A stretch of DNA of 64,000 nucleotides, taken from assembly GCA_900659855.1 (NCBI GenBank), contig CAACVI010000049.1, positions 62,001 through 126,000 on the forward strand, read 5' to 3'. This stretch comes from Candidatus Desulfarcum epimagneticum. Its GTDB lineage: Bacteria > Desulfobacterota > Desulfobacteria > Desulfobacterales > CR-1. Made by a program: the position numbers and the translations under genes. The notes under the pieces were generated by a model. It saw only the letters and a program-made list of their open reading frames with translations. It made no database searches and was not told where the DNA came from. Shown piece after piece: positions 1 to 64,000 of the stretch. Each line of letters starts with the position of its first letter. The first letter of the stretch is position 1.

Positions 1-1
1 G

Positions 2-586
2 CTGCTGTCGGTCACGGAGAGCCCCGGCGCCTCTGTGTCCCGGATGGGAGAAATCGTTTTGGGCTACTATATGCCCCTTCTTAAGAAAAAATACGACGAT
101 TACCCCAAACGGGCAAGGGACCTGGAGCACATGATGGGGATCATGGAGAGATACGACAGCCTGCCGGACTTTTTAAACGACATGGCGCTTGAGCCGCCCA
201 ATTCCAGCTCCCTAAACGGCGCCCTTTCCGAAGACGGGGAAGACAACGACGTCCTGACCCTGTCCACCATCCATTCGGCCAAGGGCCTGGAGTGGAGCCA
301 TGTGTTTGTCATATGGGCGCTGGACGGCCGGTTTCCCTCCATGCGGGCCATTGAGGACGATGAAAACCTTGAGGAGGAGCTGCGGCTGATGTACGTGGCG
401 GCCACCCGGGCCAAAAAGAACCTGTTTATCACCTATCCCATGCGGCATTACGACCGGGGGTCCGGCTTTGTGCTGGACCGGCCCACCCGGTTTCTGGAAA
501 ACGTGCCCGATGATATCCTGGAGCGCCGCTTTCCGCCGGGCATGGACCCGTTTTTCCGGGAGCGGGACTGGGAATGGGAGGATTAA
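2..586 (+). CDS. UvrD/Rep-family DNA helicase, C-terminal fragment (cut by window start)
   Basis: The reading frame is open from base 2, so the gene begins upstream of the window and only about 194 C-terminal residues are seen. It carries superfamily 1 helicase motif V (LSTIHSAKGLEW) and motif VI (EEELRLMYVAATRAKKNL), which bind the ATP gamma-phosphate and couple hydrolysis to 3'-5' strand separation. The GTG at 35 is an internal codon rather than a credible start. The fragment ends in an acidic and aromatic tail. UvrD, PcrA and Rep cannot be told apart from this piece. The next gene converges on it with a 10-nt gap. Confidence 0.9.
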   Translation: MLSVTESPGASVSRMGEIVLGYYMPLLKKKYDDYPKRARDLEHMMGIMERYDSLPDFLNDMALEPPNSSSLNGALSEDGEDNDVLTLSTIHSAKGLEWSHVFVIWALDGRFPSMRAIEDDENLEEELRLMYVAATRAKKNLFITYPMRHYDRGSGFVLDRPTRFLENVPDDILERRFPPGMDPFFRERDWEWED

Positions 587-596
587 AGAAGCGCCG

Positions 597-1166
597 TCAT
601 TCCGAAAAATGCTCGGCCTCATACACCTGGACCTGGATTTCGGGGTCCTTCCAGCAGGAGGGGCCCAGGCCGGCTTTTTGGCAAAGGGCGTCCAGGAATG
701 GCTCTTTTTCAGCGATCTCTTCCCAGACCTGGGGAAGAAAGGTGGCGCGTCCGCCGCCCCGGGACAGGATCACCCCGTGAACGCCCGGCTCTATCTGCGA
801 CAAAAGGTCGCGCCAGTCCGTGAACGCCAGGTTCCGGGGCAAGGTGAGCGCGCTGATTTCAATGGAGACGTCGTCCCATTCCCCGGGGGAGAGCTTTTTG
901 AAGCGATAATCCTTGAAGGCGGCGTTAAGCGCGTTTTCCTCGACTCCCCGGGCCAGGGGGTCCATCGGCTCGATGGTCCCCACGCAGCCCCTGAGTCGGC
1001 CCTGTTGACGCAAGGTGACAAAACAGCCCCGGTTTTGGGCCAGGTCCCGGGACAGGGTCCGGGGTCTTTTCACGGCCTGGGTTTTGCCCAGCGCCTTGCC
1101 GATGGCCGAGCGGGCCAGCGTCAGAAGGGCGCTTCGGTCTTTGTCGCCAAGTTTTTTTTCAATCAT
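597..1166 (-). CDS. amrA: AMMECR1-domain protein (AmmeMemoRadiSam system protein A)
   Basis: The 189-residue protein is almost entirely one AMMECR1 domain, with the typical GCFVTLR and LRGCVGTIEP stretches in the first half and GVHGVILSRGGGRATFLPQV near the end. AMMECR1 proteins occur with a Memo protein and a radical-SAM enzyme; the biochemical role of this trio is not established. The start codon overlaps the stop of the upstream peptidyl-prolyl isomerase gene by one base (TGATG), so the two are probably translationally coupled. The Memo partner is in this window at 17.9 kb rather than adjacent, and no radical-SAM member is visible. Confidence 0.88.
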   Translation of the reverse strand: MIEKKLGDKDRSALLTLARSAIGKALGKTQAVKRPRTLSRDLAQNRGCFVTLRQQGRLRGCVGTIEPMDPLARGVEENALNAAFKDYRFKKLSPGEWDDVSIEISALTLPRNLAFTDWRDLLSQIEPGVHGVILSRGGGRATFLPQVWEEIAEKEPFLDALCQKAGLGPSCWKDPEIQVQVYEAEHFSE

Positions 1167-2710
1167 CAGTCCAGATACTTTTCGTTTCGCGATATCTCGC
1201 TTCTCATCTTCACATCATCCAGCCATGACGAGAACAGCCGCAACTGTTTGTCCTGAAGCGCCGCTTTTTTAAACGCCTCTTTCCCGGCTTCAAACTCATC
1301 CGGGTCAGGGGCCCGGGTCTCCTTTAGGCGGATGGCGACATACCCCTTTGGGGTTTTGAAAACCCGGTCCGGGAGGGGGGTTTCTTCCGAAAGCCCGAAG
1401 GCCGCCCCAAGAATCTCTCCATTCCGTCCGATCCCGGGGATTTCGTCCCGGCGGCCGAAAAAGCCCGTGGTCCGGGCCCCGGCCTCTTTTTTCCCGTCCT
1501 TGAGGGCCGCCAGACGCGCCTCGGCTTCCTTTTGGGCCGCCTCATCCCGCTTTTTCTTTTCCAGATCGGCCTTGACTTTTTTTTCAACGTCGGCCAGATC
1601 CGGTATCCGGGACGGCTTTCTTTCCCGGGCCTGGATGAGATAGCAGCCGTCCCCGGCGTCGAGGGGCTCGCCCACCTCATCCGCGGACAGGGCGAACGCC
1701 GCCGAGATAAACCGGCCGGGTTTGGCGATTCCTTTGATGACGGTGGACTGCCGGGTGAAAAAACCGGTGGCGGAGACCTTCATGTCCGCGTCCCGGGCGA
1801 TTTTCCCCAGATCGTCCAGGTCAAAGGCGTCCTGGTACGCCTCCTCGGCCCGGTCGCAGGCCAGGTCCCGCGCCTTTTCCTCCACCAGTCTTTTCCGGAT
1901 CCCCTTTTTCTCCCGGTCATAAGACGCCCCCTCCTCTTTTTTCATGGAGTCAAACACGTCCCGTATCTCGTCCTCGTCCACGGCCGCGTCCCGCTCAAAG
2001 GCGTCCGGGGAAAAGTGAATATAGGACACGCTCATTTCAGGCTCGGTTTTATGCCGGTCTTTGTTTTCCTCAAAAAAAGCCTGGATCTCCTCTTTGGAGA
2101 CGGCTATTTTTTTCTGATCGCCGGGGGCGGAAAGCCAGAATTCAATATTCCGGGTCTCGCCTTCCCATTGATTCAGATCCCGCGCCTCCATGTCCGAGAT
2201 CCGGGCGGAGCTGATGACCAGCCCCCTCATCATCTCGGCCATGATGTCCAGGCGAAGGCCCTGCTCAAACCCGGCCGGGGTCATCCGGCTCCGGTTTAAA
2301 ATCGAACTGTAGCGCCGGCTGTCGAACACGCCGTCCCTGTGAAAGGCCGGCATCCTGAGAATAGAGGCGGCCAGGTCGCGGTCCGAAACCCGGACATTCA
2401 GTTTCGCGGCCTCCTGGAGCAGAAGCTTCTTGTCAATCAGACTCTCCACGGCCCGGCGTTTCAACCCCAGGATTTTGAGAATATCGTCATTGAGCGCTCC
2501 CCCATAGCTCCGGCGAACCCCGTCCAGAAGACGTCCGTAAACCCTTTCGTACTCCTCCTGGGAAACCGGCTCGTCGTTGACCACCGCCACCGCCTCGTTC
2601 CTGTCCTCATTGAAGCTTCCCCCGCCCCACAGGACGAACACCGCCACGATGGCCCCCAGAAGGATTTTGATCATCCAGCTTCCCGCGTGTCTGCGCATTA
2701 AATAAAGCAT
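1166..2710 (-). CDS. SurA/PpiD-type membrane-anchored peptidyl-prolyl isomerase
   Basis: Member of the SurA-N/PpiD chaperone family, which assists folding of envelope proteins at the periplasmic face of the inner membrane. After a short basic N-terminus (MLYLMRRHAGSWM) comes a single membrane helix (about residues 14-30), then a SurA-N-like helical region beginning VAVVNDEPVSQEEYERVYG and a parvulin-like segment in the C-terminal half. The frame could extend 31 codons upstream, but I chose the ATG at 2710 because GGGAGAG lies at good spacing before it and the hydrophobic anchor follows at once. The length (514 residues) is shorter than E. coli PpiD. Catalytic competence of the parvulin domain cannot be judged by eye. 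Confidence 0.82.
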   Translation of the reverse strand: MLYLMRRHAGSWMIKILLGAIVAVFVLWGGGSFNEDRNEAVAVVNDEPVSQEEYERVYGRLLDGVRRSYGGALNDDILKILGLKRRAVESLIDKKLLLQEAAKLNVRVSDRDLAASILRMPAFHRDGVFDSRRYSSILNRSRMTPAGFEQGLRLDIMAEMMRGLVISSARISDMEARDLNQWEGETRNIEFWLSAPGDQKKIAVSKEEIQAFFEENKDRHKTEPEMSVSYIHFSPDAFERDAAVDEDEIRDVFDSMKKEEGASYDREKKGIRKRLVEEKARDLACDRAEEAYQDAFDLDDLGKIARDADMKVSATGFFTRQSTVIKGIAKPGRFISAAFALSADEVGEPLDAGDGCYLIQARERKPSRIPDLADVEKKVKADLEKKKRDEAAQKEAEARLAALKDGKKEAGARTTGFFGRRDEIPGIGRNGEILGAAFGLSEETPLPDRVFKTPKGYVAIRLKETRAPDPDEFEAGKEAFKKAALQDKQLRLFSSWLDDVKMRSEISRNEKYLD

Positions 2711-2874
2711 ATAAAAAATCTCTCCCAAAAAAAACGATTTCCGGCCTTTGCGGCCGCCGAACCAAATCCTTTTATCTATGGCACACTTGCCGGGGCCTGT
2801 CAATTTTTTTTGAAACCGCCGCGCGACGCGCGATCCCCTTTATTTTCCGCCGGATTCGTGATAAGCCCCTTTTT

Positions 2875-3717
2875 ATGAGACATGCCCGAAAAACACGTCC
2901 CCTGGTCAGCGTCATCATCCCGGTCTTCAACCGGCCCCGCATGGTGGCCGAGGCGGCGGACTCGGTTCTGTCCCAGGATTTCCGGGATTTTGAGATCATC
3001 GCGGTGGATGACGGCTCCACCGACGAGACCCCCCGGGTCCTTGGGGAATACGGGAGCCGAATCACCGCGCTTCGCCAAAAAAACCAGGGGGTCAGCGCGG
3101 CCCGGAACGCGGGGGTCGCCGCCTCATCGGGAAAATACCTGGCCTTTCTGGACTCCGACGATCTGTGGCTTTTCGGGAAACTCTCGGCGCAGACGGCTTA
3201 TTTCAAAAACAAGCCCGGCGCCCGGATATGCCAGACCGATGAGATATGGATTCGGGACGGGAAAAGGGCGAACCCCGGGAAGCGGCACCGGAAAGAGTCC
3301 GGGGACATTTTCAAACGCTCCCTGGAGCTGTGCCTGGTGAGCCCCTCGGCGGTGATGATGGACCGGCGGCTGTTTGACGAGTTCGGCCCTTTTGACGAAA
3401 CCCTGCCGGCGTGCGAGGACTACGACCTGTGGCTGAAAATATCGAGCCGCCACCTGGTGGGCCTGGTTCCCCGGCCCCTGGTGATCAAGCGGGGGGGGCA
3501 TGGGGACCAGCTTTCCAAAACGCCGTTTCTGGATTCGTTGCGGATCGCCTCCCTGTCCCGGCTTCTTGAAAGCGGGGGGCTTTCAAACCGTCAGAGACGG
3601 GAGGCGGCGGCGGTTTTGAGACAAAAATGCCGGATCTGGGCCGCCGGATGCGTCAAAAGGGGCCGGACCCGGGAGGCCGGGCGATACACGGCCCTGGCCC
3701 GGAAACACGCCGACTGA
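2875..3717 (+). CDS. Family 2 glycosyltransferase
   Basis: A 280-residue GT-A fold transferase. The nucleotide-sugar site is clear: VSVIIPVFNRP at the N-terminus, AVDDGSTDETP about 35 residues on, and the metal-binding LDSDDLW in the first 100 residues. ACEDYDLWLK further on is the usual acceptor-side ED motif. There is no membrane segment, so it probably works at the cytoplasmic face on a lipid-linked or surface glycan. The acceptor and sugar cannot be predicted. It stands alone, divergent from ppiD and convergent with oadB (11-nt gap), so it is not part of an obvious polysaccharide cluster. Confidence 0.85.
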   Translation: MRHARKTRPLVSVIIPVFNRPRMVAEAADSVLSQDFRDFEIIAVDDGSTDETPRVLGEYGSRITALRQKNQGVSAARNAGVAASSGKYLAFLDSDDLWLFGKLSAQTAYFKNKPGARICQTDEIWIRDGKRANPGKRHRKESGDIFKRSLELCLVSPSAVMMDRRLFDEFGPFDETLPACEDYDLWLKISSRHLVGLVPRPLVIKRGGHGDQLSKTPFLDSLRIASLSRLLESGGLSNRQRREAAAVLRQKCRIWAAGCVKRGRTREAGRYTALARKHAD

Positions 3718-3728
3718 AAGCCGGCGGA

Positions 3729-4856
3729 TCACATCATAAAACTCCACAAAACGCCCGCCGCCACGGCCGATCCGATGACCCCGGACACATTGGGCGCCAT
3801 GGCGTGCATCAAAAGAAAATTGGACGGGTCCTCGGCCTGCCCCACCATCTGAACCACCCGCGCCGAATCCGGAACCGCCGAAACCCCGGCGGCCCCCAGC
3901 AGGGGATTGATTTTGTCGCGCATGAAAAGATTCATGATCTTGGCGAAAATCACGCCGGAGGCGGTGGCCACCCCGAAGGACAGCGCGCCCAGGACAAAAA
4001 TTCCCACCGACTGGGTCGTGAGGAAAATGTCTCCCTGGGTGCTGGCTCCCACCGTGATCCCCAAAAGAATGGTGACCCCGTCGATGAGCGCGGTCCGGGC
4101 GGTCTGTGCCAGCCGTTCGGCCACCACGCACTCTTTGAGCAGGTTTCCGAAAAAAAGCATTCCCAGGAGCGGCAGCGCGGCGGGCGCCAGAAAGCAGCAC
4201 AACAGAAAGCTGATGATGGGAAACAGGATTTTCTCCTGTTTGGAGACGGTCCGGCTCTCCTCCATGCGAATCAGCCGCTCCTTCCTGGAGGTCAGAAGCC
4301 GCATGATGGGGGGCTGGATGACCGGCACCAGGGCCATGTACGAATAAGCGGCCACGGCGATGGGGCCGATGAGCTTGGGGGCGAGCTTGGCCGTGAGAAA
4401 AATGGCCGTGGGGCCGTCTGCCCCGCCGATGATCCCGATGGCCGACGCCTCGTTCGGGGCGAAACCCAAAGCCAGGGCGCCTAAGAAGGTGAGAAAAATT
4501 CCCATCTGGGCCGCGGCCCCCAGAAGCATCAGGGAGGGGCGGGCCAGAAGGGTGGAAAAATCCGTCATGGCGCCGATTCCCAGGAAAATCAGCGGGGGAT
4601 ACACCCCGGACGTGACCCCGAAATAAAGATAATGAAGGACGCTGTTGTCCTCGTATATGGCCAGGCCCAGGCCCTTGAACACCGGAATGTTGCCCATCAG
4701 GATTCCAAAGCCGATGGGAATGAGCAAAAGGGGCTCATAGTGTTTGGCGATCCCTAAGTAAATAAAAACGCATCCCACCGCGATCATGATGAGGTAGCGG
4801 TAATCCACCAGCCCGAAGCCGGTGTTGGCCCAAAAGTCCATCAAAAGATTTTCCAT
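3729..4856 (-). CDS. oadB: Sodium-translocating decarboxylase, beta subunit (OadB family)
   Basis: A 375-residue polytopic membrane protein with many hydrophobic segments and the conserved OadB stretches GIGAMTDFSTLLARP, GIIGGADGPTAIFL and the C-terminal NPLLGAAGVSAVP. The family forms the carboxybiotin-decarboxylating Na+ pump of oxaloacetate, methylmalonyl-CoA and glutaconyl-CoA decarboxylases. The small OadG-like subunit lies 52 nt upstream in the same direction. No biotin carrier or carboxyltransferase alpha subunit is in the window, so the substrate is undetermined; methylmalonyl-CoA is common in related anaerobes (inference). Confidence 0.92.
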   Translation of the reverse strand: MENLLMDFWANTGFGLVDYRYLIMIAVGCVFIYLGIAKHYEPLLLIPIGFGILMGNIPVFKGLGLAIYEDNSVLHYLYFGVTSGVYPPLIFLGIGAMTDFSTLLARPSLMLLGAAAQMGIFLTFLGALALGFAPNEASAIGIIGGADGPTAIFLTAKLAPKLIGPIAVAAYSYMALVPVIQPPIMRLLTSRKERLIRMEESRTVSKQEKILFPIISFLLCCFLAPAALPLLGMLFFGNLLKECVVAERLAQTARTALIDGVTILLGITVGASTQGDIFLTTQSVGIFVLGALSFGVATASGVIFAKIMNLFMRDKINPLLGAAGVSAVPDSARVVQMVGQAEDPSNFLLMHAMAPNVSGVIGSAVAAGVLWSFMM

Positions 4857-4908
4857 ATGCGATTGTCAACTCCCAAAATCTAAAAAGAGGCGTTTTGTCG
4901 CGCCGCCC

Positions 4909-5328
4909 TTAGTCTTTCCATCGAAAAAGACCCTGCCCGTCCGGAACCATGATCCCGGCCTTTAAAAATTCATTGACCATAAAATGGGGCCGGCTCAGGC
5001 CCGTTTTAAGGGCGAACTCCAGAAGACGGGGCAAAGAAAAAGGCTCCCCGATCCTTTCGGTCAAAAGCCGGTAATCCCCCAGGGCTTTTTGAATATCCGG
5101 CCGTCTGAGATCGGGCCGGAAGACCGGGGCGGACGTTTTTCCGTTTCCGGCCGCGTTTTTGAGACGTTCGAAAATCTCGCGCCTGTTCTTCCACGCCTCC
5201 AGAAGCTTGTGAAGCTGGGAGATGAGGATGGAAAGAAGGGTGAGACCCGTGAACACAATGGAAACTCCCAAAGCCGCGATGGCCCATCCGTTATGGGCGC
5301 TGATGGCCTGCAAACCGTGCAATGTCAA
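4909..5328 (-). CDS. OadG-family small subunit of the sodium-pump decarboxylase
   Basis: This 139-residue protein has one N-terminal membrane helix (about residues 15-37, WAIAALGVSIVFTGLTLLSI) followed by a basic, helical cytoplasmic region. That is the architecture of OadG/MmdD subunits, which tether the alpha subunit to the beta pump. The C-terminal half (ALGDYRLLTERIGEPFSLPRL) resembles a small winged domain and is longer than in classical OadG. It sits between the cyclic-nucleotide-binding gene (16-nt gap) and oadB (52-nt gap), suggesting one operon. Assignment rests on architecture and context, since the family is weakly conserved. Confidence 0.7.
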   Translation of the reverse strand: MTLHGLQAISAHNGWAIAALGVSIVFTGLTLLSILISQLHKLLEAWKNRREIFERLKNAAGNGKTSAPVFRPDLRRPDIQKALGDYRLLTERIGEPFSLPRLLEFALKTGLSRPHFMVNEFLKAGIMVPDGQGLFRWKD

Positions 5329-5344
5329 TCCTCCTGCTGAAATA

Positions 5345-5767
5345 TCACGTCATTTTGAAAATAGACGCGCGCGTTGAAATGGTGGGCTCCAGTTTCTTCA
5401 TCATCACATCCCCCAGGCCCGAATCCTGGCGGATCATGTCTAAAAAATCCGCGTCGTCCAGGGCCAGGACCTCGCCCTCGGTGAGGGCCACGGTGGCGCC
5501 CGTGTAGCGGAAAGGGGCCACGGCGGCGGACCAGCCGATGACCTCTCCCTTTTCGTGGATGGTGACGGCCCGGCCGTTTTTAAAATGGATCATGAAATTG
5601 CCGTTTAAAACAATAAAAAACGCGCCCGCCACGTCCCCCGTCCGCGTCAGGCTTTCCCCCTCGGCGACCTTGACGCGGTTCATGGACACGGCGAACCGGT
5701 CCAGGTCCTCGCGGTCCAGACCGGCGAAAAATTCCAGGGATTCCAAGAGTGTGATGTCCACAGCCAT
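5345..5767 (-). CDS. Cyclic-nucleotide-binding-domain protein
   Basis: The 140 residues form a single cNMP-binding (CAP_ED) beta-roll with no DNA-binding or kinase domain. The N-terminal helix ESLEFFAGLDREDLDRFA and the strands GESLTRTGDVAGAFFIVLNG are typical. The phosphate-binding cassette region (GEVIGWSAAVAPFRYTGATV) lacks the canonical FGE...RxAT pattern, so nucleotide binding is doubtful. It is the first gene of an apparent operon with the OadG and OadB genes, which suggests a regulatory subunit for the pump or a stand-alone sensor (inference). Confidence 0.78.
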   Translation of the reverse strand: MAVDITLLESLEFFAGLDREDLDRFAVSMNRVKVAEGESLTRTGDVAGAFFIVLNGNFMIHFKNGRAVTIHEKGEVIGWSAAVAPFRYTGATVALTEGEVLALDDADFLDMIRQDSGLGDVMMKKLEPTISTRASIFKMT

Positions 5768-5931
5768 TTGAATGTCCTTTGTCTGTCATGAAAGTTGGGC
5801 CCCCGCGCCGCGTGGGGCGCCGACTTTGGCCCGATTTTTACTTCAACCGTTGAATTTAGTCTTTTTTTTGCCCTTCTGTCAAGAAAAAAACCGCCTGACC
5901 GGGTTCGCCTTCCATTAAAGAAACGTTTTCC

Positions 5932-5960
5932 TTGACTTTTTTCCCCAAGCCCCTTATTCA
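5932..5960 (+). promoter_or_regulatory. Possible sigma-70-type promoter for adk
   Basis: TTGACT (5932-5937) is followed after 17 nt by TATTCA (5955-5960), about 45 nt upstream of the adk ATG. The -10 match is weak. The position is sensible, since the region is the divergent spacer between adk and the cNMP-binding gene. Confidence 0.35.
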
Positions 5961-6002
5961 TCAGGGCATATTTAAAAATTAATATTCAGGAAAGGAGATC
6001 GC

Positions 6003-6677
6003 ATGAACATTTTGTTTTTCGGACCCAACGGAAGCGGCAAGGGAACCCAGGGCTCCATTTTAAAAGACAAGTACAAAACGCCCCACATTGAGTCGGGCGC
6101 CATTTTCCGGGAAAATATTTCCGGCGGCACGGAGCTGGGGGCCAAGGCCAAGGCCTACATCGACAAAGGCGATCTGGTTCCCGACGAGATCACCATCCCC
6201 ATGATCCTGGACCGCCTGAAAAAGGACGACTGCAAAGACGGATGGCTGCTGGACGGATTCCCGAGAAACCGGAACCAGGCCGTGAAACTCGACGAGGCCC
6301 TGTCCGAGGCCGGAATCGCCCTGGACATCGTGGTGGAGATTCTTCTGGACCGCGAAATCGCCAAAAACCGGATCATGGGGCGGCGCCTGTGCGTCAATGA
6401 CAACAACCATCCCAACAACATCTTCATCGACGTCATCAAACCGGACGGGGACAAATGCCGGGTATGCGGCGGCGATTTGAAAACCCGGGACGACGATCAG
6501 GACGAGGCGGCCATCAGCAAACGCCACGGCATCTATTACGACACGGACACCGGAACCCTGGCCTCGGCCTACTACTTCCGCGACAAGGCCAAAACGGACG
6601 ACTCTGTGAAATACATCACCCTGGACGGAAAACCCAGCGTGAAAGATGTCACCGCCGAGCTGGTTTCCAAGCTCTAA
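6003..6677 (+). CDS. adk: Adenylate kinase
   Basis: Catalyses ATP + AMP = 2 ADP in the cytoplasm. The P-loop is GPNGSGKGTQ at residues 8-17, the AMP-binding region includes ESGAIFRENI, and LLDGFPRNRNQ carries the conserved Asp-Gly-Phe-Pro-Arg. The lid is long (224 residues in total) and contains RRLCVNDNNHPNN and CRVCGG, so only three cysteines of a potential metal site are present; other Desulfobacterota show a similar enlarged lid. The ATG is preceded by AAAGGAGATC. It is followed by rpsU but probably transcribed separately. Confidence 0.95.
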   Translation: MNILFFGPNGSGKGTQGSILKDKYKTPHIESGAIFRENISGGTELGAKAKAYIDKGDLVPDEITIPMILDRLKKDDCKDGWLLDGFPRNRNQAVKLDEALSEAGIALDIVVEILLDREIAKNRIMGRRLCVNDNNHPNNIFIDVIKPDGDKCRVCGGDLKTRDDDQDEAAISKRHGIYYDTDTGTLASAYYFRDKAKTDDSVKYITLDGKPSVKDVTAELVSKL

Positions 6678-6732
6678 TCAATTTTTTTATTGCAAAAACC
6701 AAAAAACCGCGCTATTGTTGCGGATCAATTTT

Positions 6733-6773
6733 CAAACGGAAAAATAACCATTTCCAAGCGGAAAAATAACCAT
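6733..6773 (+). repeat. Tandem 19-bp direct repeat upstream of rpsU
   Basis: CAAACGGAAAAATAACCAT (6733-6751) and CAAGCGGAAAAATAACCAT (6755-6773) differ at one base and start 22 bp apart, close to two helical turns. They lie about 50 nt before the rpsU start, where a regulator or a structured leader could act. Function is inferred from position only. Confidence 0.75.
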
Positions 6774-6823
6774 CGAAATAGAGCGTTCGCTTTTTCCTTT
6801 GATGGAACAAAGGGGTGAGACAT

Positions 6824-7021
6824 TTGAAAAATATTGAGGTCAAGGTGTTTGACAATGACCTTGAAAAAGCGATGAGAATCTTGAAAAAAAAGATTCAGAA
6901 CGACGGCCTTTTTAAACGGCTGAAGTTGAAAAAAAGCTATGAAAAGCCCAGCGAGCACAAGAGAAGAAAACAGCGGGAAGCTTTAAGAAGACAGCGCATC
7001 GCCGCTTCAAGAAGCCGGTAG
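6824..7021 (+). CDS. rpsU: 30S ribosomal protein S21
   Basis: A 65-residue very basic protein with the S21 signature IEVKVFDNDLEKAMRILKKK and an Arg/Lys-rich C-terminal helix. It binds the platform of the 30S subunit near the anti-Shine-Dalgarno sequence and aids initiation. I start at TTG 6824 because AGGGGTG lies about 6 nt upstream and the protein then begins MKNIEVKVF like its homologues; a GTG at 6815 would add three residues but overlaps that ribosome-binding site. A strong intrinsic terminator follows. Confidence 0.92.
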   Translation: MKNIEVKVFDNDLEKAMRILKKKIQNDGLFKRLKLKKSYEKPSEHKRRKQREALRRQRIAASRSR

Positions 7022-7076
7022 AGCCGCCCTTTGAGCGACCTCTATGACCAAAGATTTGGATCCAACCGCAAACCCA

Positions 7077-7122
7077 AAAGCCCGGCGGACCCCCCAGGGG
7101 TTTCACCGGGCTTTGTTTTTTT
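7077..7122 (+). terminator. Intrinsic terminator of rpsU
   Basis: AAAGCCCGG (7077-7085) pairs perfectly with CCGGGCTTT (7106-7114), and a run of seven T follows (7116-7122). It lies 56 nt after the rpsU stop and just before folC. Confidence 0.9.
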
Positions 7123-7139
7123 GATGAGACTGTAAAAAG

Positions 7140-8438
7140 ATGACCGCTTCCTATGACGCCTGTCTGAAGGAAATGTACGCGCTTCGGCGCTTCGGGATCA
7201 AGCTGGGCCTTTCCAAAACCCGGAGCATACTCAAAAATCTGGGCGACCCCCAGGGTCGTTTTTCCGCCATCCATGTGGCCGGCACCAACGGAAAGGGCTC
7301 CATCGCCTCCTGCCTGGCCTCCATCCTGCGCGCCGCCGGATTCCGGGCCGGGCTCTACACCTCGCCCCATCTGGTCCGTTTCAACGAGCGGATGGTCATC
7401 AACGGCCGCCAAATATCGGACCCGGATGTGGTCCGGGCCTACGAGGCGGTGAGACAGGCGGCCCGGGGAGGGGACCGGGAGCCCACGTTTTTCGAATTCG
7501 CCACGGCCATGGCCCTTTTTTATTTCGGGGAAAAAGACGTGGACTGGGCGGTCATCGAAACCGGGATGGGGGGACGGCTGGACGCCACCAACGTCATCGA
7601 GCCCGAGCTTTCCATCATCTCCAACATTTCTCTGGAGCATCGGGAATACCTGGGAAACTCCATCGCCGAAATCGCCGGGGAAAAAGGCGGAATCATCAAA
7701 CCCTCGGTTCCGGTTCTCACCGGCGCCGGCCAGAAAAGCGCCCTGGCGGTTTTAAAAAGCGTGGCTGAAAAAAAATCGGCGCCCCTTTTTAAAATGGGGA
7801 CCGATTTCAGGGTCAGGAAACAGCCGGACGGAACGTTTTCCTATTACGGGATGGACAGCCGCTTAAGGGGCCTTTCCACCCCGCTTCCGGGAAGCCACCA
7901 GGTGGAAAACGCGGCGCTGGCGCTGGCCGGGTGCGAAATGCTCAACCGGCGGGGCCTTGGCCTGTCCGGGGAAGCCATCCGGCGGGGCGTGGCCGAAAAC
8001 AGGTGGCCGGGAAGGCTGGAAGTGGTTTTAAAAAAACCCCTCGTCATTCTGGACGGCGCCCACAACCTCATGGCGGCCCGGAAGCTGGGAAAATTCATGG
8101 CCGGGAATCTGGACCCGGAAAAGACCGTCCTGATCATCGGCGTACTGGACGACAAGCCCTACGCCTCCATTCTCAAAAGCCTGCTGCCCCGATGCGCCCG
8201 GGCCGTGATCACCCAGGCCAAAACCGGCCGCGCCATTGATCCCGAAATCCTTTTAAAAGAGGCGAAAAAAAACCTCCCAAACGTCTCGGTCATCCCGGAC
8301 GTCAAAGAGGCCGTGATCCGGACCGTGAAAGAGGCCGGGGCCGACCAGGCCATCTGTGTGGCCGGGTCTTTGTATGTGGTGGGGGAGGCCCGGCCGGCGC
8401 TGACGGATTTGGCCGGGAGCCTGCCGCCATCAGTATGA
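7140..8438 (+). CDS. folC: Bifunctional folylpolyglutamate / dihydrofolate synthase
   Basis: A 432-residue Mur-ligase-family enzyme that adds glutamate to dihydropteroate and to folates. The ATP site is HVAGTNGKGSIAS near residue 45, followed by LYTSPHLVRFNERM and the metal/substrate motif ETGMGGRLDATN. The C-terminal domain has LDGAHNLMAARKLG. The start follows the rpsU terminator by about 18 nt, so a promoter must lie very close or inside that spacer. The 3' end overlaps the convergent proS gene by 9 nt. Confidence 0.94.
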   Translation: MTASYDACLKEMYALRRFGIKLGLSKTRSILKNLGDPQGRFSAIHVAGTNGKGSIASCLASILRAAGFRAGLYTSPHLVRFNERMVINGRQISDPDVVRAYEAVRQAARGGDREPTFFEFATAMALFYFGEKDVDWAVIETGMGGRLDATNVIEPELSIISNISLEHREYLGNSIAEIAGEKGGIIKPSVPVLTGAGQKSALAVLKSVAEKKSAPLFKMGTDFRVRKQPDGTFSYYGMDSRLRGLSTPLPGSHQVENAALALAGCEMLNRRGLGLSGEAIRRGVAENRWPGRLEVVLKKPLVILDGAHNLMAARKLGKFMAGNLDPEKTVLIIGVLDDKPYASILKSLLPRCARAVITQAKTGRAIDPEILLKEAKKNLPNVSVIPDVKEAVIRTVKEAGADQAICVAGSLYVVGEARPALTDLAGSLPPSV

Positions 8439-9950
8439 TTTGGCGAAAAGGGCCTGTTTGAGCCCCTCTTTTCCGCAGAACACGCACCGGCCGCCTGTTT
8501 TCTCCCCGTCAAAGGGCACACATCGGATGGTGACGCCCAGACCGGCTTTGACCGCCGCCTCGCACTCATCAGACCCGCACCAGGGGGACAGGGCGAACCC
8601 GCCGTGAATTTCCGGATTTTTGGAATTTTCGGGCGTGAAAAACGCCTCAAACTTCTTTTTTTCGGAAATGGCCCGGGTGTGGGACTCCATAAACGACGAG
8701 GCCCTTTCAAAAAGGGTTTTCTGGATATCGTCCAGAATTTGGGGCAGCTCCTCCACAAAACGCTTCCGGGGCACGGACTGACGGTCCCGATGGCCCCGGT
8801 CCCGCCGGGCCATGAAAACCGAGTCTTCCTTCATGTCTCTCGGGCCGATCTCCACCCGGACGGGAACCCCTTTTTTGATCCAGTCCCATCCCCTGGCGCC
8901 GCCGATGTCCCGGTCGTCGATCTCCACGCGAACCTTCCGGCCATGATAGCGAAGCGCCCTTAATTCGGCGGCCACCCCCTCTGTGAAGGCCATGACCGCC
9001 TCTTTTTCCTCCGGCTTTCGAATGATGGGCATCAAAACCACATGGGAGGAGGCCACTCTCGGGGGAAGAATGATGCCGTCGTCGTCGCCGTGGGTCATGA
9101 TCACCCCGCCGATGAGCCGGGTGGACACGCCCCAGGAGGTGGTCCAGGCAAACTCCTCGGTCTCTTGAGCGCTCTGGTAGGCGATGCCCGAGGCTTTGGC
9201 GAAATTCTGGCCCAGGAAATGCGAGGTGCCGGCCTGGAGGGCCTTCCGGTCCTGCATCATGGCCTCGATGCAAAGGGTGTCCACGGCTCCGGGAAACCTT
9301 TCCATGGACGTTTTGAAGCCGGTGACCACGGGCATGGCCAGGAAGTCCTCGGCGAGCCTTCGGTACACCTCCAGCATCAGGCGGGTCCGCTCCACCGCCT
9401 CTTTTTCATCGGCGTGGGCCGTGTGGCCCTCCTGCCATAAAAACTCGCTGGTTCTTAGAAAAATCCGGGTCCGCATTTCCCATCTCACCACATTGGCCCA
9501 CTGGTTGACGAGAAGGGGCAGGTCCCGATAGCTGGATATCCACCGGGAAAAAGAGTCCCCGATGATGGTCTCGGAGGTGGGCCGAACCACCAGCGGCTCC
9601 TGAAGAGGGCCGGCGGGGACCAGGTCTCCGTCGTCGTCTTTTTCCAGCCGATGGTGGGTCACCACCGCGCACTCCGTGGCGAAGCCCTCCACGTGATCGG
9701 CCTCTTTCTGTAGAAAATTCAACGGGATGAAGAGGGGGAAATAGGCGTTTTTCACGCCGGTTTCCTTAAACATGTCGTCCAGCTCCCGGACGATGTTTTC
9801 CCAAAGCGCGTATCCCCAGGGTTTGATCACCATGCATCCCCGAACCGACGAGCGCTCCGCCAGATCCGAGGCCACGACCGCCTGCTGGTACCATTCGGCG
9901 TAGTTTTCATCCCTCGCCGGGGACACGGCGTGTTTCGCTTTTTTTCCCAT
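8430..9950 (-). CDS. proS: Prolyl-tRNA synthetase, archaeal/eukaryotic type
   Basis: Class II synthetase that charges tRNA-Pro. At 506 residues it is the short form lacking the bacterial editing insertion. Motif 2 region is VVRWEMRTRIFLRTSEFLWQEGHTAH, motif 3 includes STRLIGGVIMTHGDDDG, and the anticodon-binding domain follows (KVRVEIDDRDIGGARGWDWI). The C-terminal domain has a cysteine set (PWCGSDECE and GRCVFCGKEG) consistent with zinc binding, and the protein ends in Tyr, typical of this type. Such ProRS in a bacterium indicates ancient transfer, now vertical in several anaerobe lineages. Confidence 0.95.
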   Translation of the reverse strand: MGKKAKHAVSPARDENYAEWYQQAVVASDLAERSSVRGCMVIKPWGYALWENIVRELDDMFKETGVKNAYFPLFIPLNFLQKEADHVEGFATECAVVTHHRLEKDDDGDLVPAGPLQEPLVVRPTSETIIGDSFSRWISSYRDLPLLVNQWANVVRWEMRTRIFLRTSEFLWQEGHTAHADEKEAVERTRLMLEVYRRLAEDFLAMPVVTGFKTSMERFPGAVDTLCIEAMMQDRKALQAGTSHFLGQNFAKASGIAYQSAQETEEFAWTTSWGVSTRLIGGVIMTHGDDDGIILPPRVASSHVVLMPIIRKPEEKEAVMAFTEGVAAELRALRYHGRKVRVEIDDRDIGGARGWDWIKKGVPVRVEIGPRDMKEDSVFMARRDRGHRDRQSVPRKRFVEELPQILDDIQKTLFERASSFMESHTRAISEKKKFEAFFTPENSKNPEIHGGFALSPWCGSDECEAAVKAGLGVTIRCVPFDGEKTGGRCVFCGKEGLKQALFAKSY

Positions 9951-10059
9951 GACTCTCCCTATATGCTGTATTTTTTAGCCGTTCAATAAAAATGGTCTTA
10001 ATTGCGCGGAATTGAAAATTTTATCAAAAATCAAACAAAAATAATCGCGCCGGACATTT

Positions 10060-10878
10060 TCAACCCTCTATTTCATTGTCAATCAACCTTCCCAATTCCG
10101 CGCTTGAAATTTCCGATCTCGGAACCAATTGATAATGTTTTTCCTCAACGATATTGAGCTTTAAAAGTTCATCTTCTTCGGTGACCGCAAGTTCCAGAAT
10201 AGCGGCTCCGTTATCATTTATAAACTGTAAAGCGATAGATTTGCAAATGGCGTTTGGATACCGTTCCCGACACAATGCGATATCCTGCATTACCTGGACA
10301 ATTCCGAAGCTGTCGCCTGGCGACTTTGCCTGGCAAGGAAAAATAAAATGAGTCCCTCTTTTATTAACGCCCACATAAATCTCATCAACTTCCACTTGCC
10401 CGATATCGCTTAAAGTGGTGCGCAGATGATTTTGAATGGAGTAGCAGGTTATTCCGGTGAAGATATCCACAAGTCTATTGTATCTGGCCCGAGTCAAAAG
10501 CGCTTGCTCATCTATTCCAGAGGCATATTGGCGGACTATCTCCGGCGTCGCATCCGGCACTTTCACAGGCTTGACATGAGGATTTTGTTTGATTTTTCCG
10601 GGAGAGGCAAGGCGAAACTCATACTCTCCGATCCCGGCCCCGACGATAATCCATTCTGTCCCCTCCGGAGCGGTATTCCGGATATATTCCGGCAATTCTC
10701 TCCGAAAACGAAATGAGTATGGAATATCCCCTAAATTTTTTATCCTCTCAAGCCCTAACGCCCCGGATGCTTTAACCAATTCTTCCCGGCTGAAAGGCGC
10801 GCGCAACATATCCGAATGATAGTTTTGATTGAAAACCCATTCTATAATTTGTTCATATTTTCCCATGATGTTGAACAT
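10060..10878 (-). CDS. Probable restriction endonuclease partner of the adjacent methyltransferase
   Basis: I do not recognise the family with certainty. The 272-residue protein has an N-terminal helical region and a central stretch VEVDEIYVGVNKRGTHFIFP followed by CQAKSPGD. The E-D-then-QxK spacing resembles a PD-(D/E)XK nuclease core in which E is replaced by Q. It follows the methyltransferase gene by 29 nt in the same direction, the usual arrangement of a type II restriction-modification pair. Base composition and codon use are more AT-rich than the flanking proS and 12.3-kb genes, pointing to transfer. Start ATG 10878 is used; ATG 10866 is an alternative. Confidence 0.6.
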   Translation of the reverse strand: MFNIMGKYEQIIEWVFNQNYHSDMLRAPFSREELVKASGALGLERIKNLGDIPYSFRFRRELPEYIRNTAPEGTEWIIVGAGIGEYEFRLASPGKIKQNPHVKPVKVPDATPEIVRQYASGIDEQALLTRARYNRLVDIFTGITCYSIQNHLRTTLSDIGQVEVDEIYVGVNKRGTHFIFPCQAKSPGDSFGIVQVMQDIALCRERYPNAICKSIALQFINDNGAAILELAVTEEDELLKLNIVEEKHYQLVPRSEISSAELGRLIDNEIEG

Positions 10879-10907
10879 CCCATCTTAATCAATTTTTGGA
10901 CTTTATC

Positions 10908-12263
10908 TCATCCCGGCCATCTTAACACAACGACTTCTTCCCGCAAGTTATTTTGTGTGGCTGTGGCAAACCTGGTGCGAAACAAATCAATCCTTTCAAC
11001 CTGATATCCTTGTCTTTCGGCTATCAGCGCCAAAATTCGGCCGGTTTTAATCATCACCCGCAAGTAGGAAGCCTGATCGCCGACCACATAAGCCAATTTA
11101 GCTCCAGGCCTAAGAATTCTGGTCAGCGTTGAAAGATGGCGGGCCATGCCGCCAAAGTAAAGTCTGGTGACTCTTGCATACATCTTTTCAAACCCCGAAG
11201 TTTTTCCGAGTTCAATCCGGCGGGCCTCAATGGCTGACGCCAAGCGTTGTATCTCATCAACGTCCGCCACCCATTTGTCATCGCTGTCTGATTTGTACAC
11301 TCCTCTTGTGTTCGATCTAAGAAACGTTTTTTTAAAACCCCGCAGGTGTCGCATATCTTGAAAAAACCCCAAAACCACAGACTCGAGGCGCGTCGCCCTC
11401 GTATAATCTTTTTCATTTGGATATGGCGGAGAGGTGATAACGGCGTCTATTGAATGTTTCCGAACCGCTTGTCCAAGATTTCTTGCGTCGGACAGATATA
11501 CATTAATTTCAGGATATTTTTTATCATTCGCCGACTTTAAGTCCCTGGCCATCTTTCTTATCTCCTGCATCCACACAGCGACAACCGGAACATCTCTTTT
11601 GATTTTGCCGACCCCTACTTCAGGGCCAAATCGAAGATTGCCGATTGATTGAACCAAAGCATTGCCAAGCGCCAATATGCCGTGGTTATATGCGGGAGTA
11701 TTTTGAAAAACGCTGATTTTATCAAGAAGCACAAGGGTTTTATGCAGGGGAAGGGGGCTGATCGAATTTTTTATCAGTGTCCGGAAGGCATGCTCGTTAA
11801 GCGTCCTTAATGGAACATCTGAATCGCAAGTCAGGAATTTATCGTCTATCCCCTGACGGGACAACTCCACATAAACCTCTTCCGACACCTGCTTTGCGAA
11901 CAGTCGCAATTCATCAGCGGAGATGTTCCAATCTGTCTTGACTCTGGATGCGAAACAGGGAAAAGGATTGGCTTCCAGGCCTATGGCTTTAACCCCGTTC
12001 CGTTTTGCTTCCACCAGCGTGGTTCCCGTTCCGCAGAAAGGGTCTAAAACAATAGAGCGCTGATCCAAGCCGAAATCATTCAAATATTTTCTAACCAGAT
12101 GTGGCGGGTAGGACAAAACAAATCGATACCAATCGTGAAAAACTCGGTCTTCAAAACGGATGGAATTGTCGTTTTGTCTGGCCTTGTTTGATTGTCTGGC
12201 AGGAAGGCGATCTTCAAAGGGAGGATCAAACGGCAAAGAATACTGTAAAGGTGTTTGTTGCAT
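10908..12263 (-). CDS. DNA methyltransferase (N4-cytosine or N6-adenine) of a type II R-M system
   Basis: Uses S-adenosylmethionine to methylate an exocyclic amino group in DNA. SAM-binding motif I is DPFCGTGTT at residues 74-82 and catalytic motif IV is TSPPYP at residues 276-281. Motif I precedes motif IV, with about 195 residues between them that could hold the target-recognition region. SPPY is most common in N4-cytosine enzymes but does not decide the target. At 451 residues it looks complete. The putative endonuclease follows 29 nt downstream. The pair forms an AT-richer insert between proS and the 12.3-kb gene. Confidence 0.88.
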   Translation of the reverse strand: MQQTPLQYSLPFDPPFEDRLPARQSNKARQNDNSIRFEDRVFHDWYRFVLSYPPHLVRKYLNDFGLDQRSIVLDPFCGTGTTLVEAKRNGVKAIGLEANPFPCFASRVKTDWNISADELRLFAKQVSEEVYVELSRQGIDDKFLTCDSDVPLRTLNEHAFRTLIKNSISPLPLHKTLVLLDKISVFQNTPAYNHGILALGNALVQSIGNLRFGPEVGVGKIKRDVPVVAVWMQEIRKMARDLKSANDKKYPEINVYLSDARNLGQAVRKHSIDAVITSPPYPNEKDYTRATRLESVVLGFFQDMRHLRGFKKTFLRSNTRGVYKSDSDDKWVADVDEIQRLASAIEARRIELGKTSGFEKMYARVTRLYFGGMARHLSTLTRILRPGAKLAYVVGDQASYLRVMIKTGRILALIAERQGYQVERIDLFRTRFATATQNNLREEVVVLRWPG

Positions 12264-12341
12264 TTATCCATCACCCATAGCTGGGAAAAACCGTTAAAAA
12301 TCGGCATGAAGGGTCAAATCAGAAATTCGGTTTTGGAAATT

Positions 12342-12962
12342 CTATCCGGAAATCCGGGCCCGGAAAAGCGCCCGGGGCTCGTTTTTGATTTTTTCAATGA
12401 GATCCCGGACCGTGATTTCTTCGCCGTCCAGAAAAAATTCCATCCTGTCCGCCTCCGCCCCTCCCAGGGCGTCCGCCAGGTCCGGGCCGCTGATGAAAAT
12501 CCCCTTTTTCCAAAAAAAGGGCCCCAGCTCCCGCGCCATCATGTTGAAAAGCTTGACCCGGACACGCCCGTCTTTTGGGGCATGGCCGCTTTCGCCGTCC
12601 CCATCTCCCGGGCCGTCAAGGGAGATGGCGGCCCGCATGGGCGCGTAGGCCCCGCCTTTTCTCAAGGTGGCCCCGGCCACCCCGGGCATGGCCGACGAAA
12701 GGGCCAGCGAGGCGCCGTCATAGAGAAGGGACAGGGCCGGGTCGTCCAGCGCTTTTCCGTTTAAAAAAAGGGTCTGGATTCTTTGCTCCAGTATCTCTTC
12801 GCTGATTCCCATGTCCCGGCGCAAAAAATCCGTCACCGACGTCCCGTTTTGGGCCCGGACCCCGAACCCCTTTCTCAAAATGAAAAAAAAGGGACGCATG
12901 GCGCCGGCCCCTCCCTCCATCTCAACCCGGGGGCAATATCTTTCCTCATTCATGTTGATCAT
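12342..12962 (-). CDS. Uncharacterised protein downstream of AOR
   Basis: Not recognised. The 206-residue protein has no signal peptide or membrane helix. A segment at about residues 40-100 (VTDFLRRDMGISEEILEQRI then TLFLNGKALDD and a Gly/Ala-rich tract) has a faint resemblance to a ubiquitin-like beta-grasp (MoaD/ThiS) protein, which often accompany aldehyde oxidoreductases, but this is only an impression. The C-terminal third (VKLFNMMARELGPFFWKKGI) is separate and amphipathic. It is transcribed in the same direction as the AOR gene but a terminator hairpin stands between them. Confidence 0.6.
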   Translation of the reverse strand: MINMNEERYCPRVEMEGGAGAMRPFFFILRKGFGVRAQNGTSVTDFLRRDMGISEEILEQRIQTLFLNGKALDDPALSLLYDGASLALSSAMPGVAGATLRKGGAYAPMRAAISLDGPGDGDGESGHAPKDGRVRVKLFNMMARELGPFFWKKGIFISGPDLADALGGAEADRMEFFLDGEEITVRDLIEKIKNEPRALFRARISG

Positions 12963-12974
12963 TCTTTCACATAA

Positions 12975-13013
12975 AAAAAAGGGGAAAATCTAAAACGGGT
13001 TTTCCCCTTTTTT
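12975..13013 (-). terminator. Intrinsic terminator after the AOR gene
   Basis: AAAAAAGGGGAAAA (12975-12988) pairs perfectly with TTTTCCCCTTTTTT (13000-13013). Read on the minus strand it lies about 42 nt past the AOR stop and ends in a T-run. The symmetry means it could work in both directions. Confidence 0.85.
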
Positions 13014-13054
13014 CACATGCGTTTTCAAGCGGTTTTTTTCAACTGCCGCCGAAT

Positions 13055-14791
13055 TTAAAAGTTGTGAACCTGGTCCAGCTCCTCGTCGGACACCTGGAAG
13101 GTCAGGTTGTGCGGAGGCAGGGGCTCTTTTAAGAAAAATTCGGGCAGCCGGTCGTCCTGGGCCGTGAATCCGGCCCTTTTGTTGAAGTCCCGCTCATTTC
13201 TCAGGATGGATTTTCCAAGCTCGACCACATCGTCGCCGGTCAGGCTGAGGCCGTGAAAGCCGTTGATCACATCCACCATGGCCTGGAAGGTTTCCGGCTG
13301 GTCCAGGATGGCAAAGGCGATGAACAGGCAAAAACCGGTGGAATCCAGAGCGGCGGTGGCGATCTGAAGATTCCGCGACAACTCCACCTGGCCCTCCGGC
13401 TTTAAGGGATCCACGGTTCCGCCCACGCCCAGGACATTGGCGGTCACGGCGTAGCCGGCCGTGTGGTCCCCGCCCATGGGGGTCGTGGCGTAGGTGACGC
13501 CGATGCCCTGAACCGCGCGGGGATCGTAGGCCGGAAGCGCCTGATTCTTGACCACGGGAACGCGCTCCACGCCGAAAATCTTGCCGGTGGCGCCCGCGCC
13601 GCTGCCCAGTATGCGTCCCAGGTGGGTGCCTTTTCCGACTTCTTTGATCAGGTTGATGGCCGCCTCTCCGTCTCCGAATTCGGCCAGGCCCGCCTCCATG
13701 GCCACACCGATGGTGGCGCCCATTTCAATGGTGTCCAGCCCGTAATCGTCGTCCAGCCGGTCCAGCATGGCGATGGTGTCCAGGTCGTCGATGCCGCAGT
13801 TGGCGCCGTGGGCCCACACCGTCTCATATTCCGGCTGTTTGGTGAGGTATTTTCCGTTTTTGTCCATATACACGCCCGAGCAGCGGATCACGCAGCCCTT
13901 GTGGCATCCGTGGGTGGGCAGCCCGCCCCGGGACTCTTCCAGCTCGGCCTGGGATTCGCCGCTGATCTTGGAGGCCCCGTCAAACCGGCCGTCCGAAAAA
14001 TTGTTTGTCGGAAAGCCGCCGGCCTCGTTGATGACGTTGGTGAGCACGTTGGTGCCGTAGGCCGGAAGCCCTTCGCCCGTCACCGCGTGTTTTCTCAGTC
14101 CCTGGACAAACTCCTTGTTGGCCGCCTTGAAGGCATCGGGGTTTTTGGGGCTTCTCATGGGCGCGTCCGTGTCGTCGATGACGATGACTTTGATGTTCTT
14201 CGATCCCATGACCGCGCCCACGCCGCCGCGGCCGGCGTGCCTTGTGGGCCGCTGCTCCATGTCCGTGCAGGCCACCGACGCCGCCGACAGCTTCATCTCC
14301 CCGGCCGGGCCGATGGAAATGCAGGCGACCTTGTCCCCGAAATCCGCTTTGATTTTATCGATCAGATCATAGTTGCCCAGCATCTTGAGGGAATTGTCGG
14401 CTTTGATCTCCACGCCGTCTTTGTTGATCACGACCTTATAAAGGGTGTCGTCAACGGGTTTGCCCTCCAGAATGATGGCCGCGTACCCCAGGCGCCCCAG
14501 GGTCTGCCCGGCCTGGCCCCCGGCGTTGGACTCTTTGATTCCGCCGGTAAGGGGGCTTTTGCAGCCCACCGAAATCCGGCCGGATATGGCCGCCGCGCTT
14601 CCGCTCATCATGCCCGGGGCGATCGCCAGCTTGTTGTTTTCGCCAAGGGGATGGCAAAGCGGCGGAACTTCTTTGGCCACAATGGCGGATGTCATGGCGC
14701 GTCCGCCCAAACCTTCATAGTCTCCCAGGGGGCCGACGTCAAACGACGGACCGCCTTCCGCTCCCACATTGATGCGCAAAATTTTGTCCAT
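13055..14791 (-). CDS. aor: Aldehyde:ferredoxin oxidoreductase (tungsten-pterin family)
   Basis: Oxidises aldehydes to acids with ferredoxin, using a bis-pterin W (or Mo) cofactor and one [4Fe-4S] cluster. The pterin-binding N-domain has GGRAMTSAIV and GRISVGCKSPLTG; RHAGRGGVGAVMGSKN is a family signature. The cluster ligands are THGCHKGCVIRCSG plus a fourth Cys late in the protein (DSTGFCLF). The 578-residue length is normal for AOR/FOR. The start has AAAGGAGG at good spacing. It has no adjacent cofactor genes. The physiological substrate is not evident. Confidence 0.93.
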   Translation of the reverse strand: MDKILRINVGAEGGPSFDVGPLGDYEGLGGRAMTSAIVAKEVPPLCHPLGENNKLAIAPGMMSGSAAAISGRISVGCKSPLTGGIKESNAGGQAGQTLGRLGYAAIILEGKPVDDTLYKVVINKDGVEIKADNSLKMLGNYDLIDKIKADFGDKVACISIGPAGEMKLSAASVACTDMEQRPTRHAGRGGVGAVMGSKNIKVIVIDDTDAPMRSPKNPDAFKAANKEFVQGLRKHAVTGEGLPAYGTNVLTNVINEAGGFPTNNFSDGRFDGASKISGESQAELEESRGGLPTHGCHKGCVIRCSGVYMDKNGKYLTKQPEYETVWAHGANCGIDDLDTIAMLDRLDDDYGLDTIEMGATIGVAMEAGLAEFGDGEAAINLIKEVGKGTHLGRILGSGAGATGKIFGVERVPVVKNQALPAYDPRAVQGIGVTYATTPMGGDHTAGYAVTANVLGVGGTVDPLKPEGQVELSRNLQIATAALDSTGFCLFIAFAILDQPETFQAMVDVINGFHGLSLTGDDVVELGKSILRNERDFNKRAGFTAQDDRLPEFFLKEPLPPHNLTFQVSDEELDQVHNF

Positions 14792-14978
14792 GAGGATGCC
14801 TCCTTTTGTTATGGATTAAAACCCTTCAAAAAAGCGGCTGGTGGCCGGGGGCCATCCACCCGTCTCATGATGTAATTATGGGTCATTGATGGTGATGTCA
14901 AGAAAAAACGGACATTTTCTCAATAAATAACCTTCACACAGAAAGGAAGATTCGGCTCAAAAACCCCGCGGCGCCGAA

Positions 14979-16067
14979 TCAGCCGTTTTCCTTTTCAAAG
15001 CCCTTCATAAAATCGACCAGGGCCTGAATGCCCTCAAGGGTGGCGGCGTTATAGATGGACGCGCGGCATCCCCCGACGCTCCGGTGGCCCTTGAGACCTC
15101 CCAGGCCGTTCTCAAGCGCCTGGCTCACAAAACGCTTTTCCAGATCCTCGTTCCCCAGGCGGAAGGTCACGTTCATCAAAGACCGGCTGTCCTTTTCCGC
15201 CGTGGCCTGGTAGAAATCGCTGGAATCGATGGCGTCGTACAAAATCGCGGCCTTTTTCCGGTTGGCCTCCTCCATCTTCACGATCCCGCCCATGGTTTCC
15301 TCCAGCCATTTCAAAACCAGCTGAACCGTGTAAATGGCGAAGCAGGGGGGCGTGTTGTACATGGAATTTTTTTCCGCGAAGGTGGCGTACTTGAGCATGG
15401 AGGGCAGATCCTCGGGAACCCGGTCCAGCATGTCTTTTCGGATCGCCGCCAGGCAGACCCCGGCCGGCCCCATGTTTTTCTGCGCCCCGGCGTAAATCAG
15501 GCCGAACTTCTCCGGATCGATGGCCCGGCTGAAAATATCCGAGGACATGTCCGCGATCAGGGGAACGCCGCCGGTGTCGGGAAACGAGGCCCACTGGGTG
15601 CCCTTGATGGTGTTGTTGGACGTGATGTGAGCGTAAACCGCCCCTTTGGTGAAGGAGATGTCTTTGGGAATGTACGAATAATTCTTATCCTCGGAAGAGG
15701 CGAGCACCTGAATGTTTTTTTTCTGGATTCGGGCCTCTTTGATGGCCTTTGTGGACCATGTGCCGGTGTCCACATAATCGGCAGGGTCGTCCCCGGCCAG
15801 GAAGTTCATGGGAATCAGGGCAAACTGCATGCTGGCGCCGCCCGGCATGAAGAGCACGGTGAAGCGGTCGTCCAGATTGAGCAGGCGCTTGACCCGGTCC
15901 ACCGCGTCGTTGATCACATCGTCAAACCATTTGGACCGGTGGCTGACCTCCATAATGGACATCCCGGAGCCTTTGAAGTCCGTCAAAGACGCCTGGATCT
16001 CCTCCAGGACAGGCAAAGGAAGGGCCGCGGGCCCGGCGTTGAAATTGTGGATGCGGTTTTGTGTCAT
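14979..16067 (-). CDS. serC: Phosphoserine aminotransferase
   Basis: PLP enzyme of serine (and pyridoxal) synthesis, converting 3-phosphohydroxypyruvate and glutamate to phosphoserine. Recognisable pieces are FNAGPAALPLPVLEEIQ at the N-terminus, EVSHRSKWF, the phosphate-binding FMPGGASMQF, the PLP lysine region IYAGAQKNMGPAG and GLKGHRSVGGCRASIYNA near the C-terminus. At 362 residues it is full length. GGAGGA lies just upstream of the ATG. It precedes the AOR gene by 187 nt and may be transcribed alone. Confidence 0.95.
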   Translation of the reverse strand: MTQNRIHNFNAGPAALPLPVLEEIQASLTDFKGSGMSIMEVSHRSKWFDDVINDAVDRVKRLLNLDDRFTVLFMPGGASMQFALIPMNFLAGDDPADYVDTGTWSTKAIKEARIQKKNIQVLASSEDKNYSYIPKDISFTKGAVYAHITSNNTIKGTQWASFPDTGGVPLIADMSSDIFSRAIDPEKFGLIYAGAQKNMGPAGVCLAAIRKDMLDRVPEDLPSMLKYATFAEKNSMYNTPPCFAIYTVQLVLKWLEETMGGIVKMEEANRKKAAILYDAIDSSDFYQATAEKDSRSLMNVTFRLGNEDLEKRFVSQALENGLGGLKGHRSVGGCRASIYNAATLEGIQALVDFMKGFEKENG

Positions 16068-16100
16068 GTGTATTCCTCCAGAATGTTTTTAAGTGTTTAA

Positions 16101-16125
16101 AAACGCGCTTTTTCGACGCGCGTTT
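16101..16125 (-). terminator. Intrinsic terminator after glnS
   Basis: AAACGCGC (16101-16108) pairs with GCGCGTTT (16118-16125), and on the minus strand the stem is followed by further T residues (TTAAACACTT). It lies 12 nt past the glnS stop and before serC. Confidence 0.75.
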
Positions 16126-16136
16126 GTCATGTGTGT

Positions 16137-17825
16137 TTATTTTTTTTTGTTTTTTACCATTTTCGCCCACGAATCTCTGAGGGTGACGGTCCGGTTGAAA
16201 ACCGGGCGTCCCTCTTTTGAGTCTTCGGGATCCGCGACAAAGTACCCCACGCGCTCAAACTGCAAAAAATCCCCGGGCCGCGCCCGGCCCAGGCTCTCCT
16301 CCACCGGACACGATTCCAGGATCTTGAGGGATTCGGGGCTCACGCGGGCCTCCAGGTCCTTTTCGGCGCCGGGATCGCGGACGTCAAACAGCCGGTCATA
16401 AAGCCTGACCGGGGCCGGACAAAACCGGTCCGCGCACACCCAGTGAAGGGTCCCCCTCACCTTCCGGCCGTCCTTTGACCATCCTCCCCGGGTCTCGGGG
16501 TCATACACGCACCGAATCTCTTTGATCTCTCCCGTGGACGGGTCTTTGACCACGTCCTCGCACGTGATGTAATACGCGTATCGAAGCCGGACCTCGCGGC
16601 CGGGCGACAGACGAAAAAATTTCTTCGGCGCCTCTTCCATGAAATCGTCCCGCTCGATATAAAAATTTCGGGAAAAGGGGACCTTCCGGGAGCCCATGCT
16701 TTCGTCCTCGGGATGAGACGGGCAGTCCAGATACTCGATTTGGTCATGGGGATAGTTCACAAGGGTCACCCGAACCGGGTTCAAAACCCCCATGACCCGC
16801 TTCGCCCGGTCGTTTAAATCTTGCCGGACGCAATGCTCCAAAAGCTCCGCGTCCACCACACTGTCCCGCTTGGCCACGCCGATTCGCCCGCAGAAATCCC
16901 GGATGGCCTCCGGGGGATACCCCCGGCGCCTCATGCCGGCCAGGGTGGGCATCCGGGGATCGTCCCATCCGTCCACGATTCCCTTTTCCACCAGAAGAGA
17001 AAGCCTGCGTTTGCTTAAAACCGTCCGGCTGATGTTGAGCCGGGCGAACTCGATCTGCCGGGGGCGGGGGGACAGGTCCAGCTCCTGAAGAAACCAGTCG
17101 TACAGGGGCCGGTGGTCCTCAAACTCCAGGGTGCACAGGGAGTGGGTGATCTCCTCGATATAATCCGACAGGCAGTGGGCGAAATCGTACATGGGGTAAA
17201 TGGGCCACCGGTCCCCGGTCCGGTGATGGGCCATTTTCCGAATGCGGTAGATCACGGGGTCGCGCATGTTCAGGTTCGGCGACGCCATGTCGATTTTGGC
17301 CCGAAGGGACCGGGCGCCGTCCTCAAAGCGGCCCTGGCGCATCTTTTCGAACAGATCCAGATTCTCTTCCACCGTCCGGTCCCGGAAGGGGCTGTTTCGG
17401 CCCGGCTCGGTCAAAGTCCCCCGGTATGCCCGGGTGTCTTCGTCGCTCAGATCGCACACATAGGCCTTTTCCTTTCGGATCAGGTCCCGGGCGAACTCAA
17501 ACAGGCGCTCAAAATAATCCGAGGCGAAAAAAAGGCGGTCTTCCCAGTCATAGCCCAGCCAGCGGACGTCTTCTTTGATGGACTCCACAAACTCCGTGTC
17601 CTCGGCGGCGGGATTGGTGTCGTCGAACCGCAGGTTGCAGCGTCCCCCGGGGTTTTCCATGGCGATCCCAAAGTTCAAACAGATGGACTTGGCGTGCCCG
17701 ATGTGCAGACAGCCGTTGGGCTCCGGCGGAAACCGGGTGGCCGGAAAGACGCCCCGGGCCATGTCGGCCTCCACAATGTCCCGGATGAAATCACGTTTTT
17801 TCGAAGGGGATGAAGAATCGGTCAT
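16137..17825 (-). CDS. glnS: Glutaminyl-tRNA synthetase
   Basis: Class I synthetase charging tRNA-Gln. It shows the HIGH motif in FPPEPNGCLHIGHAKSI near residue 40 and a KMSKS counterpart VLSKRRLSLL at about residue 270, followed by the two beta-barrel anticodon domains (YITCEDVVKD and GTLHWV). The 562 residues match the E. coli enzyme. A dedicated GlnRS means this bacterium need not use the GatCAB amidation route for Gln. Confidence 0.95.
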   Translation of the reverse strand: MTDSSSPSKKRDFIRDIVEADMARGVFPATRFPPEPNGCLHIGHAKSICLNFGIAMENPGGRCNLRFDDTNPAAEDTEFVESIKEDVRWLGYDWEDRLFFASDYFERLFEFARDLIRKEKAYVCDLSDEDTRAYRGTLTEPGRNSPFRDRTVEENLDLFEKMRQGRFEDGARSLRAKIDMASPNLNMRDPVIYRIRKMAHHRTGDRWPIYPMYDFAHCLSDYIEEITHSLCTLEFEDHRPLYDWFLQELDLSPRPRQIEFARLNISRTVLSKRRLSLLVEKGIVDGWDDPRMPTLAGMRRRGYPPEAIRDFCGRIGVAKRDSVVDAELLEHCVRQDLNDRAKRVMGVLNPVRVTLVNYPHDQIEYLDCPSHPEDESMGSRKVPFSRNFYIERDDFMEEAPKKFFRLSPGREVRLRYAYYITCEDVVKDPSTGEIKEIRCVYDPETRGGWSKDGRKVRGTLHWVCADRFCPAPVRLYDRLFDVRDPGAEKDLEARVSPESLKILESCPVEESLGRARPGDFLQFERVGYFVADPEDSKEGRPVFNRTVTLRDSWAKMVKNKKK

Positions 17826-17900
17826 AGGTCAAAACATTCCATTTTATTGACGATATCGTAAGGAAAATTGATTTTTTACGACGCCGTCTGATTCATTGTT

Positions 17901-18785
17901 TTACGCATCTGTCTTATCTTGCGCCGCGAACACAATCCCGGCGTATCCCACGAAACTGTCCCCGGGCTGAGCGTCATGGCTGCTGGCGTATTCCAGAAGC
18001 CGGGCCCGAAAGGCCCCCAGGCCCTTCGACGCGGCCATGGCCGCAGCCGCCGCGCCGGCGCAGCAGGCGTTTTGGCGTTTCAGGGCCTCGTCAATGACTT
18101 CCCGGGGCTTCATGTCCAGAATGGCGTCGATGACGCGCCGGTCGTTTTCGTCCCGGGCCCACTGAACGGCCTTTTTCCCGGTCCCGGCGGGGAGAAAACC
18201 GTAGGACCGCCCGTAATGGGTGAGGTCCGTGGAGCCCAGGACCCTGGCGGCGAGTCCCATGTCCCGGCATATTTCGGCGGCCGCCTTTCCCATGTCGATG
18301 GAAACCGGCGCCGGGGGCGCCCCCGCGACGGCCACAGCGGCGTCTTTGAAAAAATATTTCACAAAGGGAAGCAAAACTTCCAGGGTGTTGTCCGGCGGGG
18401 GATCAAAGGAATCACCTTCGCACATTTCAACGTCAAAATCAAACAAATCCATCATTCCCGACGCGAATTCCTCATGGACCCGGATGTCCCCGAAAGGGGT
18501 TTCCCACGCCCCCCGGGTCATGATCCGGGGCCGGGAGCCGGGATGAAGATGGGTCCCGAACAAAATCACGAGGTCTGTTTTGTCCCCGGAAAGCCGTTTC
18601 ACGGCCCGGCAGGCCGGCCCCCCGGAAAACACCCATCCCGCGTGGGGCGCCACGGCCCCCACATGCGTCTCGCCGGGAAAATCGTCCGCCCGGCCGGCCG
18701 AAAGAAACGCGTCGATCTCCCTTTCGCATTCCCGCGCGTCCCCGGGGTACCAGGTCCCCCGGAAATGGGCCTTTCTCGTCTTCAT
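17901..18785 (-). CDS. amrB: Memo-family protein (AmmeMemoRadiSam system protein B)
   Basis: The 294-residue protein is one Memo domain, a fold related to class III extradiol dioxygenases. The start RKAHFRGTWYPGD, then VAPHAGWVFSGGPACRAV with the conserved His, LFGTHLHPGS, and the C-terminal GSTDLTHYGR are typical. It belongs functionally with the AMMECR1 protein at 0.6 kb, though 17 kb separates them here. No radical-SAM partner is seen. It stands between glnS (same strand, 75-nt gap) and a divergent thioesterase gene. Confidence 0.88.
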   Translation of the reverse strand: MKTRKAHFRGTWYPGDARECEREIDAFLSAGRADDFPGETHVGAVAPHAGWVFSGGPACRAVKRLSGDKTDLVILFGTHLHPGSRPRIMTRGAWETPFGDIRVHEEFASGMMDLFDFDVEMCEGDSFDPPPDNTLEVLLPFVKYFFKDAAVAVAGAPPAPVSIDMGKAAAEICRDMGLAARVLGSTDLTHYGRSYGFLPAGTGKKAVQWARDENDRRVIDAILDMKPREVIDEALKRQNACCAGAAAAAMAASKGLGAFRARLLEYASSHDAQPGDSFVGYAGIVFAAQDKTDA

Positions 18786-18915
18786 GGGCGTCTCCTTTTT
18801 CCGGTCGCCGGCGCGCGTTCGCGCCCCGAAAAATCAAAAAAATTATACTCGCACAGGTCCGCGAGCCGTTTCAACACATTTTTTTAAAAAACCCGCATTA
18901 TTTTGGCGTGAATCC

Positions 18916-18944
18916 TTGACATCAGGCGCTTGGAACCCTAAGTT
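18916..18944 (+). promoter_or_regulatory. Probable sigma-70-type promoter for the thioesterase-cob operon
   Basis: A perfect TTGACA (18916-18921) is followed after 17 nt by TAAGTT (18939-18944), a weak -10. It lies about 37 nt upstream of the thioesterase ATG, in the divergent spacer with the Memo gene. Confidence 0.5.
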
Positions 18945-18980
18945 TATGCCATCAGAATAAAGACCGGAAAGGATTTTTTT

Positions 18981-19394
18981 ATGCAAACCCCAAAGCCAGT
19001 CACCGTTCCCATCCCGGTCCGCTTCAGCGACCTGGACGCCATGAACCACGTCAACAACGCGGTTTTTTTCACCTATTTTGAAGAGGGCCGGAAGTTTCTT
19101 TTCCACGACCTGGAGGATTTCCAGGATTTTTCCTTCATCCTGGGAAGCATCGACTGCCGCTACATCCGGCCCGTGACCCTGGAATCCCGGCTTCAGCTTG
19201 AGATAGGGGTGGACAAAATCGGGACCAAGAGTTTTGACCTGCTTTACCGCCTCGCGGACGCCTCGGACCCCTCCATTGTGTTCGCCACCGGCCGGTCCAC
19301 CCAGGTCTGGTACGATTATGAAAAAAACCTTTCCGTTGAAATCGGGGAGGCGGAAAGGAAAAAACTGGAAAAGTATCCGCCGCCCGTCATTTAA
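18981..19394 (+). CDS. Acyl-CoA thioesterase, hot-dog fold (4HBT family)
   Basis: A 137-residue single hot-dog domain related to YbgC and 4-hydroxybenzoyl-CoA thioesterase. The active-site stretch is RFSDLDAMNHVNNAVFFTYF, with the catalytic Asp and the HVNN before the long helix. It hydrolyses an acyl-CoA of unknown chain. It is first in a tight plus-strand run with cobU (10-nt gap), cobS and marC, which says little about its substrate. Confidence 0.85.
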   Translation: MQTPKPVTVPIPVRFSDLDAMNHVNNAVFFTYFEEGRKFLFHDLEDFQDFSFILGSIDCRYIRPVTLESRLQLEIGVDKIGTKSFDLLYRLADASDPSIVFATGRSTQVWYDYEKNLSVEIGEAERKKLEKYPPPVI

Positions 19395-19404
19395 GGAGAG
19401 CCCC

Positions 19405-19944
19405 ATGCCCCCCCATCTCACCCTTATCACCGGCGGCTGCAAGAGCGGCAAAAGCGCCCGCGCGCTTCAGATCGCGGACGGCCTTGAAAAAGAGGACGGC
19501 GCGGACCTGGAAAAAATATTCATCGCCACATGCCGGGCCGCGGATGACGAGATGCGACAGCGCGTGGCGGCCCATCAGAAAGAGCGGGGCCCTTTATGGA
19601 AAACCCTGGAGATCGACGTGGCGCTTTTTGAGGCCATAGACGGGCGCGACCGCCCCGGCGCCGTGACCCTGGTGGACTGCCTGACGCTTTGGGTCAACAA
19701 CCTGCTCATGGAGGAGGCCGGGGAGGCGGTCATGGGCCGGCGGGTCCGGGATTTCCTGGACCGGCTCAAGGCCCCCAAAGGACGAATCATTCTTGTCACC
19801 AACGAAGTGGGCTCGGGCATCGTGCCCGCCAACCCCCTGGCCCGGCGGTTCCGGGACATGGCCGGAACCCTCAACCAGGCTGCGGCGGCCCTGGCCCATG
19901 ACGTCATCTGGATGGTGTCCGGCGTCCCGGTGAAAATTAAATGA
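19405..19944 (+). CDS. cobU: Adenosylcobinamide kinase / guanylyltransferase
   Basis: Phosphorylates adenosylcobinamide and transfers GMP to it in assembly of the cobalamin lower loop. The P-loop GGCKSGKSARAL lies at residues 9-20, AHQKERG is in the first third, and VTNEVGSGIVPANPLARRFRD matches the family. The open frame extends upstream into the thioesterase gene, but ATG 19405 has GGAGAG just before it and gives the normal 179 residues. It overlaps cobS by 4 nt (ATGA). Confidence 0.93.
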   Translation: MPPHLTLITGGCKSGKSARALQIADGLEKEDGADLEKIFIATCRAADDEMRQRVAAHQKERGPLWKTLEIDVALFEAIDGRDRPGAVTLVDCLTLWVNNLLMEEAGEAVMGRRVRDFLDRLKAPKGRIILVTNEVGSGIVPANPLARRFRDMAGTLNQAAAALAHDVIWMVSGVPVKIK

Positions 19945-20669
19945 AGGGTTTTTTTTCCGCCATGCGGTTTCTGACCGTCCTGCCCCTGCCGGCCGGAAAC
20001 CCGGAAGATTTCGAAGTCGGGGCCATGATCCCTTTTTTTCCCCTGGCCGGTCTGGTCATCGGCGGAATCACGGCCGTCTTTGACGCGGGGGCGTCGTTTC
20101 TGTGGGGGCGTTTCGTGGTCTCCATCCTGGACGCGGCCCTTCTCGCCGCCTTGACCGGCGCGCTTCACATCGACGGGATGGGGGACACGGCGGACGGCCT
20201 TTTCAGCCGCCGGAGCAAAGAGCGGTCCCTTGAGATCATGAAGGACAGCCGCATGGGGGCCATGGGCGTGACGGCCATTGTCCTGACCCTGTCGGTCAAG
20301 TGGGCGGCCATCGCGGGCATGGATTCGTGCCGGGGCCTTTTTATTTTGATCATCCCGGCCCTGTCCCGGGGATCGGTCCTGTTCGCTTTCAGGGCGCTGG
20401 ATTACGGCCGGACCGGCGGCCTCGGCCATGATTTTTTCAACCCGAAGCTCAGACTCTCCTCCTTCGGAGGGCTGGCCGTCCCGGCGGCCCTGGCGTTTTT
20501 CGCCGGACCGGCGGCGGCCGCGATCCTGCTTTCGGCCTTTGTTCTTTTGACCGCCGCCATCATCATCTACTATCAAAAACGCATGGGCCGCGCCACCGGA
20601 GACATGATGGGCGCCATGATCGAGGCGTCTGAAACCGGGCTTTTCCTGGCGGCCGCGGCCCTGGCCTGA
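19941..20669 (+). CDS. cobS: Adenosylcobinamide-GDP ribazoletransferase (cobalamin synthase)
   Basis: An integral membrane enzyme that joins adenosylcobinamide-GDP to alpha-ribazole. Its 242 residues contain several hydrophobic helices. Signatures are AMRFLTVLPLP at the start and HIDGMGDTADGLFSRRSKERSLEIMKDSRMG, whose Asp residues bind metal. It is coupled to cobU by a 4-nt overlap. The remaining cobalamin genes are outside the window. I saw no cobalamin riboswitch ahead of this run. Confidence 0.94.
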   Translation: MKGFFSAMRFLTVLPLPAGNPEDFEVGAMIPFFPLAGLVIGGITAVFDAGASFLWGRFVVSILDAALLAALTGALHIDGMGDTADGLFSRRSKERSLEIMKDSRMGAMGVTAIVLTLSVKWAAIAGMDSCRGLFILIIPALSRGSVLFAFRALDYGRTGGLGHDFFNPKLRLSSFGGLAVPAALAFFAGPAAAAILLSAFVLLTAAIIIYYQKRMGRATGDMMGAMIEASETGLFLAAAALA

Positions 20670-20680
20670 CGGAGGCGACC

Positions 20681-21268
20681 ATGTCGATTTTTTCAGCGGC
20701 GGCCCTGCTTTTTATGGTTTTCGACCCTTTGGGCAACATCCCCATGTTCATGTGCGCCCTGGACCATGTGAATCCCCGGGACCATTTCCGGGTGATTTTG
20801 CGCGAAATGCTTCTGGCGCTTTTGATTCTCATCGTCTTTCTTTTCGCCGGCCGCCATATTCTGTCTTTTTTGGGAATCTCCCAGTCGTCTTTGGGAATCG
20901 CCGGGGGAATCATTTTGTTTATGATCGCCATCCGCATGGTGTTTTCCGGCTCGGAGCAGGTGTTTCAAAACATGGAGGACGAGACCCCTCTCCTGGTGCC
21001 CCTGGCCGTGCCCCTCATCGCGGGGCCCTCGGCCATCGCCACCGTGATCCTGCTCATGGCCCGGGAGCCCTCCCGGTGGCCGGAATGGCTGCTGGCGCTT
21101 TTCTGCGCCTGGCTCGCCTCGGGCGTCATCCTGATTTTTTCCGGACGCCTGACCCTGATCCTGGGACAGCGGCTTTTAAAGGCCGCGGCCCGTCTCATGG
21201 GCATGATCCTCACCGGCGTGGCCGTGGAGATGCTTGTCAGGGGGATCAGGGATGTCTTTTTCGTTTGA
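20681..21268 (+). CDS. MarC-family integral membrane protein
   Basis: A 195-residue polytopic inner-membrane protein with about six hydrophobic segments and MarC/UPF0056 signatures: FDPLGNIPMF, QSSLGIAGGIILFMIAIRM and PLAVPLIAGPSAIATVIL. The family's transport role is not established; the old link to multiple antibiotic resistance was withdrawn. It follows cobS by 11 nt and is the last gene before a fold-back repeat. Confidence 0.9.
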   Translation: MSIFSAAALLFMVFDPLGNIPMFMCALDHVNPRDHFRVILREMLLALLILIVFLFAGRHILSFLGISQSSLGIAGGIILFMIAIRMVFSGSEQVFQNMEDETPLLVPLAVPLIAGPSAIATVILLMAREPSRWPEWLLALFCAWLASGVILIFSGRLTLILGQRLLKAAARLMGMILTGVAVEMLVRGIRDVFFV

Positions 21269-21275
21269 TTCCGAC

Positions 21276-21404
21276 GGCGTCGTCAAAATTCGATCCACTG
21301 CGTTCCGCCGTTTTTTTGTTCGTTCGGCATACTGTAAAGTATGGCCTCTCTCTCAAAAAAACGCCGCGCCTTGTCTATCGAATTTTGACGACGCCGCCTA
21401 AACG
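21276..21404 (-). repeat. Fold-back repeat, copy A (reverse orientation)
   Basis: A 19-bp perfect inverted repeat bounds it: GGCGTCGTCAAAATTCGAT (21276-21294) and its complement at 21377-21395. Read in reverse, the interior matches copy F (TTTTTTGAGAGAGAGGCCATAC, then GTATGCCGAACGAACAAAAAAACG), so it is the same family in opposite orientation. The outer GATAAACTCG segment of the other copies is absent. It fills the gap between marC and epmA. Confidence 0.88.
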
Positions 21405-21425
21405 GTTTTCAGGAATTTATCAAAA

Positions 21426-22346
21426 ATGACATCATTCAGACAAACCCGAATCAAAGAAAACCTGAAAATCCGCTTTGAGATGATCCAGGCCATGCGAAAT
21501 TTCTTCGCCCGAAACGGCTACATCGAGGTGGAGACCCCCTGCCGGATTCCCGCTCCCGCGCCCGAGGCCCACATCAACCCCCCGGCGTCCGGGGACTGGT
21601 TTTTGCGGACATCGCCCGAGCTTTGCATGAAGCGCCTTTTAGCGGCCGGGTATCCCCGAATTTTTCAGATCGGCAGGTGTTTCCGGGAAAAGGAGAGGGG
21701 AGACAACCACGTTCCGGAGTTCACCCTGCTGGAATGGTACGAAAAAGGCGCCGGCTACCGCGACATGATGGAAAGATGTGAAAACCTGGTCCTGGCCGCG
21801 GCCCGGGGCGCGGGCGTCGGGGACCGTCTTTCGGGAAACGGTCGGGACATCGACCTCTCGCCCCCCTGGGACCGTCTTTCCGTGACCCGGGCCTTTGAGC
21901 GCCTCGCCGGCGTCGGCGTGGAGGAGGCGCTTGAGCGCGGTGTCTTTGACGAGGTCATGGCCTCGGACATCGAGCCCGGGCTGGGAAAAAAAAAGCCGGT
22001 TTTCCTGTTTGATTATCCCGCCGCCTTAGGGGCGCTGGCCCGGCTGCGCCCGGACAACCCCCGCGTGGCCGAGCGCTTCGAGCTTTATATCGACGGAATC
22101 GAGCTTTGCAACGCCTTCACCGAGCTGACCGATCCCGACGAGCAGCGGGCGCGTTTTGAAAAAGAGATTCAAAATCGGGAAAAACAGGGCAAAACCGTGT
22201 GGCCCATGCCGGAAAAATTTCTCACAGACCTGGCCCGGATGCCCGACGCCTCGGGAAACGCCCTGGGCGTGGACCGGCTGGCCATGCTTTTCACCCATTC
22301 CCGCCGCGTGGACGATGTGACGGCGTTTGTTCCGGAGGAATTGTAA
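21426..22346 (+). CDS. epmA: EF-P beta-lysylation protein EpmA (LysRS-like, GenX)
   Basis: A 306-residue class II synthetase core without the LysRS anticodon-binding domain. Such paralogues attach (R)-beta-lysine or lysine to elongation factor P. Motif 2 is FQIGRCFREKERGDNHVPEFTLLEW, with the amino-acid and ATP residues, and motif 3 is GNALGVDRLAMLF. EF-P and the aminomutase EpmB are not in the window. It lies directly after fold-back copy A, so its promoter must be inside or abutting the repeat. Confidence 0.92.
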   Translation: MTSFRQTRIKENLKIRFEMIQAMRNFFARNGYIEVETPCRIPAPAPEAHINPPASGDWFLRTSPELCMKRLLAAGYPRIFQIGRCFREKERGDNHVPEFTLLEWYEKGAGYRDMMERCENLVLAAARGAGVGDRLSGNGRDIDLSPPWDRLSVTRAFERLAGVGVEEALERGVFDEVMASDIEPGLGKKKPVFLFDYPAALGALARLRPDNPRVAERFELYIDGIELCNAFTELTDPDEQRARFEKEIQNREKQGKTVWPMPEKFLTDLARMPDASGNALGVDRLAMLFTHSRRVDDVTAFVPEEL

Positions 22347-22400
22347 AAAAAAGAGACAGGGCATGCCTGGTCTCCCGGTCGGGATGATTCCCCGAAATCG

Positions 22401-23231
22401 TCAATATTCCCGGGGCGAAAAATCCCGTTTTTTGGCCTGTTCCCAAAGGTCATGCCGTCGTTGGTCCGGGACGGTCTCCAGGCGCTCCCCTGTTTTCTCA
22501 AGGGTTTTTTCCATGAAGGTCAGCCGGTCGGCGAATTTTTTGACGGAGGCCGAAAGGGCCGACTCCGGATCGATGCGGGCGAACCGGGCCACATTGACCA
22601 TGGAAAACAGGACGTCCCCAAACTCCATGGCCGCGCGGGCCCGGTCTTTGTCCCCGGGCTCTTTGCGCTTTCCGCCTCCCGGGTCTGACTCGGGCAGCTC
22701 GTCGCGAAATTCCCGCCATTCCTCATCGACCTTTTCCATGGGGCCTGAGATGTCGTCCCAGTCGAAGCCGGCCGCCGCGGCCCGCTCGGAAATCCTGCGG
22801 GCCCGGGCCATGGGAGGCAGGGAGGAGGCCACGGAGTCGGCGATGTGTTTTTTTCCAGACCCCGCCTTTTCCTTTTTTTTAATCTCCGACCACTGTTTCA
22901 GAATCGCATCGGGCGTGTCGGCCCTGGAGTCTCCAAAGACATGGGGGTGACGCCGGGTCATTTTCTCCATGCTCCTCCCGGCGGCCGCCTCGATGTCAAA
23001 AAGCCCGGCCTGGCGGTGAATGGAGGCGATGAAAAGGGTCAGAAACAGCACATCCCCCAGCTCGTCGCATATATCGGCGGGATCGCCGGAGTCGATGGCG
23101 TCCATGAGTTCGTAAACCTCTTCGGACAGATGGGCCGCGATGGAGGCCGGGGTCTGTTTCCGGTCCCATGGACAGCCGTTTTCGCCCCTTAAGGTTTCAA
23201 TAAGCGCCAGAAGGCGGTCGATATGTCTCAT
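22401..23231 (-). CDS. mazG: Nucleoside triphosphate pyrophosphohydrolase
   Basis: House-cleaning enzyme that hydrolyses NTPs to NMPs and PPi. Two MazG domains are visible in 276 residues: the first with GCPWDRKQTP and EEVYELMDAI...DELGDVLF, the second with EEWREFRDEL and EFGDVLFSMVN. The frame stays open far upstream within leuS, but the ATG at 23231 gives the family's normal start (MRHIDRLLALIETLR) and leaves an 11-nt gap to leuS, with which it is probably cotranscribed. Confidence 0.93.
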   Translation of the reverse strand: MRHIDRLLALIETLRGENGCPWDRKQTPASIAAHLSEEVYELMDAIDSGDPADICDELGDVLFLTLFIASIHRQAGLFDIEAAAGRSMEKMTRRHPHVFGDSRADTPDAILKQWSEIKKKEKAGSGKKHIADSVASSLPPMARARRISERAAAAGFDWDDISGPMEKVDEEWREFRDELPESDPGGGKRKEPGDKDRARAAMEFGDVLFSMVNVARFARIDPESALSASVKKFADRLTFMEKTLEKTGERLETVPDQRRHDLWEQAKKRDFSPREY

Positions 23232-23242
23232 TCCGGCCCCGT

Positions 23243-25837
23243 CTACACCACGATGTTGACCAGCTTGTTTTTCACCAGAATCACCTTCCTGATCTCTTTG
23301 CCCTCGGTGAATTTCACCGCCTTTGGGTCGGCCAGCGCCAGGGATTTGATCCGCTCGGCATCGGCGCCCGCGTCCACGGAAAAGGTCCCCCGGAGCTTTC
23401 CGTTCACCTGGATGGCGATGGTCAGCTCGTCTTTGGCCAGCGCGTCCTGGCGGTATTCGGGCCAGGGGACGTTTCCAACGCCCGGCTCTTTTCCCATGGC
23501 CTCCCATATCTCTTCGCAAAAGTGGGGAACCATGGGAGACAAAAGCAAAATAACCGACTCCATGGCGAACTTCATCACCGGCGCGCTTTCGGGGTCCGGC
23601 TCTATTTTATGCATGTCGTTGACCAGCTCCATGACGGCGCTGATGGCCGTGTTGAAATGAAACCGGTTTTCGATGTCCCCAGTGGTTTTTTTGATGGTCT
23701 GGTGGGTTTTTTTGAAAAGCCCGCGCAAATCCCCCTCCAGGAAATCAGGGCCCTGGTCAAAGGCGTCCGCCTCCCGGATGAGATCCATCCAGGCCCGGGA
23801 CAGCCGCCAGACCCGGTTTAAAAATCGAAACGCCCCCTCCACCCCCTGGTCGCTCCATTCCAGGTCCTTTTCCGGGGGCGCGGCGAACAGGCAAAACAGC
23901 CTCGTGGTGTCGGCCCCGTAGCGGTCCACCAGTATCTGGGGGTCCACGATGTTTTTCTTGGACTTGGACATCTTTTCCACCCGGCCGACGTTGACTTTTT
24001 CCCCGCATTTGACACAGACCTTTCGCCCTTCGCGTGTGTCGGACTCTTCGGGGAACAAAAACCCGTGGGTCGGGCATGACACGGTCTCCTTGCACACCAT
24101 GCCCTGGGTCAGCAGCCGGGAAAAGGGCTCCCGGTCGTTTGTCATGCCCAGGTCATTGAGGACCCGGGTGAAGTACCGGGAATAGAGAAGATGCAAAATG
24201 GCGTGCTCCACGCCCCCGATATACTGGTCCACGGGCATCCAGTAGTCCACGGCTTTTCGGTCGAACATTCCCTGGTCGAAGTCCGGGCTGCAGTAGCGCT
24301 GGAAGTACCAGGAGGACTCCACAAAGGTGTCCATGGTGTCCGTCTCCCTGGAGGCGTCCTTTCGGCCGCACGACGGGCACCGGGTTTTTTTAAAAAATTC
24401 ATGGTCGGGAAGGGGGGAGCCCCCGTTTTCAAGCAGCTGGGCGTCCTCGGGGAGCCGGACCGGCAGCTCCTCCAGCGGGACCGGAACCGGGCCGCAGGAC
24501 TCGCAGTGGATCATGGGAATGGGGGCGCCCCAGTAGCGCTGACGGGAAATGCCCCAGTCCCTGAGCCGAAAGTTGACGGTCTTTTCTCCCACGCCTTTTT
24601 CCTGAAAAAAGGCCGCGATTTTGTCCCGGGCGCCCCGGCTGTCCATGCCGTTAAAGTCCCCGGAATTGATCATCTTTCCTTCTCCGGAATAGGCCTCGGT
24701 CATGTGGGCCGGGTCCGGATCGACGTCCGGGGGGCTCACCACCGGGATGATCTCCAGGCCGTACTTCCGGGCGAACTCAAAATCCCGCTGGTCATGGGCC
24801 GGAACGGACATCACGGCGCCGGTCCCGTATTCCATGAGGGCGAAATTGGCGGTGTAAACAGGCATCTCTTTCCCGGTCATGGGATTGACGCAGAACGCGC
24901 CGGTGAACACGCCCTCTTTTTCCCGGCTCTCGGCTCCCCTTTCGGACCGGTCCCGCATGGAGACGCGCTCCACAAACTCCGACACCTCCTTTTCCCGGCC
25001 AAAACGCGCGGCCAGCTCAGGCGTCAGGGGATGCTCCGGGGCCAGGCACATGAAGGTGGCCCCGAAGACCGTGTCCTGCCGGGTGGTGAAAACCCGGATC
25101 TCTTTGTCCAGGCCCTTGACGGGAAAATGGATCTTCGCGCCGACACTTTTGCCGATCCAGTTGCGCTGCATGGCGGTGACCTTTTCCGGCCACCCGGGAA
25201 GTTTGTCGCAATATTTCAGGAGGTCTTCGGCGTAATCGGTGATTTTAAAAAACCACTGGTTGAGCTTTTTCTGGCGGACCGGACTTTCGCAGCGCCAGCA
25301 CATGCCGGCCTCCACCTGCTCGTTGGCCAGAACGGTGAGGCACTGGTCGCACCAGTTGACAAAGGACTCTTTCCGGTACACCATGCCGTTTTCAAACATT
25401 TTGACAAACAGCGCCTGCTCCCACCGGTAGTATTCGGGGTGACAGGTGGCGATTTCCCTTTTCCAGTCGTAGCTGAAGCCCAGACGTTTGAGCTGGCCCC
25501 TCATATAGGCGATGTTGTCATAGGTCCATTTCGCCGGATGGGTATGGTTGGCGATGGCCGCGTTTTCAGAGGGCATGCCGAAGGCGTCCCATCCCATGGG
25601 ATGCAGGACGTTGAAGCCCCGCATTCTCTTGTGCCGGGCGATGACATCCCCGATGGAATAATTCCGGACATGCCCCATGTGAATCCGCCCGGAAGGGTAT
25701 GGAAACATTTCAAGGAGGTAATATTTTTCTTTCCCGGGGTCTTCCCCGGCCCTGAAACTGTCCGAATCGTTCCAGAGCCTCTGCCATTTCATTTCCACTT
25801 TTTCAGGATCGTACTGTTTGTCCATATCGTTTCCCAC
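23243..25837 (-). CDS. leuS: Leucyl-tRNA synthetase
   Basis: Class I synthetase with editing domain, 864 residues. HMGH appears in [15 protein letters not shown] near residue 50, KMSKS in [10 protein letters not shown] in the C-terminal half, and the CP1 editing domain contains [21 protein letters not shown] zinc-type CxxC insert is visible around CPTHGF and [12 protein letters not shown] at 25837 with AAGGAG about 9 nt upstream is used; ATG 25825 is an alternative. mazG follows in the same direction. Confidence 0.96.
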
Positions 25838-26086
25838 GGCGGTTTTCTCCTTCCTTCGGGCGGGCGGCCCGGGTTTTTCAAGCGGTCAATTTATGCCACA
25901 ATCTTCTCAAAATAGCAAGAATTCATTTGACTTGTGGCGCATAATACCCTATTTAAACTATTTGGCTTTTTGTCAAACAGGACGGAACAACGCCCCGGGA
26001 CAATCCCGCCCAATGTTTTTTGCAAGGAATTCAATTCCGGCCCGGGGGTTTACAATATATTCAGAAAAGCAGAATAAAGAAGAATC

Positions 26087-27553
26087 ATGACTTCTAAAAT
26101 ACTGATCAACGCCGTGGCGCCTGAGGTATGCCGGATCGCCAAGGTCAAAAACAGCCGGCTGGAGGAGTTTCACATCGAGACCGCCTCCCGGGAGAGCCTG
26201 AAGGGAAACATCTACAAAGCCGTCGTCGCCCGTGTGGAGCAGGGTCTCCAGGCCGTCTTTGTCAATTACGGAGTGGAAAAAAACGGTTTTTTGCAAAAAC
26301 ACGAAATCCACCCCGATTATTTCCAGGGGAGCTTCGACCCCGGCCAGTCCATCAAACAACTGGTGAAAACAGGCCAGGAAATCCTGGTCCAGGTGATGAA
26401 AGACCCCATCCAGAGCAAAGGGGCCATGCTCACCACCTTTATTTCCCTGGCCGGAAGGCACATTGTGCTCATGCCCGGCGGCAGGAGCCGGGGCATATCC
26501 CGGAAAATCGAGGGCGAAGAGGAGCGGTACCGGCTCAAGGACATCATGGGAAAACTCAAAATTCCCGAGGACTTCGGGGTGATCATCCGCACCGCCGGCT
26601 CCGGAGCCACCAAGACCGCCATCGAAAAGGATATCCGGTACCTGATGCGGGTGTGGAAAAACATCAAAAAAAGCGTGATGCAGGAAACCGCCCCGGCGCT
26701 GCTTTACAAGGAGCGCAATCTCCTTTTGCGCTCCATGCGCGATTATTTCACCCCGGACGTCTCGGAGATACTGGTGGACGACGTGCCCGCCCACCGCGAG
26801 GCGAAAAAATTTTTGAGCGTCATCTCCCCCAAGCACACGAAAATCGTGAAGCTGCACAAAGGAGACAAACCCATATTCACCAAGTTTCAGCTGGAAGACC
26901 AGATCAACTCCATTTATGAAAGCCGGGTCAATCTGAAATCCGGGGGCTCCATTGTCATTGAGCAGACCGAGGCGCTGGTGTCTGTGGATGTCAACTCCGG
27001 GAAAGCCACCGGGGAAAAAACCGTGGAGCAGACCGCTTTGAACACCAATCTCGAGGCGGCCGAAGAGATCGCCCGGCAGCTTTGCCTTCGGGACCTCGGC
27101 GGCATCATCGCTGTGGACTTCATCGACATGAAAGACCGGAAGCACAACGCCAAAGTCGAGCAGACCCTTAAATCCTTTCTGAAAAAAGACAAGGCCAAGA
27201 CCAAGGTGGGAAAAATCTCCCGGTTCGGGGTCATGGAAATGTCGCGCCAGCGGATCCGGCCCTCCATCGACTTCGGCAGCTTCGAGCCATGCCCCTACTG
27301 CCGGGGAAAAGGCATGGCGCCGTCGGTTCAGACCCTGGGATTGAGCCTGATGCGCAAGCTCCAGCTCAAAACCCTGAAGGACAGCGCCGTGGATTTAAAA
27401 GTGCGGGTTCCGGAAAAACTGGCGGACTACCTGCTGAACAAAAAAAGAAAAGACATTCACGACTTAGAGGCGAAACACGGGATATCCATCACCATCCAGC
27501 CCGACGCGTCTTTGCTTCCTGAAGAAAACAGGATCGTGTCAAACGGATCATAA
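26087..27553 (+). CDS. rng: Ribonuclease G (RNase E/G family)
   Basis: Endoribonuclease for rRNA 5' maturation and mRNA decay. The 488-residue protein has the N-terminal S1 domain (NIYKAVVARVEQGLQAVFV), the 5'-sensor and RNase H-like region, catalytic aspartates in VDVNSGKATG and VDFIDMKD, and the Zn-link CPYCRGKG. It lacks the RNase E scaffold arm, so it is the G form. The 250-nt region upstream holds TTGACT (25927) with a poor -10, and I see no conserved leader there. Confidence 0.94.
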   Translation: MTSKILINAVAPEVCRIAKVKNSRLEEFHIETASRESLKGNIYKAVVARVEQGLQAVFVNYGVEKNGFLQKHEIHPDYFQGSFDPGQSIKQLVKTGQEILVQVMKDPIQSKGAMLTTFISLAGRHIVLMPGGRSRGISRKIEGEEERYRLKDIMGKLKIPEDFGVIIRTAGSGATKTAIEKDIRYLMRVWKNIKKSVMQETAPALLYKERNLLLRSMRDYFTPDVSEILVDDVPAHREAKKFLSVISPKHTKIVKLHKGDKPIFTKFQLEDQINSIYESRVNLKSGGSIVIEQTEALVSVDVNSGKATGEKTVEQTALNTNLEAAEEIARQLCLRDLGGIIAVDFIDMKDRKHNAKVEQTLKSFLKKDKAKTKVGKISRFGVMEMSRQRIRPSIDFGSFEPCPYCRGKGMAPSVQTLGLSLMRKLQLKTLKDSAVDLKVRVPEKLADYLLNKKRKDIHDLEAKHGISITIQPDASLLPEENRIVSNGS

Positions 27554-27579
27554 AAAAACGGCCCGGGGGAGGACCGAGC

Positions 27580-28389
27580 ATGACGGCGAGCGGGGTCGCG
27601 GGGAAAAGGGCGTTTTCGGTCATCGGGGCCATTTTCGCGCTGGCGGCGGGAATGGCGGCCGCCGTGTATGTTTACAAGTTCGGCCCGCCCTGGGACAGGA
27701 CCGTCCCCGGCCCTGAAAAAAACGCCGCCCAAATCGCCCCGGACCGCCTCCTGAAATGGGGTGAGGTCATCGACTACGACCGGCTGGGACGGGACCCGGA
27801 CCTTCAAAAGCGCATGGAGGACCGAAAGGCCCGGCTGGGTTTAAAAAAAAGCCTGGACATCATCGCCGGCCCCGGGGAAAAAATCAAAATCGGCGAGTTC
27901 CAGGTGGATATGGACGAGCTGTCGGAAAAAGTCCGCCTCAAAGACGGCGGTATTGTGGAGACGGATGTCCGGACCGGCAAACGGGCCTTTGAAGAGCCGG
28001 ATATTTTCGGCATATACATCGTGTCGCCCGGAGACAATCTGTGGAACGTCCATTTTCGTTTTTTAAAAGATTATTTCTCGGGAAAAGGGATCGCGCTTTC
28101 CCCCCTGTCGGATGAGCCGGACAGACGGGGCCGAAGCTCGGCGGTGGGAAAAATTTTAAAATTCGCCGAAAACATGACCCTGATATACAATCTGAAGCAA
28201 AAAGAATTTTCCCAGGATATCCACCTGATTGAGCCGAAAACCAAGATCGTCATCTACCGGATATCGGCCCTTTTCCCGGTTCTGGATCAAATTAACGACG
28301 GCTCTGAGGTCCACTTTGACGGGGAGAGCCTCTGGGTGAAGAAACGCCTCAAAGATGAAGCCAACACAAACAGGATGCTGAAAAAATGA
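27580..28389 (+). CDS. Membrane-anchored protein with a LysM-like segment, function unknown
   Basis: Not assigned to a named family. The 269-residue protein has an N-terminal membrane helix (about residues 12-30, FSVIGAIFALAAGMAAAVYVY) and a periplasmic part. IYIVSPGDNLWNVHFRFLKDY at about residues 145-165 looks like a degenerate LysM start, which would suggest peptidoglycan contact. It lies between rng (26-nt gap) and purB, whose ATG overlaps its stop by 4 nt, implying translational coupling. Confidence 0.65.
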   Translation: MTASGVAGKRAFSVIGAIFALAAGMAAAVYVYKFGPPWDRTVPGPEKNAAQIAPDRLLKWGEVIDYDRLGRDPDLQKRMEDRKARLGLKKSLDIIAGPGEKIKIGEFQVDMDELSEKVRLKDGGIVETDVRTGKRAFEEPDIFGIYIVSPGDNLWNVHFRFLKDYFSGKGIALSPLSDEPDRRGRSSAVGKILKFAENMTLIYNLKQKEFSQDIHLIEPKTKIVIYRISALFPVLDQINDGSEVHFDGESLWVKKRLKDEANTNRMLKK

Positions 28390-29705
28390 TAGACCGGTAC
28401 TCAAGAGAAAAAATGAAGTCCCTCTGGACGGATGAAAACAAATACCGGACATGGCTGAAAGTGGAGATACTGGCGTGCGAGGCCATGGCCGAACTGGGCC
28501 ATATCCCCGCCAAGGCCCTGGACGTCATCCGGAAAAAGGCGGATTTTTCCGTGGAAAGAATCGAGGCGATTGAGGCCGAGACCAAACATGACGTCATCGC
28601 CTTTCTCACCGCGGTGGCGGAGCGCGTGGGCCCCGAGTCCCGCTATATCCACATGGGACTCACCTCCTCGGATATCCTGGACACCAGCCTGGCCTTTCTG
28701 ATGAAACAGGCCGGGGAAGACATTCTGGACGGCTGCCGGGATCTCATGGCCGTCATCCGGGACAAGGCCTTCGAACACAAGGACACGGTCATGGCCGGTC
28801 GGTCCCACGGCGTTCACGCCGAGCCCATCACTTTCGGGCTGAAGCTGGCGGTGTGGCACGATGAGATGCGCCGGAGCCACAACCGTTTCAGCCGGGCCGT
28901 GGAAGGAATCAGCGTGGGCCAGATTTCAGGGGCCGTGGGAACCTTTGCCAGCGTCTCTCCCCGGGTGGAGGCCCATGTGTGCGAAAAACTCGGCCTTTCC
29001 CCGGCGCCGGCCTCCACCCAGGTGATCCAGCGGGACCGCCACGCCGCGTACTTCACATCCCTGGCCATCATGGCGGCCACCATCGAAAAAATGGCCGTTG
29101 AGATCCGCCATCTCCAGCGGACCGAGGTGCTGGAGGCGGAGGAACGTTTTGCAAAGGGCCAGAAGGGCTCCTCGGCCATGCCCCACAAGCGGAACCCCAT
29201 CGCCTCGGAAAATCTTTCCGGGCTTTCCCGGATCATCCGCTCAAACGCCATGGCCGCCATTGAAAACATCCCCCTTTGGCATGAAAGGGATATCAGCCAT
29301 TCCTCGGTGGAGCGGATCATCGCGCCGGACTCCACCATCCTCATGGACTACATGCTGGCCCGGATGACGGGGGTCATTCGAAACCTCGCGGTGTATCCCG
29401 AAAGAATGAAAGAAAATTTGAACCGGCTCAAGGGCCTGATGTTTTCCCAGCAGGTTCTGTTAAGCCTTGTGGACGCGGGCGCCTCCCGGGAAGAGGCGTA
29501 CAAACTGGTCCAGACCCAGGCCATGCGGGCATGGGAGGAAAACGCCGACTTTAAGGCCCTTCTTTTAAACGACAAAGCCATCCTGGACTTTCTCGGCGCC
29601 GAGGGAATTGAGGCGCTGTTTGATCCGGGCCGGCATTTAACACATATCGACTTCATCTTCGACAGGGTGTTCAGCGAACATGGCGAAAAAACCGACGCGG
29701 ATTAA
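28386..29705 (+). CDS. purB: Adenylosuccinate lyase
   Basis: Acts twice in purine synthesis, releasing fumarate from SAICAR and from adenylosuccinate. The 439 residues include HMGLTSSDILDTSLAF, GRSHGVHAEPITFGLK with a catalytic His, and the family signature GSSAMPHKRNPIASEN. The ATG overlaps the stop of the preceding membrane protein. The following lipoprotein gene begins 26 nt inside the purB 3' end. Confidence 0.96.
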   Translation: MIDRYSREKMKSLWTDENKYRTWLKVEILACEAMAELGHIPAKALDVIRKKADFSVERIEAIEAETKHDVIAFLTAVAERVGPESRYIHMGLTSSDILDTSLAFLMKQAGEDILDGCRDLMAVIRDKAFEHKDTVMAGRSHGVHAEPITFGLKLAVWHDEMRRSHNRFSRAVEGISVGQISGAVGTFASVSPRVEAHVCEKLGLSPAPASTQVIQRDRHAAYFTSLAIMAATIEKMAVEIRHLQRTEVLEAEERFAKGQKGSSAMPHKRNPIASENLSGLSRIIRSNAMAAIENIPLWHERDISHSSVERIIAPDSTILMDYMLARMTGVIRNLAVYPERMKENLNRLKGLMFSQQVLLSLVDAGASREEAYKLVQTQAMRAWEENADFKALLLNDKAILDFLGAEGIEALFDPGRHLTHIDFIFDRVFSEHGEKTDAD

Positions 29706-30345
29706 CGCCGCCGAAAGACTTCGGGCCGGGGCGTGTTTTCTTTTCGCCGCCGTCGCCCTTTTTTTTCACGGATGCGCCGCCGCCCCGGCCCCCGGGGCTT
29801 CGGACGTTCAGGAAAAGGCGGCCTACGACAGGGCCCTGGGCCGGTGGAGCCGAAGCGCCCGGGTGTACGACGGATTTAATCTTAAACTGATGGCGTCCGT
29901 CACATTCAAATCCCGGGAATTCCGGGCGGCCTACGCCCGGGAATACGCCCGGGTTTACAAACTGCCGAAACGAGACCGGAACAAACTGTTTTCCGATCAG
30001 CGCCGGGCCGCGAAGGCGCGTCATGAGTTTGTCCTGGCCGCGTATGTCCCGGATGAAAGGGAAAACGATTTCAGCGCCCGGAAATCCGTGTGGAAGGTGT
30101 ATCTCAAGGCGCCCGGACACGCCGGCGCGCTCAAGCCCCTGGAAATTCGGAAAATGAAACGGAAAGAATCTTTTCTCTCCCATTTTTTCCCCTACGTCAC
30201 CCCCTGGAAATCCCTTTACATCGTCCGTTTTCCCGCGACATTTCCCGACGGCGCCCCAAACGGGCCGGTCTCGCTGGTCATCGCCGGGGTGGGGGGAACG
30301 GCGGAAATGACATGGAGTGTGAACGAAAAGCGCCCGGCCCCGTGA
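29680..30345 (+). CDS. Probable lipoprotein, function unknown
   Basis: A 221-residue protein with an N-terminal hydrophobic segment ending in a lipobox-like FFHGC at about residue 32, so probably lipid-anchored in the envelope. The mature part is basic and rich in aromatic residues and has no motif I recognise. It overlaps purB by 26 nt in another frame, and its stop lies inside a terminator hairpin, making it the last gene of the rng-to-purB run. Confidence 0.65.
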   Translation: MAKKPTRINAAERLRAGACFLFAAVALFFHGCAAAPAPGASDVQEKAAYDRALGRWSRSARVYDGFNLKLMASVTFKSREFRAAYAREYARVYKLPKRDRNKLFSDQRRAAKARHEFVLAAYVPDERENDFSARKSVWKVYLKAPGHAGALKPLEIRKMKRKESFLSHFFPYVTPWKSLYIVRFPATFPDGAPNGPVSLVIAGVGGTAEMTWSVNEKRPAP

Positions 30346-30364
30346 GAGACGCGGGCGTTTTTTT
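30327..30364 (+). terminator. Intrinsic terminator overlapping the lipoprotein stop
   Basis: CGCCCG (30331-30336) pairs with CGGGCG (30352-30357), extended by an A-run opposite the T-run 30358-30364. The stem starts inside the coding region and closes just after the stop. Confidence 0.75.
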
Positions 30365-30465
30365 AACATTTTTTATGGCTGATGATGGATAAGCGCGTCA
30401 AACGCTTTTAAATCAAAAAACGTTGTGAACATTTAGAGATTTATTATTTTTAAAGGAGGTTTATC

Positions 30466-30804
30466 TTGTTGAACATCGCTTACGCAATGGGTCAGAGCGG
30501 AGCCGGCGGTCAGGGAGCGTCCGGCGGACTGGCGGCTTTTATTCCGTTTATTTTAATGTTCGTGGTCTTTTATTTCCTTTTGATCCGGCCCCAGCAAAAG
30601 AAAACCAAAGCCCACCGGGAAATGATCGCCAACCTGAAAAAGGGAGACAAAATCATCACATCCGGCGGACTTCACGGCCGAATCACCGGCCTGGACGAAT
30701 CCGTTTGCACCGTTGAAATCGCCGACCGTGTCCGCGTGAAAGTGTCCCGCGCCAGCGTGTCCGGACTGGACCAGCCGGCCCCGGCCACGCCCGCGAAAAA
30801 ATAA
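30466..30804 (+). CDS. yajC: Sec translocon accessory protein YajC
   Basis: A 112-residue inner-membrane protein that binds SecDF. The single helix is LAAFIPFILMFVVFYFLLIR, followed at once by PQQKKTKAHREMIANLKKGD and the small beta domain (IITSGGLHGRITGLDES), as in all YajC. The start is TTG with AAAGGAGG just upstream. secD and secF follow, but a 150-bp fold-back repeat separates yajC from secD. Confidence 0.94.
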   Translation: MLNIAYAMGQSGAGGQGASGGLAAFIPFILMFVVFYFLLIRPQQKKTKAHREMIANLKKGDKIITSGGLHGRITGLDESVCTVEIADRVRVKVSRASVSGLDQPAPATPAKK

Positions 30805-30836
30805 ACGGATCTCAAAAAAAAGACAGTTGACCCATT

Positions 30837-30987
30837 GATAAACTCGTAAAAAATCACGGAACAGCGTCGTAAAAAATTCGATATACAAGGCGTGGCGCTT
30901 ATTTTTAATTGAGGCAATACATGTGGTATGCCTCAATTAAAAATAAGCGCTGTAACACAGTAGATCGAATTTTTTACGATGCTGTCA
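30837..30987 (+). repeat. Fold-back repeat, copy B (between yajC and secD)
   Basis: Left unit GATAAACTCGTAAAAAAT, then nested palindromes: outer arms CGTCGTAAAAAATTCGAT and ATCGAATTTTTTACGATG, inner arms CTTATTTTTAATTGAGGC and GCCTCAATTAAAAATAAG around a short loop near 30922. It sits in the transcribed spacer of the yajC-secDF operon, so the hairpin should appear in the mRNA. The right end supplies an upstream ATG (30979) that makes the secD frame look longer than it is. Confidence 0.9.
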
Positions 30988-31014
30988 AAGGTTTATCGAA
31001 AGGAAGAAACTCAA

Positions 31015-32577
31015 TTGAAGCAGTTGTCATGGAAGCATATTCTGGCGGCCGTCCTGATTCTCGCCGCCTTTGTCTATGTCCTTCCCACATTCAAGCCGGA
31101 GATGTGGCCCCATAAAACCATCAACCTGGGCCTGGATCTCCAGGGCGGCATGCATCTCGTCCTGGAAGTGGACGCGGACAAAGCTGTGGAAAACAAAGTG
31201 GCCCTGACCGCCGAAGCCTTGAGGGAGGGACTCCGGAAAGAAAAAATCAGGCGGGTCCGGATCGAAAGGCCCGGACCCCTTGAGCTGTCCGTGAATATGC
31301 CTGACGGCCGGGCCGAAGCGTTTAACCGATTTTTTGAAAAAGAATTCGGCGCGCTGGTCAGGTCCGGAGAAAAGCGACTGGACGGCCGCCTCTCTTTTTC
31401 GCTCTCCCTGGATGAGTCCGAATCCCGGCATATCAAAAAACTCGCCGTGGAGCAGGCCCTGGAGACCATCCGGAACCGAATCGATCAGTTCGGCGTCAGC
31501 GAGCCGGACATTCGCGTCCAGGGACAAAGGCGTATTCTGATTCAGCTCCCGGGAATCAAAGACACCCGGCGGGCCAAGGAAATCATCGGCAAGACGGCTC
31601 TTCTGGAGTTCAAGCTTCTGGACGAAACCATGAGCCCGGACACGGCCCTGAAGGAAGGGCCGCCCCGGGGCTCCGAGGTTCTGTTCCAGACCGCCTCCGG
31701 GCGCCGGTCCGGTGAGCCTTTGCTGGTCAAAAAACGCGCGGCCATCACCGGGACCTATCTGACGGACGCCCGGGTCCGGATCGACTCCCAGTTCAACGAG
31801 CCCTACGTGGGGATCGAGTTCGACCGAAAGGGGGCCCGGATTTTTGAGAAAATCACCGGGGAAAACATCAACAGAAGGCTGGCCATCGTTCTGGACAACA
31901 AAATTTACTCGGCCCCGGTCATCAAGGACCGGATCCCGGGGGGCTCGGCCAGCATCACCGGGGATTTCACCATGGAGGAAGCCCGGGACCTGGCCATCGT
32001 GCTTCGCGCCGGCGCGCTTCCGGCGCCGGTGGAAATCATTGAGGAAAGAACCGTGGGACCCTCTCTTGGAACGGACTCCATCAAAACAGGGGTCATTTCC
32101 ATGCTGGTCGGCGGTCTGATCGTGATTCTGTTCATGCTGATCTACTACAAATTATCGGGCCTCATCGCCAACATCGCCCTTGTGATGAACATCGTTCTCA
32201 TCGCCGGCGGGCTGGCGGCCCTTCAGGCCACCCTCACCCTTCCGGGCATCGCGGGGATTATCCTGACCATCGGCATGGCGGTGGACGCCAATGTGCTGAT
32301 ATTTGAAAGAATCCGGGAAGAGCTGGATTTAGGCAGAACGCCCCTGGCGGCCTTTGAGGCGGGGTATGAGCGGGCGACCCTCACCATTCTCGACGCCAAC
32401 ATCACCACCCTGATCGCCGCGGCTGTTTTGTTTCAGTTCGGAACCGGCCCGGTGAAAGGTTTTGCCGTCACCTTAAGCCTTGGGGTTCTGGCAAGCCTTT
32501 TCACGGCTCTGATTTTGACCAAACTCATCTTTGAATACACGCTGACAAAGGGCAAAATGAAAACCATCAGCATCTGA
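31015..32577 (+). CDS. secD: Protein translocase subunit SecD
   Basis: Membrane subunit using the proton gradient to pull preproteins through SecYEG. The N-terminal helix (ILAAVLILAAFVYVLPTF) is followed by the conserved INLGLDLQGGMHLVLEVD, a large periplasmic domain, and five C-terminal helices with GMAVDANVLIFERIREEL. I start at TTG 31015 because AAGGAAG lies 8 nt before it. The in-frame ATG at 30979 falls inside the fold-back repeat and has no ribosome-binding site. That gives 520 residues, followed by secF 27 nt later. Confidence 0.95.
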   Translation: MKQLSWKHILAAVLILAAFVYVLPTFKPEMWPHKTINLGLDLQGGMHLVLEVDADKAVENKVALTAEALREGLRKEKIRRVRIERPGPLELSVNMPDGRAEAFNRFFEKEFGALVRSGEKRLDGRLSFSLSLDESESRHIKKLAVEQALETIRNRIDQFGVSEPDIRVQGQRRILIQLPGIKDTRRAKEIIGKTALLEFKLLDETMSPDTALKEGPPRGSEVLFQTASGRRSGEPLLVKKRAAITGTYLTDARVRIDSQFNEPYVGIEFDRKGARIFEKITGENINRRLAIVLDNKIYSAPVIKDRIPGGSASITGDFTMEEARDLAIVLRAGALPAPVEIIEERTVGPSLGTDSIKTGVISMLVGGLIVILFMLIYYKLSGLIANIALVMNIVLIAGGLAALQATLTLPGIAGIILTIGMAVDANVLIFERIREELDLGRTPLAAFEAGYERATLTILDANITTLIAAAVLFQFGTGPVKGFAVTLSLGVLASLFTALILTKLIFEYTLTKGKMKTISI

Positions 32578-32604
32578 CGGAAACACCCAAACGGACACAC
32601 AACC

Positions 32605-33639
32605 ATGCGATTTATCAAAAGAGACATTGACATCAATTTCATCGGAAAAAAGAAAATCACCTTCATTTTGTCCGCCCTGATGATTCTGGCCGGGATCGGC
32701 TCCCTTGTGGCGCACAAAGGCCCCAAATACGGGGTGGACTTCGCCGGCGGAACCCTGATCCAGGTTCAGTTCCCGTCCCCGGTGAATATCCAGGCCGTGA
32801 AAGACGGTCTGGCTGAAATGGATCTGGCCCAGTCGTCGGTTCAGACCTTCGGGGACGCAAAGGGAAACGAGTACCTGATCCGAACCAAGCAGGCCCTGAC
32901 CCGCGAAGCGGGGATCGCCGATCAAATCAAAGACTCCCTGGGCGCCATGACCGGGTCCGTCCCTGAAATCCGGAGGGTGGATATGGTGGGGCCCCAGGTC
33001 GGCGAAGATTTGAGGAAAAAAGCGCTTCTGGCTTTATTTTACGCGCTTCTTTTCATCGCCATCTATATATCCGGCCGGTTTGAAATGAAATGGCTGGTCA
33101 GCGGGGCGCTGGCCGCGGCGCTGATGTCGGCGGTCTATTTCCTGTCCCTGTTCGATGTGGGGATGCCCTTTCTCATCGGCTCCGCCATCATTGTGACCCT
33201 GGTTTTTTTCTGGTTTCTCAAATTAAAATACGCCATGGGCGCGGCGGTGGCCCTGCTTCACGATGTGCTGATCACGGTGGGGATTTTCTCCATTTTTGAC
33301 AAAGAGTTCACCCTGCCCATCGTGGCGGCCCTGCTCACCATCATCGGGTACTCGCTCAACGACACCATCATCGTGTTCGACCGGATTCGGGAAAACCAGC
33401 GCAAACTTTCGAAAAAGCCCTTGAGCGTGGTGATCAACCGCAGCATCAACGAGACGCTGAGCCGCACCGTTCTCACCTCCCTCACCACCCTGGCGGTCCT
33501 GGCCGCGCTGTTTGTCCTGGGCGGCGGCATTATCCATGACTTCGCGTTCGCCATGATCATCGGGGTGATCGTGGGCACCTACTCCTCCATGTATGTGGCC
33601 AGCCCCCTTCTGCTGGCATGGGAAAAAGTCGACGGGTAA
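32605..33639 (+). CDS. secF: Protein translocase subunit SecF
   Basis: Partner of SecD, 344 residues. The N-terminal helix precedes YGVDFAGGTLIQVQFPSP, then a short periplasmic domain and five helices including SLNDTIIVFDRIRENQR, the SecF signature carrying an Asp important for proton coupling. It is cotranscribed with secD. dprA follows 12 nt after the stop, an arrangement with no obvious functional link. Confidence 0.95.
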   Translation: MRFIKRDIDINFIGKKKITFILSALMILAGIGSLVAHKGPKYGVDFAGGTLIQVQFPSPVNIQAVKDGLAEMDLAQSSVQTFGDAKGNEYLIRTKQALTREAGIADQIKDSLGAMTGSVPEIRRVDMVGPQVGEDLRKKALLALFYALLFIAIYISGRFEMKWLVSGALAAALMSAVYFLSLFDVGMPFLIGSAIIVTLVFFWFLKLKYAMGAAVALLHDVLITVGIFSIFDKEFTLPIVAALLTIIGYSLNDTIIVFDRIRENQRKLSKKPLSVVINRSINETLSRTVLTSLTTLAVLAALFVLGGGIIHDFAFAMIIGVIVGTYSSMYVASPLLLAWEKVDG

Positions 33640-33651
33640 TCGAAAACATTT

Positions 33652-34767
33652 ATGGAAAAACGGCTGGCAAACTGGCTCGCCCTGAAACAGACCCCAGGGG
33701 TGGGCAATCTTCTCTTCAAACGCCTGATTGACCGTTTCGGGTCCCCCGGGGAGGTCTTCGGGGCGTCCCGGGACGAGCTGGCCCGGGTGAAGGGAATGAC
33801 CCGGCGGGCCGTGGAGGGGGTCATGAGGCGCGACATCCCCGTCCAGGCCCCGGCGGAAATCCGGCGAACGCTCCAGCGGGGATTTCGGATCATCACCCTG
33901 ACGGACCCCGATTATCCCCCCCTTCTGCTTCAAATCCCGGACCCCCCTCCCCTGCTGTATGTCCACGGGAAACCGGACATCGCGGCGGACCATGTGGCGG
34001 TGGTGGGCTCCCGGAACGCCACGGAATACGGCATGGACTCCGCCAGGCGAATCTGCGGGGACCTGGCGTCCCGGGGCGTCTGTGTGGTCAGCGGCATGGC
34101 CGCCGGCATCGACACCGCCGCCCACCTGGGCGCGCTGGAAGGCCGGGGAAAAACCATCGCGGTTCTGGGGAGCGGATTTGACCACATCTACCCCCGGGAA
34201 AACCGGGGGCTTTTTCATCAAATCGCCCGAAGCGGCGCCGTGATCACGGAATTTCCCCCCGGGACAAAGCCCGAGCCCCGAAATTTTCCCATCCGAAACC
34301 GGATCATCAGCGGAATGTCACTGGGAACGGCGGTGGTGGAGGCCGCCAGGAAAAGCGGCTCTTTGATCACGGCCAGGCTGGCGCTGGAGCAAAACCGGGA
34401 GGTGTTCGCCGTTCCCGGCCATATCCATTCCTTTAAAAGCGCGGGGACCCATGCCCTCATCAAACAGGGCGCCAAACTTGTCGAGCATGCCGGGGACATT
34501 ATCGAAGAAATCTCACCCCTCATGACCGGCCCTGGAACAAGGGCCGAACAAAGGGACGGGGAACAGGCGCCGCCCCCGGTCAAACTTTCTCCCGAAGAAT
34601 TCAAAGTCTATCAGAGCCTGGGAACGTCCCCGGCTCACATCGACGAGCTGGTCCGAAAAATCTCCATGGATCCGGGCCGGCTTTCCAGCATACTGCTCCA
34701 GCTTGAGTTGAAAGGCGCGGCAAAGCAGTTGCCGGGAAAACGTTTTTCGCTTCACGCGCCTTCCTGA
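33652..34767 (+). CDS. dprA: DNA-processing protein DprA
   Basis: Loads RecA on incoming single-stranded DNA during transformation. The 371-residue protein has an N-terminal helix-hairpin region (QTPGVGNLLFKRLIDRFGSP), the Rossmann-like core with VAVVGSRNATEYG, VSGMAAGIDTAAHLGAL and GSGFDHIYPREN, and a C-terminal winged helix (LSPEEFKVYQSLGTSPAHID). All three domains are intact. It ends the sec run and is followed by a shared terminator. recA lies 3.5 kb away on the other strand. Confidence 0.94.
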   Translation: MEKRLANWLALKQTPGVGNLLFKRLIDRFGSPGEVFGASRDELARVKGMTRRAVEGVMRRDIPVQAPAEIRRTLQRGFRIITLTDPDYPPLLLQIPDPPPLLYVHGKPDIAADHVAVVGSRNATEYGMDSARRICGDLASRGVCVVSGMAAGIDTAAHLGALEGRGKTIAVLGSGFDHIYPRENRGLFHQIARSGAVITEFPPGTKPEPRNFPIRNRIISGMSLGTAVVEAARKSGSLITARLALEQNREVFAVPGHIHSFKSAGTHALIKQGAKLVEHAGDIIEEISPLMTGPGTRAEQRDGEQAPPPVKLSPEEFKVYQSLGTSPAHIDELVRKISMDPGRLSSILLQLELKGAAKQLPGKRFSLHAPS

Positions 34768-34810
34768 AGCGGACCGGGCGGCCCCCAAACCCTCAAACAG
34801 AGACACAAAA

Positions 34811-34839
34811 AAAGCCCGCGTTTAAAAAACGCGGGCTTT
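34811..34839. terminator. Bidirectional terminator between dprA and the outer-membrane protein gene
   Basis: AAAGCCCGCGTTT (34811-34823) is perfectly complementary to AAACGCGGGCTTT (34827-34839) with a loop of three A. The genes on both sides converge on it, so it probably serves both. Confidence 0.9.
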
Positions 34840-34865
34840 GCTCTAAAAAGGTTCGGGACACTTTT

Positions 34866-35528
34866 TTAAAAGAAATATTTAAGCCCCCCGCCCACGGACA
34901 GTCCGTCCATGTCCACAGCCTCTTCCTTCACAGCGCTGGGCGCCGAGTTTTCAAAATCAATCTCATGCCAGGTGTATTTCATGTCCAGATTGATGGCGGT
35001 GCTGGGTGTGACAAAACACTCAAATCCCGCGTTGGCATGGTAGGAGAAACTGTTTTCCACGTTCACGTCAGGGGGGCTGTGAACGGCGGCGTAAGATTCG
35101 TCTATTTTGAAATCATTGAAATGGTAGCCGCCCCCCACGCCCACATAGGGATACCAGTTGGTGCCGGTGGGAATCATGAAACGAAGGGTCATCAGAATCG
35201 GAAACTGTTTGAGCCATCCGTATTCCGTGCCCAGGTTGGACGTGCTGGTGTTCGCCGTGATCAGCTTGGTCTCCGCATAGCCGGCGTCCAGCTCAACGGA
35301 AAGGAAATCCCAGATGTAGTAAGTCGCGTTGACGCTGTACCCCAAGTAAGTTTCCGCCTCAATGTCGGAATTGATGGTCCCGGTGGTGGAATTGTGTGTC
35401 ATTGAGTCCACAAGGGTAAATCTGGCCCCCAGTCCAAACTTTCCCCCGGGCCCGGCCGCAAAGGCCGGCTGGCAGATCAAGGCCAGCGCCGCGGACATCA
35501 AAATCAGCCCAATAATTTTTTTTCGCAT
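34866..35528 (-). CDS. Outer-membrane beta-barrel protein, OmpW-like
   Basis: A 220-residue protein with a clear signal peptide (KKIIGLILMSAALALI, cleavage after AFA near residue 24), alternating-residue beta strands and a C-terminal Phe (GGGLKYFF), the outer-membrane insertion signal. YPYVGVGGGYHFND and the size fit the small OmpW/OmpX-type eight-stranded barrels. No substrate can be inferred. It is monocistronic between the shared terminator and a promoter region of about 110 nt. Confidence 0.8.
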   Translation of the reverse strand: MRKKIIGLILMSAALALICQPAFAAGPGGKFGLGARFTLVDSMTHNSTTGTINSDIEAETYLGYSVNATYYIWDFLSVELDAGYAETKLITANTSTSNLGTEYGWLKQFPILMTLRFMIPTGTNWYPYVGVGGGYHFNDFKIDESYAAVHSPPDVNVENSFSYHANAGFECFVTPSTAINLDMKYTWHEIDFENSAPSAVKEEAVDMDGLSVGGGLKYFF

Positions 35529-35646
35529 GATCGCATCTCCCTCCTTGGTTTATAATGATGAAACGGTCATCTGTGATGGGTCAAAATTGCGGCAAACCGC
35601 CACTTGTCAGTATTTAACAAATAAACTGAAAATGCAACATTTTTTT

Positions 35647-38259
35647 TTATTTCAAAGATGTCGCGACGCTTTCGATGACCTCAAAGGCCCTTTGAAGGGC
35701 GTCGCCAAGTTTTTCGGGATGGGGTCCCCCGGCCTGGGCCATGTCCGGCCGCCCGCCGCCCCGGCCGCCCATGGCGCCGGCCGCCTCCCGGATGATCTTT
35801 CCCGCGTGAAAACGGTCCGACAGGTCCCGGGTGACCACCGCGATGAGCATGGCCTTGGAATCCGCCTCGCTTCCCAGGACCACAATGCCCGAGCCGAGCT
35901 TGTCTCTGAATTTGTCGGCCAGGTCCCTTAAGGCCGACGGACTGTCCACAGGCGCCTGTCTGACCAGGGTCTTGACGTCGCCCGCCATTCGGATGGAATC
36001 CTCAATGGAATCCCCTCCCCGGGGGGCGGACGCGGCCAGGGTTTTCAAACGCCCGTTTTCTTTTTCCAGCTCTTTCCGGCGTTTCAAATGATTTTTCACG
36101 CGCTCCGCAATCTCATGGGGATCGGCCTTGAGCAGCGCGGACATATCTTTGACCACGCGCTCGGTTTCCTGAACATGGGCCAGCGCCCCGGGGCCGGTGA
36201 CGGCCTCGATTCGACGGACCCCGGAAGCCACGGAGGATTCGCCGGTGATCTTAAAAAGGCCGATGTCCCCGGTGAGGCGGGCGTGGGTCCCCCCGCAAAG
36301 CTCCCGGCTGAAATCGCCAATGGACACCACCCGGACCCTTTCCCCGTATTTTTCCTCGAAAATGGCCGTGGCGCCGGATCTCAGGGCTTCGTCCATCTCC
36401 ATCTCGCGGGTTTGAAGCGGCGCGTTCTCCACAATTTTTTCATTCATCCGCCTCTCAATCTCCTCCAGCTCGTCCCGGGAAACCTTTGAAAAATGGGAAA
36501 AGTCAAACCGAAGCCGGTCATGCCCCACCCGGGACCCGGCCTGTTTGACATGGTCCCCCAAAACGGCCCTCAAAACCGAATGCAGCAGATGGGTGGCGGT
36601 GTGATTCCGGGCGATTCCGGCGCGTCTGTCCCCATCCACCGTCAAAGTCGCGGCGTCGCCTTTTCGGACCTCCCCGGCCGTGAGAAGCCCCCGGTGAATA
36701 ATGACATCCGAGGGGTCTTTCCAGGTCCTTTCCACCCGAATGTGAAAATTTTTCCCGGCGATGATCCCGGTGTCTCCCTCCTGGCCCCCGGACTCGCCGT
36801 AAAAAGGCGTCTCTTTTGTCGCCACCTCCACCTCGCCGGCGTCTTCGGACACCGCGATGATCTCCGATTCCCAGGACAGCGCCTCATATCCTTTAAACAC
36901 CGGCCGGGTCTCAAGAGACGAAAAGGCCCCGGCGCCCCCGGTAAAAACGGCCCTGGACCTGGATTTCTCCCGCTGGACGGACATGGCGGCCTCAAAGCCT
37001 TCAAAGTCCACCTCAATTTTTTTGTCCCGGGCCACGTCCCGGACAATGTCGACGGGGAAGCCGTAGGTGTCGTAAAGCTTGAAAACCACCTCCCCCGGCA
37101 GGCGGCTCTCCCCCCGGGATTCCAGCGCGGCAAGAGTCTCCTGGAGCAGCCCGAGCCCGTGGTCCAGGGTTTCGTTGAAGCGCTTCTCTTCGTTTTCAAT
37201 CACCTTTGTGATAAACTCCCGGGAATCTTTCAGCTCAGGATAGGATTCGCCCATGATGTCAAAGACCGTCGAGGCGGTCTGATGCAAAAACGGCTCCTCA
37301 AGGCCGATGTCCCGCCCGTACCGGATGGCCCTTCTCATAATGCGGCGCAGCACATATCCCCGGCCCTCGTTGGACGGCAGGACCCCGTCCCCGATGAGAA
37401 AGGCGGCGGCCCGGCTGTGATCGGCGATCACCTTCATGGCCACGCCGGCCCCGGGGGAATCGCCGGCCTTCGCGCCGGAAATCTCCTCGGTTTTTTGAAT
37501 GATGGGAAAAATAAGGTCGGTCTCAAAATTGGTGTCGGCATTCTGCAAAATGGACGCCAGACGCTCCAGGCCCAGGCCCGTGTCGATGCTGGGTTTCGGA
37601 AGGGGCGTCATCTCGCCGGACGGGGACCGGTTGAACTGCATGAACACCAGGTTCCACAGCTCCAGATACCGGTCGCAGTCGCAACCGGCCGAGCAGCCGG
37701 GCCTTTGGCACCCGAACGCCTCGCCCCGGTCGATATACACCTCCGAGCAGGGGCCGCACGGTCCGGAGTCTCCCATGGACCAGAAATTGTCCGCCTCCCC
37801 CAGCCGCACGATTCTTTCCGCGGGAATCCCGGTCTCGGAGATCCACAGCGCCTCGGCCTCGTCGTCCTTTTCGAAAACCGACGCCCACAGTTTGTCCGCG
37901 TCAAGCCCGTACCCTTCCGTCAACAGCTCCCAGGCAAAGGCGATGGCCTCTTTTTTGAAATAATCGCCAAAGGAAAAATTCCCCAGCATCTCAAAAAAGG
38001 TATGATGACGGGCCGTGTGGCCCACATTCTCCAGATCGTTGTGCTTGCCCCCGGCCCTGACGCATTTCTGGGACGTGGCCGCCGTCCGGTAGCCCCTTTT
38101 TTCCTCGTCCAGAAAAGTTCGCTTAAACTGAACCATTCCCGCGTTTGTAAAAAGCAGGGTGGGGTCGTTCCGGGGAACCAGAGACGCGCTTCTGACGATC
38201 CGGTGGCCCCGGCTTTCAAAAAAATTCAGAAACTTTTTTCTTATTTCATTGCTGGTCAT
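35647..38259 (-). CDS. alaS: Alanyl-tRNA synthetase
   Basis: Class II synthetase, 870 residues. The catalytic domain starts [19 protein letters not shown] and contains [33 protein letters not shown]; the editing domain has [13 protein letters not shown] and the zinc-binding [13 protein letters not shown]; the C-Ala domain ends the protein. The frame is open 23 codons upstream, but ATG 38259 has AAGGAGAA about 12 nt before it and is the family start. It overlaps the recA 3' end by 14 nt, so the two are coupled. Confidence 0.96.
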
Positions 38260-39295
38260 CTGCGCTGTTTTCTCCTTTTTCTTCTGAAAGCCCCAGTTTT
38301 TCGCGAACTTTTTCAAAAGCGGAGTCAAAGATGTCTTTATTTTCCTTTAAAAACCTTTTCACGTTTTCCCGTCCCTGGCCGATTCGCTCTCCCCCGTAGG
38401 AATACCAGGAGCCGCTTTTTTCAATGACGCCGGCCTCCACCCCCACGTCCAGAAGATCGCCGGTTTTGGAGATGCCCTCGCCGTACATGATGTCGAACTC
38501 GGATTCGGTGAACGGCGGCGCCATTTTGTTTTTCACCACCCGTACCCGGGCACGATTTCCCACCACCTCCTGGCCATCCTTGATGGCCCCGATGCGGCGG
38601 ATGTCCAGGCGCACCGACGCGTAAAACTTCAGGGCGTTGCCGCCTGTGGTGGTTTCGGGATTTCCGAACACCACGCCGATTTTCATCCGGGTCTGGTTGA
38701 TGAAAATCATGGAGGTATGGGTTTTTCCAATGATCCCGGTCAATTTTCTAAGGGCCTGGGACATGAGCCGGGCCTGGAGCCCCATGTGGGAATCCCCCAT
38801 TTCCCCCTCAATCTCGGCCCGGGGCACCAGGGCCGCCACGGAATCGATGACCATAATATCAATGGCCCCGCTTCTCACCAGCATGTCGACGATTTCCAGG
38901 GCCTGCTCCCCGTTGTCAGGCTGGGCCACCAGAAGCTCATCGCAGTTGACCCCCAATTTTTTGGCGTAAGTGGTGTCGAGAGCATGCTCGGCGTCTATAA
39001 ATGCGGCGATCCCCCCGGCCTTCTGGGCCTCGGCGATGGCGTGCAGCGCCAGGGTGGTTTTTCCTGAGGATTCGGGGCCGTATATCTCAGTCACCCGCCC
39101 CCTGGGGATGCCGCCGATTCCCAGGGCCTTGTCCACTGAAATGGAGCCGGTGGGAATCACCGGAACCTTTTGAACCGTCCGGTCCCCCAGCTTCATGATG
39201 GATCCCTTGCCGAACTGGCGCTCGATCTGGGTGATGGCGGCGTCCACCGCCTTGCCCCGGCCTCCTTTTTGATCGCTGGTTTTCTTATCAGTCAT
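38246..39295 (-). CDS. recA: Recombinase RecA
   Basis: The 349-residue recombinase shows Walker [18 protein letters not shown], the Walker [21 protein letters not shown], loop L2 ([27 protein letters not shown]) and the usual acidic C-terminus. ATG 39295 is chosen because AAGGAAGAA precedes it by 5 nt; an upstream in-frame ATG at 39355 would abut the neighbouring gene and lacks a site. No recX follows; alaS is next in the same transcript. No SOS box was recognised by eye. Confidence 0.97.
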
Positions 39296-39354
39296 GACGC
39301 TTCTTCCTTTTTTAAATCCCGCCCGGCCTGTGAGCCCGGAACGTTTTTTTTTCA

Positions 39355-40524
39355 TTATGAAACCGGCAGCGCGGACTGGGGCTCGCCCAGCTCGAATTCT
39401 CCCGCGACGATCCAGTCCTTGAGCATATTCGCGATCCGGCGGGCGCGAACCATGCTGGAAAGGGGAACGGTGGGAACAGACTCATCGTTCAGGGTGATAT
39501 GCCCGCTTTTAAGATCAGCGTAGCTCACAAGCCCCATGTCTTTGGAGATTCCGTTGGGATAATCATGCCCGTAGTCCACCACATGGGTAAAAATGTCCTC
39601 ATCGGAGATGGCCGTTTCCATGGCGATTTCCTCATTGAGAAGGGGAATGGGAATCCCCACGCCCACCGAAAGGGAGCATCCGTATCCCTGGAGGCTCACC
39701 CCGGCCAGCCATTCCGGGCTCATGCCCTTTAAGTCTCCCATCAAAAAAAGAGTCCCGGCCGGCCGGGTGGGAACGCCTTTCTCCGTCCTTTCCGCGTCGG
39801 GATTGTGCTGGGTGCCGTGCCACGTGACATAGCCCCTTCCCCCGCCGAGAAATATCCGGGTCCCCAGGCCGATGGTTTTCTGGAACGGGTCATTGAAAAG
39901 GGGGCTCAGCTGGCCCGCCGAGCAGTAGTTGGCGTTGCCGGCCTTGGGCTTGAGCGCCCCCATGTAGGTGTACACCGTCCTGTTGGTCATATTGACCGCG
40001 CAGTTGTAGTTCTGGTAGGCGTTCCGGGGATTGCACAGCGTGGCCCAGGGAAGGGTGTCGATGGAGATCTCCTTTTCGACTTTTTTGTTCGGATAACAGT
40101 CCGTGCCGTACGCCGAAGCCGACAGGAAAACCTTTTTCCCGGCCACAAGGTCCTGAATGACATGGCCGCCGCCGTAATTGAATTCGCCGGGATACACCTT
40201 GTTCAAGGGATCGTCCAGGCACGGCTCGGTGGCCCCGATGTAACAGTCCACGGCGGCCAGTCCGGCATAGGCGGGGACATTGTTCAGGGTCACTGTGGAC
40301 GCCTTGATCCCGGGGCTGGAGTGCCCGAAATTGATAAACGCCCCGGATGAGCACATGGGGGAAAAGGTGCCCGTGGTGACGACGTCCACATGCCGGGCGG
40401 CCTCTTCCGGGCCCTGGTCCCGGACAATGTCGATGATCTCCTCCGCCGTGACCACCACGGCTTCGCCCCGGCGTATTTTTTCGTTGATCTCGCCATAGGT
40501 TTTGTTGATTTTATGCTTTTTCAT
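39355..40524 (-). CDS. DUF39 homocysteine-biosynthesis protein (probable L-aspartate semialdehyde sulfurtransferase)
   Basis: A 389-residue protein of the DUF39 family, whose methanogen members (such as MA1821) make homocysteine from aspartate semialdehyde and sulfide by a route independent of O-acetylhomoserine. It starts [22 protein letters not shown] and carries [44 protein letters not shown] and [14 protein letters not shown]; the conserved cysteines are plausible persulfide carriers. The ferredoxin domain some members have fused is absent. This fits a sulfide-rich anaerobe. It is 59 nt upstream of recA. Confidence 0.85.
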
Positions 40525-40580
40525 GACGTTCCCCGCTTCATGTCGCCGCCGGCGCGGCGGCGCCCATGTTCAAATCGTCT

Positions 40581-42017
40581 TCACCGGACCGGGAGCCCGG
40601 CTCTTTCTATTTTTTTCTCAATATTTTTTTTGACCCACATCGGGTCCCACCATTCAACCGGATTGACAAAGGAGCCGTTGATCATCATGCCGAAATGCAG
40701 GTGATCGCCGGCCGCCAGCCCCGTTTTCCCGGTCAGGCCGATGACGTCCCCCTTTTTGACCATTTGGTCCTTCCGGACATGCGTCTGGCTCAGGTGGGCG
40801 TACAGGCTAAAAAGACCGTGGCCGTGATCAATGAGCACCGTTTTGCCATAGATCCCGAACCGTTCCGCCGCCGCCACCCTGCCCGCGTTGGCGGCCGGAA
40901 CCCCGTCCTTTGACACCGACGCCAGGTCAATGCCGAAATGAATCTGGTAATCAATGGTCCGGCCCTTATACTGGTAAATGCGATGGTCCGCAAATCCCGC
41001 GCGGCGAACCGATCCGGGAAGTCTTAAAAATTTTCCGCTCCAGTGGACGGCCGGATCGGACTCGGCGCAAAGAGCCTGGAGACGGGCGGAGTCGGCCTTT
41101 CTCAAGTTTCGGTTCACAAAAAGAAAATGATCCACAGGCGATGTCTTGATGTTGTCGGGAATCTCGGTGGCGAATTCAGGCATCTTGCGATTGATAAAGG
41201 CGTCGGACACGCGGATCCGGTCTCTTTTGAAATCTTTTCGCATGATGTAATAGGGAAAGCCCGCCTTGGCGCGGTTGCCCGCCAGATCCACAGCCTCGGC
41301 AAAAATCACGGTCCCCGGGCCCTGGTTGTGGCCCATGGCCAGAAAGGACATGAACACGCGCTTGTCCTCAAAATAACCGGCGTGCCCGGGGTAAAACCGG
41401 TCCCCCACGCGAACCCCGCTTCGCAGACACGGCTCCGATATCCGGTAGATCACCAGACCGGCCCCGCCCTGGATCAAAGCATGGCGTCTGCTGATGATCT
41501 TGATTCGGGGGGGTCGGGTGTCGATTTGGACGTTTTTTTGAATGTAAGTCCGGTTTCCCCGGAAAAAGCGGCGCCAGGAATAATCCACCGCCGACGCCCG
41601 AAGCTCGGCTTTTCCGTCGGAAATTCCGAGTTTTTCAGGCTCAATCAAAACAGTGAACGATTCGCTCTTGACTTTTCCGCCCTTGACGACGCCCGCGTAA
41701 GGAAAACGCTTTTTGAGCAGATCCACTGTCTTGCCGTCTTTTAAAAGGCTCACCTCCAGGAGGCGCAGCCCGCTTTTTTCGTCCGCGACGCTGATGGAGA
41801 CATTCCGGGAGATCCCGATGGCGTCGATGGGCTCTTTGATCACCAGGGAGGGATTGCCGCCCTCCAGCCGGGCCTGAAACAGCCAGGCCCCTGACAGCGC
41901 GCATAAAAAAATCAACGCCGCCACGGCCCGGGATCTGACTTTTTTTCTTCGTGTTCTCAAATTCTTTTGAAAAGCCTTTCTTAAAATGTTTCGTAACCAC
42001 GTTAAAAAAATGTTCAT
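40581..42017 (-). CDS. M23-family metallopeptidase, membrane-anchored
   Basis: Peptidoglycan endopeptidase or scaffold of the LytM type, 478 residues. A basic cytoplasmic start precedes one membrane helix (about residues 30-47, AVAALIFLCALSGAWLF), then two beta-rich periplasmic segments, and the C-terminal M23 domain. Zinc ligands are present: HFGIDLAS (HxxxD) and HLHFGM (HxH), so it should be active. The frame reads upstream to 42245 past the kdsA start, but ATG 42017 is the last start before the basic-plus-helix region; a ribosome-binding site is not obvious. Confidence 0.85.
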   Translation of the reverse strand: MNIFLTWLRNILRKAFQKNLRTRRKKVRSRAVAALIFLCALSGAWLFQARLEGGNPSLVIKEPIDAIGISRNVSISVADEKSGLRLLEVSLLKDGKTVDLLKKRFPYAGVVKGGKVKSESFTVLIEPEKLGISDGKAELRASAVDYSWRRFFRGNRTYIQKNVQIDTRPPRIKIISRRHALIQGGAGLVIYRISEPCLRSGVRVGDRFYPGHAGYFEDKRVFMSFLAMGHNQGPGTVIFAEAVDLAGNRAKAGFPYYIMRKDFKRDRIRVSDAFINRKMPEFATEIPDNIKTSPVDHFLFVNRNLRKADSARLQALCAESDPAVHWSGKFLRLPGSVRRAGFADHRIYQYKGRTIDYQIHFGIDLASVSKDGVPAANAGRVAAAERFGIYGKTVLIDHGHGLFSLYAHLSQTHVRKDQMVKKGDVIGLTGKTGLAAGDHLHFGMMINGSFVNPVEWWDPMWVKKNIEKKIERAGLPVR

Positions 42018-42058
42018 AACAATAAATGGGTTTGTAATCAAGACAAAGTTTTCGTTTC

Positions 42059-42087
42059 TTGACTTTTGACTTTCCGGGCGATACATA
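42059..42087 (+). promoter_or_regulatory. Possible promoter of the kdsA-to-secG run
   Basis: TTGACT (42059-42064) is followed after 17 nt by TACATA (42082-42087), about 80 nt upstream of kdsA in the divergent spacer with the M23 gene. The -10 match is only partial. Confidence 0.35.
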
Positions 42088-42165
42088 TGGAACCTGGAAG
42101 CGCCCGGCGGGCGAAATGTTTCATCCGCCCGGGCGCAAAAAAACAAAAACGCGAGAGAATTTTTC

Positions 42166-42987
42166 ATGAGCCGAAAAGTGGAAATCGACGGCATGGCCAT
42201 TGGCGGGGGCGCCCCCCTTGTCATCATCGCCGGCCCATGCGTCATTGAAAATTTTGATTTGACCTTTCAAATCGCCTCGTCCCTCAGGGAGACCACCGAA
42301 AAGCTGGGCCTGCCTTTTATTTTCAAGGCCTCCTACGACAAGGCCAACCGAACCTCCATCGACTCCTACCGGGGGCCGGGCCTGAGCCCGGGGCTGGAAA
42401 TCCTGGGAAAAATAAAATCCGAACTCGGCGTCAAAATTCTTTCGGACGTCCACCGGATCAGCGAAATCGAGGCCGCCGCCCAGGTCCTGGATGTGATCCA
42501 GGTCCCGGCCTTTTTGTGCCGCCAGACCGATTTCATCCTGGAGGCGGCGAAAACCGGCCGGCCCATCAATATCAAAAAAGGCCAGTTCCTGGCGCCGGAC
42601 GATGTGGCCAATGTGGGAAAAAAAATCGCCTCCACGGGCAACCGGAAGATCATTTTCACCGAGCGCGGGGCCACGTTCGGATACCACAACCTGGTGGCCG
42701 ATTTCAGAAGCGTCAAAATCATCCAGGACACGGGATACCCCGTGATTTTTGACGCCACCCACAGCGTTCAGCTCCCCGGGGGACAGGGGGCCAGCTCGGG
42801 AGGGGACCGCCGGTTCGCCCCGGTTCTGGCCCGGGCCGCCGCGGCCGCCGGCGCCGACGGCGTTTTTGTGGAGGTCCATCCCGACCCCGACCAGGCGCTG
42901 TGCGACGGCCCCAACTCATTGAGGCTCGACCACGGGCTTGCCGATCTTTTCTCCAGACTCAAAGCCATCCATGAAATCGTCTCTTAA
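42166..42987 (+). CDS. kdsA: 3-deoxy-8-phosphooctulonate synthase
   Basis: Makes KDO-8-phosphate from phosphoenolpyruvate and arabinose-5-phosphate for the LPS inner core. The 273 residues include IAGPCVIEN, FKASYDKANRTS, the loop RGPGLSPGLEIL, CRQTDFILEAA, FTERGATFGYHNLV and DATHSVQLPGG. It opens the KDO/LPS-export run; kdsC begins 37 nt after its stop. Confidence 0.96.
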   Translation: MSRKVEIDGMAIGGGAPLVIIAGPCVIENFDLTFQIASSLRETTEKLGLPFIFKASYDKANRTSIDSYRGPGLSPGLEILGKIKSELGVKILSDVHRISEIEAAAQVLDVIQVPAFLCRQTDFILEAAKTGRPINIKKGQFLAPDDVANVGKKIASTGNRKIIFTERGATFGYHNLVADFRSVKIIQDTGYPVIFDATHSVQLPGGQGASSGGDRRFAPVLARAAAAAGADGVFVEVHPDPDQALCDGPNSLRLDHGLADLFSRLKAIHEIVS

Positions 42988-43024
42988 AATGAAGGAGCGA
43001 AAAAACAAAACAAGGAGCGAAAAG

Positions 43025-43567
43025 ATGAGCCTTGAGACGATGGGCCTCAAAACCAGGGAAAAACTTTCCCAAACCCGGCTTTTGCTTCTGGACGTGGACG
43101 GCGTTCTCACCCGGGGCGATATCATTTACGATGACCGGGGCGTTGAAATCAAACGTTTCAGCGTCAAAGACGGCCTGGGGCTCAGGCTCCTGATGGACGC
43201 GGGAACGCCGGCGGCCCTGGTGACCGGGCGCCGCTCAGAGGCGCTCGCGCATCGAAGCCGGAATCTCGGCGTCAAACTTGTGTTTGACGGCGTGAGGGAC
43301 AAGGCCGCCCTTTTGGGGGAAATCGAAAAAAAAACCGGCGTTGGGCCCGCCGAAATGGCCTTTGTGGGCGACGATCTGCCCGACCTCCCCATCATGAGAC
43401 GGGTGGGCCTTTCCATCGCGGTCTCCGACGCCTGCGACGAGGTGAAAGAGCGCGCGGACCTGGTCACCGAGGCCCCGGGCGGCGACGGCGCGGTTCGGGA
43501 AGTGTGCGAGTCCATATTGAAGGCCAGGGGGCTTTGGGAAGGCATTATCGGGCGCTTTGTCTCATGA
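43025..43567 (+). CDS. kdsC: 3-deoxy-D-manno-octulosonate 8-phosphate phosphatase
   Basis: HAD-superfamily phosphatase removing phosphate from KDO-8-P, the step after KdsA. Motif I is LLLLDVDGVLT, motif II TGRRSE, and motif III FVGDDLPDLPIM. It is 180 residues without a cap domain, as usual for the family. ATG 43025 with GGAG 8 nt upstream is chosen over in-frame starts inside kdsA. Confidence 0.93.
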   Translation: MSLETMGLKTREKLSQTRLLLLDVDGVLTRGDIIYDDRGVEIKRFSVKDGLGLRLLMDAGTPAALVTGRRSEALAHRSRNLGVKLVFDGVRDKAALLGEIEKKTGVGPAEMAFVGDDLPDLPIMRRVGLSIAVSDACDEVKERADLVTEAPGGDGAVREVCESILKARGLWEGIIGRFVS

Positions 43568-43592
43568 CGCCGTTTGACGAATTGATCACAGG

Positions 43593-44213
43593 ATGAATAA
43601 AACCCCAAAACAACCCGGCTCCCGGAAATCGAACTCCAGGCCCTTTCCGGCCGGGGCGAAAATCATCCCGGCCCTGGCGGGGATTTTGCTGGTCATGGCC
43701 ATTGTGGGCGTGTTCATTGAGCGGCGGCGTCATTCTCCCCCCCCGGAGCAGGCTCCGGAGGCCCGGACGGATTCGAAGCGCCCCAGCCTGTCTTTGAAAA
43801 AAATCAGCCAGACATCCGTCAAAAACGGGGTCCGGGAATGGTCGCTGGAGGCGGACTCGGCCCGGTACTTCAAAGAAAAGAACCGGGCGGTCTTTGAAAA
43901 CCCGTCGCTTGTTTTTTTTCGAAAAAACGCCCCGAATATTCAAATTTTCGCCCGACAGGGGGTTTTGCTCACAGACTCCAACCGCGTTGAGGCCATGGGC
44001 GCGGTGAGGGCCCTTTCAGGGGCCTATGCCCTGCGCGCCGATAAAATCGCCTACGATGATAAAAAAAGGGCCATTGTGTCCATGGCGCCCTCCCGGATTC
44101 GGAGCGGCGCCTCGGTCCTTCAGGCGGATCGCATATCCATTTTTTTAGACGAAGACCGGACGGTTTTCGAAGGAAACGTAAAGGGGACGCTGGATGAGCA
44201 TTTCGCTTTTTAA
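43593..44213 (+). CDS. lptC: LPS export protein LptC
   Basis: Bitopic inner-membrane protein passing LPS from LptBFG to LptA. A basic N-terminus precedes one helix (about residues 23-42, IIPALAGILLVMAIVGVFI), then an OstA-like beta-jellyroll (REWSLEADSARYFKEKNRAVFENPS). At 206 residues it is near the usual length. It overlaps lptA by 20 nt. Assignment combines architecture with operon position, since LptC sequences are divergent. Confidence 0.88.
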   Translation: MNKTPKQPGSRKSNSRPFPAGAKIIPALAGILLVMAIVGVFIERRRHSPPPEQAPEARTDSKRPSLSLKKISQTSVKNGVREWSLEADSARYFKEKNRAVFENPSLVFFRKNAPNIQIFARQGVLLTDSNRVEAMGAVRALSGAYALRADKIAYDDKKRAIVSMAPSRIRSGASVLQADRISIFLDEDRTVFEGNVKGTLDEHFAF

Positions 44214-44757
44214 AACACAACGCCGGGCGCTCATGGCGGCGCCCTGGCTTTTGTCCGCCTCTTTTTGCCTTTGCCTTTGTCTTTTCCAGGGGGACAGGAT
44301 GTCATGGGCAAAGGACGGCGGCGGCCCCATCCATGTGTCCGCCGACCGGCTCGTGGCCGACCATGCCCGGGGATTCGCGGAGTTTTCAGGGAACGCCAGG
44401 GCCTCGGGAAAAAATTTCTCGGTCTTTGCCCGGGTGATTAAAGTCCATGGGAAAAAAAACGCCGGGGGGGGCGCTTTGACGCTTTCCGAGAAATCCGTGG
44501 ACCGCGTCACGGCCTCGGGAAATGTGGTCATAAAATTCGACAACAGGGTTGCAATGTCCGATGAGGCGGTATATATTACAGAAGAAAGACGCCTGATTTT
44601 AACCGGGGAAAACGCCTCCATTGAGAGCGAAAAAAACAGGGTTTCAGGAAAAAAAATTATTTTCGACAGAAAAAACGGATACATAACGGTGGAAGGCGAC
44701 ACCGGAAAACAGGTGGGCGCCGTGTTTTACCCCGGGAAAGAGACACTGAAACAATAA
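44194..44757 (+). CDS. lptA: LPS transport periplasmic protein LptA
   Basis: The 187-residue periplasmic bridge protein has an N-terminal hydrophobic export segment (MAAPWLLSASFCLCLCLF) and an OstA beta-jellyroll with GPIHVSADRLVADHARGFAEFSGNARA and AVYITEERRLILTGEN. It polymerises end to end to carry LPS across the periplasm. lptB starts one base after its stop. Confidence 0.9.
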   Translation: MSISLFKTQRRALMAAPWLLSASFCLCLCLFQGDRMSWAKDGGGPIHVSADRLVADHARGFAEFSGNARASGKNFSVFARVIKVHGKKNAGGGALTLSEKSVDRVTASGNVVIKFDNRVAMSDEAVYITEERRLILTGENASIESEKNRVSGKKIIFDRKNGYITVEGDTGKQVGAVFYPGKETLKQ

Positions 44758-44758
44758 A

Positions 44759-45481
44759 ATGGCCATGCTATCCCTGCGGGGCCTGGTGAAAATTTACCGG
44801 GGCCGAAAAGTGGTGAACGACGTCAGCCTGGATGTGGAAAGCGGCTCGGTGATCGGGCTTCTGGGCCCCAACGGGGCGGGAAAAAGCACCACCTTTTACA
44901 TGGCCGTGGGCATGACCCGGCCGGACGGGGGCCGGGTGTGTCTCGACGACGAGGACATCACCGATTTCCCCATGCACCTGAGATCCCGGAAAGGGATCGG
45001 CTATCTTCCCCAGGACGCCTCCATATTCCGGAAGCTGACGGTGAGGGAAAATATCATGGCGGTCCTTGAGATGCTTCCGCTGTCCAAAACCGAGCGAAAC
45101 GCCCGGACGGACGACCTGCTTGAGGAGCTGGGGATCAAACGCCTTGAAAACAGCAAAGCCGGGGTTCTGTCCGGGGGAGAGCGCAGAAGGCTGGAAATCG
45201 CCAGGGCGCTGGCCGTCAAACCCTCTTTTATCCTTCTGGACGAGCCATTCGCCGGAATTGATCCCCTGGCGGTGGCGGACATCAAAGCCATCATCGGGCA
45301 GCTGAAAAAAAAGGGAATCGGTCTGCTGATTTCCGATCACAATGTGCGGGAGACCCTTGGGGCCTGCGACGAGGCCTACATACTCAGCGAAGGGAAAATC
45401 ATCGAACACGGGCCTCCTGAAAAAATCGCCTCCAGCAAGACCGCGCTCAGGGTTTACCTGGGGGATGAATTCAAACTCTAA
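44759..45481 (+). CDS. lptB: LPS export ABC transporter ATP-binding protein LptB
   Basis: Cytoplasmic ATPase powering LPS extraction, 240 residues. Walker A GPNGAGKST, Q-loop YLPQDASIF, signature LSGGERRRLEIARAL, Walker B FILLDEPFAGIDPLAV and the switch His in ISDHNVRET are all intact. The permease genes lptF and lptG are not in the window. rpoN follows 28 nt later, the standard order in many proteobacteria. Confidence 0.96.
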   Translation: MAMLSLRGLVKIYRGRKVVNDVSLDVESGSVIGLLGPNGAGKSTTFYMAVGMTRPDGGRVCLDDEDITDFPMHLRSRKGIGYLPQDASIFRKLTVRENIMAVLEMLPLSKTERNARTDDLLEELGIKRLENSKAGVLSGGERRRLEIARALAVKPSFILLDEPFAGIDPLAVADIKAIIGQLKKKGIGLLISDHNVRETLGACDEAYILSEGKIIEHGPPEKIASSKTALRVYLGDEFKL

Positions 45482-45509
45482 GATTCGACCAGACGAACGC
45501 ATAAAAAAT

Positions 45510-46937
45510 ATGGCGCTGAATCTTCAACTTCACTTAAAACAGTCCCAGCAGCTGGCCATGACGCCCCAGATCCGTCTGTCCATGAAGCTTTTGCAGTTTT
45601 CGCGGATGGAGCTGGAGGCCATGGTGAGCCGGGAGCTGGAGCTGAATCCGGCCCTTGAGGAGGGTTTCGGGGATATTTCCGGCGAGGAGCCCGCTCCGGA
45701 GGAGACGCTTTCCCCTGACCGGGAAGTGGTCATTGAAGAAAAAATCAACGACGATATCGACTGGAGCGCCTATGTGCGGGAGTACAATTCCACCGGCATC
45801 ATGGAAACGGAAAGGCCGGAGCCCTTCAACGCCGAGATGAACATCAACGCCGGCCAGTCCCTGACCGACTTCCTGCTGCGGCAGCTGAGCATGGCCTTTC
45901 CCGATGATGAGGACCGGGCCGTGGGAACGCATATCATCGGGAATCTCAACCCGGAGGGATACCTGGAGTCCGGCGCGGCCGACATCGCCGAAACGCTCGG
46001 CAAAGCCCCGGAAAAAGTCCGGGAAATCCTGTCGGTCATGCAGACATTCGACCCCCTGGGGGTGTGCGCCAGGAACCTGGGCGAGTGTCTCCTCATCCAG
46101 GCCGCCGAACTCGACTTTAAAAACGCCCCGGTCCAAAAAGAGCTGGTGGAGGCCGTCATCCGGGGGCACCTGAAAGACATTCAAAACCGAAACATCCCGG
46201 CCATCGAAAGGAAACTGGGCGCAAAGCCCCGCGACATCACCGCCGCCATTGATCTCATCAAAAGTCTGGACCCCAAACCCGGCCTGACCTTTCTGAATGA
46301 GCCCCCCCAGTATATTGTTCCCGACATTTTTGTTCACAAAGAAAAAGACCGGTTCATCATCTCCGTAAACGACGACGGCATGCCCAGGCTTAAAATCAGC
46401 AAGTTCTACCGGGACGCCGTGACGGGCGGGAAAAAGATGGACCAGGAGGCGCGAAAATATGTCAGGGAAAATTTGGACTCCGCCGCATGGCTCATCAAAG
46501 GCATCCATCAGCGCCGGAACACCATTCACAAAATCATGGAAAGCATATTGAAATTCCAGGGGGATTTTTTTGATCATGGCGTCAAAAAATTAAAACCCCT
46601 TCTGCTCAGCGATGTGGCCGAAGACATTCGCATGCATCCATCCACCGTGAGCCGGGCCACGACCCACAAATATGTCCACACCCCCCGCGGCGTTTTCGAA
46701 CTGAAATTTTTTTTCAACAAATCTCTCAAATCATCAAACGGCGAAACGGTGTCTCCGGCCAGCGTTCAGAACAAAATCGCCGAAATCGTCAAAAAGGAGG
46801 ACAAAAAAAAACCCCTTTCCGATGAGCAGATATCCCTTCTTCTCAAAAAGGACCACGTGTTTCTCGCCCGGCGAACAGTGGGAAAATACCGGGACATGCT
46901 TAAAATCCTGCCGTCATCCAAACGAAGGCAACTTTAA
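45510..46937 (+). CDS. rpoN: RNA polymerase sigma-54 factor
   Basis: Alternative sigma factor that needs AAA+ activators to open promoters. Region I is Gln/Leu-rich (LQLHLKQSQQLAMTPQIRLS), followed by an acidic region II, the core-binding domain and the DNA-binding part ending with the RpoN box ARRTVGKYRDML. The frame is open into lptB, but ATG 45510 gives the family start MALNLQLHLKQ and 475 residues. The ribosome-binding site is weak, so coupling to lptB is likely. Confidence 0.96.
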   Translation: MALNLQLHLKQSQQLAMTPQIRLSMKLLQFSRMELEAMVSRELELNPALEEGFGDISGEEPAPEETLSPDREVVIEEKINDDIDWSAYVREYNSTGIMETERPEPFNAEMNINAGQSLTDFLLRQLSMAFPDDEDRAVGTHIIGNLNPEGYLESGAADIAETLGKAPEKVREILSVMQTFDPLGVCARNLGECLLIQAAELDFKNAPVQKELVEAVIRGHLKDIQNRNIPAIERKLGAKPRDITAAIDLIKSLDPKPGLTFLNEPPQYIVPDIFVHKEKDRFIISVNDDGMPRLKISKFYRDAVTGGKKMDQEARKYVRENLDSAAWLIKGIHQRRNTIHKIMESILKFQGDFFDHGVKKLKPLLLSDVAEDIRMHPSTVSRATTHKYVHTPRGVFELKFFFNKSLKSSNGETVSPASVQNKIAEIVKKEDKKKPLSDEQISLLLKKDHVFLARRTVGKYRDMLKILPSSKRRQL

Positions 46938-46948
46938 GGAGGTTTAAC

Positions 46949-47491
46949 ATGCAGACATCCGTGACTTTTAAGAACCTTGACCCTTCTGAAAACTTGAAAA
47001 CCCACGCCAAAGAAAAGCTGGATCGACTGGACAAACTGCTTTACAATCCCGCGGAGGCCAATGTCGTTTTGCAGGTGGAAAAATTTCGCCACATCGCCGA
47101 GGTGAACATTTCCGGGGACAGGCTTAAAATACACGGCAGGGAAGAGACCAGCGACATGTATTCCGCCATTGACATGGTCGTTGACAAAATCGAGTCGCAA
47201 ATCAAAAAAAGCAAACAAAAAAACCGAAACAAAAGAGGCGCCGGGAAAAGGAAAAGGGGCGCCGGGAAAAAGAAAGGCCAGGTCCATGGGCCCGACCCGT
47301 TCCCGGACGACGAGACCGCTCGCATCCGGGTGGAAACCATTCACTACAAGCCCATGGATGTGGATGAGGCGGTGATGCAGATGGACCTGGGAACGGCCGC
47401 CTTTCTTGTTTTCACCAACGCCAGAACCAACCAGGTGAATGTGCTTTATCGTCGCAAAAACGACGATTACGGACTGATTCAGCCCAACTGA
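46949..47491 (+). CDS. hpf: Ribosome hibernation-promoting factor, long form
   Basis: The 180-residue protein has the S30AE N-terminal domain (TSVTFKNLDPSENLKTHAKEKL), a very basic linker (KKSKQKNRNKRGAGKRKRGAGKKK, residues about 88-112) and the C-terminal dimerisation domain VETIHYKPMDVDEAVMQMDLG. The long form alone dimerises 70S ribosomes to 100S. The linker is unusually lysine-rich with a repeated RGAGK. AAGGAGG precedes the ATG. Confidence 0.94.
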   Translation: MQTSVTFKNLDPSENLKTHAKEKLDRLDKLLYNPAEANVVLQVEKFRHIAEVNISGDRLKIHGREETSDMYSAIDMVVDKIESQIKKSKQKNRNKRGAGKRKRGAGKKKGQVHGPDPFPDDETARIRVETIHYKPMDVDEAVMQMDLGTAAFLVFTNARTNQVNVLYRRKNDDYGLIQPN

Positions 47492-47501
47492 GAAAAACCA
47501 C

Positions 47502-47978
47502 ATGAAAATTATTGATTCCATCAAACGGGAAGCCATTTCAGCGGACCTGAAAGCCGAGGAAAAAATAGGGGTTCTTGAAGAGCTGGCCCGACCCATCGCG
47601 ACCATGGCCGGAATAGAGGAAAAGGAGCTGGTGCGGGACCTGCTGGAAAGGGAAAGCCTGGGCAGCACCGGCATTGGCGGGGGGGTCGGAATTCCCCATT
47701 GCAAACGAAAAGACGTGGACGCCATGCTTTTGGGCTTCGGTCTCAGCCAAAAAGGGGTGGATTTTGACTCCATCGACGCCCGGCCGGTTCATATTTTTTT
47801 CGCGCTTATCACCCCCGAAGACGAGGCCGGGCTTCACCTGAAGCTTCTGTCCAGGATTTCCAGGCTGCTGAAAAATGATCTTTTCAAGCAAAAGCTCCTG
47901 CGGGCCCGAAGCCGGGATGAAATTTACGAGATTATCAAAATGGAGGAGGACGCTCTCCAGGATGGCGACGACATCTGA
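47502..47978 (+). CDS. ptsN: Nitrogen-type PTS enzyme IIA (PtsN)
   Basis: Regulatory phosphocarrier, 158 residues, with the phosphorylated His at residue 66 in GVGIPHCKRK and the usual FFALITPEDEAGLHLKLLSRIS. It probably takes phosphate from an NPr/HPr not seen here and acts on regulation, not sugar uptake. The family order normally continues with rapZ, which is absent; an EIIA(Man) gene follows after 54 nt. Confidence 0.93.
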   Translation: MKIIDSIKREAISADLKAEEKIGVLEELARPIATMAGIEEKELVRDLLERESLGSTGIGGGVGIPHCKRKDVDAMLLGFGLSQKGVDFDSIDARPVHIFFALITPEDEAGLHLKLLSRISRLLKNDLFKQKLLRARSRDEIYEIIKMEEDALQDGDDI

Positions 47979-48032
47979 CCGGAGCGCTTTGGGCGCCGGG
48001 TTTTCCCAAACGCCTCCACTTCAAGGGGTTTT

Positions 48033-48446
48033 ATGATTGGTATAGTGATTGTCACGCATCGCCGCCTCGGCGAGGCGCTTATTGATGCCGCCGAATTCAT
48101 CGCGGGGGCCAAACAGGAGGCCATTGAGTCGGTTTCCATCAACCTCATCGAAGACGCCGATGCCCTGCGCAAAAAAATCGCGGACAGCATCGGGAACGTG
48201 GCCTCCCCCAAAGGCGTCCTGGTTCTGACGGACATGTTCGGGGGCACCCCCTCGAACCTGAGCTACTCCCTCCTTGAGGAGGGGCGGGTGGAGGTCGTTT
48301 CCGGGGTCAATCTTCCCATGGTGATCAAAGCGCTGCGGGCCCGCTCCGAGATGGAAATCAAAGACCTGGCGCTCGCGCTTGAGGAATACGGCAGAAGAAG
48401 CATCAACATCGCCAGCGGAATACTGAAAGGAAACAAACGCGCGTAA
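48033..48446 (+). CDS. PTS mannose/fructose-family IIA domain protein
   Basis: A 137-residue single EIIA(Man) domain with phosphorylatable His9 in IVIVTHRRLGEAL and VLVLTDMFGGTPSNLSYSL. In Desulfobacterota such stand-alone IIA proteins sit beside ptsN and lack cognate IIB/IIC, suggesting regulation. No permease is in the window. It is followed by gap with a 25-nt gap. Confidence 0.9.
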   Translation: MIGIVIVTHRRLGEALIDAAEFIAGAKQEAIESVSINLIEDADALRKKIADSIGNVASPKGVLVLTDMFGGTPSNLSYSLLEEGRVEVVSGVNLPMVIKALRARSEMEIKDLALALEEYGRRSINIASGILKGNKRA

Positions 48447-48471
48447 ACGGGCGCGGCAAAGGAAAGGGACT

Positions 48472-49476
48472 ATGACCATCAGAATAGGCGTGAACGGACT
48501 GGGAAGGATCGGGCGCATGGCCCTTAAAATGGCGGCCGGGCGCCCCGAAATGGAGGTGACGGCCGTGAACGACCCGGCGGGGCCGGAAATCATGGCCCAT
48601 CTCCTTTCCCATGACTCGGTTCACGGGACGCCGGATTTCCCCATCCGCGCCGACGGCGCTTTTTTGGAAATCAACCATCAAAAAACGCCGTTCATGTCTG
48701 AAAAAGACCCCGAGAGGCTTGACTGGGGAAAATATGGCGCGGACATTGTTCTGGAATGCTCCGGAGTCTTCAGGACCCGGGAGACCGCCTCGAAACACCT
48801 GGCGGCCGGCGCCTCCAAGGCGATCATATCGGCGCCGGCCAAAGACCCCGACGCCACCATCGTCATGGGGGTCAACTCCAGCGTTTACGACCCCAGACGC
48901 CATCACATCATTTCCAACGCGTCATGCACCACCAACTGCCTGGCGCCGGTGGCCAAGGTTCTCCATGAGCGCCTGGGAATCCGCCGGGGAATGATGACCA
49001 CCGTTCATTCCTACACCGGGGACCAGCGTCTCATGGACGCCCCCCACAAGGATTTTCGCCGGGCCCGGGCCGCCGGTCTGTCCATGATCCCCACCACCAC
49101 GGGCGCCGCCAAGGCCGTGGAGCTGGTCCTTCCCGAACTTTCGGGAAAAATGAGCGGGCTGGCCATCCGGGTTCCCACGGCCAATGTCTCCATCGTGGAT
49201 TTCGTGGCCCAGGTGGGCCGGACCGGCCTCACGGCGCCGGACGTGAACGATATTTTCAAAGAGGCCGCAAGCGGCCCTCTTTCCGGAATCCTGGGATGCT
49301 CGGACGAATTCCTGGTTTCATCGGACTTCAACGGCTCCACCCTGTCATCCGTGGTGGACGCCCCGCTCACCTCCGTCATGGGGGATATGGTGAAAACCCT
49401 TTCATGGTATGACAACGAAGCCGGGTACGCCGCGCGGATGATCGACCTGGCTTTAATGGTCGGCTCCCGACTCTAA
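48472..49476 (+). CDS. gap: Glyceraldehyde-3-phosphate dehydrogenase, type I
   Basis: NAD-dependent glycolytic/gluconeogenic enzyme, 334 residues. The Rossmann start IRIGVNGLGRIGRMALKMA, the active-site ISNASCTTNCLAPVAK and SWYDNEAGYAARMIDL at the C-terminus are diagnostic. Tetrameric and cytoplasmic. It is followed by a 16-bp-stem hairpin and then tpiA, so the two triose enzymes are clustered. Confidence 0.96.
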   Translation: MTIRIGVNGLGRIGRMALKMAAGRPEMEVTAVNDPAGPEIMAHLLSHDSVHGTPDFPIRADGAFLEINHQKTPFMSEKDPERLDWGKYGADIVLECSGVFRTRETASKHLAAGASKAIISAPAKDPDATIVMGVNSSVYDPRRHHIISNASCTTNCLAPVAKVLHERLGIRRGMMTTVHSYTGDQRLMDAPHKDFRRARAAGLSMIPTTTGAAKAVELVLPELSGKMSGLAIRVPTANVSIVDFVAQVGRTGLTAPDVNDIFKEAASGPLSGILGCSDEFLVSSDFNGSTLSSVVDAPLTSVMGDMVKTLSWYDNEAGYAARMIDLALMVGSRL

Positions 49477-49507
49477 CTGACACTGTCCCGTGATTTTTTT
49501 AAAGCTA

Positions 49508-49546
49508 AGGGTTCGCTCAAAAACAACTGATTTTTGAGCGAACCCT
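49508..49546 (+). repeat. 16-bp-stem hairpin between gap and tpiA
   Basis: AGGGTTCGCTCAAAAA (49508-49523) and TTTTTGAGCGAACCCT (49531-49546) are perfectly complementary around a 7-nt loop. No T-run follows, so it is not a classical terminator; it may stabilise or process the gap-tpiA mRNA. The stem ends 15 nt before the tpiA ATG, close to where its ribosome-binding site must be (AAAGGAAA). Confidence 0.85.
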
Positions 49547-49561
49547 AAAGGAAACCACAAA

Positions 49562-50326
49562 ATGACCACCCGAAGACCCCTGATCGCCGGCAACTGGAAA
49601 ATGTTTAAAACCTCCGCCGAAGCGGTTGAAGCGGCCCTGAGACTGGCCGGACACATCGCCTCCGAAAAAGAGACGGACGTCATGATCACCCCGCCCTTCA
49701 CCGCCCTTGAGGCGGTGGCCAAAGCCGTTTCCGGAACCCGCCTTCTGTTAGGCGCCCAAAACGTCCACTGGGAAAACCAGGGGGCCTACACCGGGGAGAT
49801 ATCCCCCCTCATGCTCGCCGCCATCGGCTGCCGGCATGTCATCATCGGCCACTCGGAGCGCCGCCTGTATTTCGGGGAGACGGATGAGACCGTCCAAAAA
49901 AAAATCGGCGCGGCCGTCGACGCCGGCCTGTTCCCCGTCATGTGCGTGGGGGAGACCGGGGAGGAAAGAAAATCAGGCAAAACGTTTTCAACCCTTGACA
50001 AACAGATCCTGAATGGGTTAAAAGGGTTTGTTTCGGATCGCGCCGAAACCCTGGTCATCGCCTATGAGCCCGTATGGGCCATCGGAACCGGGGAGACGGC
50101 CACACCGGAACAGGCCCAGGGAGTTCACGCCCATCTCCGGGGCCTGATTGAAAAAACGTTTGGGAAAAAGATCGCCGGCTCCATTCGAATTCTGTATGGA
50201 GGAAGCGTGAAACCGGCCAACATCAAAAATTTGATGGACATGCCGGACATTGACGGGGCGCTGGTGGGCGGGGCCAGTCTGGACCCCGACATATTCGCCG
50301 AAATCGCCTGTTACCAAAGCCGTTGA
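49562..50326 (+). CDS. tpiA: Triosephosphate isomerase
   Basis: A 254-residue TIM barrel interconverting dihydroxyacetone phosphate and glyceraldehyde-3-phosphate. It has the substrate Lys in AGNWKMFK, catalytic His in IIGHSERR, catalytic Glu in AYEPVWAIGTG, and the phosphate loop LYGGSVKPAN. secG follows 43 nt later, a common order in bacteria. Confidence 0.96.
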   Translation: MTTRRPLIAGNWKMFKTSAEAVEAALRLAGHIASEKETDVMITPPFTALEAVAKAVSGTRLLLGAQNVHWENQGAYTGEISPLMLAAIGCRHVIIGHSERRLYFGETDETVQKKIGAAVDAGLFPVMCVGETGEERKSGKTFSTLDKQILNGLKGFVSDRAETLVIAYEPVWAIGTGETATPEQAQGVHAHLRGLIEKTFGKKIAGSIRILYGGSVKPANIKNLMDMPDIDGALVGGASLDPDIFAEIACYQSR

Positions 50327-50369
50327 CAGGCCCGGCGGGAAATAAAGAATAACCAAGGATAGAAATAGT

Positions 50370-50720
50370 ATGACAGCGATATTGGTGACGATTCATGTGA
50401 TCGTCTGTGTGGCTCTGATTATGATCGTGCTTTTGCAGACCGGCAAGGGCGCGGACATGGGCGCCGCTTTTGGCGGAGGAAGCAGCCAGACGCTTCTGGG
50501 AAGCTCCGGGGCCTCGACACTGTTAAGCAAAGCGACCACAGGCGTGGCCATCATCTTTATGCTGACCTCCCTGGCCCTGGCGTACATCTCAACCCAGCGA
50601 ACGGGCGGGGACTCCATCATGAAATCAGTGGAAACCGCCGCCCCGGCAAAAGCGCCCGCGAATCAGCCGGCGGCTGACGCGGCCGGTGAAAAAACGCCTG
50701 AACAAAAACCCCAACCCTGA
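50370..50720 (+). CDS. secG: Preprotein translocase subunit SecG
   Basis: A 116-residue inner-membrane protein with two helices: ILVTIHVIVCVALIMIVLLQ at the N-terminus and TGVAIIFMLTSLALAYIS near residue 60, separated by the conserved GKGADMGAAFGGGSSQTLLGSSG. The C-terminal tail is Ala/Pro-rich. It is the last protein gene before tRNA-Leu; three imperfect copies of a TTTTTTAAAC-GACC unit follow at about 50720-50770. Confidence 0.93.
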   Translation: MTAILVTIHVIVCVALIMIVLLQTGKGADMGAAFGGGSSQTLLGSSGASTLLSKATTGVAIIFMLTSLALAYISTQRTGGDSIMKSVETAAPAKAPANQPAADAAGEKTPEQKPQP

Positions 50721-50786
50721 TTTTTTTTTAAACGGACCTTTTTTAAACTGACCTCTTTTTTAAACGAAACACACACATCCAAATGT

Positions 50787-50873
50787 GCCGAAGTGGTGGA
50801 ATCTGGTAGACACGCTATCTTGAGGGGGTAGTGGGCCACGCCCGTGCGGGTTCAAGTCCCGCCTTCGGCACCA
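50787..50873 (+). tRNA. tRNA-Leu(GAG)
   Basis: The acceptor GCCGAAG pairs with CTTCGGC, followed by discriminator A and an encoded CCA (50871-50873). The anticodon stem CTATC/GGTAG encloses loop TTGAGGG with anticodon GAG. A long variable arm (GGGCCACGCCC region) marks a class II tRNA, and GGTTCAAGTCC is the T loop. Leu(GAG) agrees with its known orthologues. Confidence 0.95.
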
Positions 50874-50900
50874 TTCTTTTTTCAATCAAACCCATCCAAT

Positions 50901-50953
50901 CGAAGTTTGCCGGACCACTCCCGCGCGGGTTCAAGTCCCGCCTTCGACGCCAT
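50901..50953 (+). pseudogene. Shrunken duplicate of tRNA-Leu
   Basis: The tract CGAAGT near 50901 is followed directly by CCGGACCACTCCCGCGCGGG, TTCAAGTCCCGCCTTCG and ACGCCA. It aligns with the 5' acceptor end plus the variable arm, T arm and 3' acceptor of the intact tRNA 27 nt upstream, but the D and anticodon arms are missing. It cannot be a functional tRNA. Such a 3' copy is what an integrase crossover or tandem duplication leaves behind. Confidence 0.75.
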
Positions 50954-51527
50954 TTTTTTCATGCCTTCTTGGCATTTCGCATTTCAAACGCGTCATTTTT
51001 TTTAATGACCGCCATCCATTGATGACACCGGCCATGAATAAAAATGTAGGCAGTCGAATAGAACTGTGCATGAGATGTGGAAACAACAAACCGGTCATTG
51101 GCGCCGAGGCAGCGGCCGCTATTGAGCCGATCCATAACCAGAATCTCAGCATAATTCATAAGGGTTCTTCGAAACCATTTTTCTTCTAAAAAGCCCCTGA
51201 GCCTTATCATAACGTTTTTTATTCAACGTCTTGTGACTAAAACCCGAACATCAGCGGCTTGATTTTCAAGGTGGCTTTTTTTCGGTATTCCTCGCCGAAA
51301 TTTTTTTATTTCATTTTTTTCTTGCACATCAAAAAATAAAGGGGCATTATTTTTTTGTCTGGCCAAAAAACAGGGCTCCGCTGAAGAGCGACCCGATCGC
51401 CGAGGCGAACGAGGGAGTGTTATATGATTCCTATGGAAGCATTCCTCAAGGCACAAATGCAGAAAACAAGACGCCTTGACTGGAAAGCGCGATTTGTGTG
51501 ACAAAACTACAAAAAGGAGCGAAAAAA
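50954..51527. other. Gene-poor spacer at the left edge of the cohesin island
   Basis: About 570 bases without a gene I can support. A minus-strand frame at 50959-51210 (83 codons, starting MIRLRGFLEEKWFRR) has no recognisable domain or ribosome-binding site and may be a decayed gene. Composition is clearly more AT-rich than the core genome from here on. No integrase or inverted-repeat ends were seen. Confidence 0.5.
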
Positions 51528-51968
51528 GTGAAGAAAAAAACAGCGCTATTAATTTTAGCTTTTATCTTGTTGGGGGTATTCGCTCAGAGTTGCGAGAAAA
51601 AAAAAAGCGGCATAACCATAAAAAAAAATGTAAATGACCAAAATATCACTTTCATTGTTTCGGTAAAGAACGCGCCGAATAAAGTGCATGCTCTCGGATT
51701 TGAGGTTATTTACGATCCTTTGGCATTAAAATATGTTCGATATAAAGAAGGAAAATCTGTGCGCGAATTTCAAATGTTTGGAGCGCATAAAGTCAAAGAA
51801 GGCCTGGTTCGCGTGGGCGGCTTTGCTGCGGGAGAAAAATCCATAAAAAAAGACGCAAGTGGAGAACTCGTTATTCTGGAATTCGAATGGATCAACAGTG
51901 AACAAAAAGCCGGAATAACATTGGCGAAACTTTTGGACGATATTTCCGGATGGAACCCCCAGGAATAA
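51528..51968 (+). CDS. Cohesin-like module protein, lipoprotein-type anchor
   Basis: A 146-residue secreted protein that is one cohesin-like module. A basic start and hydrophobic helix lead to FAQSC (Cys22), an imperfect lipobox, so it may be lipid-anchored. The module has the signature shared by the next three genes: NAPNKVHALGFEVIYDP, a KYVRYKEG strand, LVRVGGFAAGE, SGELVILEFEW and the end LLDDISGW. I start at GTG 51528 because AAGGAG lies 9 nt upstream; GTG 51498 would hide the signal sequence. It heads the island, 12 nt before the next cohesin gene. Confidence 0.75.
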   Translation: MKKKTALLILAFILLGVFAQSCEKKKSGITIKKNVNDQNITFIVSVKNAPNKVHALGFEVIYDPLALKYVRYKEGKSVREFQMFGAHKVKEGLVRVGGFAAGEKSIKKDASGELVILEFEWINSEQKAGITLAKLLDDISGWNPQE

Positions 51969-51980
51969 ACAAGGGCTAAA

Positions 51981-53078
51981 ATGTTTTCCCGTAAAAAAAA
52001 GAATATTTTTTTATGCCTGGTTGTCGGCCTTTCCTTATTTTTAATTAAAAATGGCCACGCCAACTCTCAAAATTCATCATTGGAAGCTATAAGGCAATCT
52101 TATTACGGCGGCGGCCAGGTGACCTATGAAGTTTGTGTAAAAAATTACCCCAAAAGCATAGACTCTCTGGGCATGGATGTGGTCTATAATCCCGCTAATT
52201 TGACTTTAAGGAGGTATGAACGGGGCTCTTTGACAACGAATTTTGATGTTTTCGCCGTGACAAACAATGCGGAGGCGGGCGTTTTAAGAATCGGCGGGAT
52301 CGAAGCGGGGAATCATATAATCTCAAAAGGATCCAGCGGAAGCATCGTCATACTGGATTTTGATGTTGTCGGAAATTTGGAGCCTGACACAAAACTTAGA
52401 TTTCAAGGCTTGAAAGACGATCTGAATCCCAAAAGCAGAACCTATGACCCGAAGAGGGAGGAGCCGGAAAAAGTCGAGTCGCCCTCCCCTGCTTCAGGCA
52501 GCGACAATTCTGGCATAAACGAAGGCGATCCTCAAAAAAGCATAGATGACAATGGAAGCGCGGAGAGTTCATATCGGAGCTATACGCGAAATAAAGGAAA
52601 CGGAGCGAATGAACAGCAACTCGAAAGTTCGGAGGCTTTTCCTGAAACGGAAGTTCAACAAACTGAATCCGGATCCGGAGCTTCAGCGCAAACTCGCGGG
52701 GAACAGAAAGCGGACAGATCGAATATCGCAACTTTCAAAAAAACCGATCATGATGGAAATATTTTCACGCCGGGAATATCCGGTCCTTCCTCAAGCGGCG
52801 GGGAAAAATCCTCAAAAAAAATTTGGATAACAACCAATCGGACAAAAGAGACGAGACCCAAAAAACATGTCCATAATGCGACATTAAAAGACAGTCCCCG
52901 AAATATTAAAAAAAACACAGCCGCCGCCTTCGAGGAATTGGCGTCAAATATACAACAGATAAAAAACAGCGTAAACACACTTAAAATTATTGTCCTTTTC
53001 CTTTGTTTTATCATCATGTCCGGTTTTGTTGGAATGTTCCTTTTGATAAAACCAATCATCAACCGAGAGGCAAAATAA
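51981..53078 (+). CDS. Cohesin-like module protein with C-terminal transmembrane anchor
   Basis: A 365-residue protein in four parts. A signal peptide (residues about 8-27, NIFLCLVVGLSLFLIKNGHA) is followed by a cohesin-like module to about residue 150 (NYPKSIDSLGMDVVYNP, VLRIGGIEAG, SGSIVILDFDV, LKDDLNP). Then comes a long hydrophilic Ser/Glu/Asn-rich linker (about 150-300), and finally a coiled-coil-like segment and one membrane helix (about 338-358, IIVLFLCFIIMSGFVGMFLLI) with a short basic tail. It should display the module away from a membrane on a flexible stalk. It follows the first cohesin gene by 12 nt. Confidence 0.78.
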   Translation: MFSRKKKNIFLCLVVGLSLFLIKNGHANSQNSSLEAIRQSYYGGGQVTYEVCVKNYPKSIDSLGMDVVYNPANLTLRRYERGSLTTNFDVFAVTNNAEAGVLRIGGIEAGNHIISKGSSGSIVILDFDVVGNLEPDTKLRFQGLKDDLNPKSRTYDPKREEPEKVESPSPASGSDNSGINEGDPQKSIDDNGSAESSYRSYTRNKGNGANEQQLESSEAFPETEVQQTESGSGASAQTRGEQKADRSNIATFKKTDHDGNIFTPGISGPSSSGGEKSSKKIWITTNRTKETRPKKHVHNATLKDSPRNIKKNTAAAFEELASNIQQIKNSVNTLKIIVLFLCFIIMSGFVGMFLLIKPIINREAK

Positions 53079-53151
53079 CGGCGACCTCTCGATGTTTTCA
53101 GTCATAACTCTTTGGGTTTTAAAAAACACGGATTAAAAGGAGGGTGAAAAA

Positions 53152-54030
53152 GTGGAATCAACTCAGAAAGGTCGGCGCAAATTAGGATCATTTTTAATGA
53201 CCGGATGTATTGTTCTTTTTTTTGCTGTCGCTGTAAACTTTTTGCTTATCGGAACAAATGTTTCGACGGTTATGGCCATAGTCACTAGCTGTATCGAGTA
53301 TGACACAGGCAAAATTGACATTAAAGGCGTCAGAGGACACAGTGGCAGCCCAGTCACCATTCCCGTCAGAATTCGGAGATTGGATGCGTCGGATGCGTCG
53401 AATGATGTAAAAACGCTTGGCTTTGATGTCAATTTCGATGCCAACACCTTAACATACAACGGTTTTGATGTGACAGGAACTGTAACGAAAAACTTTCAAA
53501 CGGCCGAAGCCAATGAAATTTCAACAGGACTTCTAAGGTTTGGGGGCTACGATTCGGACGGGGGGGTTTTTCGTGACTCAAGCTGGGACGCAAGCGGAGA
53601 TGGCTGGATTCCAAGTGGAGACGCGACTGCGGACGCAAGCAGTGACACAAGTTGGGTTTCAAATTGGGACGCGACCGGGGACGTTCCAGGTGCGGTTGTT
53701 TATTTGAACTTTAATATTAACGCCGGTGGAGACACCAGTGGAGACACCGCGTTGACTTTGACCGGCCTTGTGGATGATATTCGAGACTGGCCCAGCTCTG
53801 GCGGCTGTCTTGTTTACGGCGGCTGTTCGGGCGATATCAACGGAGACGGCCGATGGACGCCAAGAGACGCTTTAAGCATTTTTGAAAAATACATGAATAT
53901 TTGCCCCACATCGGCGGGCGAAGACTGCGCCACTGTATGCGGAGACGTGGATGTCGCAGGGGGCGTGACTCCCGCCGACGCTCTTTGTGTTTTCAACAGA
54001 TACCTGGGCAAATCAAGCTGTCTGGATTGA
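53152..54030 (+). CDS. Secreted cohesin-dockerin protein
   Basis: A 292-residue protein joining both halves of a cohesin-dockerin pair. After a signal helix (about residues 13-35) the cohesin-like module has VKTLGFDVNFD, LLRFGGYDSD, VVYLNFNIN and LVDDIRDWP; a roughly 40-residue Trp/Asp/Ser/Gly-rich insert with SGD and DAS repeats interrupts it. The C-terminal 70 residues are a type I-like dockerin: calcium loop 1 is GDINGDGRWTPRDAL with all DxNxDG ligands, and loop 2 is GDVDVAGGVTPADAL, where one ligand is Ala; two Cys-rich linkers flank them. The GTG start has AAAGGAGG upstream. It is the only soluble, potentially bridging member of the set. Confidence 0.85.
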   Translation: MESTQKGRRKLGSFLMTGCIVLFFAVAVNFLLIGTNVSTVMAIVTSCIEYDTGKIDIKGVRGHSGSPVTIPVRIRRLDASDASNDVKTLGFDVNFDANTLTYNGFDVTGTVTKNFQTAEANEISTGLLRFGGYDSDGGVFRDSSWDASGDGWIPSGDATADASSDTSWVSNWDATGDVPGAVVYLNFNINAGGDTSGDTALTLTGLVDDIRDWPSSGGCLVYGGCSGDINGDGRWTPRDALSIFEKYMNICPTSAGEDCATVCGDVDVAGGVTPADALCVFNRYLGKSSCLD

Positions 54031-54056
54031 TTTTTTTTAGAGGGGAATAAAAACAG

Positions 54057-54085
54057 CCGGGCGGGAAACCGCCCGGTTTAAATCT
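54057..54085 (+). terminator. Hairpin terminator after the cohesin-dockerin gene
   Basis: CCGGGCGG (54057-54064) and CCGCCCGG (54069-54076) form an 8-bp GC stem with a GAAA tetraloop, followed by TTTAAATCTT. It would terminate or attenuate transcription before the large anchor gene, so the latter may have its own promoter or be made in smaller amounts. Confidence 0.75.
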
Positions 54086-54120
54086 TATCTCGCACATAAA
54101 AAAATAAGGAATACGTAAAA

Positions 54121-56631
54121 ATGCTTATCAAAAAGCGCATAATTGTCCTTATTGTCATTTGCGCGACGCTTGCATTTTGCCAAACATGCTTTTCCGAGGA
54201 CCTGGAGCTTACAACCGAACAAACTGACGAAACTTTTACTGTCACAATTTCCATGAACGGCGCCCCAAACAATGTGAAAGCGTTTGGTTTCGACGTCTGG
54301 TATTGCGAAGACAGCCTGGAATACCAAAAATATGAAAAAGGAGGTTTAACACAGCAATTTGACGCCGGCGGCGATGACTACATGTTTGAATCCAACAGAA
54401 TAGGCCAGCATATCAGAGTGGGCGGTTATAATGCAAGCAGGCCGATCGCAAGCGGAACATCCGGGGCCATCGTAAAGCTTTTTTTCAATATAACCGCTCA
54501 CACTGCCGAGTGCGACATTTCGCTTCACAATCTGACAGATGACATATCCCAGTGGTCTTATCAAAACTATCGATTCATACATACTCCCAGCAATCTCACA
54601 TGGTATAAAGATTCGGATGGAGACAAATATTCGGAGGGAACCAGGCAAAGCTCCGGGACACAACCGGCGGGTTATTATTTATCGTCAGATTTGATTGCCA
54701 CGTCAGGCGATTGCGACGACAACAACGCGTCCGTAAATCCCGCCGCCGCTGAAAACTGTGACAATGACATTGATGACAACTGCGATGGCATCATAGCAGT
54801 CTGCCCTTCAATTGACGCGGAGGATAAAGTCGCCGGAAAAGCCATACCCTCGACCGGGAATTATACCATAGTCAATTCAGGGATGACAACCAATGATGTG
54901 ACCGTAAGATTTTCAGGAACCTTATATCGCGACAAAAACAGAAATGGGAAAATTGACAGCGGGACGGATGAAGACCTTGGCGCAATAACCGACCCAGCAA
55001 AAATCAAGCTGTCCCCGGGACCTTATCTTGTAGAGTGGACAGCGCAAAACCCAAATGGAGACACAGCGTCTGAAATTCAACAGATTAATGTGATTCCGCA
55101 AGTTATGTTTAACCGCAAAAAACAGGTGGCGCACTTAACGGGCACGCCGCAAACCATCTCTATAGGAATAAAAACAAATGGCGAGGCGGCGGCATACCCG
55201 GTGACCGTTCCTTATACTGTCGCCTCCGATCCAAACAATCCCGCCATCAATCCCGATGATCATAATGCGCCCGCCGGAAACATTCAAATTGGCGAAGATT
55301 CGTCGTCAGATTCAATTTCTTTTGATTTTAACGCCACGGGCAGCTTAAATAGCGGCAAAAAAAGGGGCGTTGTCATTTTTAATATCAACGCCGATTCGCT
55401 CTCCAATGCGGTGACAGGGGGAACAGCTTCACATGAAGTGGTTCTGATCGATATCAATAAGGAAAATCTTCCCCCGAAGGTTTTGATTAAATTAAAAAAA
55501 ACAGGGGAGTCAAGCTACTCTGACATATCGAAAATAACAGTCGCCCAAGGAATTAATATTGATGTAAAGCTGGAAACTTCCGACCCCAATGGAGGAGACA
55601 CGGTCGCGGTGGAATGGAATTGTTCGCGCCATATAGATAATTGCCCTGTTGATGGCGCGGCGGAATGGACCATTGGCACCAGCTCGCTTCCGGAAGGTTT
55701 ATATACCATAGAAGCAAAGGCGACGGATGATAACAGCGCCAATTCCAACAAAGGCCCTTTGACTCAAAACAATGTTTGTCTGCTTAAAGTGGTCGCTTCC
55801 GGGACCGCTTTGGTGGACGACAGCACCGGCAATGGAATTTTTGATGATCAGTATGATAGCGATGGCGACGGCATTTTCGACGATCAGGATGACGATATAG
55901 ACGGGGACGGCATATTGAATAATGTTGACAATGTCAACGATGTCGCCAACATTCTGCGGGCCCCAAAAAATGCGAAAAAACAACAGACCCTGTCCGCCGA
56001 ATCCGGTCTTACTTTAAGTTTAGGCAAGTATGCGTTTAAAGCCGGCAAAGGAGCGCTAATAGACCTGACTGATATTGATGACGGAGGGGGAACGGATATA
56101 GGCGAATATGATGATATAATAGATGTTCTCGATTTCGAGATAGATGGGCTTGCTGAAACAGGCGAAAAAGCGAAATTGGTCTTGCCTTTATCAAAAGCCA
56201 CTGGAACCAATACAGTTTATCGTAAATTTTCCGATCAAACGGGGTGGGCAACCTTTGTGTCTGACGCCGACAATAAGATATATACGGCCGTGACCGAAGA
56301 TCCGGAGGGGATATGCCCTGATGCGGGGAATTCTTTATATACGGAAGTTGACAATGCAACCGGCGTTATGCCGTCGGGAATGTATTGCCTGCAATTGGAA
56401 ATAAAAGATGGCGGGCCATACGACACTGATGGGGCTGAAAATGGCAAAATCGCCGATCCTGGGGCTGTGGCAAACAATTCCAATGTTATTTCTGGTGGCG
56501 GAGGCGGAGGTGGCGGAGGTGGCGGTTGCAGTCTGAATAGAAACGTAAATTTTTCTCCAACACTTTTATTAATGTTTTTGATATCCATTATTTATATAAC
56601 AAAACACGCATTGTTAAAAATGAAAAAATGA
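54121..56631 (+). CDS. Large surface protein: cohesin-like module, MopE-type motif, TSP3-like repeats, choice-of-anchor U-like domain, Gly-Cys-TM sorting tail
   Basis: 836 residues. Signal peptide to about 25; cohesin-like module about 27-155 (GAPNNVKAFGFDVWYC, IRVGGYNAS, LTDDISQW); a MopE-type metal-binding motif about 160-230 (WYKDSDGDKYSEG, SGDCDDNNASVNPAAAE, CDNDIDDNCDG); beta-rich middle; calcium-type repeats near 570-600 (DSDGDGIFDDQDDDIDGDG); a region like choice-of-anchor U (GEKAKLVLPLSK, DGGPYDTDGAENGKIADPG). The end is Gly 792-802, Cys803, a hydrophobic helix (about 811-827) and a Lys-rich tail. This is the layout of JDVT-CTERM-type sorting signals, where cleavage near the Gly-Cys and re-anchoring are expected. 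The next gene overlaps its stop by 4 nt and encodes a matching protease. Confidence 0.82.
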   Translation: MLIKKRIIVLIVICATLAFCQTCFSEDLELTTEQTDETFTVTISMNGAPNNVKAFGFDVWYCEDSLEYQKYEKGGLTQQFDAGGDDYMFESNRIGQHIRVGGYNASRPIASGTSGAIVKLFFNITAHTAECDISLHNLTDDISQWSYQNYRFIHTPSNLTWYKDSDGDKYSEGTRQSSGTQPAGYYLSSDLIATSGDCDDNNASVNPAAAENCDNDIDDNCDGIIAVCPSIDAEDKVAGKAIPSTGNYTIVNSGMTTNDVTVRFSGTLYRDKNRNGKIDSGTDEDLGAITDPAKIKLSPGPYLVEWTAQNPNGDTASEIQQINVIPQVMFNRKKQVAHLTGTPQTISIGIKTNGEAAAYPVTVPYTVASDPNNPAINPDDHNAPAGNIQIGEDSSSDSISFDFNATGSLNSGKKRGVVIFNINADSLSNAVTGGTASHEVVLIDINKENLPPKVLIKLKKTGESSYSDISKITVAQGINIDVKLETSDPNGGDTVAVEWNCSRHIDNCPVDGAAEWTIGTSSLPEGLYTIEAKATDDNSANSNKGPLTQNNVCLLKVVASGTALVDDSTGNGIFDDQYDSDGDGIFDDQDDDIDGDGILNNVDNVNDVANILRAPKNAKKQQTLSAESGLTLSLGKYAFKAGKGALIDLTDIDDGGGTDIGEYDDIIDVLDFEIDGLAETGEKAKLVLPLSKATGTNTVYRKFSDQTGWATFVSDADNKIYTAVTEDPEGICPDAGNSLYTEVDNATGVMPSGMYCLQLEIKDGGPYDTDGAENGKIADPGAVANNSNVISGGGGGGGGGGGCSLNRNVNFSPTLLLMFLISIIYITKHALLKMKK

Positions 56632-57071
56632 AATTTTCCTTTCTTTTCTATATGTTTCGTGATCGCAATTTTCAATCGGCCCTCATGATGGGCCCAGTAT
56701 TTTGCGCGGGATGGTTTTGGGTGACTCAGCCTGAGCTAACTTTTCAGCATGTGGTATATCCCCAAAAATTGTTGTTTTTGGTTATAATTTATCCTGTTAT
56801 AGAAGAGATTGTATTCCGTGGCGTTTTACAGGAAAATTTTTCCCAGATTACAAAAAAAACGCGCCTGACGAATAAAGTGTCTGACGCAAATCTTTTCACA
56901 AGCGCTATTTTTGCATGTTTGCATCTCTTTTCCCATTCACTTCTCTGGTCTTTGGCAACGTTTATTCCTTCCGTCATCTTTGGATATTTTAAGGACAAAT
57001 ACAATAGTATCATTCCCTGTGTTGTTTTGCATCTTTTTTACAATTTGAGTTATTTTTCACTTTTTTCATAG
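56628..57071 (+). CDS. mrtJ: CPBP-family glutamic-type intramembrane protease (JDVT-CTERM system, MrtJ-like)
   Basis: A small 147-residue polytopic membrane protein with the three motifs of CPBP/Abi intramembrane proteases: EEIVFRG (Glu59-Glu60, Arg64), FACLH (His99) and HLFYN (His135, Asn139). All predicted catalytic residues are present. Its size is that of the dedicated proteases that process JDVT-CTERM C-terminal signals. Its ATG overlaps the stop of the large surface protein by 4 nt (ATGA), so substrate and enzyme are coupled. The motifs are seen directly; the subtype is inferred from neighbour and length, and an Abi-type bacteriocin-immunity role is the alternative. Confidence 0.82.
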   Translation: MKFSFLFYMFRDRNFQSALMMGPVFCAGWFWVTQPELTFQHVVYPQKLLFLVIIYPVIEEIVFRGVLQENFSQITKKTRLTNKVSDANLFTSAIFACLHLFSHSLLWSLATFIPSVIFGYFKDKYNSIIPCVVLHLFYNLSYFSLFS

Positions 57072-57088
57072 GGCGCTGACTACAATAG

Positions 57089-57240
57089 TGATAAACTCGT
57101 AAAAAAGCACGGATGGCTAAGTCAAAAAATTCGATATACAAAGCGTAGTGGTTATTTTTAATTGAGGCAATACATTTAGTATGCCTCAATTAAAAATAAG
57201 CGCTGCAACACCGTAGATCGGATTTTTTACGACGCCATCA
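57089..57240 (+). repeat. Fold-back repeat, copy C
   Basis: TGATAAACTCGTAAAAAA, then an outer arm AAAAAATTCGATATACAA, the inner palindrome TTATTTTTAATTGAGGCAAT / ATGCCTCAATTAAAAATAA and the right arm GTAGATCGGATTTTTTACGA. It lies 17 nt after the protease stop and closes the cohesin island. The rest of the gap to 57380 holds nothing I can identify. Confidence 0.9.
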
Positions 57241-57380
57241 TTATTGGCCTGTCCCCTTTTTTCATCAGCCATATCAGGCTCCAGCGCCGGGGGCGGTCAT
57301 TTTCCAGACACCAGAAAAATGATCTGAGATATCGTCACCAGCCATTTTGAAAGGCGCTGGAATTTTCTCCCGGGGCCGGG

Positions 57381-58607
57381 TTATCCCTGCCGCCGGGCTT
57401 CCAGCATTTCAGCGAACGCCTCCAGCCGGGTTTTCAACTGCCCCTCGGCGAAATTCCGGGAATCCACGCAGTCCACCTCCAGGTTTAAAACCGGGACCCC
57501 GATTTCTTTCAACCCTTCACCGATGAGCCCCCTCATGCCTGTGCCCTGGCGGCAGCCGAAATGGCAGGGATTGACGGCGCCGTCCACCTGGTATTCCCGG
57601 ACCATCTTTTGCAGATGGGCCACGCGGCGAACGCCCCATCCGTTGAAGGGGATGGAGATGGCCCTTTGGGCAAAACCCGGGAAGGGGTCGTCGGGGTCGA
57701 TGGGGTCCCAGGTGATGTCATTAAGCTCGTCGGCCACAATCACGGCCCCGAGTTCGTTTTCCAGAAATTTGATCAGGGGATTTTTATACTGAATCCGGTT
57801 TTGAATCCAGAGCAGACGGAGCCTTTCCTCAGCCGCCCCGGATGTTTTGTTTTCCACTTTTTTTGAAAAATCGTCACAATAGGCGCCGGCCAGGTCCATG
57901 CCCGCGTCGGTTCCCAGGAAAAGGGCCGCCACGATTCCGAAATTGGCCAGGTCCATGCTGTTTGCCGGAGAAGGAACCGACTGGGCCAGGCGGTACACAT
58001 CCGCCATGATTTTCCGGGCCTGGTTGGTTTTTTCCACCGCTTTGGAAAGGGCGGCCGGATCAAGGGGCCGGCCCGTGTGGTCGGAGACAAAGGCGACCAT
58101 CTCGCGCATCTGGTCCGCCAGGTACCTCACGCCTTCCGGGGACGGCTCCTGGGGCACATTTAAGACAAACAGGTCTTTTTTGAAATCCCGGGCCAGGTTC
58201 TCCATGACCGCCACTCCGCCGGAGCAGGGACAGGTGGTGGCGATGAGAAAGTCGGGCACGGGCATGACGCCCTTTTCGGCGGCCCCCAGGATGGCCCGGT
58301 GATACCCGCAGGCGTCGCCCCCGAATCCCTGGTTCTCGGCCGCCTGCATGAAGTCCCCGGCCGTGCCTGTGGAGGCCAGCATGGCGCCCACGAACTCCAC
58401 GAAACACGAGACCACGCCCATGGCGCTCAAAAGATCAAAGGGCGCCGCCACCCCGCACCACGCCACCGTGTCCTTTCCCCCGTAAAGACGGGCGCCCAGG
58501 CGGGCCACCTCCAGGGCGTAAACCTTGCGGGGGGTTTTCGATTCGGGATTAAGGGCGATTTTTTGCTCAATCCCGGACGCCAGGGAGTCAAAGTAGTCTT
58601 TCATCAT
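57381..58607 (-). CDS. 2-hydroxyacyl-CoA dehydratase-family protein, subunit 1
   Basis: A 408-residue member of the HgdB/FldC/BcrB family of ATP-activated Fe-S enzymes that also includes double-cubane reductases. Conserved pieces are CGVAAPFDLLSAMG, GDACGYHRAILG, TTCPCSGG, and the C-terminal NPCHFGCRQGTGM followed by PVLNLEVDCVDSRNF. The cysteines are probable cluster ligands. It follows a second family member by 20 nt, so a heterodimer is likely. No HgdC-type activase is nearby. Substrate unknown; benzoyl-CoA or 2-hydroxyglutaryl-CoA roles are not supported specifically. Confidence 0.85.
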   Translation of the reverse strand: MMKDYFDSLASGIEQKIALNPESKTPRKVYALEVARLGARLYGGKDTVAWCGVAAPFDLLSAMGVVSCFVEFVGAMLASTGTAGDFMQAAENQGFGGDACGYHRAILGAAEKGVMPVPDFLIATTCPCSGGVAVMENLARDFKKDLFVLNVPQEPSPEGVRYLADQMREMVAFVSDHTGRPLDPAALSKAVEKTNQARKIMADVYRLAQSVPSPANSMDLANFGIVAALFLGTDAGMDLAGAYCDDFSKKVENKTSGAAEERLRLLWIQNRIQYKNPLIKFLENELGAVIVADELNDITWDPIDPDDPFPGFAQRAISIPFNGWGVRRVAHLQKMVREYQVDGAVNPCHFGCRQGTGMRGLIGEGLKEIGVPVLNLEVDCVDSRNFAEGQLKTRLEAFAEMLEARRQG

Positions 58608-58627
58608 GTCGGAGCGTCTCCTTTTTG

Positions 58628-59683
58628 TTATCTCAACATTTCAACAAACGCCTCAATGCGCGTCCGGTGCTGCTCCGCCGATCTTAAGGAGCAGTCGCCT
58701 TCCAGAAGAAGCAGGGGAAAACCTTCTTCTTTCATGCGTTTTCGGATGATGGGCAGGCGGTCGATGTACGGATCGCAGAATTTCAGCGTGTGGCCGATCA
58801 CGGCTTCGGCGCCGCATTCTTTGGCCCCGTCCGCTGTCTGGTCGGCGATGGAGCCGGGATTTTCAGGAAAAAAGGTTCTCGGGCAGGGGGTCCGGCTCAA
58901 CAGCCCTTTGGCCAGCCGGACATGGACATCCTCCCCCGGGTTTTCCATGTCAATGGGGTTGAACATCCGGGCGCCGGTGCAAAGATCGTCCCCCACGATT
59001 TTAAGGCCGCACGATTCGAAAAACGCCAGCGCCCCCGGGTCGGGCATCACGTTGCCAAACAGAAACACCCGGGGCGTGTCTTTGTCCGGCGCCGCCGGTT
59101 CGGCCGTTTGAAGGATTTTTTCGATCTCATTCACGCTGTGGTCCATGGGCGCTGAAAAGGCCAGGTTCACGATCTCCTGGAGCTTTCCGGCGCCGCCTTT
59201 GATTTCCCCGGCCCGCAGTTTTCGGGCCGCTTTGTCGATCAGGCGGCTCAGATGGTTGAAACGCCCGACCGCGTCCATGATTTGGTCGTCGGAGACAGGC
59301 GCGCCCGACCATTGGGACAGCTCGGCCGACAGCCTTTTGATTTCCCCGGCGAAAAAGGTCACGGCCAGAGGATCCGCCGTGGCGGGCATGTCCAGAAGGA
59401 TGAGCCGGTCATCGGGCCGGGCGTGGCGCCAGGCGTCGGCCAGCCGGCGCATGGCGTCGCAGCTGTTCATCAGAACCATGCCGGCGATCTCCGGCATGGC
59501 GTCGGCAAGGCCGATGTCCAGAACTTTTTTCACATGGGGGCATAAATTGTCGTGGAGGCGGCCCCCGGCCTGATCCGGGAAATCCCCCATGGGCAATATC
59601 CGATAAGGGGAAAATCCGGCCGCGTCGATGACGGGCAGGGGGGTGTGGGCGCAGGTGAAGGCGATTTTTTTTCTTTCATCCAT
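58628..59683 (-). CDS. 2-hydroxyacyl-CoA dehydratase-family protein, subunit 2
   Basis: A 351-residue paralogue of the following gene's product. It starts KKIAFTCAHTPLPVIDAAGF with the first cluster Cys, then LMNSCDAMRRLADAWR, FLFGNVMPDPGAL, HTLKFCDPY and the end LLLLEGDCSLRSAEQHRTRIEAF. Two related subunits in tandem are the norm for this enzyme class. It lies 50 nt downstream of the candidate selenoprotein gene, in the same direction. Confidence 0.84.
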   Translation of the reverse strand: MDERKKIAFTCAHTPLPVIDAAGFSPYRILPMGDFPDQAGGRLHDNLCPHVKKVLDIGLADAMPEIAGMVLMNSCDAMRRLADAWRHARPDDRLILLDMPATADPLAVTFFAGEIKRLSAELSQWSGAPVSDDQIMDAVGRFNHLSRLIDKAARKLRAGEIKGGAGKLQEIVNLAFSAPMDHSVNEIEKILQTAEPAAPDKDTPRVFLFGNVMPDPGALAFFESCGLKIVGDDLCTGARMFNPIDMENPGEDVHVRLAKGLLSRTPCPRTFFPENPGSIADQTADGAKECGAEAVIGHTLKFCDPYIDRLPIIRKRMKEEGFPLLLLEGDCSLRSAEQHRTRIEAFVEMLR

Positions 59684-59733
59684 TTGGGTGTCGTGTCCTT
59701 TTTGTCAAAGGGATGTCAACCAGGGCGAACGGC

Positions 59734-59916
59734 TCATATCCGGTCGCACCGGACATCGGCCAGCTCGTTTTCCATATCCTCATCCATCAGCCGGAGGAAT
59801 GTCTCCACCGGGTATCGGGCTCCGCAGACCGCGCAGCGAAAAAAGGTTTTTCGTCATGTTCGCAAAAGCGTGGCCTCTGATCCGCATTTTTCGCAAACAG
59901 GGGTTTTGGGGGTCAT
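59734..59916 (-). CDS. Dual-CxxC small protein with in-frame UGA, candidate selenoprotein
   Basis: Sixty codons plus stop, too short and interrupted for ordinary ORF calling. From ATG 59916 it reads a zinc-ribbon-like half VCEKCGSEATLLRT, then TGA at codon 21 (59854-59856), then RKTFFRCAVCGARYPVETF, an acidic helix and a TGA stop. The frame after the UGA is clearly coding, with CxxC and good codon bias. A bacterial SECIS-like hairpin follows at the right distance. Small dual-CxxC (seleno)proteins are known in sulfate reducers. It sits between a LuxR regulator and two dehydratase subunits. The alternative is a nonsense mutation or sequencing error. The start has only a weak ribosome-binding site. 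Confidence 0.65.
59819..59837 (-). promoter_or_regulatory. Candidate bacterial SECIS hairpin
   Basis: On the minus strand GCT-G-CGC, loop GGTCT, GCG-G-AGC forms a six-pair stem with one G/G mismatch. The loop begins 23 nt after the in-frame TGA and has G in its first two positions and a U, as bacterial SECIS elements read by SelB usually do. The distance falls in the usual window. The stem is short, so this is suggestive only. Confidence 0.45.
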
Positions 59917-59979
59917 GGCTGTTTTTCCATTTGTGTGTGTTGTTTTGGGTTTAGATGATGGCGCTTTTAAACGGCCCGC

Positions 59980-60828
59980 TCACACCACCTGGTTTTTCGC
60001 GGCCCAGACAGCGGCCTGGGCGCGATGGTTCACGTTGATTTTGTTAAAAATATGAATCACATGGGATTTCACGGTGTGCGGGCTGATATTCAGCCGCTCG
60101 GAAATCTCCGGGTTGGTGGCCCCTTCGGCCACGCATCGAAGGACTTCAATCTCCCTGGGCGTCAGGTCGTATTGAATCCGAATTCCGAAACGGTCCCGCC
60201 GGGTTTTATCGGATTTCCCGTCCGCCGAAGGGGCGCGGGTCTCATCCGCGCGGGGCTCACCGGCTTCGCTTTCTATGGCGAATGTGGATTTCACCGTTCC
60301 GTCCTCGCCCAGAACCGGGAAAACCGTGTAGGTCGTGATCGGTTTGGCGAGTCCCGGGCATTGCGCCGGAGAGGCCTCCCCTTCCCGAAGCGCGACGGCG
60401 AACGCCATGCAGGTTTTGCGCCCGCACTCCCGGCAATTGTTCCGGGGCAGCGCCTTGAGTATGTCCATGACGGAAACCGGCTCCCGATACACTTTATGGC
60501 TGGGGCTCAGGCTTTTCCGGCGGTCATAGAGATCGTTGAGGAAGCGGATGAGGTTTTCAATAAACAAAAAACATTGTCTTTGGCCCCTGAATGGCGCGAC
60601 CATGGCCTCCTTCGGATAAAGCGAGCACTGAACATTTTCATGGACAAACCGTGTGTGCGGGGGCCGGACCTGATACCGCGCGTCCGGGACCGCGCCGTTG
60701 ATATAGGGAAACAGCTCCCGGATATCGCGGTTGAATTTAAAATGGGCCCCCCATTTCAAATCGCAGACGACATCCGAGCGAACCCCGGCCCTTTTCACCG
60801 ACACTTCGGAATATCCCTGGATGAACAT
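59980..60828 (-). CDS. LuxR-type transcriptional regulator with an Fe-S domain
   Basis: 282 residues in three parts: an uncharacterised N-terminal domain (about 1-105), an Fe-S motif NCRECGRKTCMAFAVAL with Cys132, 135, 140 and 157, and a C-terminal LuxR helix-turn-helix (about 217-282, LTPREIEVLRCVAEGATNPE then NISPHTVKSHVIHIFNKI). The cysteine pattern is that of the 4Fe-4S domain of corrinoid Fe-S proteins, so it may sense redox state or iron. A strong GGAGGGGGA precedes the ATG. It heads the run leading to the UGA-containing protein and the dehydratase subunits and probably controls it (inference). Confidence 0.8.
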   Translation of the reverse strand: MFIQGYSEVSVKRAGVRSDVVCDLKWGAHFKFNRDIRELFPYINGAVPDARYQVRPPHTRFVHENVQCSLYPKEAMVAPFRGQRQCFLFIENLIRFLNDLYDRRKSLSPSHKVYREPVSVMDILKALPRNNCRECGRKTCMAFAVALREGEASPAQCPGLAKPITTYTVFPVLGEDGTVKSTFAIESEAGEPRADETRAPSADGKSDKTRRDRFGIRIQYDLTPREIEVLRCVAEGATNPEISERLNISPHTVKSHVIHIFNKINVNHRAQAAVWAAKNQVV

Positions 60829-60870
60829 CTCGCTCCCCCTCCATGATTCGCATAACCCGGACCGAAAGAA

Positions 60871-60970
60871 TGGTAAACCCGTAAAAAAGCGCTTAGACGG
60901 CGTCGTAAAAATTCCCTATGCTAAAATTTAAGCCACAACGCAGTAGATCGGATTTTTTACACCGCCGTCA
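60871..60970 (+). repeat. Fold-back repeat, copy D (core deleted)
   Basis: Has the left unit GGTAAACCCGTAAAAAA, the outer arm GGCGTCGTAAAAATTC and the right arm CAGTAGATCGGATTTTTTAC, but only about 25 bp of unrelated sequence in place of the inner palindrome. It is about 50 bp shorter than its relatives and lies just upstream of the LuxR gene. Confidence 0.82.
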
Positions 60971-60975
60971 AGGAT

Positions 60976-61119
60976 TGATAAACTCGTAAAAAATCACGGG
61001 ACAGCGTCGTAAAAAATTCGATATACAATGCGTAGTGGTTATTTTTAATTGAGGCAATACATGTAGTATGCCTCAATTAAAAATAAGCGCTGCGACGCAT
61101 TTTTTTACGATGCTGTCAA
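60976..61119 (+). repeat. Fold-back repeat, copy E
   Basis: Full-length copy with inner palindrome TTATTTTTAATTGAGGCAAT / GCCTCAATTAAAAATAAG and outer arms CAGCGTCGTAAAAAATTCG and TTTTTTTACGATGCTG. The octamer CAAGGATT occurs immediately before (60969-60976) and at its right end (61117-61124), as expected of a target-site duplication. It directly abuts copy D. Confidence 0.9.
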
Positions 61120-61209
61120 GGATTATGTCCTGAATCATCGGAAGGTGTCAAGAACAAATCAGCCGAATAAAGAGGGGAAGAAATCCCGCCTCAGCAGTTT
61201 GCGACTCCA

Positions 61210-61360
61210 TGATAAACTCGTAAAAAATGGATCAGACGGCATCGTAAAAATTCGATATACAAGGCGTAGTGGTTTTTTGAGAGAGAGGCCATACATATAG
61301 TATGCCGAAGGAACAAAAAAACGCTACAACGCAGTAGATCGGATTTTTTACGATGTCGTC
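61210..61360 (+). repeat. Fold-back repeat, copy F, inserted in the end of the DUF3786 gene
   Basis: Variant interior like copy A: TTTTTTGAGAGAGAGGCCATAC, then GTATGCCGAAGGAACAAAAAA, where TTTTTTG/CAAAAAA and GGC/GCC pair around a purine-rich internal loop. ACTCCATG flanks it at 61204-61211 and 61361-61368. Its right end supplies the last codons and stop of the DUF3786 gene. Bases 61126-61203, between E and F, hold nothing I recognise. Confidence 0.92.
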
Positions 61361-62160
61361 ACTCCATGCCTTCGGGAAAGTTTTTCAAACATACGCAGTA
61401 TCCCCACTCCCAGCGAGTACAGACCTTCGGCGCCGATATTGTCCCCGGCGCTGGAGTCGAAAAACACTTTCAAATCCGACTCCATGCCTTCTTCCGGGTT
61501 CCAGTAGCAAATGAGAATGGGCGTCAGCGGCAGCGGAGAAAGAACCAGGGCCATGTCGGACTGAAAAAAAAGATCGGTTTTCCGGCCATTGAAAAGCTTG
61601 ACGATATCCATGAAAAAATCCGTGTAATGATCGGCCACTTTTTTCAAGGGGCGGACGCATTGATGCTCAAAAAACCGGGCCCAGTCCTTGCCGCCGGGCA
61701 ATTCCCGCATGGGCGCCCAGTCGCCGGTCAAAGAGCGCCCTTCGCAGTTGAGAATGTAGGACAGGACCGGGCCGGCGACCCAGGGATTGACATGGATGTC
61801 CGAATACAGCTTGCCGTTTTGATCCACGCTGAAATCCTTGCCCATGATTTTAAGCGTCAGCTTGCCATTCTCAAAAACCCCGCCGGTCCGGGATGACGCC
61901 TCTGAAAGATCCGCCCGGGCGATTTTTTCTTTCATGGTCTCCAGCGCCCGGTCCACATCGACCTCGTAAGCCGTCTTTTTTTTCTCCTGGACGCCGTGTC
62001 GGGCGGCCGTCTCAGGGTCGATCCGGGGGCAGTCCGAAAGCTGTTTCTCTCCCGTAAACACTTTCGCGGCAAACGCCAGACAGGTGGGCTCATCGCATTT
62101 TCTGCAGTTGGATTTTTCCAGCAGTTTTAGTATTTCCATTACGTTGTTGAATTGTGACAT
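61348..62160 (-). CDS. DUF3786 protein with N-terminal Fe-S motif
   Basis: 270 residues. The N-terminus has NCRKCDEPTCLAFAAKV with Cys19, 22, 27 and 44, the same spacing (3, 5, 17) as in the LuxR regulator upstream of the dehydratase genes. The rest fits the DUF3786 domain, found in anaerobes and often next to corrinoid or dehydratase systems; its function is unknown. It may bind an Fe-S cluster as a redox partner or sensor. A strong AAGGAGG precedes the ATG. The final residues and stop come from fold-back copy F; removing the insert restores an end of similar length (HGVANC then stop). Confidence 0.82.
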   Translation of the reverse strand: MSQFNNVMEILKLLEKSNCRKCDEPTCLAFAAKVFTGEKQLSDCPRIDPETAARHGVQEKKKTAYEVDVDRALETMKEKIARADLSEASSRTGGVFENGKLTLKIMGKDFSVDQNGKLYSDIHVNPWVAGPVLSYILNCEGRSLTGDWAPMRELPGGKDWARFFEHQCVRPLKKVADHYTDFFMDIVKLFNGRKTDLFFQSDMALVLSPLPLTPILICYWNPEEGMESDLKVFFDSSAGDNIGAEGLYSLGVGILRMFEKLSRRHGVTTS

Positions 62161-62347
62161 TAGGGCCTCCTTTTTTTACAGGATTTGGTATCAACAGGCG
62201 GGATAAAGATACAGGAATGGGATTGAGACTGAATCGCCCATTCAGGGGATATTTTATTTTTTTTTGGATTTTGCGACGCGCGCCCCCCAAAAAAGAATAT
62301 AAAGGGGACCGGCTCAGGCTGGATTTTTTGCGGCATTGGCTGACATA

Positions 62348-62449
62348 GGAGTTACTCTGAATGTTTATGATGAAGGTGAACTGGCTCCCGAAGCAACTAT
62401 CCGGAAATTCCAGATAGTTCAAAGAAGACAAAAAAGAACAGGCCAATAA
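62348..62449 (+). pseudogene. RhuM-family gene remnant
   Basis: The frame reads GVTLNVYDEGELAPEATIRK and FQIVQ before an unrelated tail and stop. This matches the N-terminal region of RhuM-type proteins (virulence RhuM family, common beside restriction and toxin loci). No start codon or downstream domain survives, so it is a decayed fragment. The sequence between 62161 and 62347 shows nothing else recognisable. Confidence 0.6.
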
Positions 62450-62550
62450 TACTTGATTTTTTGCGTCAGGCGGGTTAGTGATCTGAAAAGAATGGAATTT
62501 TTCCGGACGCCCGTAAGATCACCCGGATATGAATTTTAAGGAGGTCTGAT

Positions 62551-62766
62551 ATGCCCAGTATGGAAATTTTGAGACAAATCAGGAGAGCTTCGATGTCCGA
62601 ACAGATTGAGATCATAGAATGTATACTCCATTCTCTCAGAACAAAAATTGAAATCGAACCCAGACCCGCCCCGAAACCGTTCAAACCTTTCCAGGTTCGG
62701 AAATTTGGTTTAGGAGAGGAAATTCATGCCGAACGTGATGAGATGTATTCCGAGAGAGGCTTGTAA
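62551..62766 (+). CDS. Probable antitoxin of a type II toxin-antitoxin pair
   Basis: A 71-residue small protein with a helical N-terminus (SMEILRQIRRASMSEQIEII) resembling the DNA-binding part of antitoxins, and a charged C-terminus (EEIHAERDEMYSERGL) that could occupy the toxin active site. AAGGAGG lies 4 nt before the ATG. The PIN-domain gene begins 2 nt after its stop, the standard order. The family is not certain. Confidence 0.75.
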   Translation: MPSMEILRQIRRASMSEQIEIIECILHSLRTKIEIEPRPAPKPFKPFQVRKFGLGEEIHAERDEMYSERGL

Positions 62767-62768
62767 AA

Positions 62769-63209
62769 ATGTTCGCAATCGATACAAATCTGCTGGTCTA
62801 TGCCCATAACGCAGACTCTGACTTTAATGAAAAAGCGGTGGCTTTTTTGGAAAGAGTTCTGAATGAGAGAGATGAGGACGGCAAGTTGGGGATTTGCATT
62901 CCCGCGCAGGTTCTGACTGAATTCATAAATGTCATCACCCGGCATAATGTGCGAAGTCCTCTTCCTCTTTCGCAGGCGATCATTGTTGTTCAGGATTACC
63001 TCAATACAGGTGTGTCAATAATCACCCAGAAAGAAAGTCAGATATATACATTTTTGGACCAACTGTCTTCCGTGACAACCCGGAAGAACATTTTTGACAT
63101 CGCGTTGATTGCGACGCTTAGAGATAACGGTGTCAGGGGAATTTATACCGTCAATGTTTCCGATTTCAAGGGGTTTGATTTTTTGGAAGTTGTAAATCCT
63201 TTGGAATAA
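62769..63209 (+). CDS. PIN-domain ribonuclease toxin (VapC-like)
   Basis: A 146-residue single PIN domain. The acidic metal-binding residues are in place: Asp5 in MFAIDTNLLVYAHNAD, Glu51 in QVLTEFINV, Asp110 in NIFDIALIATL and Asp132 in VNVSDFKGFD. VapC toxins cleave tRNA or rRNA when not bound by the antitoxin. It is coupled to the antitoxin gene by a 2-nt gap. Such pairs are mobile and mark the plastic right edge of the window. Confidence 0.85.
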   Translation: MFAIDTNLLVYAHNADSDFNEKAVAFLERVLNERDEDGKLGICIPAQVLTEFINVITRHNVRSPLPLSQAIIVVQDYLNTGVSIITQKESQIYTFLDQLSSVTTRKNIFDIALIATLRDNGVRGIYTVNVSDFKGFDFLEVVNPLE

Positions 63210-63255
63210 AAAGTTTTATTCGCCTGTCCCTATTTTTTCTATTTTTTCCCTCGGA

Positions 63256-63281
63256 CCGGAAAAAGCTGTCGCTTTTTCCGG
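63256..63281. repeat. Short perfect hairpin upstream of the TIR gene
   Basis: CCGGAAAAAGC (63256-63266) and GCTTTTTCCGG (63271-63281) pair perfectly around TGTC. No T-run follows on the plus strand. It may be a weak terminator for the toxin-antitoxin operon or a recombination scar. Confidence 0.6.
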
Positions 63282-63326
63282 GCGGTGAGTTTTGCGTTAG
63301 CCGGATCGGAAGCAGAGGAGAATGGG

Positions 63327-64000
63327 ATGCCGGAACTCGTGCTCAAGGGACTTGAACATGTTTACGACGCGTTTGATGAGTATGAGCACCCAAACCACAT
63401 CAGCCTTCGCGTAACTGGCCTGTCGGTGTCCGAAGCGATCACTCGTGGCCGGTCGCTTCTCCAAAGCATGGTCACTCGACAACGTCGGGAAGGCGGTTTC
63501 CTGTCGAGTGGAACGTTTTCAGCCGAGTTGACGCGTATTGAGGATTCGGAGGGGTACATACTCTACCAGGACCTGAAGCCTGTCAGAGAGGGCCTACGGT
63601 ACTTCGGCGACGATCTGGAGGACTACCGCGATGCGGTAGCTGAGTTCGTCTTTCTAAGCTACTCGCACAGGGATGCGAGGTTTACCGAGCAGATCGCAAA
63701 GCAACTCGAGATTCGCGGCTTGCGGCTCTGGTTCGACCGCAATGACATCCAGACGGAGAGTTCTCTCTTACGTTTCGGCAACTCTGAAGATGAGGATTCC
63801 CGGCTATTGCGGGTTTTGGAGCACGCAATCGACCGGGCAAAGTGGCTTTTGCTCGTTGTCTCAAGCAATTCGATCGATAGCAAGTGGGTAAAAGCCGAAG
63901 TGGCCTTTTCAGTGCGTGAAGATGTTCCAATTGCGTGCTTGCTCCTTGAAAGGTCCAATATAGCCGCTGCGCCAGCTTGGGTGAGTGCGGCGGCATCGAA
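63327..64000 (+). CDS. TIR-domain protein, N-terminal part (cut by window end)
   Basis: The frame is open to the last base, giving 224 residues. Residues 1-105 are an unassigned N-terminal region. A TIR domain follows: FVFLSYSHRDARFTEQIAKQ (about 108-127) is the first strand and box, GLRLWFDRND the second strand, WLLLVVSSNSIDSKWVKAE (173-191) the region with the putative catalytic Glu191 that matches the SARM1 position. Bacterial TIR proteins cleave NAD or make signal nucleotides in anti-phage defence. GAGGAG precedes ATG 63327 by 6 nt. Codon use is much less biased than in core genes, suggesting recent acquisition. Confidence 0.8.
   Translation, partial: MPELVLKGLEHVYDAFDEYEHPNHISLRVTGLSVSEAITRGRSLLQSMVTRQRREGGFLSSGTFSAELTRIEDSEGYILYQDLKPVREGLRYFGDDLEDYRDAVAEFVFLSYSHRDARFTEQIAKQLEIRGLRLWFDRNDIQTESSLLRFGNSEDEDSRLLRVLEHAIDRAKWLLLVVSSNSIDSKWVKAEVAFSVREDVPIACLLLERSNIAAAPAWVSAAAS

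Follow-up and report, generated by a model that had tools for sequence, protein, structure and literature searches.

Reports of noncellulosomal cohesins and dockerins from across the tree of life go back years, and the roles of these modules are little understood. A cluster in Candidatus Desulfarcum epimagneticum, whose gene content suggests a place among relatives of sulfate reducers, poses the question on a small scale: what might cohesins and a dockerin assemble in a bacterium that has no cellulosome? The cluster lies near the end of the window, the 64,000-nucleotide stretch of DNA analyzed here. Its five genes, P1 to P4 and the CPBP gene P5, stand where the first-pass annotation had placed them. 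They and two upstream features are as follows.

50787-50873, forward strand: tRNA-Leu(GAG), upstream of the low-GC cluster
50912-50959, forward strand: 48-nt, 88% copy of the 3' part of the tRNA-Leu, about 39 bases after the tRNA; possible integration scar
51528-51968, forward strand: P1, short secreted cohesin protein with a lipobox-like VFAQS/C, putative lipoprotein; cohesin module 51606-51965
51981-53078, forward strand: P2, signal peptide, cohesin 52083-52433, polar linker of about 180 residues, C-terminal transmembrane (TM) helix 52986-53048, basic tail
53152-54030, forward strand: P3, signal peptide, cohesin 53290-53805, 7-residue linker, dockerin 53818-54027
54121-56631, forward strand: P4, signal peptide, cohesin 54196-54564, MopE-like metal motif 54709-54795
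Within P4, forward strand: C-terminal part with choice-of-anchor U domain 56119-56472 and JDVT-CTERM, Cys codon 56527-56529
56628-57071, forward strand: P5, MrtJ, CPBP-family glutamic intramembrane protease of the JDVT-CTERM system

P1 starts with GTG, eight bases downstream of an AGGAG at 51515-51519, and a gap of 12 bases separates P1 from P2. P4 and P5 overlap by 4 nt (ATGA). A GC-only 8-bp hairpin in the P3–P4 gap (54057-54076) suggests that P4 and MrtJ may form a separate transcription unit. Directly 3' of MrtJ, at 57147-57204, is a 23-nt inverted repeat, 91% complementary with a 12-nt loop, that is terminator- or element-like. Two neighboring minus-strand genes at 57381-59683 resemble, on a reading of the sequence only, subunits of 2-hydroxyacyl-CoA dehydratase/benzoyl-CoA reductase.

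Four cohesins and one dockerin

Each of the four successive secreted proteins (51528-56631) carries one cohesin. Specifically, P1 and P2 score 31.8 and 26.7 bits against Pfam Cohesin PF00963, over its cut-off of 24.1 bits, and P3 and P4 lie just under it at 22.1 and 22.7 bits (1.4-2 bits short; E 1e-4). A whole-genome Pfam search recovers three of the four modules, and in that search the P4 cohesin reaches 24.7 bits, above the cut-off. The motifs LGF/M-D/E-V, R-x-GG and L-x-DD-I/L are common to the four modules, and the P3 cohesin carries an insert rich in D, S and T. A P1-P4 profile gives weak but correct cohesin matches among PDB sequences (E 4e-4). Relatives with the same modules mostly exceed the Pfam cohesin cut-off, and some exceed the dockerin cut-off too. 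The P1 module is predicted to fold as a type I cohesin: its AlphaFold2 model (pLDDT 81, from an alignment of the four window sequences only) has cohesins as nearly all of its best Foldseek matches, and a DALI-like aligner fits it to 5nrm with Z 13.8 and rmsd 2.2 over 111 residues. A structure model for P3 was poor (pLDDT 52, 4-row alignment) and was set aside. Pfam, the module profile and the P1 fold together uphold the first-pass annotation, which had described a cohesin-like module shared by four secreted proteins; the non-cohesin fold that it had named as contrary evidence did not appear for the P1 module.

The P3 dockerin (53818-54027, forward strand) belongs to a class with TPxDAL in both loops. 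Loop 1 (DINGDGRWTPRD) is a canonical DxNxDGxxxxxD, and loop 2 (DVDVAGGVTPAD) lacks the position-5 ligand. The earlier description of this dockerin as complete was right about its presence and its first loop and slightly generous about its second. P3 scores 21.2 bits against Dockerin type I PF00404, 1.7 bits under the cut-off of 22.9, which three of seven scanned relatives exceed. With a custom dockerin profile the P3 dockerin scores 121 bits, and against PDB sequences it finds 2ccl_B/1ohz_B at E 0.04-0.15. P3 has no cargo domain, unlike most relatives' cohesin–dockerin proteins, which have large N-terminal parts.

The genome (3.26 Mb, 52 contigs, 99.7% complete) permits a count of possible partners. 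The four-module profile finds exactly four cohesins, P1-P4. Searches with the Pfam profile, with P3's own dockerin and with an 11-sequence class profile all find the P3 dockerin alone, so we rejected dockerin cargo elsewhere in the genome and, with it, the earlier idea that the cluster displays dockerin proteins encoded elsewhere. With no dockerin-bearing cargo in the genome, a cohesin here can have an internal partner only in the P3 dockerin. A class search of this genome found no member of a second, more divergent dockerin-like class (IGxEE). In the genomes G458, G543 and G460, this second class, of EF-hand type with DLxDAI...IGxEExIxIL, occurs in 67-85 copies per genome and is also fused to cohesins in clusters. 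Finally, a Pfam scan of the five proteins found no glycoside hydrolase (GH) or carbohydrate-binding module (CBM) domain. A cellulosome was rejected on the grounds that there is one cohesin per protein, no CBM or GH domain and, in the genome, no dockerin-bearing enzyme, which agrees with the non-cellulosomal character first assigned to the cluster.

Anchors and a sorting protease

The cohesin proteins were originally thought to differ in their attachment, and the candidate anchors bear this out. The P1 lipobox, VFAQS/C, is non-canonical and matches the general lipoprotein pattern. P2 has a C-terminal TM helix (hydrophobicity 2.83); this helix implies an inner-membrane anchor, and part of the system may therefore be periplasmic. 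P4 ends in Gly11-Cys-TM-basic, which scores 28.4 bits as JDVT-CTERM (NCBIfam, cut-off 27) and 34.5 in a genome-wide search, where it is the sole JDVT match in the genome. The choice-of-anchor U domain of P4 is also over its NCBIfam cut-off.

P5 scores 106.7 bits as MrtJ against an NCBIfam cut-off of 75, and its motifs EExxxR, H99 and HxxxN are intact in the alignment. The MrtJ equivalog adjoins its single JDVT-CTERM target, with the ATGA overlap, as expected of the dedicated sorting protease that the first-pass annotation had seen overlapping the last gene. Above the cut-off, MrtJ occurs once in this genome, in 1 of 389 genomes of the order and in 2 of 395 genomes of the phylum. MrtJ-like matches in 128 of the 389 order genomes were rejected as other CPBP proteases; all but the window's own are below the cut-off. 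The phylum sample contains one more MrtJ that clears the cut-off, in G098; near it is a JDVT-like protein, and a search of that protein found no cohesin. A contig scan for MrtJ with narrow peptide patterns returned weakly related CPBP proteins only and has no bearing on distribution.

How such a tail may work is indicated by Myxococcus, in which the MYXO-CTERM route has been studied for MrtX: conserved-cysteine-dependent cleavage and surface anchoring have been shown, a lipid on the Cys is proposed, and export goes through the type II system (PMC11980579). By analogy, P4 is expected to take the MYXO-CTERM route, and MrtJ is predicted to cleave P4. The type II secretin GspD is present in the genome.

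Related clusters in the order and phylum

Searched across 291 genomes of the order, the four-module profile finds related cohesins in 13 besides this one (E down to 6e-32), often clustered, and three gene types recur. The first consists of short cohesin proteins of 150-200 residues, often lipoproteins, with the lipobox clear in G491 and G370. The second has a cohesin, a linker and a C-terminal TM helix; found in nine genomes including the window's, it is the most widespread anchored type. The third is a fused cohesin–dockerin with a linker of 5-15 residues (14 proteins in 10 genomes), the dockerin usually at the very C-terminus. All three stand side by side in four genomes, namely the window's own (G000), G454, G491 and G370. 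G454, G491 and G519 each have a single dockerin of the P3 class and none of the second class. Among strong dockerins of the P3 class, 16 of 18 lie within cohesin-bearing ORFs, and the three strongest dockerins outside the order, from other families of the phylum (G071, G184 and G209), again belong to or adjoin cohesin genes. Seen across relatives, the conserved tandem suggests that these dockerins naturally pair with a neighboring cohesin, not with an enzyme.

In a tree of 44 cohesin modules, the tandem cohesins group together in a clade of 12 rows (support 85/85), separate from the anchored cohesins. The tandem label changes three times over the 44 tips, several labels are scattered and support is moderate. 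The short and TM types cluster partly across genomes.

The tails vary. A P4 relative in G414 has a cohesin and choice-of-anchor U, but its C-terminus is GGGSGGCFISASFN. A G592 cohesin protein has CFI-box-CTERM, and a G184 cohesin has an XrtH-like tail that scores under the cut-off. The P4-like proteins of G414 and G491 were considered as JDVT and rejected: they have Gly-rich Cys tails with no same-frame JDVT-like TM segment after the Cys. Among the order relatives surveyed, JDVT/MrtJ accompanies the related cluster in this genome only. That relatives share the core and differ in their anchors indicates that the core is conserved and the anchoring chemistry exchanged, JDVT/MrtJ being this genome's version. 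Recurrence across the order looks like that of a real, largely undescribed assembly system. Two large cohesin proteins (L129:8329-10017 and L137:6852-8207) end in GGGSGGCFISASFN and GGGDSGLFGCFLNQLWQ, and in neither is the Cys followed by a TM helix; these are possible examples of other Cys-based C-terminal tails.

A proposed scaffold, its rivals and its known counterparts

The modules, genome counts, anchors and protease, together with the tandem and anchored types conserved in relatives, are legible in the DNA and invite a mechanism. We propose that the cluster encodes a self-contained, non-cellulosomal cohesin–dockerin scaffold on the envelope, made of anchored cohesins and a P3 chain, and we put our confidence in this proposal at about even. 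The notion is that P1 (lipoprotein), P2 (C-terminal membrane helix) and P4 (JDVT-CTERM) would be three differently anchored cohesin receptors. P4 would be cut by MrtJ, tethered through a lipid attached to its invariant Cys and exported along the type II route, as for MYXO-CTERM. P3 would be a soluble adaptor, its dockerin plugging into an anchored cohesin. The free cohesin of a docked P3 could then take the dockerin of the next P3, giving a polar chain outward from any anchor. The first-pass annotation had P3 bridging anchored cohesins, which its composition contradicts: every anchored protein (P1, P2 and P4) offers a cohesin, so a P3 molecule, with a single dockerin beside its single cohesin, is unable to join two anchors. 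Capping an anchor or chaining outward are the possible roles left to P3, assuming canonical one-to-one pairing. From this arrangement we infer that the dockerin binds these cohesins, that chains grow, that the system lies on the surface and that it serves in adhesion or as a matrix. Against the scaffold reading stand the P3 loop 2, short of one Ca ligand, the moderate tree support and the cargo-free P3; against a purely surface system stands the P2 helix, which would put the P2 cohesin in the periplasm.

We speculate further, and tentatively enough that we would sooner doubt it than rely on it, that the product is a cargo-free, self-polymerizing filament with three anchors, one of them myxosortase-installed. 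More generally, tandem surface fibers may occur phylum-wide, with anchors (lipoprotein, TM helix, JDVT, CFI-box, XrtH-like) swapped between species.

The P2 helix opens a different reading, in which P2, in the inner membrane with its long flexible linker, and P1, as an outer-membrane lipoprotein, keep P3 inside the periplasm, and the cohesin–dockerin pair stiffens or spaces the envelope and does not decorate the surface. The helix and basic tail imply an inner-membrane anchor, and the TM type is the commonest anchored type (nine genomes). Such a periplasmic tether is nevertheless unlikely: P1 and P2 both offer cohesins and one P3 cannot join them, the P4 signal is of the surface-leading kind (PMC11980579), and a type II secretin is encoded in the genome. 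Alternatively, the anchored cohesins might mainly bind another organism's dockerins, or P3 a partner's cohesins. Partner recognition has been proposed for syntrophic sulfate reducers, whose cohesin/dockerin proteins are described in the main text of PMC10553843 as adhesins that are conserved and, in certain partnerships, expressed at high levels. It has also been proposed for methane-oxidizing archaea, and these archaeal partners carry many cohesin/dockerin proteins (PMC9012536). The four-to-one ratio of cohesins to the sole dockerin fits this reading. Yet the strong P3-class dockerins of relatives nearly all belong to or adjoin cohesin genes, a pattern that points to a partner within the same genome, and a syntrophic lifestyle is not established for this organism; we consider such an adhesin distinctly unlikely here.

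The origin of the cluster bears on a further alternative. At a GC of 0.445, the cluster is the lowest 5.5 kb of the window (mean 0.556, sd 0.035) and lies downstream of the tRNA-Leu and of the copy of the tRNA's 3' part; no adjacent integrase was identified. Horizontal acquisition is likely. A larger system might have been taken up at the tRNA and lost its cargo, leaving a partly decayed remnant with little function, and the cargo-free P3 and degenerate second dockerin loop fit that history. We regard such decay as quite improbable: each of the five reading frames is open and has a good start, the motifs of MrtJ and its overlap with P4 are intact, and a single P3-class dockerin is also kept in G454, G491 and G519.

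The scaffold that we favor has counterparts among known systems. In Archaeoglobus fulgidus, the cohesin of ORF2376 is reported to bind the dockerin of ORF2375 strongly and specifically; this too is a tiny system of neighboring ORFs in an organism without a cellulosome (PMC9705933). The P1 model matches the A. fulgidus structure 2xdh with Z 12.3. That pair is archaeal and has fewer parts than the window cluster, and we know of no sorting protease of the MrtJ kind associated with it. Adaptor scaffoldins of cellulosomes, such as R. flavefaciens ScaC, combine a single cohesin with a single dockerin. P3 shares this pair of modules and could lengthen a chain in the same way; here, in contrast, there is no multi-cohesin scaffoldin, enzyme or carbohydrate-binding module.

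Among sulfate reducers, the adhesins of HotSeep-1, Seep-SRB1g and some Seep-SRB2 are similar in having adjacent cohesin and dockerin proteins, proposed to be non-cellulosomal in the main text of PMC10553843. That main text gives no gene-by-gene anchors, conserved tandem or JDVT/MrtJ, whereas the present genome has a closed inventory of four cohesins and one dockerin. The two-gene JDVT-CTERM/MrtJ system (Haft 2024), described in PMC11980579 as sporadic in beta- and gamma-proteobacteria, pairs one target with one adjacent MrtJ, as here, where both models score over cut-off. The difference is that the target, P4, carries a cohesin and lies within a cohesin cluster; the system thus gains a target with a nameable binding module. 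Because the four cohesins and one dockerin all lie in one cluster, the question of their role could be tested by four binding measurements. Cohesin/dockerin adhesins in sulfate reducers and JDVT/MrtJ are each already known, and their combination is new. New, too, as far as the literature shows, are the closed four-to-one census, the conserved tandem, the exchange of anchors round a constant core and the link of a cohesin to JDVT/MrtJ.
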